Notes under the pieces: generated by a model
Database searches by the model: none
The model's input: only the letters and a program-made list of their open reading frames with translations
Told to the model about the DNA's origin: nothing
Made by a program: the position numbers and the translations under genes
Assembly: GCF_009687865.1 (NCBI RefSeq)
Contig: NZ_BLAE01000042.1
Span: forward strand, 1 to 36,198
Source of the DNA: Acrocarpospora macrocephala
GTDB lineage: Bacteria; Actinomycetota; Actinomycetes; Streptosporangiales; Streptosporangiaceae
DNA length: 36,198 nt
Direction of reading: 5' to 3'
Part shown: piece by piece, positions 1-36,198 of the stretch
Layout: every line of letters begins with the position of its first letter
Numbering within the stretch: the stretch's first letter is position 1

Positions 1-2
1 CC

Positions 3-452
3 ACCGAGATCGACACCCTCGACGGCCAGCTCCAGCCCATGGTCGAGCGAGTCCGGCCCGACCTGCTCGCCGTTCACGGCGTCGGCGTGGAGACCGCCGC
101 GCAGCTCCTCGCCGTCTGCGGCGACAACCCCGACCGGCTGACCAGCGAAGCGGCCTTCGCGTCCCTGTGCGGCGTCTCGCCCGTCCCGGCCTCCAGCGGC
201 CGCACCACTCGTCACCGCCTCAACCGCGGCGGCGACCGGCAAGCCAACCGCGCCCTGTACACCATCACACTCGTCCGTATGAGCCACGACCCGAACACCC
301 GCGCCTACGTCAAACGACGCACCAAGGAAGGCCTCTCCAAACGAGAGATCATCCGCTGCCTCAAGCGATACATCGCACGCCAGCTCTACCGGATACTGAC
401 CCACCCGAAAACCCAGCCCAGCACACGAAAAGATCTTGCTCCAGCCGCTTGA
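3..452 (+). CDS. IS110-family transposase, C-terminal part (5' end outside window)
   Basis: The reading frame is open from the left edge, so this is the 3' part of a gene. The protein matches the C-terminal transposase domain of the IS110/IS116/IS902 group (PF02371). It has a helix-hairpin-like segment (LLAVHGVGVETAAQLLA), then GVSPVPASSG with the serine expected to act as nucleophile in IS110 recombinases, then the conserved HRLNRGGDRQANRALY stretch. The N-terminal RuvC-like DEDD domain would lie upstream, out of view. IS110 elements are guided by a structured noncoding (bridge/seeker) RNA from their end regions. I could not delimit the element end or see such an RNA here. Whether the copy is intact cannot be judged. 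Confidence 0.88.
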   Translation, partial: TEIDTLDGQLQPMVERVRPDLLAVHGVGVETAAQLLAVCGDNPDRLTSEAAFASLCGVSPVPASSGRTTRHRLNRGGDRQANRALYTITLVRMSHDPNTRAYVKRRTKEGLSKREIIRCLKRYIARQLYRILTHPKTQPSTRKDLAPAA

Positions 453-665
453 CAGGACATAGGAGCATCAGCCCTTTGATTACCCTCGGGCTCCGCCCGC
501 CCCCGCCATGCCACGAAGCCGAGCGAGCGCCCTCGGCCAACGCCGGTCGCGATCGCGCCCGTTCGAGGGTACAAGTCCTGATCACACGCGAACTTGATGA
601 ACACGAAACATTTCAGAGAAGTTTGTCCACGTTAAGCCTGGCAGACACCGACTTAAGCGGTTAAT
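453..665. other. Noncoding stretch downstream of the IS110 transposase
   Basis: No convincing gene is seen. The stretch starts right after the transposase stop and probably holds the element's right end, but IS110 elements lack clear terminal inverted repeats and I cannot place the junction. It becomes AT-richer from about 590. At 602-614 the string cacgaaacatttc resembles one arm of the inverted repeat that follows at 666-708, possibly a third half-site. Confidence 0.4.
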
Positions 666-708
666 TGGCACGAAATGTTTCCAAATATTGTTGACACATT
701 TCGTGCCA
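666..708. promoter_or_regulatory. Perfect 13-bp inverted repeat, operator or hairpin
   Basis: The arms tggcacgaaatgt (666-678) and acatttcgtgcca (696-708) are exact reverse complements around a 17-bp AT-rich spacer that contains ttgaca (691-696), a possible -35 box. A repeat this long in AT-rich DNA could be an operator. No regulator gene is adjacent, so the cognate protein is unknown. It may have been separated from its gene by the neighbouring IS element. Confidence 0.6.
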
Positions 709-811
709 TGTCATCAAAATGAGCGGCGGAAGACCTTCCTGCTTCACCCGGGCGCGGCGGCATCCATGCGCGACCACGATCGCCGCGACCCCCCAGACCC
801 GCTGAACAAGG

Positions 812-840
812 TGGTGTGGCGAGCCGGGCTCGCCACACCA
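812..840. promoter_or_regulatory. 29-bp near-perfect palindrome in the 5' leader of the creatininase-like gene
   Basis: The arms tggtgtggcgagcc (812-825) and ggctcgccacacca (827-840) are exact reverse complements around one base. It lies 30 bp upstream of the likely GTG start at 870. It could be an operator, or a terminator hairpin for IS-derived transcription, though no T-run follows it. It also argues against starting the downstream gene at the GTG at 816, which lies inside it. Confidence 0.55.
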
Positions 841-869
841 CACACCCCACCTGGGAGGTCGTAACCCTC

Positions 870-1445
870 GTGAATCGCCTCGTCTCGCGATACGACGCGC
901 CTGCCGGGACCGCCACCGTCGCGGTCTTACCCGTGGGCCGGGCCGGTCAGGACGGCCACCGGGCGGAGACCAGTGACACCCCGATGGCGTGCGCGATCGC
1001 CGCGGAGCTGTCCCGCAACTTCCCGCTCGTCGTGCTGCCGCCGGTGACCATCTTCGGCCGGCACGACGGGCCGGGGACGATCTCGCGAACCCTCTCCGCG
1101 CTGCTCAGCGGCATCTATTCGTCGGTAGCGCGAGGCGAGATCACGGCGCTGGTGATGGTGAGCGCCGACGCCGACCAGCGCGCGCTGGCCGACGTCGTCC
1201 AGGAGGCGAACGCGGGCGGCATGCGGCTGGCGCTGTTCCCCACCGGCGACGACTGGGCCGCCGCGCACCGGTCGGCCCCCCAGGAGACCACCGAGAAGGC
1301 CCTGGTCGGCAGGTTCCGCGCCGTGATGACGCTGCTCAACGCGAGTCAGGCGTCGAACATCCCGGCGTACACGTCCACGAACAGCTCCCTGCCCTTGATG
1401 CCGGCGGCCGTCTCGGCGCCGAAGACGCCCTGGCCGGGGAGCTGA
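870..1445 (+). CDS. Creatininase-like protein with altered metal-ligand motifs
   Basis: The 191-aa product has the order of creatininase/amidohydrolase motifs: VAVLPVG near the N-terminus, SDTP where the family has TDT, LPPVTIFGRHDGPGTIS in place of the LPP...FPGTISL segment, and VMVSADAD where the family has the VNGHGGN loop. The Glu/His pair of EQHG and the His of the GHGGN loop are missing, so metal-dependent amidohydrolase activity is doubtful. The GTG at 870 is chosen because GGGAGG (853-858) precedes it and an upstream GTG at 816 falls inside a palindrome. The last 100 bp overlap the 3' end of the convergent oxidoreductase gene, so the C-terminal tail may be an extension after loss of an earlier stop. 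The function is unknown. Confidence 0.6.
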   Translation: MNRLVSRYDAPAGTATVAVLPVGRAGQDGHRAETSDTPMACAIAAELSRNFPLVVLPPVTIFGRHDGPGTISRTLSALLSGIYSSVARGEITALVMVSADADQRALADVVQEANAGGMRLALFPTGDDWAAAHRSAPQETTEKALVGRFRAVMTLLNASQASNIPAYTSTNSSLPLMPAAVSAPKTPWPGS

Positions 1446-2440
1446 CCGGCGCCGCCCTCGGGGCCCAGCGGCACGATGACCATGGGCGGCACCTGCTGGT
1501 AGGCGGCCTGCTCCCCCGCTCCGGTGATCTCGCTGCGGATGTTGCCCGCCACCAGGTCGGCCTGCGCGTTGGCCGAGCCCACGGTGTCGCGGTCGGCGTC
1601 GGCGATGTCGCCGATGGCGTACACGCGGTCCAGGCCACCGGCCCGCAGGAACTTGTCGACGCGGACGTAGCCGCGCCTGTTCCGCGCCCCGGCCAGCGCG
1701 CCGGTCAGGTAGCCGGTCCGCGGGACGACGCCGAAGCAGCGGAACCAGATGTCGGCGGTGAGCTCGTCGCCCGCCTGGGTGGTGATCGCGATCGAGGCGG
1801 GGGTGGCGGGCGCCGCGGCCGGCAGCTCGGTCAGCGGGCTGCCGAGCTTGAGCTCGATGCCCAGCTGGTCGAGCTGGGCGCGCAGCTCGTCGCGGAGCTC
1901 CTGCTCGAACGGGCCCGGCATGACGTCGGGGGCGACGTCGGCGATGGTGACGTGCTTGGCGGGGAAGAACGCCTTGATCTCGCCGGCGAGTTCGAGACCG
2001 GCGGGTCCCGCGCCGACCACGAGCACGCGCTCGGCGCCGCGCAGGGCCTCGTGCGCGTCCCGGATCCTGGCCCGGGTCTGCTCCGCGTCCGGCACGTCGC
2101 TCTTGGCCGGGAACGGGTAGGACGAGCCGGTCGCCAGGACCAGGTAGTCGGGTTCGAGCCGCCCGCCCGAGGCGAGCGTGACCTGCCGCCCGTCCACGGC
2201 CACGGCCTGGTCGCGGACGAAGCGCCCGTGCTTCAGCAGCCGGTCGAGGGGCAGGAAGATCCGGTCCAGCCAGTCCGGCTCGACCAGGGTGCGCCAGGAC
2301 GCGGCGTTGTGCATGAACGTGTCGGAGGGGTCGACGAGCGTCACGTCGGCGATGTCGTCCAGCGCCTTGGCGAGCTTGAACCCGGCATATCCACCACCGA
2401 GCACGACGACGCTCGGGCGGGTCTCAGAGTTGTCGATCAT
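1346..2440 (-). CDS. NAD(P)/FAD-dependent oxidoreductase (FSP1/AIFM2, NDH-2-like)
   Basis: The 364-aa protein is a two-dinucleotide-binding-domain flavoprotein. An FAD-binding GGGYAG motif lies close to the N-terminus, LATGSSYPFPAK follows, a second Rossmann motif VLVVGAGPAGLELAGE binds NAD(P)H, and YAIGDIAD is the C-terminal FAD motif. No redox-active CxxxxC pair is seen, which fits the NDH-2/AIF-like group that passes electrons to quinones or similar acceptors. The start at 2440 has GAGG about 9 bases upstream. The gene is divergent from an HxlR-type regulator with a palindrome between them, the usual layout for quinone- or electrophile-responsive oxidoreductases. The substrate is not evident. 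Confidence 0.85.
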   Translation of the reverse strand: MIDNSETRPSVVVLGGGYAGFKLAKALDDIADVTLVDPSDTFMHNAASWRTLVEPDWLDRIFLPLDRLLKHGRFVRDQAVAVDGRQVTLASGGRLEPDYLVLATGSSYPFPAKSDVPDAEQTRARIRDAHEALRGAERVLVVGAGPAGLELAGEIKAFFPAKHVTIADVAPDVMPGPFEQELRDELRAQLDQLGIELKLGSPLTELPAAAPATPASIAITTQAGDELTADIWFRCFGVVPRTGYLTGALAGARNRRGYVRVDKFLRAGGLDRVYAIGDIADADRDTVGSANAQADLVAGNIRSEITGAGEQAAYQQVPPMVIVPLGPEGGAGQLPGQGVFGAETAAGIKGRELFVDVYAGMFDA

Positions 2441-2480
2441 CTATCCATCCTCACTCGCAATTGAGATGTGGCGATGAGGA

Positions 2481-2495
2481 TACTAGCAACTAGTA
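2481..2495. promoter_or_regulatory. Candidate HxlR/DUF24 operator, TACTAG-CAA-CTAGTA
   Basis: A 6-bp perfect inverted repeat with a 3-bp centre lies between the divergent oxidoreductase and HxlR-type genes. A further palindrome, gctagc, lies at 2500-2505. The layout TACTxx...xxAGTA resembles boxes described for YodB/QorR-type DUF24 regulators. Assignment to the adjacent regulator is inference from position and form. Confidence 0.55.
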
Positions 2496-2533
2496 AAAAG
2501 CTAGCGACTCCGAGGGTGGGTTAGTATGGACCC

Positions 2534-2878
2534 ATGCCCAAGCTGCCTTCGAGCACCGCGGTCAGCGAGTGTGTTCGTGGCGATGCCGCCCTGACGCGTG
2601 CGTTCACCCTGCTCGGGAAGCGGTGGAGCGGCATCGTGCTCGGCAGCCTGCGCAGCGGCCCCGCCGGATTCCGGGAGCTCTCCCGCGCGATCGCCGGCGT
2701 GAGCGACTCGGTGCTCTCCGACCGCCTGTCCGAACTGGCCGAGGCGGGTCTCATCACCCGCACCGTCGACGAGGGACCCCCGGTCACGGTTTCGTACGCG
2801 CTGACCATGAGCGGTCTGGCCCTCATGCCCGCCCTCGACCAGATCTCCCGGTGGGCCCAGGAGCACCTCCCGGCCTAA
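2534..2878 (+). CDS. HxlR/DUF24-family winged-helix regulator
   Basis: The 114-aa protein has the HxlR fold (PF01638): LLGKRWSGIVLGSL helix, GFRELSRAIAGVSDSVLSDRLSELAEAGLI recognition region, then a wing ending in VSYALTMSGLALMPAL. It carries one cysteine at residue 13 (SECVRG), just before the first HTH helix, where redox-sensing members of this family hold their reactive cysteine. It is divergent from the flavoprotein at 1346-2440, with an inverted repeat between them, so control of that gene through quinone or electrophile sensing is a reasonable inference. The stop lies 2 bp from the stop of the convergent ABC gene. The GAGGGTGGG tract upstream is 13 bases from the ATG, so the RBS is not ideal. 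Confidence 0.85.
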   Translation: MPKLPSSTAVSECVRGDAALTRAFTLLGKRWSGIVLGSLRSGPAGFRELSRAIAGVSDSVLSDRLSELAEAGLITRTVDEGPPVTVSYALTMSGLALMPALDQISRWAQEHLPA

Positions 2879-2879
2879 G

Positions 2880-4661
2880 TCACCTGGACGCGCCGCGCGG
2901 GCTGATCGACGGGACGATCGGGAACCACCAGACGTGCGGGTAGACGGGTGTGGTCTGGTGGTCCCAGTTCCCGACCAGGTCGGTGTAGCGGGCCGACCTG
3001 ATCAGGAGGTTGTCGTGCGAGCCCAGCTGGGCGGACGTGCCGTCCAGCAGGAGGACGCGGTCGGCGCGGCGGGCCGAGCTGATCCGGTGCGCGATCACGA
3101 TCAGCGTGCGGCCGGTGGCGGCGAAGGCCTCCTCCGCCCGGGCTTCGGCGGCGGCGTCGAGGTGGCAGGTCGCCTCGTCCAGGACGATCACCTTGGCGGG
3201 CGAGAGGTAGACGCGGGCGAGCGAGATGTGCTGGCGTTCCCCGGCGGACAGGGCAGGTCCGCCGACGCCGAGCCGCGCTGAATAGCCGCCGAGGCGTTTC
3301 ACCAGCTCCCCCATGCCGAGCGCGGCCACGGCCCGGTCGAGCTCGGGCCGCGTGGTGTCCGGGCTCAGGTAGATGAGGTTCTCGTGCAGGGAGCCGGAGA
3401 AGACGTACGCCTCCTGCGGGATCAGGGCGACCTCGGCGACGCGCACGTGGGTGACGGGCACCCCGCCGAGCCGTACCTCCCCGGACTGCGGGGTGGCGAG
3501 GCCGGCGAGCAGCATGGCGAGGGTGGATTTGCCGGTCCCGCTGGGGCCGACGACGGCCAGGTGGCGGCCGGCGGGGATGCGCAGGGTCAGGTCGTCGATC
3601 ACCGGGTCCGCCTTCGGGCCGTACGCGAAGGTCAGGCCCGTCACGGTCAGGTCGTAGGAGACGGGGCGGATGTCACGGCGGGGCGCGGTGACGTCGGAAG
3701 GCGCGCTCGTTTCGGCGATCCGGTGGAGGAGCACGCCCAACTGGCGGCCCCAGGAGGCGATGGTTCCGGTGAGGGAGCGCAGCGCGGGGTCCAGGGTGCT
3801 GACCAGGTAGGTGGTCGCGCCGACGAGCTCGCCGGGGGTCATCCGGCCGGGCCGCAGCAGCCAGGGCGAGAGCAGCAGGATCAGGAGCACCGGCACGCCC
3901 CCGCCCAGCGCCATGATCAGGGTGCGCAGCGAGGAGGTCCTGGCCAGGACCAGGCGGGCGCGGGCCTCCGTGCGCAGGGCTCGGTCGGCCGTCTCGCGGG
4001 CGGTGTCGACGGCGCCGCCCGCCACCACGTCGCGCAGGCCGTCGAAGATGTCGGTGGCCACCCGGGTCACCCGCTCGCCCGCGAGGATCATCTCCCGCTG
4101 GCGGGCGGCCAGCGCGCGGGTCAGCCAGGCGAACAGCCCGAGGCTCAGCAGGACCAGCGGCGTGACGATGGCCGCCACGATGGGCGCGAGGGCGAAGAGC
4201 CCCACCAGGGCCAGGACCATCGACGCGAGCGTCGGCCGGAAGGTGCGCAGCAGCGCGGCGACCAGGTTGCGCACGGTTTCGGCCTGCCGCCCCAGGCGGG
4301 ACACCACGGAACCGTCGGCGCCCTCCTCGCCGTCCACGGCCCGGCGTAACGCCGCCTCGACCACGGTGCGGACGAGCGCGTCGCGGATCGGCTCGACGAT
4401 GCGGGCCAGCCACGGGAAGGTGTTGCGGGTCGCCAGCGACTGCAGCACCATCGCCAGCCCGAGCGCGCCCAGCCAGGCCAGGCCGATCCCCGGGCGCCCG
4501 GCCAGGAAACCCTGGTCCAGCGCGGCGGCCACGGCCAGGCCGGAGAACAGCGCGGGCAGCGACTCCAGCACCGACCAGGCGCCCAGGAAGGCCAGCGCCC
4601 GCCGCCGCTGGGCCAGCTCCCGGGTGAGCAGCCGCCACCCGGCCTTGCTCACGGTCTTCAT
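2880..4661 (-). CDS. ABC transporter half-subunit 2 of the lanthipeptide operon
   Basis: The 593-aa TMD-NBD half transporter is probably the partner of the upstream ABC gene in exporting the modified peptides. Several hydrophobic segments fill residues 20-300. The NBD has Walker A GPSGTGKS (372-379), a Q-loop glutamine near 416 (LIPQEAY), a non-canonical signature LSAGE (471-475), Walker B VIVLDE with catalytic Glu496, and switch His525. The start ATG overlaps the TGA of the preceding gene (ATGA), indicating translational coupling. About 30 C-terminal residues extend beyond the usual NBD end and are rich in Trp, Pro and Tyr. There is no C39 peptidase domain, so leader removal must be done elsewhere. 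This is the last gene of the operon. Confidence 0.9.
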   Translation of the reverse strand: MKTVSKAGWRLLTRELAQRRRALAFLGAWSVLESLPALFSGLAVAAALDQGFLAGRPGIGLAWLGALGLAMVLQSLATRNTFPWLARIVEPIRDALVRTVVEAALRRAVDGEEGADGSVVSRLGRQAETVRNLVAALLRTFRPTLASMVLALVGLFALAPIVAAIVTPLVLLSLGLFAWLTRALAARQREMILAGERVTRVATDIFDGLRDVVAGGAVDTARETADRALRTEARARLVLARTSSLRTLIMALGGGVPVLLILLLSPWLLRPGRMTPGELVGATTYLVSTLDPALRSLTGTIASWGRQLGVLLHRIAETSAPSDVTAPRRDIRPVSYDLTVTGLTFAYGPKADPVIDDLTLRIPAGRHLAVVGPSGTGKSTLAMLLAGLATPQSGEVRLGGVPVTHVRVAEVALIPQEAYVFSGSLHENLIYLSPDTTRPELDRAVAALGMGELVKRLGGYSARLGVGGPALSAGERQHISLARVYLSPAKVIVLDEATCHLDAAAEARAEEAFAATGRTLIVIAHRISSARRADRVLLLDGTSAQLGSHDNLLIRSARYTDLVGNWDHQTTPVYPHVWWFPIVPSISPRGASR

Positions 4662-6397
4662 GCCGGTTCCCTGGTCAGATCGTCCGTCGTGGCGAACAGC
4701 GCGCGGTAGTCGGGGTCCTGGTTGAGGCGGTCGTGCGGGCCGACGGCCCGCACCCGCCCCTGCTCGATCCAGACGACCAGGTCGGCGCGGGCGGCGGTGC
4801 CGGCGCGGTGGGCGACCAGAATTCTGGTACGGCCCGCGAGCAGCCCGGCCAGCGTCGCGCTCACCTCGGCTTCGGTGGCGGTGTCCAGGCTGGAGGTGGC
4901 GTCGTCGAGGATCAGCACGCGGCGTTCCCCGGTCACGGCCCTGGCCAGGCCGAGCCGCTGGACTTCACCGCCGGACAGCGGCGCCTGGTCCAGCGGGGTG
5001 TCGTACCCCTGGGGCAGCCGCCGGATGAACCCGTCGGCCGAGGCCAGGACCGCCGCCAGTTCGACCAGTTCGCGGCTGATGTCCCCGCTGCCGTAGGCGA
5101 TCGTGTCGTGCACGGTCTCGCCGAGCAGCGCGGGCCGCTCGAAGGCGTAGGCGACCGCGCGGCGCAGCTGGTCGGGCCGCAGGTCGGCGACCGGCGCGCC
5201 GTCCAGCAGGACCTGGCCGTGGTCGGGGGCGATGAGGCCGCCGGCGAGGGCCGCGAGCGTGGACTTCCCGGCTCCGGACCTGCCGACGATGGCGACGGCG
5301 AGCCCTGCGGGGATGTCCAGGTCGAGCCCGTCCAGCACGACGTCCTCGTCGGCGCGCACGGTCACCCCGCGGAAGGCGAGCGCGCCGGGGCCGTCCGGGA
5401 GCGGCAGGGTTCCCCCGGGGCCGTCCGGCAGCACCAGCACCTCCGCCAGCCGGGCCGTTCCCGCGCGTACGTGCGCGTAGCCCATCAACGTGTCCACCAC
5501 ATTGAGCAAACCCAACGCGATCCCGACATATCCGGCCACCGCGATCCAGGAACCGGCGGTGATCCGCCCGTCGGCCACGCCCACCCCGGCGACGGCCAGC
5601 ACGGTGACCTCCACGAGCGGAGCCAGCAGCATCACCTTCCACACCGTGCGCCGCTGGGCGTCCCAGGTCGCCAGACCGGCGGCGCTCAGCTCCGGCAGCG
5701 GCTCCAGCACCCGCTCCACCTCGCGGTCCAGCGTCCCGCTCGCCCGGATCGTCCGGGCGCCGGACATCGCCTCCACCAGCCGCGCCGACAGCGAGCCCTG
5801 CAGTTCCTGGTAGCGCGTCAGCAGCTCGGTCGCCTCCGACATGAACCGCCGGATGATCACGGCCGCCACCGGCACGGACACGACGAAGGACAGCGCGAGC
5901 GTCCAGTCGATCAGCACCAGCGCCACCAGGCCGCCGACGGCGGCCACCACCGCGTCGGCGATCGAGAGCACGGTCGCCACCAGCCCGGACGCCTCGGAGG
6001 TCCCGGACACCAGCCGGCTGCTCAGGTCGCCCGCGGGAAACCTGCGCTGGCTGGGCACGCCCGCCCTGAGCACGCGCTGGACCAGTCCCCGGCGCAGCGA
6101 CAGCTCCACGGCGGTCGCCCCCGCGGTGCTCGCCCAGGTGTCCAGCATCTCGGTCAGCAGCGCCGTACCGAGCAGGACGCCCAGCCAGACCAGCGCGGGG
6201 GCGAGCCCGGAACCGGCCAGGGCGGCGTCGACCGCCGCGGCCAGCGCGGCGGGCAGGAGCAGGACCGTCGCGGTGCCCGCCACGCTGGACAGCACCAGCG
6301 CGGCGGTCCACCCCGGCGCACGCCGCACCGAGAAGAGCAGCAGGCGCGCGGGTGTGTCCACCTCCCGGGAGAGGAGCACACCATTGTCGCTGGACAT
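4658..6397 (-). CDS. ABC transporter half-subunit 1 of the lanthipeptide operon
   Basis: The 579-aa TMD-NBD exporter half has membrane segments in residues 15-300. The NBD has Walker A GRSGAGKS (372-379), a canonical signature LSGGE (474-478), Walker B ending LDD (Asp499 in place of the catalytic Glu) and His530. The Q-loop is also altered (YAFERP). Paired with the next gene, the degenerate Walker B here would face the variant LSAGE signature there, giving one degenerate and one active ATP site, as in heterodimeric exporters. The ATG at 6397 is chosen because GAGAGG lies just upstream and it gives a 60-nt gap after the third precursor gene. Its stop overlaps the next start (ATGA). Confidence 0.9.
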   Translation of the reverse strand: MSSDNGVLLSREVDTPARLLLFSVRRAPGWTAALVLSSVAGTATVLLLPAALAAAVDAALAGSGLAPALVWLGVLLGTALLTEMLDTWASTAGATAVELSLRRGLVQRVLRAGVPSQRRFPAGDLSSRLVSGTSEASGLVATVLSIADAVVAAVGGLVALVLIDWTLALSFVVSVPVAAVIIRRFMSEATELLTRYQELQGSLSARLVEAMSGARTIRASGTLDREVERVLEPLPELSAAGLATWDAQRRTVWKVMLLAPLVEVTVLAVAGVGVADGRITAGSWIAVAGYVGIALGLLNVVDTLMGYAHVRAGTARLAEVLVLPDGPGGTLPLPDGPGALAFRGVTVRADEDVVLDGLDLDIPAGLAVAIVGRSGAGKSTLAALAGGLIAPDHGQVLLDGAPVADLRPDQLRRAVAYAFERPALLGETVHDTIAYGSGDISRELVELAAVLASADGFIRRLPQGYDTPLDQAPLSGGEVQRLGLARAVTGERRVLILDDATSSLDTATEAEVSATLAGLLAGRTRILVAHRAGTAARADLVVWIEQGRVRAVGPHDRLNQDPDYRALFATTDDLTREPA

Positions 6398-6420
6398 TCC
6401 GGCCTCTCGATCAGTGAATA

Positions 6421-6447
6421 TGGAGTGGACCGCGCGGGCCCACTCCA
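6421..6447 (-). terminator. Hairpin after precursor gene A3
   Basis: An 11-bp stem (6421-6431 with 6437-6447) starts 11 bases after the A3 stop. On the minus-strand transcript the single mismatch becomes a G-U pair, so the stem is complete on that strand only. No U-tract follows, so it may be a partial terminator or a 3'-end stabiliser that raises precursor mRNA above transporter mRNA. Confidence 0.5.
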
Positions 6448-6457
6448 CGAATTCTCG

Positions 6458-6589
6458 TTAAACCTCTATTTTGGTGGCGGCCACGCACGTCTTGAGGACG
6501 CACGAAACCAGGCCGCAGCTGAGCTCGCACATGCGCAGCCCTTTTTGCTCCGCCGGAAGGAGTTCCAGCGCGTTGACGTCTACGGTCAT
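6458..6589 (-). CDS. Lanthipeptide precursor A3 (43 aa)
   Basis: This short gene was read directly from the sequence. The ATG is preceded by AAAGGAG. The leader matches the two upstream precursors: Asp4, ALEL at 7-10, Leu11-Pro12, Glu14, Leu18-Arg19. The core starts at Cys21 and holds Cys21, 25, 30 and 35 with Ser24, Ser29, Thr34 and Thr39. Each of the last three Cys directly follows a Ser/Thr. There are four Cys and four Ser/Thr, so each could form one thioether, for instance Cys21-Ser24, Cys25-Ser29, Cys30-Thr34 and Cys35-Thr39. Expected fate: Ser/Thr phosphorylation, elimination and cyclisation by the LanKC-type enzyme, then leader removal and export. I do not recognise the product. Ring pairing is inference. 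Confidence 0.85.
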   Translation of the reverse strand: MTVDVNALELLPAEQKGLRMCELSCGLVSCVLKTCVAATKIEV

Positions 6590-6616
6590 TGAGGGACTCC
6601 TTTGTCATCGCGATGA

Positions 6617-6646
6617 CGCGGGGCGGGCCCGGTGGCCCGCCCCGCG
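6617..6646 (-). terminator. Strong hairpin after precursor gene A2
   Basis: A perfect 13-bp GC-only stem (6617-6629 with 6634-6646) with a 4-nt loop starts 6 bases after the A2 stop. No U-tract follows. A perfect 14-bp palindrome, gtcatcgcgatgac (6604-6617), abuts it just before the A3 ribosome binding site. It may attenuate transcription or stabilise the upstream mRNA. Confidence 0.6.
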
Positions 6647-6652
6647 CCGAGA

Positions 6653-6793
6653 TCACACCTTCTTGGTGATGTCGCAGGTGACGTTGCATGTCGCGTCCCC
6701 GCAGGTGATGCCACATGTGATCAGCCAACCGCACATCCTGAGCTCCACGGCCTCGACCGGGAGAAGCTCAAGCGCGCCGATGTCGACAGACAT
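6653..6793 (-). CDS. Lanthipeptide precursor A2 (46 aa)
   Basis: Start ATG with GAAAGGGGGGT upstream. The leader repeats the family pattern (Asp4, ALEL 7-10, Leu11-Pro12, Glu14, Leu18-Arg19). The core begins at Cys21 and contains Cys21, 27, 31, 36 and 40 and Thr26, 30, 35, 39 and 43, with no Ser. Every Cys after the first directly follows a Thr (TC dyads). Five Cys and five Thr permit complete one-to-one thioether formation, for example Cys21-Thr26, Cys27-Thr30, Cys31-Thr35, Cys36-Thr39 and Cys40-Thr43. Only methyllanthionine is possible from these Thr residues. The tail is basic (ITKKV). No labionin motif (SxxSx2-5C) is present. Product identity is unknown to me. Confidence 0.87.
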   Translation of the reverse strand: MSVDIGALELLPVEAVELRMCGWLITCGITCGDATCNVTCDITKKV

Positions 6794-6827
6794 ATTTTTA
6801 CCCCCCTTTCACATTCAATTTTCGAAG

Positions 6828-6852
6828 AGAACGAGCCCCGAATTCTCGTTCT
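6828..6852 (-). terminator. Hairpin overlapping the stop of precursor gene A1
   Basis: An 8-bp stem (agaacgag 6828-6835 with ctcgttct 6845-6852) and a 9-nt loop overlap the A1 stop codon. It is weaker than the hairpin after A2, but together they put one hairpin directly behind each precursor gene. Confidence 0.45.
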
Positions 6853-6997
6853 ATTCGGTCCAGACGGTCTTGGTGCACGTGCTCGTGCAGCTGACCTTCG
6901 GGAAACAGGTCCACAGGCACGAAATAAGAGTGCTGCACGGACGCAGCCCTTCGGCCTCGGCCGGCATGAGTTCCAGAGCGCGGATGTCGAATTCCAT
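6851..6997 (-). CDS. Lanthipeptide precursor A1 (48 aa)
   Basis: The ATG at 6997 follows AAAGGAGGTGA, a near-perfect anti-16S match, which decides the start. The leader has Asp4, ALEL 7-10, Met11-Pro12, Glu14, Leu18-Arg19-Pro20. The core from Cys21 contains Cys21, 27, 31, 37 and 41. Each Cys after the first follows a Ser or Thr (Ser26, Thr30, Ser36, Thr40). It is richer in hydroxyl residues (eleven Ser/Thr) than A2 and A3 and also has two Trp, so some Ser/Thr may stay unmodified or dehydrated. Thr23-x2-Ser26-x4-Cys31 is the only labionin-like spacing in the three cores. It is first of three tandem precursor genes and lies 64 bp after the protease gene. Confidence 0.87.
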   Translation of the reverse strand: MEFDIRALELMPAEAEGLRPCSTLISCLWTCFPKVSCTSTCTKTVWTE

Positions 6998-7035
6998 GTC
7001 GAATTTCACCTCCTTTCATTTCGTCGGACGGCCGC

Positions 7036-7055
7036 CGCGGGCGGGATCGCCCGCG
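7036..7055 (-). terminator. Hairpin between the protease gene and precursor A1
   Basis: A perfect 8-bp GC stem (cgcgggcg 7036-7043 with cgcccgcg 7048-7055) and GGAT loop lie between the protease stop and the A1 ribosome binding site. It could mark a processing or pausing site that sets the precursor genes apart from the enzyme genes. Confidence 0.45.
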
Positions 7056-7061
7056 CGGAGT

Positions 7062-8735
7062 TCACGGCGCCAGGAGAAAACGCACGAGCCGGTCGATCAG
7101 CTCGGGTCCCTGTTCGCCGTAGGTCGGATCGTGGCCGCCGGTCGGCGGTTCCACGTAGTCGAGTTCGCGGCCCGCCCGCAGCAGGCAGTCCCGCAGCAGC
7201 CGGGACTGGCCGACCGGGATCACCTCGTCGTTCCGGCCGTGGACGACCATCAGCCGGGCGGTGATGCGGGGCGCGAGCAGGGTCAGGTCGCGCGGGCCGA
7301 GCGCGTCGTCGATGACCTCGCGCCCGCCCAGCCGCTCGATCAGCGCCTGTACGGCGGGTGAACCCTCCTGGTAGAGGCTCGGCCCCGACACGAACGGCGC
7401 GACCGCGACGCAGCGGGACCACAGCCAGGGGTCGGCGGCGGCGGCCAGCAGGCCCAGGAAGGCGCCGTAGCTGGTGCCGTGCAGCATCAGCGTGCGACCT
7501 TCGGCGGCCAGCAGACGCCCGAGATGCCGGATGTCGTCGAGGTCAGGCCCGCCCCACGCGCCCTGCAGCGCCTGCTGATGCTCCTGGCCGTAGCCGGTGC
7601 TGCCCCGGTAGTTGGGGGCGACGACGGCGATCCCGGCCGCCGCCAGCCGCTGCGGGAGCGGGTCGAAGTTCAGCTGGGCCGCCGCCTCCGGGCCGCCGTG
7701 CAGGGAGATCACCAGGTGCCGGGCGCGCCGCCAGTCGCCGTACACGACCGCCTCGATCGGGCCCGCGGGCCCGGCGAACTCGTGGACCTCGGCGTCGGCC
7801 CAGTCGCCCTCGCCGTCGGCGGACAGCTCCCAGGAGCCGGTCGCGGGGTCGACGGTGGCGATGCCGCCGGGCTGGGCCGGCGCGGAGAACGGGAAGCGCA
7901 GGCCGCCCGGGCCCCAGGCGCTGACGTTGTGGATGATGCCGGGCGGCGTGGCGACGGGGCGGATCCGCTCCTCGCCGGGGGTGTAGACGACCAGATGCGA
8001 GCGGGTGCCGCGATCCACCCGGAGCGCGAAGTCCTCGCCCGCGGCGGCCATCGGCGCGACCAGGCCCTCGATCGTGTCCAGGACGCCGGGGAAGGCCGGC
8101 GGCTCGCCGGGGAGCGCGTGGCCGAGCCGTAATCGGCCGTCCACGGTTCCCGCCAGGAGCAGGCGCCGCCCGCTGAGCAGCAGGTGCTGGCCCGGAGACG
8201 TCCCGGCCATGGGCTGGAAGGATCCGGAGCGGAGATCCAGCTCGATCGGCGTGGGCGCGTCCCCGTGGTGGTGGGTGAGGCCGAGCAGGCAGGCGCCGAG
8301 CCGGTGCCCGCCGGTCACGACGCCGGGGAGCTCGGCCACCTTCTCCAGGTCCCCGTCCAGCACCCGCCAGATCGCCGTGTCCCCGTCGCCGGTGCGGGCG
8401 AAGGCCAGCGCCAGCTCCTGTCCGCCCGGGCTGGCGACCAGCCGTACCGCCGGGCTGGGGATGGTGACCAGCGGGCGTTCGCCGGACGGGGTCGCCAGCA
8501 CCAGCCGGTGGAACCCCGGGCCCGGCCGGGTCAGGACGACCCCGCCGTCCGGGCGGCAGAGCAGCTGGGTCCAGGTGCTCTCGCCCTGGCTAGTGGGGAG
8601 CGCCCGGCGCTCGGCCCCCGCCGGGGTGAAGCGCCACGACTCCACGTTCAGCCGGCCGTCGTCCCCGCCGGTCAGGCAGGCGGCGTGGCTCGCGTCCCCG
8701 GCGAAGGCGAAGCTGATGCGCGCGGTGGCGGCCAT
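7062..8735 (-). CDS. S9-family (prolyl-oligopeptidase-like) serine protease, candidate leader peptidase
   Basis: The 557-aa protein has an N-terminal beta-propeller-like part (about residues 1-320) and a C-terminal alpha/beta-hydrolase peptidase domain. Visible catalytic residues are Ser422 in GTSYG, Asp503 in GRNDEVIP and His535 in GGHDPTYG. HGGPEAA (346-352) and NYRGSTGYG (375-383) are typical S9 oxyanion/substrate segments. The ATG overlaps the lanKC stop (ATGA), with GGTGGGAG upstream. A longer frame reaching 8786 would sit inside lanKC and is not preferred. S9 enzymes serve as leader peptidases in some class III lanthipeptide clusters, such as the flavipeptin system. All three leaders share Pro12 and Arg19, either of which could be the cleavage residue. 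No signal peptide is seen, so it is cytosolic. Confidence 0.88.
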   Translation of the reverse strand: MAATARISFAFAGDASHAACLTGGDDGRLNVESWRFTPAGAERRALPTSQGESTWTQLLCRPDGGVVLTRPGPGFHRLVLATPSGERPLVTIPSPAVRLVASPGGQELALAFARTGDGDTAIWRVLDGDLEKVAELPGVVTGGHRLGACLLGLTHHHGDAPTPIELDLRSGSFQPMAGTSPGQHLLLSGRRLLLAGTVDGRLRLGHALPGEPPAFPGVLDTIEGLVAPMAAAGEDFALRVDRGTRSHLVVYTPGEERIRPVATPPGIIHNVSAWGPGGLRFPFSAPAQPGGIATVDPATGSWELSADGEGDWADAEVHEFAGPAGPIEAVVYGDWRRARHLVISLHGGPEAAAQLNFDPLPQRLAAAGIAVVAPNYRGSTGYGQEHQQALQGAWGGPDLDDIRHLGRLLAAEGRTLMLHGTSYGAFLGLLAAAADPWLWSRCVAVAPFVSGPSLYQEGSPAVQALIERLGGREVIDDALGPRDLTLLAPRITARLMVVHGRNDEVIPVGQSRLLRDCLLRAGRELDYVEPPTGGHDPTYGEQGPELIDRLVRFLLAP

Positions 8736-11419
8736 CACGGCGCTCCCACCGGCGTGCGGGCCAGCAGCTCGTCGAGCATCCACCACCGGGGCCCGCCGTG
8801 GCGGAGCCGGAGCAGGAACGCCACCGCGCCGCCCAGGCCGGTGTTGTAGCCAGGGGTGATCTCGGTGCCGGATTCGTCCGGAACCACCAGGAGGCCGTCG
8901 CGCAGGGTGTTCCTGGCGTACATGGCGGTCGCGAGACCGGCGGCCCAGTCGCGGTACCGCTCCTGGCCGGTGAAGTCGGCCAGGTCGAGCAGGTAGTCGC
9001 CGTCACCGGCCAGCCCGTGGCAGGCGCTCATGCCGCTGTGCCAGGCGCCCTGGCGCACCGCTTCCCCGGCCGCCTCGGCCAGGTCCAGGAACCGCTGCTC
9101 CCCGGTCACCGCCCACAGGCGGATCAGGAACGTGCCGACGCCGGAGGAGCCGCTGCACCAGTGCCGCATCCGGGTCCTGGCGTCGCCGCTCTCCTCGCCG
9201 GTGCGCCACCAGGCGGCCCCGCCTTCGACGTCCGCCTCGGCGATCAGGGTCTCGGCCGCGCGCAGGGCCGCCGCCCGGTAGTCGGCGCGGCCGGTGACCA
9301 GCGAGGCGTACAGCAGGAACGTGCCCGCGCCGGCCACGCCGTGGGCGAAGCCGTAGTGCACGAGCCCGGCCAGGTCGGAGTCGAACGTCGCCGGGATCGG
9401 CCAGACGGTGTGGCCGTCGGCGCGCTCCCGCGCGGAGTGCAGGACGCTGTCGGCGGCGGTGAGGAACCGGTCCCGCCATTCGGGTTCGCCGGTGGCCAGC
9501 CACAGGTGCGCCTGGAGCATGCCCGCGCCGGAGGCGCCGTGGCAGATGTCGTGGTTGGGCCACTCGACCGGGACCCGCCTGGCCATCTCGGCCGCCTGGG
9601 CGGCCATCTCGTCGTCGCCGAGGAAACGCGCGGCCTCGTGCAGCGCCCAGGCCGTGCCGGAGCGGCCGAAATACAGTCCGGGCAGCACAATGGGGGTATC
9701 GAAGAGCCGCTGCTGTACCCAGCCGGCGACGGCCGCGACGCCGTCGCGGAGCCGGTCGCCGCCGAGGGTGCGCGCGCTCTGGGTGAGCACCTGCAGGACC
9801 CCGCCCGCGCCGTGCTGCACATTGCACGGGTCGGCCTTCGAGCCGAAGTCCCCGGCGGGCCAGAGCCGGTGGGAGTCCAGGGCCATCGTGCCCAGGATGT
9901 GGTCGAGCCCGTCGGTGATGAGCCGGTCCGGCGCGACGGGCGGCGCGGGCTCGCCGGGGTGGCCGGGCGGCGCGGCCAGGAAGTCGCGGGCCTGGTCCAG
10001 GCTCCACCGCTCGTCGGGGTCGTCCTTCATCAGGCCCAGCACCAGCGGGGCGAGGCGCCGCAGGGCCGGCATGTCCGCGCCGAGCAGGCTGACGAACTCG
10101 GCGACCCGGTCCTGCTGGGGGCGGTCGGCGGGCTGGTCGGCGGGGAGCAGCGGGTCCACCGCGGTGATCAGATGGATGAGCGTCGCGCCCAGGCCGTACA
10201 GGTCCGACCGCTGCGAGGGCGAGCGGCCGAGCCGGGGCGCGGCCTCCTGCTCCGGCGCGCCGAACCCCGGCGTGTACGCCTTGACCACCAGCGACCCGAC
10301 GGGAACCGCGAGCTCCAGGTCGATCAGGCGCAGCGTGCCCTTCGGCGTGACCATCAGGTTGTTCGGGTTGAAGTCCCGCAGCACCAGGCCCTGCGCGTGC
10401 ACCCCCGCCATGATCTCCACGAGCTGGGCGGCCAGGTCCAGGGCCTCCTCCAGCGGCGCGCCCGCGCCCTGCCACATCCCCACCCGCTCCGACGTCCAGC
10501 CGCGCAGCGTGACGCCGGGCACGAGCTCCTGGGCCAGGAACATGTTGTCCTGGTAGGTCAGCAGGGCCACCTTGGCGGGCGTGCAGCCGAGCGGGGCGAG
10601 CCGGTCGAGCATGTCCGCCTCGTGGCGGAGCGTGTCCCGCGCGTCGGTTCCGGTCAGCAGGCCCATCACGTGCGGCCGGGCCTGCTTGAGGATGACCTCG
10701 GCGCCGGTGGTCTGGTCGACGGCCCGGTAGACGCCGCCCCGGTAGGAGTGCCTGATGGCCTCGCGCACCACGAAGCGGTCGCCGATCATGACCGCCGACG
10801 GCGTGCCGGGCGTGGGCTCGGGTTCCGGCAGCGGCGACTCGGCCCACGGCGGCGGGCTGTACCAGGCCTGCCGCTCGTCCTTGCGCCGCTCGCCGTCCGG
10901 GCTGACGAGCATCGACTCGTACGTGCCGTCGTTGGTGAGCACCGGCTTGGCGTTGAAGACGCCGAAGCGGTAGTGCACGAGGCTGCCGGGCCGCAGCCGC
11001 CGGTCGGAAAGGATCACCGGTCCCGGCAGGCCGTCGGTCACCCGGTCCAGCTCGGCCGCGAGGCGGCGGAACTGCTCGCCGTCGGCGGGGTAGGCGGTGA
11101 TGAACTTGCCGCCGCTGCCCCGGTCGATGTTGCTGGAGATCAGGTCGGCGAGCTGGTCCAGGCCCCGGGCGAACTTGAACATGCAGCCGTCCCTGACCAG
11201 GACCTCGGCGGCGCGGGCCAGCACGATCGGGGCCGACAGCTGGGTGGCCGACACGTGCAGCTTCCAGCCCTGCTCCAGCCGGATCTCCGCCGGCGGGGTC
11301 AGCATGCACCAGAAGTCGCCAGGCTCGACCTGCCACGCCTCGGTCGTCTCCCTGGCCAGCACAGACCTGGCGATATCCACCAGGAGCCGCGAGTCGGCTC
11401 CTCCCCCATCAGCACGCAC
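8735..11419 (-). CDS. lanKC: Class III/IV-type lanthipeptide synthetase (lyase-kinase-cyclase)
   Basis: The 894-aa trifunctional enzyme phosphorylates, eliminates and cyclises Ser/Thr and Cys of the three precursors. From the N-terminus: a phospho-Ser/Thr lyase-like domain (about 1-205; GWKLHVSAT at 51-59, FKFARG at 81-86, RGSGGKFITAYP at 100-111, close to LanKC enzymes); a kinase domain (213-485; Lys245, LRDFNPNN 347-354, IDLE 366-369, SDLYGLG 405-411); and a LanC-like cyclase (500-894) with HGAGG, LYFGRSG, CHGASG, HGVAGAG, WCSGSSG, CHGLAG and GLGG repeats. Cys755, Cys800 and His801 match the zinc ligands of NisC, which class III enzymes usually lack and class IV (LanL) keep. The GTG at 11419 is chosen because GGAGG lies about 8 bases upstream. 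A frame to 11503 is open but covers the repeat region. Confidence 0.92.
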   Translation of the reverse strand: MRADGGGADSRLLVDIARSVLARETTEAWQVEPGDFWCMLTPPAEIRLEQGWKLHVSATQLSAPIVLARAAEVLVRDGCMFKFARGLDQLADLISSNIDRGSGGKFITAYPADGEQFRRLAAELDRVTDGLPGPVILSDRRLRPGSLVHYRFGVFNAKPVLTNDGTYESMLVSPDGERRKDERQAWYSPPPWAESPLPEPEPTPGTPSAVMIGDRFVVREAIRHSYRGGVYRAVDQTTGAEVILKQARPHVMGLLTGTDARDTLRHEADMLDRLAPLGCTPAKVALLTYQDNMFLAQELVPGVTLRGWTSERVGMWQGAGAPLEEALDLAAQLVEIMAGVHAQGLVLRDFNPNNLMVTPKGTLRLIDLELAVPVGSLVVKAYTPGFGAPEQEAAPRLGRSPSQRSDLYGLGATLIHLITAVDPLLPADQPADRPQQDRVAEFVSLLGADMPALRRLAPLVLGLMKDDPDERWSLDQARDFLAAPPGHPGEPAPPVAPDRLITDGLDHILGTMALDSHRLWPAGDFGSKADPCNVQHGAGGVLQVLTQSARTLGGDRLRDGVAAVAGWVQQRLFDTPIVLPGLYFGRSGTAWALHEAARFLGDDEMAAQAAEMARRVPVEWPNHDICHGASGAGMLQAHLWLATGEPEWRDRFLTAADSVLHSARERADGHTVWPIPATFDSDLAGLVHYGFAHGVAGAGTFLLYASLVTGRADYRAAALRAAETLIAEADVEGGAAWWRTGEESGDARTRMRHWCSGSSGVGTFLIRLWAVTGEQRFLDLAEAAGEAVRQGAWHSGMSACHGLAGDGDYLLDLADFTGQERYRDWAAGLATAMYARNTLRDGLLVVPDESGTEITPGYNTGLGGAVAFLLRLRHGGPRWWMLDELLARTPVGAP

Positions 11420-11459
11420 GTGATCGTCCTCCAACGCCCCCGGCCGAAGCATCTCTTCG

Positions 11460-11506
11460 GTTCCGTGATGTACGGCGTTCCATGGAGTTCCGTGACGTTC
11501 CACGAC
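11460..11506 (-). promoter_or_regulatory. Helically phased GTTCC repeats upstream of lanKC
   Basis: GTTCC occurs at 11460, 11477, 11487 and 11497; the last three are 10 bp apart in the form GTTCCRYGRN. On the minus strand these read GGAAC, which resembles the -35 element of many ECF sigma factors. They lie 40-90 bp upstream of the likely lanKC start, where an operon promoter or activator site is expected. Function is inferred. Confidence 0.4.
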
Positions 11507-11615
11507 CGGCCACGCCGCCGGAGATCAGGCTGGCGGGCAGGCGGGTGCGGATACGTGTGCGCGCAGGTCAGGACGGAGGCCGCCGCCACGCAGCAGCCGT
11601 TACCATATCGTGATA

Positions 11616-13634
11616 TTAGAGCAGCTTGGCCGGGGTGATGGGCAGGTCGCGGACGCGCCGGCCGGTCGCGTGGTAGACGGCGTTGGCGACCGCGGCGGCG
11701 GTGCCGACGATGCCGATCTCGCCGATGCCCTTGGTGCCCATCGGGTTCAGCTCGCCGTCGGCCTCGTCGAACCAGACGGCCTCGACGTGCTCGATGTCGG
11801 CGTTGACCGGCAGGTGGTACTGGGCCAGGTCGTGGTTGGTGAAGCCGCCGAACTCCAGGTCGACGACGCTCTGCTCCATCAGCGCCATGCCGATCCCCAT
11901 GATCATGCCGCCGACGAACTGGGATCTGGCCAGCGTCGCGTCCACGATGCGCCCGGCGGCGAACACGCCGAGCATCCTGGACACCCGCACTTCGCCTGTG
12001 TCGGCGTCCACGCGCACCTCGGCGAACTGCGCCCCGAAGGCGTGCCTGGCCAGTTCGGCGTCGGCGTTGACGGCCTCGGTGGTGTCGGCGAAGCCCTGCT
12101 TGCCGTCGCGCAGCAGGTCCTGGCAGGCCATGGTGACGGCCGTGCCCCAGGAAGCCGTGCCCATGGAGCCGCCGGCGACCGGGGCGTATGGCAGGTCGCT
12201 GTCGCCGAGCTCGACGCGTACCAGGCCGGGGTCGACGTGGAGGGTGTCGGCGGCGATGCGGGTGAGCGCGGTACGGGAGCCGGTGCCGATGTCGGCGGCG
12301 GCGATGCGGACGACGAACCCGCCGTTCTCGACCGCGGCGCTGGCCTGGGAGGGGCGCCGCCTGGCCGGATAGGTGGAGGAGGCGACGCCGGTGCCGACCA
12401 GCCAGCGCCCCCGGCGGCGGACCCCTGGGGCCGGGTCGCGGTCGCGCCAGCCGAACCGCTCCGCGCCCTCGCGCAGGCAGGCGACCAGGTTGCGGGAGCT
12501 GAACGGCAGGCCGCTGTCCGGTTCGGTGTCCGGATCGTTGCGTACGCGCAGCTCCACCGGGTCGACGCCGACGGCGACGGCCAGCTCGTCCATGGCCGAC
12601 TCCAGGGCGAACATGCCGGGGCACCCGCCGGGCGCCCGCATGATGGAAGGGGTGGCCGTGTCGAGCCGTACCAGGCGGTGGGCGGTGCGCAGCGCGGGCG
12701 CGGCGTACATGACGCGGGTCGCGGTGGCGGTCTGCTCGGCGAACTCCACCAGCGTGGAGCTCTGCTCGGCGACCTCGTGTTCGAGCGCGGCGATGCGGCC
12801 CGCGGCGTCGGCGCCGACCCGGATGCGCTGGATGGTCGGGGTGCGGTAGCCGGTGACGTCGAACATCTGCTGCCGGGTCAGCGCGACCTTGACCGGGCGG
12901 CCCGCCGCCCGCGCGGCGAGGGCGGCCAGGACGGAGTTCGGCCTGGGGCTGCCCTTGGACCCGAAACCGCCGCCCACGTGCCTGGACACCACCCGGACCC
13001 GCTCGCGGGGCAGGCCCAGCGCCTGGGCGATCATGTCCCGGCCGAGGGAGACGCCCTGGGAGGAGTCGTAGAGCGTCAGGTCGCCGTCGCCGTTCCACAG
13101 GGCGAGCGTGGCGTGCGGCTCCATCGGATTGTTGTGCATGGTCGGGGTCGTGTAGGTCACGTCGATGGTGACCTGCGCCCCCGCGAGACCCGCCGCCACG
13201 TCGCCCTTCTCGGTGTCGGTCGGGAAGTCGGGGTTGACCTTGTCCGGCTTGTACAGGCCGCGGTGGTCGGCGCGCAGCATCACGTCGTGGGCCTCGGGCT
13301 CGTACGCCACCCGGACCGCGCGGGCGGCGGCACGGGCGTCGTCGTAGCTGTCGGCCACGACGGCGGCGACGATCTGCCCCCGGTAGGCGACCTCCCGGCG
13401 CTGGAACAGCGCCAGCTCCGGCTCGGCGTCCGCGCCCAGCTCCGGCGGCTCCTCACAGGACAGCACGGCCAGCACCCCGGGCATCGCCAGGGCCGCCGAG
13501 GCGTCGACACCGGCGATACGGCCGCGGGCGATCTCAGCCTGGACCGGGTAGCAGTAGGCGACGCCCTCGACCGGATACTCGGCCGCGTAGGTGGCACGGC
13601 CGGTGACCTTGTCATGCCCCTCGACGCGATTCAC
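11616..13634 (-). CDS. Molybdenum hydroxylase large (Mo-cofactor) subunit
   Basis: The 672-aa xanthine dehydrogenase/aldehyde oxidase-family catalytic subunit contains VGGGFGSKG (Mo-cofactor binding), the MRAPGG segment and KGIGEIG near the C-terminus, holding the catalytic Glu. It is somewhat shorter than the E. coli PaoC-type subunit. The GTG start at 13634 overlaps the TGA of the FAD subunit (GTGA); the same open frame extends to 13805 but inside the FAD gene. The substrate (aldehyde or purine-like) is not predictable. It is followed by the lanthipeptide operon on the same strand after a 196-bp gap. An inverted repeat, atatc-gt-gatat (11605-11616), touches its stop. Confidence 0.9.
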   Translation of the reverse strand: MNRVEGHDKVTGRATYAAEYPVEGVAYCYPVQAEIARGRIAGVDASAALAMPGVLAVLSCEEPPELGADAEPELALFQRREVAYRGQIVAAVVADSYDDARAAARAVRVAYEPEAHDVMLRADHRGLYKPDKVNPDFPTDTEKGDVAAGLAGAQVTIDVTYTTPTMHNNPMEPHATLALWNGDGDLTLYDSSQGVSLGRDMIAQALGLPRERVRVVSRHVGGGFGSKGSPRPNSVLAALAARAAGRPVKVALTRQQMFDVTGYRTPTIQRIRVGADAAGRIAALEHEVAEQSSTLVEFAEQTATATRVMYAAPALRTAHRLVRLDTATPSIMRAPGGCPGMFALESAMDELAVAVGVDPVELRVRNDPDTEPDSGLPFSSRNLVACLREGAERFGWRDRDPAPGVRRRGRWLVGTGVASSTYPARRRPSQASAAVENGGFVVRIAAADIGTGSRTALTRIAADTLHVDPGLVRVELGDSDLPYAPVAGGSMGTASWGTAVTMACQDLLRDGKQGFADTTEAVNADAELARHAFGAQFAEVRVDADTGEVRVSRMLGVFAAGRIVDATLARSQFVGGMIMGIGMALMEQSVVDLEFGGFTNHDLAQYHLPVNADIEHVEAVWFDEADGELNPMGTKGIGEIGIVGTAAAVANAVYHATGRRVRDLPITPAKLL

Positions 13635-14602
13635 GGCGCCAGCTCCAGCAGGGTACGGACGATCAGGTTGCGCGCCAGCGGCACCTTGTACGCGTTCCGC
13701 GGCAGCGGCACGGCCTCCGCCATCTCGGCCTCGGCGGCCCGCACGAAGGCGTCCTCCCCCGCGCGGGAACCGCGCAGCGCCTGCTCGGCGTGGAACGCCC
13801 GCCACGGCACGTGCGCGACGCCGCCGAGCGCGATCCTGCAGTCGGCCACGGTCCCGTCCGCGCCGACGTCCAGGACGGCGGCGATGGACACCAGCGCGAA
13901 CGCGAACGAGGCGCGCTCGCGCACCTTGCGGTAGTGGGAGGCGCCGGGCGGCGGGGCGGGCAGGGCCACCGCGGTGATCAGCTCGCCCGGCTCCAGCCGG
14001 GTGTCACGGTGCGGCTCGTCGCCGGGCAGCCGGTGCAGCCCCGGCATCGCCAGGACCCGGTCGCCGCCGGGCCCGGTGATGTGCACGCGGGCGTCCAGCG
14101 CGGCCAGGGCCACGGCCATGTCGGACGGATGCGTGGCCACGCACGCGCGGGAGTGGCCGAGCACGGCGAGGTTGGCGTGATCGCCGCCGATGGCCGGGCA
14201 GCCGGATCCCGGCTGCCTCTTGTTGCACGGCTTCGAGACATCCTGGAAGTACGGGCAGCGCGTGCGCTGCAGCAGGTTACCGGCGACGGTCGCCATGTTG
14301 CGCACCTGCCCGGACGCCCCCGCCAGCACCGCCCGCGCCAGCACCGGATAACGCTCGCGCACCAGCGGATGCGCCGCCAGCTCGCTGTTGCGCACCGCCG
14401 CGCCGATCCGCAGCCCGTCGCCGTCCGGCTCGACGCCCCCGAGCGGCAACCGGCTCACGTCCACCAGCGCGCCCGGCTCGGCCACGCCGAGCCGCATGAG
14501 GTCGACCAGGTTCGTCCCGCCGCCGAGATACATCGCGCCCGGCCGGAATCTCGCCACCGCGTCGGCCGGGTCGGCGGCCCTGGCGTACTCGAACGCCTTC
14601 AC
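13631..14602 (-). CDS. Molybdenum hydroxylase FAD subunit with extra Fe-S insertion
   Basis: The 323-aa subunit matches the CO-dehydrogenase-flavoprotein family: YLGGGTNLVDLM (FAD pyrophosphate contact) near the N-terminus and GQVRNMATVAGNLLQ (FAD contact). An insertion with four Cys (TRCPYFQD...PCNKR...GSGCPA, with a further Cys in SRACVATH) matches the [4Fe-4S] loop of the PaoB/YagS and 4-hydroxybenzoyl-CoA reductase types. The GTG at 14602 overlaps the stop of the 2Fe-2S gene (GTGA). It relays electrons between FAD/Fe-S and an acceptor in the heterotrimer. No Moco-insertion chaperone gene is adjacent. Confidence 0.9.
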   Translation of the reverse strand: MKAFEYARAADPADAVARFRPGAMYLGGGTNLVDLMRLGVAEPGALVDVSRLPLGGVEPDGDGLRIGAAVRNSELAAHPLVRERYPVLARAVLAGASGQVRNMATVAGNLLQRTRCPYFQDVSKPCNKRQPGSGCPAIGGDHANLAVLGHSRACVATHPSDMAVALAALDARVHITGPGGDRVLAMPGLHRLPGDEPHRDTRLEPGELITAVALPAPPPGASHYRKVRERASFAFALVSIAAVLDVGADGTVADCRIALGGVAHVPWRAFHAEQALRGSRAGEDAFVRAAEAEMAEAVPLPRNAYKVPLARNLIVRTLLELAP

Positions 14603-15087
14603 GCGCCCACCTCCGCTATCGCGGTCACGATGTTCGGATAGGCGCCGCACCGGCACAGGTTGCCGCTCATCCGCTCCCGGATCTCCTCGGCCGTCAGCTC
14701 CGGCTCCCCCGCGAGCTCCTCGGTGACGGCGCTCGGCCCGCCCTCGGCCAGCATCCCGACGGCCGAGCAGAGCTGGCCCGGTGTGCAGTAGCCACACTGG
14801 AAGGCGTCGTGCTCGATGAAGGCCGCCTGCAGCGGATGCAACCGCTCACCACTGGCCAGCCCCTCGACGGTGGTGATCTCCGCGCCTTCCTGAGCGACCG
14901 CCAAGGCCAGGCAGGCCAGGACCCGCCGCCCGTCGATCAGCACCGTGCAGGCGCCGCACTGGCCGTGATCGCAGCCCTTCTTCGAGCCGGTCAGCCCCAG
15001 CCGCTCGCGCAGCAGGTCGAGCAACGAGACACGCGGGTCCACGTCGACCGGCCGCCGTACGCCGTTCACCTGCAGGGTGATCTCCAT
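14599..15087 (-). CDS. Molybdenum hydroxylase [2Fe-2S] subunit
   Basis: The 162-aa small subunit has an N-terminal plant-ferredoxin-type cluster (CDHGQCGACTVLIDG with a fourth Cys at VLAC) and a C-terminal [2Fe-2S]-binding helical domain (CGYCTPGQ and CRCGAY). It has no Tat signal, unlike E. coli PaoA, so the complex is probably cytosolic. It is the first gene of the three-gene operon. Upstream, at 15088-15233, no gene is called. Confidence 0.92.
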   Translation of the reverse strand: MEITLQVNGVRRPVDVDPRVSLLDLLRERLGLTGSKKGCDHGQCGACTVLIDGRRVLACLALAVAQEGAEITTVEGLASGERLHPLQAAFIEHDAFQCGYCTPGQLCSAVGMLAEGGPSAVTEELAGEPELTAEEIRERMSGNLCRCGAYPNIVTAIAEVGA

Positions 15088-15233
15088 GACGGCACGCCTA
15101 CCCGAGGCCCTGACACCCCAACCCGCCCACCGGCCACCCTGCCGAACCCTTTGTCAGATCTTCGCCCAGCCCGCCCTCTGGGGCCGGACGATCGACGACG
15201 AACGCTACGCCGTCATCGCCACCGTCTGATCAC

Positions 15234-16580
15234 TCAGCTACCCGAGGCTCCGGAGTCGGCCGGCTGGCGGTCTGCATGCGGGAGGCGCAGGACGAATCGG
15301 GCGCCGCGTGAGGAGTCCTCGATTTCCAGTGTTCCGCCGTGGCCGTGGGCGATGTCGCGGGAGATGGGCAGGCCCAGGCCGCTGCCGCTGGAGTCGCGGC
15401 GGCGGCCGTCGGCCAGGCGGACGAACCGCTCGAAGACGCGGTCGCGGTCGGCGGGGGCGATCCCGGCGCCGTCGTCGCACACCGCCACGACGGCCTGGTC
15501 GCCGGTCGAACTCACGAACACCTGGACGCCGGTCTCGGCGTGGCGGCGGGCGTTGGCGACGAGGTTGCCGAGCACCCGGATGAGCTGGATCCGCGACCCG
15601 CAGACCCAGACGCCGGGTTCGGCCCGGACGGTGACCGGCATGCCCTCGGTGTGGGTCGCCTCCTGGGTCACCAGGGCGCCCAGGTCGAGCCGGTCGCGGG
15701 GCGCGGGGTCGTCGGCCTGCAGGTGGGCCAGGACCAGCAGGTCGCCGACGATGGCCTCCAGGCGGTCGGTCACCGACAGCGCCGAACGCACGGTGCCGAG
15801 CTGGTCCACCTCGTCGGGGTGGGCCAGGGTGTCCTCCAGTTCGGCGCGCAGGGCGGCGATCGGGTTGCGCAGCTCGTGCGCGGTCGTGGAGGCGAAGCGC
15901 CGCTGCTGGGTGACCGCCTCGTCCAGCCGGTCCAGGGTCTGGTTGGCGGTGCGGACGAGCATCGCGATCTCGTCGTTGCCGTCCGGCACCGGAACCCGCA
16001 GGCTCAGGTCGCTGACGGTGATCTGCGCGAGCTGGGTCCGGACCGCCGCGACCGGTCGCAGCGTCTGCCCCATCCTGGTCCAGGAGGTCCAGCCGATCAG
16101 GCCCACCAGGAGGAGCCCGGCCGCGCCGAGGGCGTACTCCAGAAGGTATCCGCGCAGGTAGGGAGGGAGTTCGAGGCCCGCGGACACGACCGGGGCGTCC
16201 GGTTCCGCGGTGGTGCGGATCGCCACCAGGGCGACGCTCGCGTCGCGGAGCCGCTCAACGCGGTCCTCCGGCGAGGGCCGTACCTGGGGCAGCGTGGGCC
16301 GCTCCCGTGCCGCCGTGCTGGCGGCCAGGATCCGCCCGTCCGCGTCCACCGACTGAATGAGATCGACGTTCCCCGAGGCCGGAATCGGGTCGGGCAGCGG
16401 GCTGATGCGCGCCGCCGCCGCCCACTGGCCGGCCACTTCCTCAGCCCGGTCCAGCATCTGATTCTCGCTGGTGCTGCGGACCGCCATGGAGGTGGTGACT
16501 CCCAGCAGCGTCAGGACGAGCAGGCTCAGCATGATCGCGGCCAAGGTCGTCCGAGTGCGGATCGATTGCAGGTCGGGCAT
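15234..16580 (-). CDS. Orphan sensor histidine kinase
   Basis: The 448-aa membrane kinase has TM1 (about residues 10-35), an extracytoplasmic sensor of about 120 residues, TM2 (LLEYALGAAGLLLVGLIGW), a HAMP domain, an H-box TTAHELRNPIAALRAELE with the phospho-acceptor His, an N-box NLVANARRH, then DDGAGI and GSGLGLPI ATP-lid motifs. No response regulator is adjacent on either side, which is unusual. The ATG at 16580 has GGGAAG 9 bases upstream; an in-frame ATG at 16616 has an SD-like tract only 2 bases away and is less likely. Upstream, tandem AACAAAG repeats 11 bp apart (16646, 16657) could be a response-regulator site. Confidence 0.88.
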   Translation of the reverse strand: MPDLQSIRTRTTLAAIMLSLLVLTLLGVTTSMAVRSTSENQMLDRAEEVAGQWAAAARISPLPDPIPASGNVDLIQSVDADGRILAASTAARERPTLPQVRPSPEDRVERLRDASVALVAIRTTAEPDAPVVSAGLELPPYLRGYLLEYALGAAGLLLVGLIGWTSWTRMGQTLRPVAAVRTQLAQITVSDLSLRVPVPDGNDEIAMLVRTANQTLDRLDEAVTQQRRFASTTAHELRNPIAALRAELEDTLAHPDEVDQLGTVRSALSVTDRLEAIVGDLLVLAHLQADDPAPRDRLDLGALVTQEATHTEGMPVTVRAEPGVWVCGSRIQLIRVLGNLVANARRHAETGVQVFVSSTGDQAVVAVCDDGAGIAPADRDRVFERFVRLADGRRRDSSGSGLGLPISRDIAHGHGGTLEIEDSSRGARFVLRLPHADRQPADSGASGS

Positions 16581-16645
16581 CGTGTTCGTCTTCCCAAGAG
16601 GATGCCTGGGAGCCATCCCCTCAACTCAAGATTCGGACATTGCGT

Positions 16646-16663
16646 AACAAAGCGACAACAAAG
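16646..16663 (-). promoter_or_regulatory. Tandem 7-bp repeats 11 bp apart upstream of the kinase gene
   Basis: aacaaag occurs at 16646-16652 and 16657-16663. Direct repeats with 11-bp spacing are the usual form of OmpR-family response-regulator sites. The site lies about 70 bp upstream of the kinase start. The cognate regulator is not in view. Confidence 0.35.
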
Positions 16664-16724
16664 GGACTGCCAGGAATGTTCCCCTGACCCCTCAAGCAAT
16701 GGTCGGGAGCGTCAGGATGGACAA

Positions 16725-17648
16725 TCAACGGGCGAGGACCCGGTGCTCCTGGGGGCTGACCCCGCGGACTCGTTTGAAGGCGGTGCTCAGCGCGAACGCG
16801 CTGCCGTACCCGACCTTCGCGGCCACCGCGCCGACCGTGGCCTCGCCCTCCCTGAGCAGGTCGGCGGCGAGGGTCAACCGCCATTCCGCCAGGTACGCCA
16901 TGGGCGACTGCCCCACCAGCGGCGTGAACGACCGGGCCAGCGCGGCGCGGGAGACGCCCACCGCGGCGGCCAGCGAGGCCACCGTCCACGGGCGGGCCGG
17001 TTCCGCGTGCAGCAGGCGCAGGGCCCGGCCCACCACCGGATCGCTCATCGCCTGGAACCACAGGGGCGCGTCGGAGCGGGCGAACCAGCCGCGCAGGGTC
17101 GTGATGAGCAGCAGGTCGAGCAGGCGGTCGAGGACCGCCTCCTGGCCGGGGCCGTCCTTGACGATCTCCCGTTCCAGCAGGCGCACCAGGGCGGCGTCGC
17201 CGTCGGAGGCGACCAGCATGGGCGGCAGCGCCCGCAGCAACCGGCCGCTCACCTCGGAACGCGGCTCGTAGCTGCCGATCAGCATCATGAACGGGCCGTC
17301 CACGGCGTTTCCCCAGCTCCGCACGCCCAGCCCCATCGCCTGCGAGAGGTCGGCGCCGTCCGGGGTCTCGCAGCGGTTGCCGGGGTTCACCACGACCTGG
17401 GGCTCCGTGGCCGGATCGTCGGCGAACGTGTACGGCTCCGGCCCCCGGGTGATGACGACATCGCCCGCGCTGAGCCGTACGGGCCGGGAACCGTCGCGCA
17501 GCACCCACGCGTCGCCGCGGACGACGGCGACCAGCGCCAGCGGGGCCTCGTCCTGCACCCGCACCGCCCACGGCGGCCGCATCACCGCCCGCAGCACGAA
17601 GGCGTCGCGAGCCCGTGGACCATCGAGCAGACCATGAAGCGCATCCAT
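16725..17648 (-). CDS. AraC-family regulator with N-terminal cupin
   Basis: The 307-aa protein has an N-terminal cupin-type ligand domain (about 1-190; the PF12852-like form seen in many actinobacterial AraC proteins) and a C-terminal double-HTH (PWTVASLAAAVGVSRAALARSF and VGAVAAKVGYGSAFALSTAFKR, ending in GVSPQEHR). It is divergent from an NmrA-like reductase with only 72 bp between starts, and probably controls that gene and itself. The effector is unknown. Confidence 0.9.
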   Translation of the reverse strand: MDALHGLLDGPRARDAFVLRAVMRPPWAVRVQDEAPLALVAVVRGDAWVLRDGSRPVRLSAGDVVITRGPEPYTFADDPATEPQVVVNPGNRCETPDGADLSQAMGLGVRSWGNAVDGPFMMLIGSYEPRSEVSGRLLRALPPMLVASDGDAALVRLLEREIVKDGPGQEAVLDRLLDLLLITTLRGWFARSDAPLWFQAMSDPVVGRALRLLHAEPARPWTVASLAAAVGVSRAALARSFTPLVGQSPMAYLAEWRLTLAADLLREGEATVGAVAAKVGYGSAFALSTAFKRVRGVSPQEHRVLAR

Positions 17649-17661
17649 GGAGACGATTAAA

Positions 17662-17706
17662 CATGAGCTTGAGCGTTATGACCATTCTTTGTCTCATGCT
17701 TTGAGC
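17662..17706. promoter_or_regulatory. Candidate AraC operator: two TTGAGC half-sites 32 bp apart
   Basis: catgagcttgagc (17662-17674) and catgctttgagc (17695-17706) are near-direct repeats, with TTGAGC exactly 32 bp apart, about three helical turns. They sit in the short divergent interval between the AraC-type and NmrA-like genes. Confidence 0.4.
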
Positions 17707-17720
17707 ACTTCAATGAAGGC

Positions 17721-18518
17721 ATGAGAAACCTCACCGTGATCGGCGGCAACGGCAAGACCGGCCGCAGAGTGATCCAGCGACTCACCGCCCGCGCCATCCC
17801 CGTCCGCTCCGTCTCCAGGACGAGCCCGGTGCCCTTCGACTGGGCCACCCCCGCCACCTGGGCTCCGGCGGTGCGCGGCAGCGACGCCCTTTACATCACC
17901 TACCACCCCGATCTGGCCTTCCCCGGCGCCGCCGAGGCCATCCGCGGCGTCGCCGACGCCGCCGTCGCCGAAGGGGTACGCCGCCTGGTGCTGCTCTCCG
18001 GGCGCGGCGAGGAGGAGGCCGTCGTCTCCGAGCAGGGCGTGATCGAGTCGGGGGCCGAATGGACCGTCGTGCGGGGCAGCTGGTTCAACCAGAACTTCAG
18101 CGAGGGCGCGCTGGCCGAGCCCGTCCAGGCCGGCGTGATCGCCCTGCCGGCCGGCGACCAGGTCGAACCGTTCCTGGACGCCGAGGACATCGCCGACGTG
18201 GTCGTCAAGGTCCTCACCGAGGACGGCCACCACGGGCGCGCCTACGACCTGACCGGGCCTCGCCCGCTCAGCATCGCCGACGTGGCCGCCGAGATCTCCC
18301 AGGCCGCCGGCCGCGAGGTCCGTTACATCCCGGTCTCCCCCGAGGAATACTCCGCCACGCTGATCGGCTACGGCATGCCCAAGGAGGAGGCCGAGCTGCT
18401 CACCGCCCTCTTCACCAAGATCCTCGACGGCCGCAACGCCCGCCCCACGACCACCGTCCAGGACCTCCTGGGCCGCCCGGCCCGCGATTTCACCACCTTC
18501 GCCCGCGAGGCCTTCTGA
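17721..18518 (+). CDS. NmrA-like NAD(P)H-binding reductase
   Basis: The 265-aa protein is an atypical SDR with an N-terminal Rossmann motif (TVIGGNGKTGRRVIQRL), a LVLLSGRGEE stretch, and VRGSWFNQNFSEG, typical of the NmrA/azoreductase-like group. There is no YxxxK catalytic pair at the usual place. It is divergent from the AraC-type gene. The substrate is unknown. Confidence 0.85.
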   Translation: MRNLTVIGGNGKTGRRVIQRLTARAIPVRSVSRTSPVPFDWATPATWAPAVRGSDALYITYHPDLAFPGAAEAIRGVADAAVAEGVRRLVLLSGRGEEEAVVSEQGVIESGAEWTVVRGSWFNQNFSEGALAEPVQAGVIALPAGDQVEPFLDAEDIADVVVKVLTEDGHHGRAYDLTGPRPLSIADVAAEISQAAGREVRYIPVSPEEYSATLIGYGMPKEEAELLTALFTKILDGRNARPTTTVQDLLGRPARDFTTFAREAF

Positions 18519-18526
18519 ATCGCACC

Positions 18527-18772
18527 TCAGTCGGCCCAGAGCGCCGGGTCGAGCCGCTGGAGGCGGGCGGGGTCGGCGAGCACGTCGATGGCGGCGATCC
18601 GGCCGTTCCTGACGGTGAAGCCCATGACCGAGACCGGCCGGTCGCGCGGCACCACGATGACGCCGGCGGCCGCGTTGACGAGCACCGGCCGCACGGCCGG
18701 GCCGAGCCGCCCGAAGGCCAGCGCCCGCAGCCGGGGCCGATGCTCCTCAAACCGCTTGGCCAGTTCCTCCAT
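18527..18772 (-). pseudogene. Internally deleted ECF41/SigJ-type sigma factor
   Basis: The 81-aa frame joins the first 24 residues of a SigJ-like sigma factor (LAKRFEEHRPRLRALAFGRLG, start of region 2) to the last 55 residues of its SnoaL-like C-terminal domain (RPVLVNAAAGVIVVPRDRPVSVMGFTVRNGRIAAIDVLADP). Region 2 DNA-contact helices and region 4 are missing, so it cannot act as a sigma factor. The junction lies near 18700 and is in frame. A start with GGGAGA upstream is kept, so a small SnoaL-like protein may still be made. The divergent SDR gene matches the usual partner of ECF41 sigma factors. Confidence 0.75.
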
Positions 18773-18773
18773 C

Positions 18774-18800
18774 GGTCACATTCTCCCGCCGCGGCGGGTC
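18774..18800 (+). promoter_or_regulatory. ECF41-like promoter facing the SDR gene
   Basis: GGTCACA (18774-18780), a 16-bp spacer and GGTC (18797-18800) differ by one base each from the ECF41 consensus TGTCACA-N16/17-CGTC. It is 45 bp upstream of the SDR start and next to the deleted sigma gene. Confidence 0.45.
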
Positions 18801-18844
18801 ATATCAGCAGTTACCCGACATCGGACAAAACATGAGGTCGAGCT

Positions 18845-19651
18845 ATGACTGCTCCAATTCTGGTCACCGGCGGCACCGGCACGCTCGGGAGGCTGGTCGT
18901 CGCGCGGCTGCGGGACGCCGGCCGTGACGTACGCGTGCTCAGCCGCGGCCACCACGAAACCGCCGACGGCATCGAGTTCGTCACCGGCGACCTGGCCACC
19001 GGCGAGGGGATCGAAGCCGCGGTGGCCGGGTCCGCGACCATCGTGCACTGCGCGGGCAGCTCCAAGGGCGACGAGACCAAGGCCCGCAATCTGGTACGGG
19101 CCGCAACCCGCGCGGGGACGGAACACCTGGTGTACATCTCGGTCGTCGGCGCGGACCGCGTCCCGATGGCCGGCCGGGCCGACCGCGCCATGTTCGGCTA
19201 CTTCGGCTCCAAGCTGGCCGCCGAACGGGTCGTGGCCGACTCCGGCCTGCCGTTCACGACGCTGCGCGCCACCCAATTCCACGACCTGATCCTGATGGTG
19301 GCGCGGCAGCTGGCGAAGCTGCCCGTGATCCCGTCCCCGGCCGGTTTCCGGTTCCAGCCGGTCGACACCGCCGAGGTGGCGGCCAGGCTCACCGAACTCG
19401 CCCTCGGCAAGCCGGCCGGCCTGGTGCCGGACCTGGGCGGACCGCGCGTGTACCCCATGGCCGACCTGCTCCGCGGCTATCTGCGGGCCACGCACCGGCG
19501 CCGCCCCATCGTGCCGCTCCCGCTGCCCGGCCAGGCCGCCCGCGCGGTCCGGGCCGGCGCCATCCTGGCATCCGGCCCGGCCGCGGGCCACCGGACCTGG
19601 GAGGACTTCCTGGCCGAACGGGTCGGCGCGGCGGATCAGGTGCCCAGGTAG
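18845..19651 (+). CDS. SDR-family NAD-dependent epimerase/reductase (ECF41-associated type)
   Basis: The 268-aa protein starts with the Rossmann motif ILVTGGTGTLGRLVV and continues as an NmrA-like/atypical SDR: VHCAGSSKGDE, YISVVGADRVP and YFGSKLAAERVV, with a Tyr/Lys pair in YFGSK that can serve as the YxxxK-like pair. GAGGTCGAGC precedes the ATG. Such genes are the E (epimerase) type of the COE genes linked to ECF41 sigma factors, and it lies divergent to a decayed one. Its stop is 5 bp from the stop of the convergent aspS. Confidence 0.85.
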   Translation: MTAPILVTGGTGTLGRLVVARLRDAGRDVRVLSRGHHETADGIEFVTGDLATGEGIEAAVAGSATIVHCAGSSKGDETKARNLVRAATRAGTEHLVYISVVGADRVPMAGRADRAMFGYFGSKLAAERVVADSGLPFTTLRATQFHDLILMVARQLAKLPVIPSPAGFRFQPVDTAEVAARLTELALGKPAGLVPDLGGPRVYPMADLLRGYLRATHRRRPIVPLPLPGQAARAVRAGAILASGPAAGHRTWEDFLAERVGAADQVPR

Positions 19652-19655
19652 GGCA

Positions 19656-20960
19656 TCACGGAGTGAGCCGGTGCAGGTCGCGGGGGAAGAGCGTGACCTG
19701 GCGTATGTTCGGCACGTCGAGGAGGCGGGCCAGGAAGCGTTCCAGGCCGAAGGCGAAGCCGCCGTGCGGGGGCATGCCGTACCGCATGGCGTCGAGGTAT
19801 CCGGCGTATGCGGACAGGTCGGTTTCGCCGCGTTCGGTCAGGGTGCGCACGTAGTCGGCGTGGCGGTGCAGGCGCTGGCCGCCGCTGACCAGTTCGAGGC
19901 CGCGGAAGATCAGGTCGATGGCGCGGGAGTAGCCGGGCCGCGCCGGGTCCGGGTGGGTGTAGAAGGCGCGGTGCGCGGTCGGGTAGCCCTCGACGAACAC
20001 GAAGTCCGAGCCGTGCTCGCGCAGGGCCCATTCGCCGATCCAGCGTTCATGGGCGGGGGCGAGGTCGGGCTCGGCGGTCACGTCCTCGCCGGTCGCCTTG
20101 CTGATCATTTCGAGTACGTCGGCGAAGTGCACCACCACGGGTTTCTCCGTCAGCGCGGGCATGGTCACGTCCAGAAGCTCCAGTGCGGGCCCGGCCTTCG
20201 CCTGGATGCCGGCCAGCATGCCCGCGACCGTCGCGTGGCAGGCGGCGATCACGTCGCGGTGGTCCTCGATGAACCCCATCTCGGCGTCGAGGGAGGTGTA
20301 GGACGCGAGGTGGCGCGCGGTGTCGCTCGGCTCGGCCCGGAAGACGGGACCGACTTCGTAGACCCGCTCGAAGACGCCCACCATGATCTGCTTGTACAGC
20401 TGGGGGGACTGCGCCAGGTACGCCGGACGGCCGAAGTAGTCGAGCTTGAAGACGTTGGCGCCGCTCTCGGTCGCCGTACCCACGATCTTCGGGGTGTGGA
20501 TCTCGACGAACGACATCGCCTCCAGCGCCGCGCGGAAGCCGCCGACCGCGGCCGCGCCGATCCGGTGCACGGCGGCGAGCTTCGGGTGGCGCAGGGCGAC
20601 CGGCGCGTGGTCGAGCACCGTGGGCAGGCTCGCGCGCAGGTCGGGCCGGTAGAGGTCGAACGGGACCGGCTCGGCGGGGTCGGTCAGCGGTTCGAGCACC
20701 GGCGCGGTGATCTCGACGCCGCCGGGCGCGGACGGCTGGACGGTGACCGTGCCGGTGACGGCGATCGCCGTCTCCTCCGGCAGGGCCTCCAGCTGGGCGC
20801 GTACGGATTCCTCCGACACGACGATCTGGGTCAGCCCCGCGGCGTCGCGCAGGATCAGGAAGGCGACCGACTTCAACAGCCGGCGACGATGAATCCAGCC
20901 CGCGACATGCACGGTCTCACCGGCGTGCGCGGACAGCTGGCTGGACAGGATGCGTTGCAT
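19656..20960 (-). CDS. aspS: Aspartyl-tRNA synthetase, short archaeal-type
   Basis: The 434-aa class IIb synthetase has an N-terminal OB-fold anticodon-binding domain (VHVAGWIHRRRLLKSVAFLILRD, about 15-100) and a catalytic core with motif 2 (FRAEPSDTARHLASYTSLDAEMGF) and motif 3 (GGFAFGLERFLARLL). It lacks the bacterial insertion (GAD) domain of the 590-aa bacterial AspRS, so it is the archaeal/eukaryal form, often non-discriminating in bacteria. The ATG at 20960 has AGAGGAGG 8 bases upstream. A T-box riboswitch fills the leader. It may be a second AspRS beside a housekeeping one, which cannot be checked here. Confidence 0.92.
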   Translation of the reverse strand: MQRILSSQLSAHAGETVHVAGWIHRRRLLKSVAFLILRDAAGLTQIVVSEESVRAQLEALPEETAIAVTGTVTVQPSAPGGVEITAPVLEPLTDPAEPVPFDLYRPDLRASLPTVLDHAPVALRHPKLAAVHRIGAAAVGGFRAALEAMSFVEIHTPKIVGTATESGANVFKLDYFGRPAYLAQSPQLYKQIMVGVFERVYEVGPVFRAEPSDTARHLASYTSLDAEMGFIEDHRDVIAACHATVAGMLAGIQAKAGPALELLDVTMPALTEKPVVVHFADVLEMISKATGEDVTAEPDLAPAHERWIGEWALREHGSDFVFVEGYPTAHRAFYTHPDPARPGYSRAIDLIFRGLELVSGGQRLHRHADYVRTLTERGETDLSAYAGYLDAMRYGMPPHGGFAFGLERFLARLLDVPNIRQVTLFPRDLHRLTP

Positions 20961-21235
20961 GGTGTGGCCTCCTCTGGTTCGCAACGCGTCCCCTGAGAGG
21001 CGTGGGCGAGCGGGATCCTCGCGGTGCCACCACACCTTCGCCACACCGCCGACTCGCGCGGCGCGGCCTCGACCAAACCCGTGACGTGGGCGATTCGGCG
21101 AGGCTCTACTAGGCCGGCAGGCCGTTCTTCCTCGCAGCTCAGGAGGGTCTTCACACCCCGGCCGGAGTCCGCCTTCCCAGCTGCCGGCGGCTCTCTCCAA
21201 CTCCGGTGATCGAAGCGCTACTCGGCTCCGTCATC
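20961..21235 (-). ncRNA. Asp-specific T-box riboswitch controlling aspS
   Basis: Read on the minus strand, the leader has the T-box hallmarks. Stem I carries AGAGAGCCGCCGGC and a GCGGAC segment, and AAGACCCTCCTGAGCTGCGA has GAC as specifier codon (21149-21147) ahead of the conserved GAGCTGC stretch. GAACGG follows, and the T-box sequence GGTGGCACCGCG lies near 21020-21031. The bulge UGGC (21029-21026) pairs with NCCA ends whose discriminator is G, as in tRNA-Asp. No U-tract is seen. Instead CCTCT (21000-20996) can pair with AGAGG of the SD, and GGTGTGGC (21047-21040) with GCCACACC just before the ATG. Control is therefore probably at translation, as in actinobacterial ileS T-boxes. Confidence 0.85.
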
Positions 21236-21308
21236 GCTGTTGCCCGTCACTTTACCGCGCGGCGCCGAACCTCCTGAACCACGGCGCCCGGAGATTCGTT
21301 TCAAGGGC

Positions 21309-21953
21309 ATGCTGAGACGCCTGGCGATCGTGTTCGCCCTGCTCACGGGAGTGCTCGTCGTCGAGCCTGGTACGGCTTTCGCCTGCTCATGCGCCGCCCC
21401 TCCCCCAACGGAACTGGTGAACTCAGCCGACTCGGTGTTCCGTGGTGTGATCACCACGCGGACGTCCAGCGACGACCCGCTCGACAACGAGCCCGTGACC
21501 TTCACCTTCTCCGTCGGCGCGGTCTACAAGGGTGAGGCCACAGAGCAGCTCCGGGTGAGGTCCCACCCGCAGTCGGCCACCTGCGGGGCGGATTTCGAAG
21601 TCGGCAAGCAGTACCTGGTATTCGCGATCTCAGGCTCAACCGATTGGGTCCCGCCCATCGAGAATGTGCCGCTTTACACACATCTATGCGCAGGAAACCG
21701 GCCAATCCTCGGCGCACCGGACGCCACATTGGTCCCGGCGAACATCGGCCCGGGAATGGACACACGCCCGGCAAGCGAGCTCATCTCCGCGCTGGGAACC
21801 CCATCCACACCGGCGAAGACCACCACGATCTCCCCCAGCCCAGCGGCCGCCCCCACCCGCGAAACGGCCGGACCGTCACCCTGGTGGCTACTCGCCCTGC
21901 TCCCCCTGGGCGCCGCCACCTGGCTACTCCTCCGCCGCCGCCCGCACTCCTGA
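21309..21953 (+). CDS. Secreted, membrane-anchored TIMP/NTR-like protein
   Basis: The 214-aa protein has a signal peptide (residues 1 to about 25, ending AFA) and a mature N-terminus CSCAAPPP. An NTR/TIMP-like domain with ADSVFRGVI...VTFTFSVGAVYKG and paired Cys in QSATCGADFEVGKQYLVFA and THLCAGN follows. A Thr/Ser/Pro-rich stalk (about 165-190) and a C-terminal TM segment with an RRR tail (WWLLALLPLGAATWLLLRRR) end the protein. It therefore probably sits on the outside of the membrane. Signal peptidase I cleavage after AFA would leave a free N-terminal Cys, as in animal TIMPs. The ATG at 21309 puts the signal peptide first; the frame is open from 21240. Confidence 0.75.
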   Translation: MLRRLAIVFALLTGVLVVEPGTAFACSCAAPPPTELVNSADSVFRGVITTRTSSDDPLDNEPVTFTFSVGAVYKGEATEQLRVRSHPQSATCGADFEVGKQYLVFAISGSTDWVPPIENVPLYTHLCAGNRPILGAPDATLVPANIGPGMDTRPASELISALGTPSTPAKTTTISPSPAAAPTRETAGPSPWWLLALLPLGAATWLLLRRRPHS

Positions 21954-21954
21954 C

Positions 21955-22908
21955 TCAACCGATCACCCGTGTGGTCCACTCGCGCTCGTCCATGCCCAGC
22001 AGGGTGGCGCGCCTCAACAACGCCTCGGGACCCCCGATCGCCGCGAGCGACTCCGGCATCTTCCCCTCGACCGTGACGCACAGCTCCAGCCCGGCCTCAG
22101 CCATGCAGGATCCGCGCGGTGACACCGTCCGGCTGCCCTCGGGGCTGACCACGAGGGTGACCCGTCCGCCGTCCGCCGCGTAGAAGATCATCAGCTCCCA
22201 GGCGCCGTCTCCCTGCATCGCCGGCCGCCAGAAGTGCACCTCGGTGATCTCGAAGTCGGCTGGCACGCTGCTGATGTGAAGCGGCAGCGGCACCGGTCTC
22301 GTCCCCACGGTCACGTCCGCCGCGATGCGCAGCATGGTGGGCCGCGGATCGGCTTCCGGCATGTCGTACGCGTGCAACTCGGCCCACCGCCCATCGGGGA
22401 CCTGCCAGCGCAGGTAGGCGTCGCCCCCGTTGACCGGGTCGGCCGGGTCCGCGGTGATCCAGTACGCGCGCCGGCCGTTCACCGGCTGGGCGGACAGGGC
22501 AGTATGCCCGCTCTCGACGGGCGGTTCGTCGTCGGGGGCGTACATGCTGAGGATGAGGCGCATGCCGGGGCCGCCTGCCATGACCTGGTCACCGTGTGCT
22601 CCCACTACATAGCTGACCCCGGCCACCGTATCCGGCAGCCACCCGAACGAGGCATACGCCACCAGCGGGTCGGTCCCCTCGGATACGGTCGCGACGGTCA
22701 CCCGCTCCGGCCCGCCGGACACCACCGTCCACCCGACCGCCAGGGTCCCGGACACCACCAGCGCGCTGAGCAGCCCTCCGATCCTGCGCCGCCACAACCG
22801 CCGCCGTCCCACCTCCCGCGCCCGGGCGATGTCCACCCGCATCGGCGGCGCGGGCGACCGCGCCAGCTCGCGCAACTCGGCGCCCAGCCCGTTTTCGTTC
22901 GTCGTCAT
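21955..22908 (-). CDS. Membrane partner of the SigE-family sigma factor (putative anti-sigma)
   Basis: The 317-aa protein has an N-terminal cytoplasmic segment (ELRELARSPAPPMRVDIARAREVGRRR), one TM helix (IGGLLSALVVSGTLAVGWTVV, about 52-72) and a large extracytoplasmic part of no recognised fold. The topology fits the sensor/anti-sigma-type genes that follow SigE-family sigma genes in actinomycetes. Its ATG overlaps the sigma stop (ATGA). No zinc-binding HxxxCxxC motif is seen, so it is not a classical ZAS anti-sigma. Convergent with the TIMP-like gene, 1 bp apart. Confidence 0.7.
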   Translation of the reverse strand: MTTNENGLGAELRELARSPAPPMRVDIARAREVGRRRLWRRRIGGLLSALVVSGTLAVGWTVVSGGPERVTVATVSEGTDPLVAYASFGWLPDTVAGVSYVVGAHGDQVMAGGPGMRLILSMYAPDDEPPVESGHTALSAQPVNGRRAYWITADPADPVNGGDAYLRWQVPDGRWAELHAYDMPEADPRPTMLRIAADVTVGTRPVPLPLHISSVPADFEITEVHFWRPAMQGDGAWELMIFYAADGGRVTLVVSPEGSRTVSPRGSCMAEAGLELCVTVEGKMPESLAAIGGPEALLRRATLLGMDEREWTTRVIG

Positions 22909-23426
22909 GGCTGGCCCTCCTCGGAGAATGAATCGGCGTATCCGTGCAGAAGGCGGCGGAGGTGGCCGATCCCGCGGGCGGTCTGGCTTTTGACGTTGCC
23001 CTGCGAGCATCCGAGCGTCCGGGCGGTCTCCTGGACCGTCAGATCGCAGTAGTAGCGGAGCACCAGGGTGGCCCGCTGCCGCGGCGGCAGCGCGGCCAGT
23101 GCCGTGCGCAGGTCGAGCACGCTGTCCAGATCGTCCTCGGCGCCGGGTGTCTCCTCGCCACCGTCGAACAGGGGCATCCTCCTGCCCCAGGGCGACCGCC
23201 GCTCGGCCAGATACACGTTGACCAGGACCGTCCGGACATATCCATCCATGTTCTCGGCCGCGCGGACACGAGGCCAGTGGACGTAGAGCCTGGTGATCGT
23301 GGTCTGCACCAGGTCGTCCGCGTGATGCCAGTCCCCGCAGAGCAGGTAGGCGACCTTCCTCAGCCACCACGCCTTGCCCGACACGTAGTCGGTGAACTCG
23401 GCGTCACGCGCGGAAACACCGGTCAT
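22905..23426 (-). CDS. SigE-family ECF RNA polymerase sigma factor
   Basis: The 173-aa protein has sigma region 2 (AWWLRKVAYLLCGDWHHADDLVQTTITRLYVHW) and region 4 (LPPRQRATLVLRYYCDLTVQETARTLGCSQGNVKSQTARGIGHLR). This is the compact SigE-family form (TIGR02983 type) common in Streptosporangiales and Streptomyces. The ATG at 23426 has GGAGGGGG upstream; an in-frame start at 23483 is not preferred. It is coupled to the membrane partner gene. Confidence 0.9.
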   Translation of the reverse strand: MTGVSARDAEFTDYVSGKAWWLRKVAYLLCGDWHHADDLVQTTITRLYVHWPRVRAAENMDGYVRTVLVNVYLAERRSPWGRRMPLFDGGEETPGAEDDLDSVLDLRTALAALPPRQRATLVLRYYCDLTVQETARTLGCSQGNVKSQTARGIGHLRRLLHGYADSFSEEGQP

Positions 23427-23507
23427 TCGCGTACTGCCCCCTCCGTCCCTTCTCTGATGCTCGGGAGCGCTTGGAGGTTGCACGGTAGACGAGCTTCAGC
23501 GCCGCGG

Positions 23508-23876
23508 TCAGTGCCAGACGCCGACGATCACGCAGATGACCAGGAGCTTTATCAGCCAGTCACCGGCGTGGGCCGCCGCCGATCGCTAGGGCACGGCCTC
23601 CCAGAGCACCGACCCGGATAGCAGCACGAGCGGGAATCCGGTCCAGATGACCAAACCGAGCAGCAGGCCGCCGCTCCAGGAATCGATTCCGATCTTCGCT
23701 GAGAGGCCAGCGAGGACCAGGGCGAGGACGAGTGTCCGTACCGGTTCGAAGAGGATTTTCCACGGCTGGGGCGGCGGGGCCGTGGACTGGGACGGGACCA
23801 GGGCGTACCAGACCGAGCTGATCACGAACCCGGCCGCCACCGAGACGGCGATCGCCCAGAAGTTGAGTTCCGGCAT
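23508..23876 (-). pseudogene. DUF1761-like membrane protein interrupted by an amber codon
   Basis: The first 96 codons encode an N-terminal hydrophobic protein of the DUF1761 type ([24 protein letters not shown]...[16 protein letters not shown]). TAG at 23588-23586 then stops the frame. The same frame continues with AAAHAGDWLIKLLVICVIVG and stops at 23508, which is the normal family C-terminus. The family usually has Trp at the stop position (VPW), so a TGG-to-TAG change explains it. AAAGGAG precedes the ATG. It is a recent single-base pseudogene, a sequencing error, or a truncated protein lacking the last helix. Confidence 0.75.
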
Positions 23877-23985
23877 CTGGTTCTCCTTTTGTTCTTTGCC
23901 GGAGACGTCGCAGCCGATCTGCCGATTTCGACATGGTTTGGAGCGATATGATCACAGCTGACTTCGTTCGACGTAGGAGATTCCC

Positions 23986-24798
23986 GTGGCTGATGACAAA
24001 CCCCGTGAGCCGGATGCGGTGAAGATCGACTCCACGGTGCCGCATTCGGCCCGGGTCTGGAACTACATGCTGGGCGGGAAGGACAACTATCCGGTCGACC
24101 GCCAGGCGGGGGATCGGATCCGGCAGGTGTTTCCCGGCATGGTCGACATCGCCCGCCAGTCGCGGTACATGCTGGTGCGCGTCGTCCAGCACCTGGCCGC
24201 GGAGGCGGGCATCCGGCAGTTCCTGGATATCGGCACGGGGCTGCCGACGGTCGACAACACCCACGAGGTCGCCCAGCGGAACGCGCCGGAGTCCCGGATC
24301 GTCTACGTGGACAACGACCCGCTCGTGCTGGTGCACGCCGCGGCGCTGCTCACCAGCGCGCCGGAAGGCGCCACCGACTACATCCAGGCGGATGTGCGCG
24401 ACCCGGACTTCATCCTCGGCAAGGCGGCGGAGACGCTGGACTTCAGCCGGCCGACGGCGCTCATGCTGATGGGCATCATGGGACTGGTCGCCGACTACGA
24501 CGAGGCGCGGACCGTCGTGGACCGGCTGCTCGCCGCCCTGCCTTCGGGCAGCTACCTGGCTTTGTACGACGGCACCGACACCGATCCGGCGTACGTCCAG
24601 GCCCTGGGCGGCTACAACCGCGGCAGCGGTGCGATCCCCTACACGCCGCGCAGCCCTGAGAAGATCGCGCGCTTCTTCGACGGCCTGGAACTCCTGGAGC
24701 CGGGGGTCGTGCCGGTGACGGCGTGGCGTCCGGAGCCCAATCCGTGGGGTACGGCGCCCGAGGTGGCGTGCTGGGGCGGCGTGGCCCGCAAAGCCTGA
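23986..24798 (+). CDS. SAM-dependent methyltransferase (PF04672 family)
   Basis: The 270-aa protein belongs to the actinobacterial S-adenosyl methyltransferase family formerly DUF574. IDSTVPHSARVWNYMLGGKDNYPVDR opens the protein, motif I is FLDIGTGLPT, YVDNDPLVLVHA is the acidic loop, and LALYDGTD follows. The GTG start has GTAGGAGA 6-7 bases upstream. This family is strongly expanded in Streptosporangiales and Streptomyces; substrates are largely unknown. A hairpin follows the stop. Confidence 0.9.
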   Translation: MADDKPREPDAVKIDSTVPHSARVWNYMLGGKDNYPVDRQAGDRIRQVFPGMVDIARQSRYMLVRVVQHLAAEAGIRQFLDIGTGLPTVDNTHEVAQRNAPESRIVYVDNDPLVLVHAAALLTSAPEGATDYIQADVRDPDFILGKAAETLDFSRPTALMLMGIMGLVADYDEARTVVDRLLAALPSGSYLALYDGTDTDPAYVQALGGYNRGSGAIPYTPRSPEKIARFFDGLELLEPGVVPVTAWRPEPNPWGTAPEVACWGGVARKA

Positions 24799-24804
24799 GC
24801 GCGT

Positions 24805-24832
24805 GCCCGGGCCGTCAAGCGACGGCCCGGGC
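24805..24832. terminator. Bidirectional terminator-like hairpin
   Basis: A perfect 12-bp stem (gcccgggccgtc with gacggcccgggc) and AAGC loop lie between the convergent methyltransferase and phytase genes. There is no clear T-tract on either side, as is common in high-GC actinomycetes. Confidence 0.65.
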
Positions 24833-24840
24833 GGATTGCT

Positions 24841-26160
24841 CTACTGCTTACGGGGATCCCAGCCGCGGGTCTCTACCCGCAGACCGACCTTACGGGCGAT
24901 GTCCTCCCACTTCACGAACTTGAAGTTGGTGTTCTCGCGGACCTCGCCGTCGGCGTCCTTCGCCTCGGGCGTGTTGACCCCGTCGTGCGTGACGAACAGG
25001 CCATTGCCGAACGTGTCGCCGAGCGGCACGTTCATGGCCATCGCGCCGTCGCTGGTCTGCGCGCCGTCGACCCGCCGCGGCCCGACCTGGAACTGCCCGA
25101 TGTACGCGTTGCCGCCCTCGCGCCGGTAGACCGCGAAGGTGTTGTCGCCCTGGCTGGACGCCAGCAGGTAGCCCGCGCCGCCGTTCCGGTAGTAGATCGT
25201 GAGGCCTTCGGCGTCGGCCGAGAGGTGGTTTCCGCCGAAGCCGCGGTCCAGGCCCGGGTCGCATTCCTCGGTCTCGGGGTCGTAGACGCCGGGCACGCCG
25301 TACTCGCGGACCTTGTCGAACAGGACCGGCTGGCCGGACAGGTCGGCGGGCATGCGCCAGATGCCGACGTCCTCCTGGGCGGCGTAGAGGACGTCCCGGC
25401 CGCCGTCGACGACCATGCCCTCGACCTGGGCCAGTTCGCCGGGCTCCAGGCAGGGGGTCCAGGTGGTGCCGTCGGGGAGCCGGAAGGAGGAGGGCAGGGT
25501 GAGGGTGCGGATCAGCTGGTAGCCGACCTTGCCGCCGGGGGCGGGCGTGAGCCTGAGCAGGCCGATGCTGGTCTGGTGGCGGCGGCTGACCAGCGCGTAC
25601 ACGCCGGTCTTGTCCTGCCAGGTGGCCAGGCCGTAGACGGTCTTGGCCTCGTTCACCTGCTCCTGGTCGTCGTTGAAGACGAAGGGCGCGTTCGGGTCGG
25701 TCACGTCGGTGAGCGGCGCGTTGGGCGCGGCGGGGTCGACGGCGTAGATCCTGAGCTGGTCGCGGCCGCGGTCGGTGACCACGGCGAGGTCGCGGCCGCC
25801 GAAGCCGTACACCAGGTCGACGTTGTTGAACCGGCCGGGCTCGTCGTCCTCGCCCGGGGCGGCCGGCGCGGCGATGTGCTGGACCTGCGCGCCCTTCAGG
25901 TCGTAGACGTAGAGGCCGCCCTCCTTGGCGGTGGCGACGACCAGGCTCTTGCCGGGCTTGGCCGGGTGCACCCAGATCGCCGGGTCGTCACCGTTGGCGT
26001 TGCCGCCGTCGCCGTCGTCGAACAGCGCGGGGGTCTCGAACTTGGCGGTGACGGTCGGCACCTCGTCGGCCTGGGCGGGTGACGCGGTCGCTACCGGGGC
26101 CAGCGCCGCGACCAGCGACAGGGCCAGGCCGGCGAGCGACGGCGGGGACAGAGGGCGCAT
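24841..26160 (-). CDS. Secreted beta-propeller phytase
   Basis: The 439-aa protein has a signal peptide (residues 1 to about 32, ending in ASPAQA) and the 3-phytase/beta-propeller phytase fold (PF02333). NGDDPAIWVHP is near the N-terminus, NNVDLVYGF and Asp-rich Ca-binding loops follow, then QVEGMVVD, HLSADAEGLTIYY and GLFVTHDG. It hydrolyses phytate outside the cell, Ca-dependent. The ATG has AAGGAAG upstream. It is probably phosphate-starvation induced, but no clear Pho box was seen in the 190-bp upstream gap. Confidence 0.9.
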   Translation of the reverse strand: MRPLSPPSLAGLALSLVAALAPVATASPAQADEVPTVTAKFETPALFDDGDGGNANGDDPAIWVHPAKPGKSLVVATAKEGGLYVYDLKGAQVQHIAAPAAPGEDDEPGRFNNVDLVYGFGGRDLAVVTDRGRDQLRIYAVDPAAPNAPLTDVTDPNAPFVFNDDQEQVNEAKTVYGLATWQDKTGVYALVSRRHQTSIGLLRLTPAPGGKVGYQLIRTLTLPSSFRLPDGTTWTPCLEPGELAQVEGMVVDGGRDVLYAAQEDVGIWRMPADLSGQPVLFDKVREYGVPGVYDPETEECDPGLDRGFGGNHLSADAEGLTIYYRNGGAGYLLASSQGDNTFAVYRREGGNAYIGQFQVGPRRVDGAQTSDGAMAMNVPLGDTFGNGLFVTHDGVNTPEAKDADGEVRENTNFKFVKWEDIARKVGLRVETRGWDPRKQ

Positions 26161-26350
26161 GGTGCTTCCTTGCTCTCGGTGATTCAGCCGCCCGATCTTG
26201 CCGCGCCGAGAAGAACGCCGGGAGAACACCGATGTGCTGTCAGGAGTCGAATCCCGCCGGACCGGGGAAGCGGCGGCCGAGTTCGCCCGGCGGGAAGAGC
26301 CCCCGATCCGCCGGGTGCCGGCATGCGGGCGGCCCGATATCCTCGCCCTC

Positions 26351-26857
26351 GTGCCTGACGCGATCCCTCGTCCAACCGCCCGCATCCTGATCGTGGATGG
26401 AAACGATCGGATTCTGCTGTTCCGCGCGTTGGGACCGACGAAGAATCCGGATTACGCGTGGTTCACGCCTGGTGGCGGCGCCCATCCGGGTGAGGAGCTG
26501 GCCGAGGCCGCCGTCCGGGAGTTACGCGAGGAGACCGGTTATCGCGTCGCTCCCGAGGCGATGGGCCCGGTCGTGGCCTTCACGTCGGGCCACTGGGAGG
26601 CCAACGACGGCACCCTGTACCACGCCGAGGACTCCTTCTTCTTCCTGCGGGTGCCCGAATTCGACGTGGACCTGTCCGGGATGGAGGAGTTCGAGAGCAC
26701 GATGTTCGACTCCTTCCGCTGGTGGAGCCTCGCCGACCTGCGCGCCACCCCAGACCGCGTCGCCCCTCTCCAGCTGGCCGACCTGCTGGAACGCCTCCTG
26801 AAGGGCGACATCCCAGCCCAGCCCGTGATCATCCCCTGGGGCGCCATCCCCGACTGA
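26351..26857 (+). CDS. Nudix hydrolase
   Basis: The 168-aa protein carries a complete Nudix box (GGGAHPGEELAEAAVRELREETGY) that binds Mg and hydrolyses a nucleoside-diphosphate-linked substrate, which cannot be predicted. The GTG at 26351 has no SD, and TATCCT lies 7 bases upstream, suggesting a leaderless mRNA. The last 29 bp overlap the 3' end of the convergent VOC gene. Confidence 0.85.
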   Translation: MPDAIPRPTARILIVDGNDRILLFRALGPTKNPDYAWFTPGGGAHPGEELAEAAVRELREETGYRVAPEAMGPVVAFTSGHWEANDGTLYHAEDSFFFLRVPEFDVDLSGMEEFESTMFDSFRWWSLADLRATPDRVAPLQLADLLERLLKGDIPAQPVIIPWGAIPD

Positions 26858-27251
26858 GGATCTCCAGGTAGTGCTGGTTGTGCATCACGCCGAGGATGTT
26901 CCCGAATGGATCGACCACGGATGCGGTGACGAATCCGGGACCGCGTTCGATCGTCTTCTCGTGCGCCGTCGCGCCCAGGGACAGCAGCCGGTCGAAGGCG
27001 GCCTGGACGTCGTCCACGTGCCAGTAGATCACCGCGCCCCCGGCTTCGCCGGACCGGCTGTGCGGGGCGAACCGGCTGTCGACGATGCCGAGTTCGTGCT
27101 GGTAGTCGCCGATGCGGAACTCGATGTACGCGGGCGGGCCCTCGATCGGCCGGACGAAGTACGGTTCGATGCCGAGCACCTCGGCGTACCAGGCGTGGGC
27201 GTCCGTGAGGTCGTCGGCGTAGAAGGTGACGGTGGTGAGTCCTCGCAACAT
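26829..27251 (-). CDS. VOC/glyoxalase-like protein
   Basis: The 140-aa protein has two beta-alpha-beta-beta-beta modules (TVTFYADDLTDAHAWYAEVLG and YWHVDDVQAAFDRLLSLGA), ending ASVVDPFGNILGVMHN. The vicinal-oxygen-chelate fold covers glyoxalases, dioxygenases and resistance proteins; the substrate is unknown. AAAGGA precedes the ATG. It is divergent from the WYL regulator with a perfect palindrome between them, so it is likely its target. Confidence 0.87.
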   Translation of the reverse strand: MLRGLTTVTFYADDLTDAHAWYAEVLGIEPYFVRPIEGPPAYIEFRIGDYQHELGIVDSRFAPHSRSGEAGGAVIYWHVDDVQAAFDRLLSLGATAHEKTIERGPGFVTASVVDPFGNILGVMHNQHYLEILSRGWRPRG

Positions 27252-27297
27252 CGGTGCGGTCCTTTCTTCGGTTGGTGACAACACTCATCCTCCGGCC

Positions 27298-27324
27298 CAA
27301 AGTGCTCACCAATTGAGCACTTTG
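27298..27324. promoter_or_regulatory. Perfect 11-bp inverted repeat, candidate WYL-regulator operator
   Basis: The arms caaagtgctca (27298-27308) and tgagcactttg (27314-27324) around ccaat lie between the divergent VOC and WYL-regulator genes, 17 bp before the regulator's start. Binding there would block or switch both promoters. Confidence 0.65.
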
Positions 27325-27341
27325 TTTGGGAAAGTGAAGTC

Positions 27342-28310
27342 ATGCGTGCCGACCGCCTTGTCACCGTCCTCCTGCTCATGCAGGCCCGTGGCCGGGTTAC
27401 CGCCGCCGAATTGGCCGACGAGCTTGAGGTGTCCGTTGCCACCGCGCGCCGGGATCTGGAGGCGCTGTCGGCGGCGGGCATCCCGGTGTATCCGCAGCCT
27501 GGGCGCGGTGGTGGCTGGTCGCTCGTCGGCGGTGCCCGTACCGACTTGACCGGTTTGTCGGCGGCCGAGGCGCAGGCGCTGTTCCTTCTCGTCGGACCGG
27601 CCGCGGCCGTCTCGTCCGAGGCCAAGGCGGCGCTGCGCAAGCTCGTCCGGGCGCTGCCGCAAACCTTTAGGGCCGACGCGGAAGCAGCCGCCAGCGCCAC
27701 GATGATCGACCCCACCCGCTGGAGCGAGCGTGATCGCCGCCGTCCCGAGATGGTCGATCTGCTCCAGACCGCGGTGATCCGCCGCCGGAAAGTACGCCTG
27801 ACCTATACCAACAACGCCCGCCAGCAGACCGAACGGCTGATCGACCCCTGGGGGCTGATCGACAAGGACGACATCTGGTACCTGCTCGCCGGAACGGAAC
27901 GGGGTCAGCGGACCTTCCGAGTCGACCGCGTCATCGAGGCCGAACTCACCGACGAGGCCGCCGAACGCCCGGACGACTTCACCCTCGCCACCGCATGGCA
28001 GCAGGTCGTCGGCGAAGTCGAGCAACGCCGTTCGCGCACCTGGGCGACCGTGCTCATCGAGCCCAGGTTCGTCCAGGTCCTGCGAAACCAGTTCGGCCGC
28101 CACTGCCACCCCACCGGCGAGCTCGACCACGGCCGTGCCCAGGTCCGCCTTGGCGCGCCGACGCCGCTGGACATCGCCCGCCACCTGGCGGGCTGGGGCG
28201 CGCTGATCGAGGTGCTCGAACCCCGCTCCGTCCAGGCTGAACTGGCGCGTATCGGCGCCGAACTCGCGCGCCGCTACCCTCCGGAGCGGGGGTCGTCCGA
28301 ACTCAGTTGA
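27342..28310 (+). CDS. WYL-domain transcriptional regulator
   Basis: The 322-aa protein has an N-terminal DeoR/HTH_11-type winged helix (LLLMQARGRVTAAELADELEVSVATARRDLEAL), a middle WYL domain (KVRLTYTN...RLIDPWGLIDKDDIWYLLAG...RTFRVDRVIEAEL) and a C-terminal WCX-like extension. It controls the divergent VOC gene by inference from position and the shared palindrome. Its final 8 bp overlap the 3' end of the convergent collagen-like gene. GAAAGTGAAGTC precedes the ATG. Confidence 0.9.
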   Translation: MRADRLVTVLLLMQARGRVTAAELADELEVSVATARRDLEALSAAGIPVYPQPGRGGGWSLVGGARTDLTGLSAAEAQALFLLVGPAAAVSSEAKAALRKLVRALPQTFRADAEAAASATMIDPTRWSERDRRRPEMVDLLQTAVIRRRKVRLTYTNNARQQTERLIDPWGLIDKDDIWYLLAGTERGQRTFRVDRVIEAELTDEAAERPDDFTLATAWQQVVGEVEQRRSRTWATVLIEPRFVQVLRNQFGRHCHPTGELDHGRAQVRLGAPTPLDIARHLAGWGALIEVLEPRSVQAELARIGAELARRYPPERGSSELS

Positions 28311-28899
28311 CCTTCACGCAGATGACGTAGGCGTGCATCTCGGACGAGGTGTCTCCCAGCGGTCTCGCGGTGATCCACCACGCGTCGGCCTGTTCCCCGT
28401 CGGACGCGACGCGCTGGCCGCCTTCGTGGGCGATGGCGGGTGACGACATGTTGAAGACCCATTCCGTGGCGACGACTCCGTTGAAACCGCCACCGGTCGC
28501 GACCTCGCCGGGTTCGCAGCGGGCGACCACGTCTCCGGTGTTGCCCACGTCGCTCGGGGGGATCCGCACGGTCTCGCCCTTCCGGACGATGGGCACGCCC
28601 GCCATCCCGGCGGGACCGGCCGGACCCTGGTCACCCGGCGGGCCGGCCGGCCCAGCGGGACCCGCGGGTCCTGTCGCGCCCGGGACACCTGCCGGGCCGG
28701 TCTGGTTCCAGGTGATCGGGGTCTCTAAGGCGAGGCAGCGCTGGTTCTTGGCGGGGTCGATCACCCGCAGGCTTCCGGTCAGCTTGCCGACGCAGCCGTG
28801 GAACTCCTCGGCCCCGGGAACCGCCGCATACGCGGCCCCGCCGCCGAGGATGAGGATGCCCGCAGCCGCCAGCACACCCAAACTTCTCTTCCGTGCCAT
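28303..28899 (-). CDS. Secreted collagen-like protein
   Basis: The 198-aa protein has a signal peptide (residues 1-26), the actinobacterial segment FHGCVGKLTGSLRVIDPAKNQRC with two Cys, then 12 Gly-X-Y triplets at 68-103 and a C-terminal globular domain with CEPGEVATGGG. Gly-X-Y runs form triple helices in bacterial collagen-like proteins, so the protein may be a surface or matrix trimer. The start has AGGAGGACGAA. Convergent with the WYL gene, overlapping by 8 bp. Confidence 0.87.
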   Translation of the reverse strand: MARKRSLGVLAAAGILILGGGAAYAAVPGAEEFHGCVGKLTGSLRVIDPAKNQRCLALETPITWNQTGPAGVPGATGPAGPAGPAGPPGDQGPAGPAGMAGVPIVRKGETVRIPPSDVGNTGDVVARCEPGEVATGGGFNGVVATEWVFNMSSPAIAHEGGQRVASDGEQADAWWITARPLGDTSSEMHAYVICVKVN

Positions 28900-28950
28900 T
28901 TCGTCCTCCTAGGAGTCCCCTAGAGGATCGATCTCCCGCTCGTACGGCAC

Positions 28951-28970
28951 ATGAGTACCCTCCTACTCAT
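28951..28970. promoter_or_regulatory. Inverted repeat between collagen-like and hydrolase genes
   Basis: atgagta-ccctcc-tactcat, 7-bp perfect arms, lies in the 116-bp divergent interval between the collagen-like and alpha/beta-hydrolase genes. It is probably an operator; no regulator is adjacent. Confidence 0.45.
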
Positions 28971-29015
28971 TCCCAGACCCTCGCTAGAAGATCGTCATCC
29001 CCCTAGGGTGGAAAC

Positions 29016-29957
29016 ATGACGGGACGAGTGGTTTCGCGGGACGGGACCTCGATCGCGTACGACACGGTGGGCGGCGGGCCGGTCGTGATCCTGGTGGGCG
29101 GCGGGCTGGACGACGGGGCGGAGAACGCTCCGCTCGCCGCCGCGCTGGCCGGGCGGTTCACCGTCGTCAACTACAGCCGCCGTGGCCGTGGTAGCAGCGG
29201 CGACACCCTGCCGTACGCGCCGGAGCGTGAGATCGAGGACCTTGCCGCGTTGATCGCGGCGGCCGGTGGTCCCGCGCACCTGTTCGGCGCGTCGTCCGGG
29301 GGCGCGCTCGCCCTGGAGGCCGCGGCGGCCGGGCTGCCGATCGGCGCGATCGTGCTGTACGAGGTTCCGTACATCGTCGGGGACGGGGTCCCCGCCTGGC
29401 GGGAGTACGTGGCGCGGCTGACCGCCGTGCTCGCCGAGGGCCGGCGCGATGAGGCGCTCCGGATGTTCATGCGCCTGGCCGGTTCCTCCGAGCAGGACAT
29501 CGCGGGGGCCGCGGCCTCGCCGCTGTGGCCCGGCCTGCTGGAGCTGGCCCACACCCTCGGCTACGACGCCGCCTGCCTGGGCGACGGCCCCCCGCCGGCC
29601 GCGCGGCTGGCCACCATCACGCGCCCGGTGCTGGTGACCACCGGCGCGCACGCGCCCCCGTTCTTCGTCGAGGCCGCCGACGCGGTGGCCGCGTGTGTCC
29701 CAGGCGCCGAACGCGGGACCGTCGACGTGCCAGGGCACGTGCCTGACCCGGCGGTCCTGGCGCCCGTGCTCGCCCGTTTCTTCCTGGCGGCCGTCGTTCA
29801 GGACCGGTCGAAGAGGCGGTCGCGGGTGGCGCGGGCGAGGCCCGGGTCGTCGGCGAAGACGCCGTCGACGCCCAGCTCGAAGAGGCGCTCGACCCAGCCC
29901 ATCACGTCGCCGGTCGCGCGCGGGAACGCCGGGCTGGCCGGGTTGCCGAGCCGGTAG
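29016..29957 (+). CDS. Alpha/beta hydrolase with an antisense-derived C-terminal extension
   Basis: The 313-aa frame has a hydrolase core of about 265 residues: VILVGGGLDDG (oxyanion region), YSRRGRGSSG, nucleophile elbow GASSGG with the catalytic Ser, and DVPGHVPDPAVLAPVLARFF with the expected His. The family normally ends at about this point. Here the frame runs on for about 50 Arg/Ser-rich residues that are simply the opposite strand of the GDPD gene's 3' end (160-bp overlap). That suggests loss of the original stop, or a tail of no function. Confidence 0.8.
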   Translation: MTGRVVSRDGTSIAYDTVGGGPVVILVGGGLDDGAENAPLAAALAGRFTVVNYSRRGRGSSGDTLPYAPEREIEDLAALIAAAGGPAHLFGASSGGALALEAAAAGLPIGAIVLYEVPYIVGDGVPAWREYVARLTAVLAEGRRDEALRMFMRLAGSSEQDIAGAAASPLWPGLLELAHTLGYDAACLGDGPPPAARLATITRPVLVTTGAHAPPFFVEAADAVAACVPGAERGTVDVPGHVPDPAVLAPVLARFFLAAVVQDRSKRRSRVARARPGSSAKTPSTPSSKRRSTQPITSPVARGNAGLAGLPSR

Positions 29958-30922
29958 TCCAGCGGGAGCTGCGAGTTCTCGTCGCGGATCGTGAACGGGT
30001 GGACCTTCAGGCCCTTGCGGTGCGCGTCGCGGACGAGGCTGGTCGGCTGGCCCAGCTTGCCGGTGGCGTCGACGGGGATGATCCTGGTCGTCGCGGGACC
30101 GATGCCGTCGGCGTACTTGGCGATGTCGCGCAGGCCGTCGGGGGTGATCAGGTTGTCGTAGGTGCGCGGGTCGCCGGCGGCCACCAGGTCGTACGGCGCG
30201 CCCGAGCCGTTGATGAGCTGCACGATGGGCAGCCGCGTCTTGGCGCGCAGCTCCTTCAGGTTGGTGGTCTCGAAGGACTGGATGAACACCGGCGAGCGCT
30301 TGTCGCGCCAGCCGTGCTGGTTGAGCACCTCCAGCAGCGGCTCCTCCAGGGACAGGCCGATCGAGTCGAAGTACGTCGGGTGCTTGGTCTCGGGGTAGAC
30401 GCCCACGCCGTACCGCTTGGCCAGCTGGATGACCTCGTCGAAGGTCGGGATCTGCGCCAGCCCGTTGTAGGCGGTGTTGTCCGGCCGCAGGTCGGGGATG
30501 CGCTCCTCGGCCCTGAGGGTGCGCAGCTCGGCCAGGGTGAAGTCCTCGGTGAACCAGCCGGTGATCTGCAGGCCGTCGATCGTCTTGGTGACTCGGCGGG
30601 CCGCGAACTCGGGATGGTTCTCCACGTCCGTGGTGCCGGAAATCTCGTTCTCGTGCCGGGCCACCAGGATGTGGTCCTTCGTGGAGACCAGATCGGGTTC
30701 GATGTAGTCGGCCCCCATCTTCGCGGCCGCCTCGTACGACAGCAGCGTGTGCTCGGGCCGGAAGGCGGGAGCGCCGCGATGCCCGATGATGAGCGGCTTG
30801 TCGTCACCGTGCCGCTCGGCTCCGAAACGGTCCGCGGTGGCGTTGCCGGGCACCAGAACCGACACCAGCGCCCCTCCCGCGAGAACAGCCAGCGCACCGG
30901 CCAGCAACCTGCTTTTCACCAT
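29798..30922 (-). CDS. glpQ: Secreted glycerophosphodiester phosphodiesterase
   Basis: The 374-aa protein has a signal peptide (residues 1 to about 31, ending NATA) and the GDPD domain: IIGHRGAPAFRPEHT with catalytic His, GADYIEPDLVSTKDHILVARHE with Glu/Asp metal ligands and second His, and VGVYPETKHP. It is the GlpQ type (long, periplasmic/extracellular) and releases glycerol-3-phosphate from phospholipid deacylation products. The ATG at 30922 has AAAGGGA upstream. Like the phytase 4 kb away, it points to phosphate scavenging. Confidence 0.92.
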   Translation of the reverse strand: MVKSRLLAGALAVLAGGALVSVLVPGNATADRFGAERHGDDKPLIIGHRGAPAFRPEHTLLSYEAAAKMGADYIEPDLVSTKDHILVARHENEISGTTDVENHPEFAARRVTKTIDGLQITGWFTEDFTLAELRTLRAEERIPDLRPDNTAYNGLAQIPTFDEVIQLAKRYGVGVYPETKHPTYFDSIGLSLEEPLLEVLNQHGWRDKRSPVFIQSFETTNLKELRAKTRLPIVQLINGSGAPYDLVAAGDPRTYDNLITPDGLRDIAKYADGIGPATTRIIPVDATGKLGQPTSLVRDAHRKGLKVHPFTIRDENSQLPLDYRLGNPASPAFPRATGDVMGWVERLFELGVDGVFADDPGLARATRDRLFDRS

Positions 30923-31097
30923 GACACATCCCTTTGCTAGAGAACTCGCGGGCACGCTAGCGAGGCCACCTGTCCCGGGAATGTCGAGGCAGTTAACGAT
31001 CAGTGGGCACGCGCGGTCAGATGTACGCCCGGCGGCGGGTTGATCACGAATGCGGATCGGCGCGAACTCCGCGTAACCCGGCCGCATCGGTCCAGGT

Positions 31098-32495
31098 ATG
31101 AGGAAATCGGCCCTGGCCTGGATCGGTCACCCGCTGACCGTCGCCGCCGTAGTGGTCCTGCTGCTCAACGATCACCTTTTCAAGGGCCTGTGGCCCGGCG
31201 TGGTGACCGGGAAGCTCAGCGACTTCGTGGGGTTGATCGCCGCTCCGGCGCTGGTCAACCTGCTCATCCGCCGCCCGTGGTTGTCCATTCTGGTTACCGG
31301 TGCGGCGTTCACGCTGGTCAAGACCACCGCCACGGGCGCGTACCTCGCATCCCAGGCGTGGACTCTCGTGTGGGGTCCCTCCCTGGTCCTGGCCGATCCG
31401 ACCGACCTTTTCGCCCTGCCCGCCCTGTACGCCGCCTGGTGGATCTGGAACCACCCCGACCCGGGGGCGGAGCGGCTGGCCAGGGCGGTGGTCGTGATTC
31501 CCGTCACCGTGCTGGCCGTGTCGGCGACCGGCCAGTCGGAGCACTACCGGCCGTACAGCGCCTATGCGGTCGAGGTGATGGGCGACAAGATCGTGGTCGC
31601 GATCCGCGGCTACAGCTCGTCCGACGCGTATCCCAAGGCGGGCTACGTCTCCGGCGACGGCGGGAGAACGTGGTACGGCCAGTCCACACCGCTGACGCTC
31701 AACCCCCAGACGTCGGCCTGCGTCGCGGACCGCTGCTACCGGATCGTGCCCGGCAGGCTCAAGGTCGAGGAGTCCACGAACGGCCGGTGGGTGGCCTCGT
31801 GGGAGATCTCCCCCGGCGACCAGGACCGGCTGGCGCGCGCCCACCCGCCCGATCTCCCCGGAGACGCGGAGGCCGCGGAGTCCCTGGCTATCGCGGTTCA
31901 GCAGCGTCCGGACGGGCACGTCGTGGTCGTCGCCAACGGCGCGGACGGGATCGCCGTGCGGGACGTCTCCGGCACCTGGCGCCGGCTGGGCTGGACAATG
32001 CACGGCTTCGACGCCGCAGCGGCGGTGTCCCTGTCCGCAACGGGAAAATATGACGACTCCGTTTCGACGGTGGCGCTGGTGGCGGCCCTGGCGGCGGGGC
32101 TGGTGACGCTCGCCTGCGGGGCGCGGCGGCTCGAGTTCGGCGCGGCCTCGTTGCTGACGTGGGTGGGGATCTGCCTGTTATCGGTATCGCGGACGGACCC
32201 ACTTTCCCACGTGTTCCTGCTGCTCCTGGGCCTGGGCATGGTGCCCGGCGGAATAGGCAGCATGATCGTAACCGGCATGCAGGGCAGAATCCCGTTCCGT
32301 GTCTGGGCGATCGGCGCGGCCACCACGGCCATCACCTACTTCGCGGCCATGACGCCCGTCTACCTGTGGAGCGCGGGCCATCTTGACCACTACTCCATGG
32401 CGGTGGGCTGTTCGGTCGTCCTGGGGTGTGCCACGGCCGTCGTGGGCATTCTCACGGTGTTTCACTTTGAGTACGGAAACATCCACTTAAAGTGA
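31098..32495 (+). CDS. Polytopic membrane protein with a single Asp-box
   Basis: The 465-aa protein has N-terminal TM helices (about residues 1-170, including GHPLTVAAVVVLLLNDHLFKG and GKLSDFVGL), a soluble middle domain (about 175-310) and C-terminal TM helices (about 325-460). The soluble part carries SGDGGRTW, a sialidase-type Asp-box (SxDxGxTW), but only one copy, so a full BNR propeller is not proven. I do not recognise the family and assign no function. Confidence 0.75.
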   Translation: MRKSALAWIGHPLTVAAVVVLLLNDHLFKGLWPGVVTGKLSDFVGLIAAPALVNLLIRRPWLSILVTGAAFTLVKTTATGAYLASQAWTLVWGPSLVLADPTDLFALPALYAAWWIWNHPDPGAERLARAVVVIPVTVLAVSATGQSEHYRPYSAYAVEVMGDKIVVAIRGYSSSDAYPKAGYVSGDGGRTWYGQSTPLTLNPQTSACVADRCYRIVPGRLKVEESTNGRWVASWEISPGDQDRLARAHPPDLPGDAEAAESLAIAVQQRPDGHVVVVANGADGIAVRDVSGTWRRLGWTMHGFDAAAAVSLSATGKYDDSVSTVALVAALAAGLVTLACGARRLEFGAASLLTWVGICLLSVSRTDPLSHVFLLLLGLGMVPGGIGSMIVTGMQGRIPFRVWAIGAATTAITYFAAMTPVYLWSAGHLDHYSMAVGCSVVLGCATAVVGILTVFHFEYGNIHLK

Positions 32496-32591
32496 GATGA
32501 CGCTGGTCATCGTCATGGTCCACACTGCCGGATGGACAACGCGTAAGATGATCAAGAGATTGGTGTCCCTTCACCCCCGGGGAGCGGTTGC

Positions 32592-33407
32592 GTGCCGACT
32601 AGGCAGCGGGTTCGTCAGGTTCTGGAACACCGGCTCGCGCAGCGGGCCATCATCGCCGTCATCGTGATCAACGCGATCACCATCGGGTGCGAGACCAGCA
32701 CCTATCTGATGGATCGGGCCGGGGGCGTGCTGCACGCCATCGACCGGATCGCGCTGGGCGTCTTCATCGCCGAACTGGGCGCCCGCCTCTACGCGTACGG
32801 GCGGGCCTTCTGGTCCGATCCCTGGAACTGGTTCGACGCGATCATCGTGGGTCTCGCGCTGATTCCCGCGTCAGGCCCCGCCTCGGTGCTGCGGGCGCTG
32901 CGCATCCTGCGGGCCCTTCGCCTGGTCTCGGCCGTGCCGAGCATGCGTCGGGTCGTCGGCGCGCTGCTGACCGCGGTGCCGGGCATGGCCTCCATCATCG
33001 GCCTGCTCGTCCTCATGATCTACATCGCGGCGGTGATCGCCACCAAGCTGTTCGGCGACATCGTCCCCGAACGATTCGACGCGCTCCCCAGCTCCCTGTT
33101 CACCCTGTTCCAGATCATGACCGGTGACGACTGGGGGAACGTGGCCCAGGAGGTGATGGAGCAGAAGCCATGGGCGTGGATCTTCTTCATCGCCTACATC
33201 CTGATCTCCACGTTCGTGGCCCTGAACCTGTTCATCGCCGTCGTGGTCAACGCCATGAACGACGCCGAGCCCTCCCCCGCGGAAACCCGGGCCCAGCAGG
33301 ACATCGAAGCCCTCAAAGAGGACCTGGCGGCCATGAACGCCAAACTCGACCAGCTTCTCTCCCATACCGCCCAGGTCCGCGTCAACGGCCGCTCGCACGC
33401 GGACTAG
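32592..33407 (+). CDS. Voltage-gated cation channel, single-domain (NaChBac-like fold)
   Basis: The 271-aa protein has six TM helices. S4 is VLRALRILRALRLVSAVPSMRR with Arg at 101, 104, 107 and 110. The pore loop FTLFQIMTGDDWGNV has selectivity-filter residues TGDDWG at 177-182, differing from TLESWA of NaChBac. S6 is FIAYILISTFVALNLFIAVVVNAM, followed by a C-terminal coiled coil (DIEALKEDLAAMNAKLDQLL) that would hold the tetramer together. Two adjacent Asp in the filter suggest Ca or mixed cation selectivity. The GTG start has GGGGAG upstream. Confidence 0.88.
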   Translation: MPTRQRVRQVLEHRLAQRAIIAVIVINAITIGCETSTYLMDRAGGVLHAIDRIALGVFIAELGARLYAYGRAFWSDPWNWFDAIIVGLALIPASGPASVLRALRILRALRLVSAVPSMRRVVGALLTAVPGMASIIGLLVLMIYIAAVIATKLFGDIVPERFDALPSSLFTLFQIMTGDDWGNVAQEVMEQKPWAWIFFIAYILISTFVALNLFIAVVVNAMNDAEPSPAETRAQQDIEALKEDLAAMNAKLDQLLSHTAQVRVNGRSHAD

Positions 33408-33419
33408 GCGGAGCCGTGC

Positions 33420-34055
33420 TCAGCCCAACCGCGAGCCGAGCATGGCCGTACCCATCCCGGTCAGGCTCGGCAGCGCGGCGGGACGGCCGCTAATCAGCAA
33501 CAGCAGGGCCTGAATGGGGCCCTCCACCACTACTCCCTCGCCGACCGTCCAGTCGACGTCGGTGGCGACCAGTCGTAGCCCCCGGAACTTGCGCTGCGGG
33601 TAGAAGGGGAAACCCCGCTCCCAGATGTGGGTTGCGGCGGCGCGTGCCGGCTCCAGCGGCATGGGGCGTTCGATGCCCAGGGGCACGGCGATGTCCTGGC
33701 CGTGCACCAGGGCGTCGAAGAGCGGGTCGAGCGGTTTCGTGGTGGGCGCCAGGCGGCGCGAGTACGCCGACTCGCGGATCTCCTCGATGATTCCGGCGAT
33801 CGGCCGCTCGGCGTACCGGATGGCGGAATCGCGGATCATCCTGTTGAAACTGCCGCGCGCCCTGATGAATTCGATCAGTGCCGCCGCGTTGCCGACCTGG
33901 GTGGCGACCGCGAGGTGCGCGGCCACATCCCGGATCCGCCATCCCTCGCACAAGGACGGCCGATCCCAGTCGCCACCTTTCGGTAGCGCGTCGAGCATGT
34001 CGGCTAGGCTGTGCCGCTCGGCCTCGATGGCCGCCCAGATCTCCCGCTGGTCCAT
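33420..34055 (-). CDS. MDMPI-type (maleylpyruvate isomerase/DinB-like) protein
   Basis: The 211-aa protein has the mycothiol-dependent maleylpyruvate isomerase N-terminal fold: AERHSLADMLDALP, WDRPSLCEGWRIRDVAAHLA (metal-binding His of VAAHL) and FDALVHGQDIAVPLG with a second His. AAGGAGCGAGTG precedes the ATG. Such proteins use mycothiol or act as DinB-like enzymes; the substrate is unknown. It is divergent from the MarR gene, 60 bp apart, so likely under its control. Confidence 0.85.
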   Translation of the reverse strand: MDQREIWAAIEAERHSLADMLDALPKGGDWDRPSLCEGWRIRDVAAHLAVATQVGNAAALIEFIRARGSFNRMIRDSAIRYAERPIAGIIEEIRESAYSRRLAPTTKPLDPLFDALVHGQDIAVPLGIERPMPLEPARAAATHIWERGFPFYPQRKFRGLRLVATDVDWTVGEGVVVEGPIQALLLLISGRPAALPSLTGMGTAMLGSRLG

Positions 34056-34063
34056 CACTCGCT

Positions 34064-34099
34064 CCTTAGTAAGGTAACCTGAATATAATGCTTCCTTAG
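34064..34099. promoter_or_regulatory. Candidate MarR operator between divergent genes
   Basis: CCTTA-G-TAAGG (34064-34074) is a perfect inverted repeat, and CCTTAG recurs at 34094-34099, exactly 30 bp away. GGTAACC (34073-34079) is a further palindrome. The tract is AT-rich and lies between the MDMPI-type and MarR starts. Confidence 0.5.
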
Positions 34100-34115
34100 C
34101 AATTGGAGAAGCCCT

Positions 34116-34541
34116 TTGGCCGAGACCCACCCGCCGCACGTCGTCGCCCAGCTGTACGAGGCCTACCTCCGCCTCTCCGACTTCGTCTTCGACGCCGGCA
34201 AGAGGTTCGACGACCGCCTCCGCCCCGCCCACTCGGCGGTGTTCTTCCACATGGAGCACGAGGGCATCCGGCTGAGCAGGCTCGCCGAGAAGGCGCAGAT
34301 GACCCCGCAGGCGATGGGCGAACTCGTCGACCAACTCGAGGAGATGGGCTGCCTGCGCCGCATCCCCGACCCCGCCGACCGCCGCGCCAAACTCATCGTC
34401 TTCACCGAGCTCGGCGACAAGGCCCTCCTGATCGGCTACTCCGCCATCGACGCCGTCGAACACCGCCTCGCCACCCTCCTCGGCGACGACGGCTTCGAAG
34501 CCCTGCGAACCACCCTGAACCGCATCCGGACCGAATTCTGA
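34116..34541 (+). CDS. MarR-family regulator (TTG start)
   Basis: The 141-aa winged-helix protein has the MarR pattern: IRLSRLAEKAQMTPQAMGELVDQLEEMGCLRRIPDPADRRAKLIVFTELG, with the wing DPADRRAK typical of the family. The TTG at 34116 is chosen because TTGGAGAA lies upstream at usual spacing and no ATG/GTG fits. The stop overlaps the next ATG (TGATG). It probably regulates the divergent MDMPI-type gene and itself. Confidence 0.85.
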   Translation: MAETHPPHVVAQLYEAYLRLSDFVFDAGKRFDDRLRPAHSAVFFHMEHEGIRLSRLAEKAQMTPQAMGELVDQLEEMGCLRRIPDPADRRAKLIVFTELGDKALLIGYSAIDAVEHRLATLLGDDGFEALRTTLNRIRTEF

Positions 34542-34807
34542 TGGCGTACGCGGACTGGCTCGCCGAATATGACCGGTCGTACGAGGATCCACCGTCCACG
34601 AACATCGCGGAATGCCCCGACTGCGGCGCCCGGGAACTACGCCTGGCGTTCGTCCAAAGCACCGGGGACCTGGAGAAGGGTGTTCCCCAATTCTGGTGCG
34701 GGAGCTGTCTGACCGGCATTTTCTTCTGCAGGGTCACGATTCCCGAGAACGCAACCGTCGTGTCCGGCGCGGAAATCCCCGACTTCCGCATCATCAGCCC
34801 AGACTGA
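34541..34807 (+). CDS. Small zinc-ribbon protein
   Basis: The 88-aa protein has two Cys pairs, CPDCG (about residues 25-29) and FWCGSC (about 51-56), the form of a zinc ribbon. The ATG overlaps the MarR stop by one base, so it is translated with it. It has no other recognised motif; a role in nucleic-acid or protein binding is possible but unproven. A longer in-frame reading that starts upstream overlaps MarR out of frame and is not real. Confidence 0.7.
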   Translation: MAYADWLAEYDRSYEDPPSTNIAECPDCGARELRLAFVQSTGDLEKGVPQFWCGSCLTGIFFCRVTIPENATVVSGAEIPDFRIISPD

Positions 34808-34857
34808 TCCCCATCGCGAGGATGAGAATGCCGCTGCCACTCTCGGCGCCTGTGCTC

Positions 34858-35760
34858 CTAGTTCGTCGGCGCGAGCCGGACCAGCAGGTCACGGACGGAG
34901 TCGTCGAGGTTGGCCTGGAGTTCGGGGCTGGAGGCCGGCGGGTCGCATCGTTCCGTGATGTAGACGCTCGCGCGCGGGCCTTCCGAGTAGCCGAACATGA
35001 GGCGGAACGAGTCGCCTGAGCCTCCGTGACAGGAGCCACCGGTTGACCAGTGGTCCAGGGAATTCAAGGCCGCCGCCAGTGAGCGCGCCTCCTGCGGGCC
35101 ATACTGCGCGCGAGCGTGTCTTTTGTGGCGCGGGGCGTTCCTGCATATCAGCACCGAGACCGGCGCTTCGGGAACCATCGACTGATCTTGGCCTCGACGC
35201 CCGCCTTCCCCCAGGCAAGGATGCTCCGGCGGTTCAATCTTCCAATTCCCCGTACGATGCGCGGCGGTGATGGCCTTTCCGACGTACGATCGCGAACTCA
35301 CGGTGCCATTGGTCGTCGCCACGCAGGAATTGACTTCCTCAGCGCTGCCCACCCATAGGGCCTCGCCACCGGGATAGTCAAACCGGATGAGATAGTTGAT
35401 CATTCTGCCGCCCATTTGCGTGCAGTCCCAGCTATCCCCTGTCGTGGGGAGATATGACAAGTCCCGGGCCATAGCCAGCACGTCGTTCGTCACGACCCGG
35501 GATCCGGCCAGCCGTTCCCGGCCCATCCTCGTATTTGTCCCCGGGTAAGCGCAGATCGTCGCGGAGACCGGCTGACCCGGCACCAGCACATCATCGACTC
35601 CGTCGATATCCGCCGCCGCCGGAACCCAGCCCCCGGCCCCACCCCCGCCGTACTCCTGCGGGCACGCCGACCGCGTGGTCGGCGATTCGGACACCGACGC
35701 CGCCACGGAACACAATGCGACCGCCGTCAACGTGAACCCGGCCGCCAGGGAGCGCTTCAC
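34858..35760 (-). CDS. Secreted protein of unknown function
   Basis: The 300-aa protein (GTG start) has a signal peptide (VKRSLAAGFTLTAVALCSVAAS) followed by about 270 residues with several Cys (CPQEYGG, ICAYPG, WDCTQMGG, NSCVAT, HPCLGEG, GGSCHGGSGD, ERCDPP), suggesting disulphides. There are two similar parts, each with a xPVSxxICxxxP/N element (QPVSATICAYPG and APVSVLICRNAP), so an internal duplication is likely. The start is uncertain: no good SD is seen, but starting earlier would put a hydrophilic stretch before the signal peptide. Confidence 0.65.
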   Translation of the reverse strand: MKRSLAAGFTLTAVALCSVAASVSESPTTRSACPQEYGGGGAGGWVPAAADIDGVDDVLVPGQPVSATICAYPGTNTRMGRERLAGSRVVTNDVLAMARDLSYLPTTGDSWDCTQMGGRMINYLIRFDYPGGEALWVGSAEEVNSCVATTNGTVSSRSYVGKAITAAHRTGNWKIEPPEHPCLGEGGRRGQDQSMVPEAPVSVLICRNAPRHKRHARAQYGPQEARSLAAALNSLDHWSTGGSCHGGSGDSFRLMFGYSEGPRASVYITERCDPPASSPELQANLDDSVRDLLVRLAPTN

Positions 35761-35832
35761 ACCGTTAAGACGTCGATCCCGCCCGATCGGTTTCGCCGCA
35801 AAGTACAGCGGGGCGAGGGCGATAATTCTGGC

Positions 35833-36198
35833 GTGAAGGGGTATTCCAGGCGGTTGTTCTTGCAGGGTGGGGTTGTTGCCGCCGCGGGGGTGCTGGGGGC
35901 GGTGGTTCCGGCCGAGCCCGCGCATACGCCGGATAGGTCGTTTGTGTTGTTGCGGCGGCGGTGGCGGGATGTGACCGCCGGGGCTTGGGTCGATGCCGGG
36001 GTGGAGCCGTATCGAACGAGGTTGGGGCAGTTGGGGGTGGAGGCGGGGCGGTTTCGGGATGCGATGGTGTTGTCGGATTTGGGCGTTTGGGGGGATTTGC
36101 CGTTTCCGTCGTTTGTGGGGACGCCGGAGCGGTTGCTGGGGATGGCGCGGGCGTTTGTGCTGCCGGGGACGGGGGTGACCGGGGATCCGGGGTTGGGG
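35833..36198 (+). CDS. Tat-exported polysaccharide lyase-like protein, N-terminus (cut by window edge)
   Basis: The 122 visible residues start with a twin-arginine signal (SRRLFLQGGVVAAAGVLGAVVP), followed by FVLLRRRWRDVTAG, which resembles the start of PL8 (hyaluronate/chondroitin/xanthan lyase) proteins. The family call is tentative. The GTG at 35833 has GATAAT 7 bases upstream and no SD, which suggests a leaderless mRNA. Codon use is unlike the rest of the window: TTG, GTT and GGG are very frequent, giving a G-rich coding strand. Confidence 0.6.
   Translation, partial: MKGYSRRLFLQGGVVAAAGVLGAVVPAEPAHTPDRSFVLLRRRWRDVTAGAWVDAGVEPYRTRLGQLGVEAGRFRDAMVLSDLGVWGDLPFPSFVGTPERLLGMARAFVLPGTGVTGDPGLG

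Follow-up and report, generated by a model that had tools for sequence, protein, structure and literature searches.

Beside a lanthipeptide synthetase gene of the actinomycete Acrocarpospora macrocephala lie three short open reading frames, and this locus raises the questions of the class to which the system belongs, the direction in which the rings of its products would be closed, the enzyme that would remove the leader, and whether the synthetase serves only the peptides encoded next to it. The window, by which we mean the whole stretch of DNA analysed, comprises positions 1 to 36,198 of contig NZ_BLAE01000042.1 and belongs to a 12.1 Mb draft genome assembly.

Gene content of the locus

All genes of the operon are on the minus strand, between window positions 2880 and 11503, and would be transcribed in the order LanL, S9 peptidase, P1, P2, P3, ABC half 1 and ABC half 2 (Table 1). 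The initial annotation had placed three reading frames of 48, 46 and 43 codons head to tail between a protease and ABC genes, and they were found exactly there, with the S9 peptidase frame on one side and the ABC exporter frame on the other; each is preceded by a Shine-Dalgarno sequence (AAAGGAGGTGA for P1, AAAGGGGGG for P2, AAAGGAG for P3). The proposed gene set, three lanthipeptide precursors in one operon with a synthetase, a peptidase and an exporter, is likewise borne out by the sequence. The S9 start codon overlaps the LanL stop codon as TGATG and ABC half 2 overlaps half 1 by ATGA, while the frame of ABC half 1 opens at 6448, inside a predicted RNA hairpin, and its likely start lies further downstream. 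At gathering scores Rfam gave no match in the window, a promoter scan of positions 4500-12000 found none (0.2 expected), and a terminator scan found two (1.2 expected); neither scan was given weight in the interpretation.

Table 1. Features of the operon in window coordinates
Feature	Position	Strand	Basis and remarks
LanL, class IV lanthipeptide synthetase by sequence (lyase-kinase-cyclase)	8735..11503	-	NF038150, domains, zinc motifs; ORF GTG taken as the start, which is uncertain
S9-family serine peptidase, candidate leader peptidase	7062..8735	-	PF00326; likely ATG 8735
Precursor P1, 48 aa, core CSTLIS CLWT CFPKVS CTST CTKT VWTE	6851..6997	-	ALQxL model 12.4 bits, below cut-off
Precursor P2, 46 aa, core CGWLIT CGIT CGDAT CNVT CDIT KKV	6653..6793	-	Core 24/26 identical to A. 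catenulata
Precursor P3, 43 aa, core CELS CGLVS CVLKT CVAAT KIEV	6458..6589	-	NF038157 26.6 bits, cut-off 19
Predicted RNA hairpin (TGGAGTGGGCC...GGTCCACTCCA) past the last precursor	6421..6448	-	Folding of a 52-nt stretch
ABC exporter half 1	4658..6397	-	PF00664 + PF00005; ILDDATSSLD, LSGGE; likely ATG 6397
ABC exporter half 2	2880..4661	-	PF00664 + PF00005; VLDEATCHLD, LSAGE

Directly upstream of LanL, at 11616-14797 on the minus strand, are genes for a molybdopterin hydroxylase of the PaoC/xanthine dehydrogenase kind, all scoring under the model cut-offs; they are probably ordinary neighbours outside the cluster. Near its downstream flank, the contig end (39-452, plus strand) holds a fragment of an IS110-type transposase, covering the C-terminal part and scoring 85.1 bits (cut-off 140).

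The synthetase belongs to class IV

The synthetase had been annotated initially as LanKC, the class III enzyme, and this assignment does not hold. With the NCBIfam class IV model NF038150 the protein scores 1108.8 bits (cut-off 650), and with the class III model 446.2 bits, under the cut-off of 575. RamC_N, Pkinase and LANC_like domains follow in one chain, and the zinc ligands C783, C828 and H829 of the cyclase domain are present in the motifs W782-C783 and C828-H829; over a 101-row LanL alignment these columns hold Cys in 100 rows, Cys in 100, and His in 85 with Cys in 15, one row being gapped. Absence of the ligands from the cyclase domain marks class III, according to passages of two reviews (PMC7268733, PMC10676316). 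Since the zinc ligands are present and the class IV model is passed while the class III model is not, the synthetase is, on its sequence, a class IV LanL. A class III system yielding labionin-type products has next to no probability: the domain order is identical and the class III model does give 446 bits, yet that score stays under its cut-off, the zinc site is intact, and the class III-type synthetase of this genome sits on another contig. There, the class III model gives a LanKC-type gene 919.9 bits across a 691-residue stretch, so that the host apparently possesses a class III system besides the class IV one.

Three precursors with a shared leader motif

Residues D4, A7-L8-E9-L10, P12, E14, L18-R19 and C21 are identical across P1, P2 and P3, as the initial annotation had noted. 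Three precursors, ordered alike, are also present in Acrocarpospora catenulata, whose LanL is 81% identical to that of the window. Compared with this species, the identical bases at codon positions 1, 2 and 3 number 41/48, 44/48 and 27/48 in P1 and 38/45, 41/45 and 33/45 in P2, which looks as expected under selection on the protein; in P3, whose core differs, they number 29/41, 27/41 and 22/41, a weak pattern. Because A. catenulata has three such frames in the same order with a protein-type codon pattern, weak for P3, P1-P3 are not chance reading frames. In aligned columns, identity to the A. catenulata peptides is 23/29 for the P1 core (P2, Table 1), 7/28 for the core of the linked third precursor and 16/20 for its leader. 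Within the first P1 module the closing residue S26 is kept, whereas S22 and T23 inside the module are replaced by Q and G. The stretch CGWLITCGITC of P2 is found again in a locus of a different genus (L071).

An HMM search of the own genome returned P1-P3 at E-values of 5.9e-20 to 3.2e-16, which are not independent, the 16-row alignment behind the model including P1-P3. With the curated ALQxL leader model NF038157, P3 passes, P1 falls short and P2 has no match; of the linked A. catenulata precursors, the third reaches 25.1 bits and passes, and the first two, at 17.2 and 16.0 bits, stay below the cut-off. Judged by sequence, the leader is known in kind, that of the ALQxL class IV peptides, and the curated model misses part of the family. 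The description of these precursors as an unusual family therefore fails for the leader, P3 passing the NCBIfam model, and stands for the core, which that annotation had left undescribed, and for two further precursors encoded elsewhere in the genome. Homologous short frames beside related synthetases, which the same annotation had named as a check, are present.

Conservation of the operon across LanL loci

We compared 101 loci, namely the window and 100 regions around listed LanL matches, which were picked mostly in order of score with some spread at the low end and are not a random sample; the A. catenulata locus used above is a duplicate of another entry (L046) and was left out of the counts. 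Genes were tallied from tblastn matches, at no less than 150 bits for S9 and at 200 and 100 bits for the two ABC halves, these being downstream on the same strand. The S9 peptidase occurs in 63 of the 101 loci, together with both ABC halves in 55, and wherever all four large genes are present their order is LanL-S9-ABC1-ABC2 (55/55). Of the 87 precursors in these full loci, 80 lie in the gap between S9 and ABC1. A search for related loci found one locus.

By type of core, 47 loci have a non-venezuelin precursor (exceptions included), 27 are venezuelin-like and 27 have none by HMM (E 0.05). The non-venezuelin loci carry one (29 loci), two (7), three (9) or four (2) linked precursors within 4.5 kb, and each of the 27 venezuelin-like loci carries one. 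Walker and others state that for 83% of class IV precursors no second one is predicted in the cluster (PMC7268733). In five loci of other genera (L088, L106, L097, L095, L098), three or four tandem precursors have ALD[ML]LP... leaders and divergent modular cores. In 26 of the 27 venezuelin-like loci (e.g. L050-L063, L065-L070), the precursor (TC.C.GLLT...) is accompanied by LanL, S9 and the two ABC halves, in contrast to the published ven cluster, which lacks a gene for a protease. Four distant LanL loci among those with no precursor by HMM (L134, L136, L138, L140) share a conserved small Cys-rich frame upstream of LanL, ending in CTVCHWGxTxLCDDFST, whose sequence perhaps represents a separate class IV precursor family.

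Core modules and the direction of the rings

From the first Cys onwards the cores of P1-P3 consist of contiguous C-x(2-4)-[ST] modules, each Ser or Thr standing directly before the next Cys. In most lanthipeptides the rings have the Ser/Thr residue N-terminal to the Cys. VenL, however, joins Cys34-Dhb39, Cys45-Dha49 and Cys32-Dhb43, all with the Cys first, besides Dhb31-Cys50 (PMC2843593), and therefore a LanL can close rings onto downstream residues. We had considered such reverse rings as new to class IV and dropped the idea, the topology of venezuelin already containing them.

The cores were analysed over unique precursors with an HMM E-value of 0.05 or better and a recognised leader motif, 15 venezuelin-like and 81 others; 10 of 109 precursors, nine venezuelin-like and one of locus L114, were dropped for want of a recognised motif, and the core was taken to begin two residues past the motif, as a stand-in for the cleavage site. 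Among the 81 non-venezuelin precursors, a Ser or Thr stands directly before 193 of 229 non-first Cys and directly after 46 of 229 non-last Cys. Interior modules are mostly of the x2 form (111), followed by x3 (37), x4 (26), x5 (10) and others (9), and 263 of 310 Cys are tiled in this manner, against a mean of 53.2 and a maximum of 69 in 500 shuffles.

Direction was assessed by placing disjoint rings of span 3-6. Closed from each Cys onto a downstream Ser/Thr, they accommodate 289 of 310 Cys, against a mean of 140.7 (sd 6.5) and at most 156 in 100 shuffles; in the opposite, usual direction they accommodate 156 (shuffle mean 141.3, maximum 159), which is shuffle level. With reverse rings every Cys finds a partner in 66 of the 81 precursors, and with rings of the usual direction this is so in 5. 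The shuffles ignore relatedness, a concern answered in part by a thinned set of 27 cores less than 50% identical, in which the reverse direction takes up 87 of 97 Cys (500 shuffles: mean 42.0, sd 3.5, maximum 52) and the usual one 46 (shuffle mean 42.6). A Ser or Thr follows the last Cys in 80 of the 81 precursors (shuffle mean 52). That the first Cys precedes any Ser/Thr is true of P1, P2 and P3; over the 81 precursors it shows no excess (25, shuffle mean 28.8) because leaders such as EES carry Ser. Of 46 loci, 33 fit the modules fully; the 15 of 81 precursors that do not come from the other 13, which are dispersed across the LanL tree and include A. catenulata.

Rings in the usual direction could still be formed by class IV enzymes if they were interlocked, each reaching from one module to the next but one with some Cys and dehydro residues left open. 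This is the commonest direction in lanthipeptides, and venezuelin has one such ring, Dhb31-Cys50. We nevertheless regard it as unlikely: besides the shuffle-level count over the family, spans of 3-6 would use at most 3/5 Cys in P1, 3/5 in P2 and 2/4 in P3, and there is no Ser or Thr between residue 3 and C21 in these peptides, so that a ring at C21 would have to close downstream.

A venezuelin-like product, in which reverse rings are overlapped and enclosed by one large forward ring into a globular whole, appears very improbable. Venezuelin-type loci do share the LanL family and the gene order with the window, and yet a Ser or Thr stands directly before the first Cys in 15/15 venezuelin-type cores against 4/81 others, and after the last Cys in 0/15 against nearly all the rest. 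P1-P3 lack the features of the venezuelin core, i.e. Thr before the first Cys, a Cys end and the spacing TC.C....T...T.C...SC, and within venezuelin-like cores the direction test separates nothing (30 and 31 of 60 Cys). In the LanL tree (FastTree, with a long-branch warning), the venezuelin-type loci form one group of 27 with support 100 and the window lies outside it, grouped (support 100) with L046, L071, L083, L094 and L084, none of them venezuelin-type.

From these patterns we infer, for the family, strings of 2-5 consecutive thioether rings with the Cys N-terminal. Free Cys, disulfides or partial dehydration are possible in the products. No described product matching the tandem-module core was found in the literature searched, the sequence of SflA being outside the comparison. 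When the precursor alignment was searched against 396 genomes of the phylum (E 1e-4), only the own genome matched, with at most 18 candidates scored per genome and misses possible. A separate genome sample did include two such peptides, in G978, a member of another family of the same taxonomic class. There a LanL (1003 bits) and an S9 peptidase (PF00326, 70.3 bits) are followed by two tandem precursors with the cores CGIT CTWT CSWT SIAE and CAST CTWT CSWT SIIE, in which the modules take the cleanest form that we saw.

Putative leader removal and export

The S9 peptidase (PF00326, 73.9 bits) aligns its Ser-Asp-His motifs GTSYG, NDEVIP and GGH with the acylaminoacyl peptidase 2qzp, and its nearest solved relatives by sequence are acylaminoacyl peptidases, with one entry named prolyl oligopeptidase (7c72) lower in the ranking. 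Among 63 S9 stretches of the surveyed loci the His motif is found in 62 and a loose Asp pattern in 34, a low count that is taken as a poor pattern and not as a lost residue. The leader may instead be cut by an AplP-like M1 metalloprotease encoded elsewhere, the S9 enzyme having another role, and we treat this as a plausible if rather doubtful explanation. SflA, of class IV, is processed by an unlinked AplP-like enzyme, as part of one report states (PMC10885120); the own genome contains four M1 (PF01433) matches over the cut-off; and S9 is missing or cut short, at a threshold of 150 bits, in 38 of 101 LanL loci, including L083, L084 and L094, three of the five nearest kin of the window. Against it, S9 lies between LanL and ABC1 in every full cluster, and the GxSxG motif is found in 63 of 63 stretches. 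The leader Pro as a cleavage rule for this enzyme was considered and rejected, as Pro is absent despite S9 in L048, L111 and two of the three precursors of L086, and is kept without S9 in L084, L107, L108, L109 and L085.

ABC half 1 combines LDD, in which Asp replaces the catalytic Glu, with LSGGE, and half 2 combines LDE, with the Walker B Glu, with the variant LSAGE. Over 57 ABC pairs, half 1 has Asp in 34, Gly in 1 and 22 unread, with LSGGE in 40 and 17 unread; half 2 has Glu in 46 and 11 unread, with LS[A/Q/H/S]GE in 55 and 2 unread. By these motifs the two halves look like a heterodimeric exporter with one degenerate ATP site.

Precursors encoded away from the synthetase

The own genome contains one LanL over the cut-off and two further precursors outside the cluster. 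One, at C81:47705, was first seen with the ALQxL model (17.8 bits, below the cut-off of 19) and has the core CQVIT CVWFT IVVHAKNTNG; it is part of the search model, so its E-value of 3.8e-18 is not independent. It lies 3 kb from a contig end, and the cluster, on another contig, is equally close to the start, so that the two could in principle be neighbours. The other, at C13:153066 (E 9.9e-7), is at least 62 kb from either contig end. In A. catenulata two precursors are found on contig C114, 20 kb from its end, and the LanL on C35, 59 kb from the end; one C114 core, CQLT CGLTS CALKT CVAAT KLEI, is identical to window P3 at 17/23 positions, while the linked third precursor differs. In G302, two LanLs and a precursor share a single 7.8 Mb contig, and the coordinates put 4.3 Mb between the precursor and the nearer LanL (more than 2 Mb if the contig is circular).

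Among 341 genomes of the family, 32 gave 76 precursor matches, seven of which are on a contig without LanL or megabases away from one, an upper figure given draft assemblies and comparison by eye. All 32 precursor-bearing genomes have a LanL match (E 1e-180), against 118 of 341 overall (hypergeometric 8e-17), and by genus the figures are 14/14 against 27/68 (2e-7); these tests ignore relatedness, and the rows of the precursor model come from LanL loci. No precursor match was obtained in a same-genus genome that lacks LanL.

Past the last precursor of the window and that of A. catenulata, and also past the precursors at C81 and C114, comes a similar hairpin, GGAGTGRGYC...CACTCC in a four-way alignment. 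The window copy folds at -23.7 kcal/mol over 52 nt (z -4.19), and the C81 copy at -23.6 (z -1.86), with 9 of 200 shuffles as good. The role of this hairpin may be in trimming the precursor transcript or in its termination. Between P2 and P3 (6617-6648, minus strand) there is another strong G+C inverted repeat (GGCGCGGGGCGGGCCACCGGGCCCGCCCCGCG), and A. catenulata has a similar one at the same place.

Proposed pathway and its implications

We think it likely, with fairly good confidence, that the locus is a class IV LanL operon that makes rings in the order of the modules, removes the leader with its S9 peptidase, exports through its ABC transporter and modifies unlinked precursors in trans. Ring closure, processing, export and action in trans are all steps that we read from gene content and peptide sequence. 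LanL would bind the ALELLP leader; its kinase and lyase domains would dehydrate the Ser or Thr that closes each C-x(2-4)-[ST] module, and its zinc cyclase would join the Cys that opens a module to the dehydro residue with which that module ends. The predicted product is a series of four or five consecutive, small, non-overlapping (methyl)lanthionine rings, each with the Cys N-terminal. If only the module-ending Ser/Thr react, P1, P2 and P3 would lose 5, 5 and 4 H2O, and their cores counted from C21 would have monoisotopic neutral masses of 3037.367, 2627.183 and 2296.145 Da. Leader removal would then fall to the S9 peptidase, perhaps assisted by an aminopeptidase of the host, and the heterodimeric ABC exporter would secrete the product. 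The same LanL would probably also modify the two precursors encoded elsewhere in the genome.

A broader generalisation, which we put forward tentatively and hold to be close to an even call but short of it, is that one LanL serves dispersed and evolving precursors, each giving 2-5 reverse, non-overlapping rings, with the C-x2-4-[ST] module as the evolutionary unit and a code for ring size. If so, class IV would be a modular ring-writing system. Should the module reading hold, ring positions would be predictable from sequence for a whole family, the direction of the rings could be chosen by design, and class IV would gain, in the conserved S9 gene, a candidate leader peptidase within the cluster. 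Unlinked precursors would mean that mining restricted to clusters undercounts class IV products. A review describes class IV as the least studied of the lanthipeptide classes (PMC10676316), and a 2022 paper counts two characterised members and adds two (PMC9576775).

Comparison with known systems

The closest likeness in the leader is to the NF038157 ALQxL family, whose model covers 17 leader positions and carries no information on the core; P3 exceeds its cut-off, while P1 scores below it and P2 goes unmatched. Venezuelin (VenA/VenL/VenT/VenH) resembles the window system in its LanL synthetase, in ABC export and in rings closed by VenL from Cys to downstream Dha/Dhb (PMC2843593), and in the surveyed loci the leader of venezuelin-type precursors is likewise an ALxxLP one. 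The venezuelin rings, however, overlap within one 20-residue ring, whereas those of the window are predicted as side-by-side modules with no enclosing ring. As outlined in part of its description, the ven cluster encodes one precursor and an ABC transporter split into an ATPase and a permease subunit, and lacks a protease gene (PMC2843593), unlike the window with its three precursors, S9 peptidase and two full half-exporters. SflA is also of class IV and is reported to have non-interlaced rings, two in number (PMC8358304), and differs in that ring number and in being processed by an AplP-like enzyme encoded outside its cluster, as described in part of PMC10885120.

An S9 serine peptidase encoded within a lanthipeptide cluster has a parallel in FlaP of the flavipeptin cluster, which passages of the same report present as a class III prolyl oligopeptidase cutting after Pro(-12) (PMC10885120). 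The window system is of class IV instead, and the nearest solved kin of its enzyme by sequence are acylaminoacyl peptidases. Prochlorosins combine constant leaders with divergent cores; they are class II (LanM) products of cyanobacteria with Nif11-type leaders, whereas the window system is of class IV and has far fewer precursors. The two systems are alike in that prochlorosin precursors, too, are encoded far from their synthetase, as a section of one review relates (PMC7268733).
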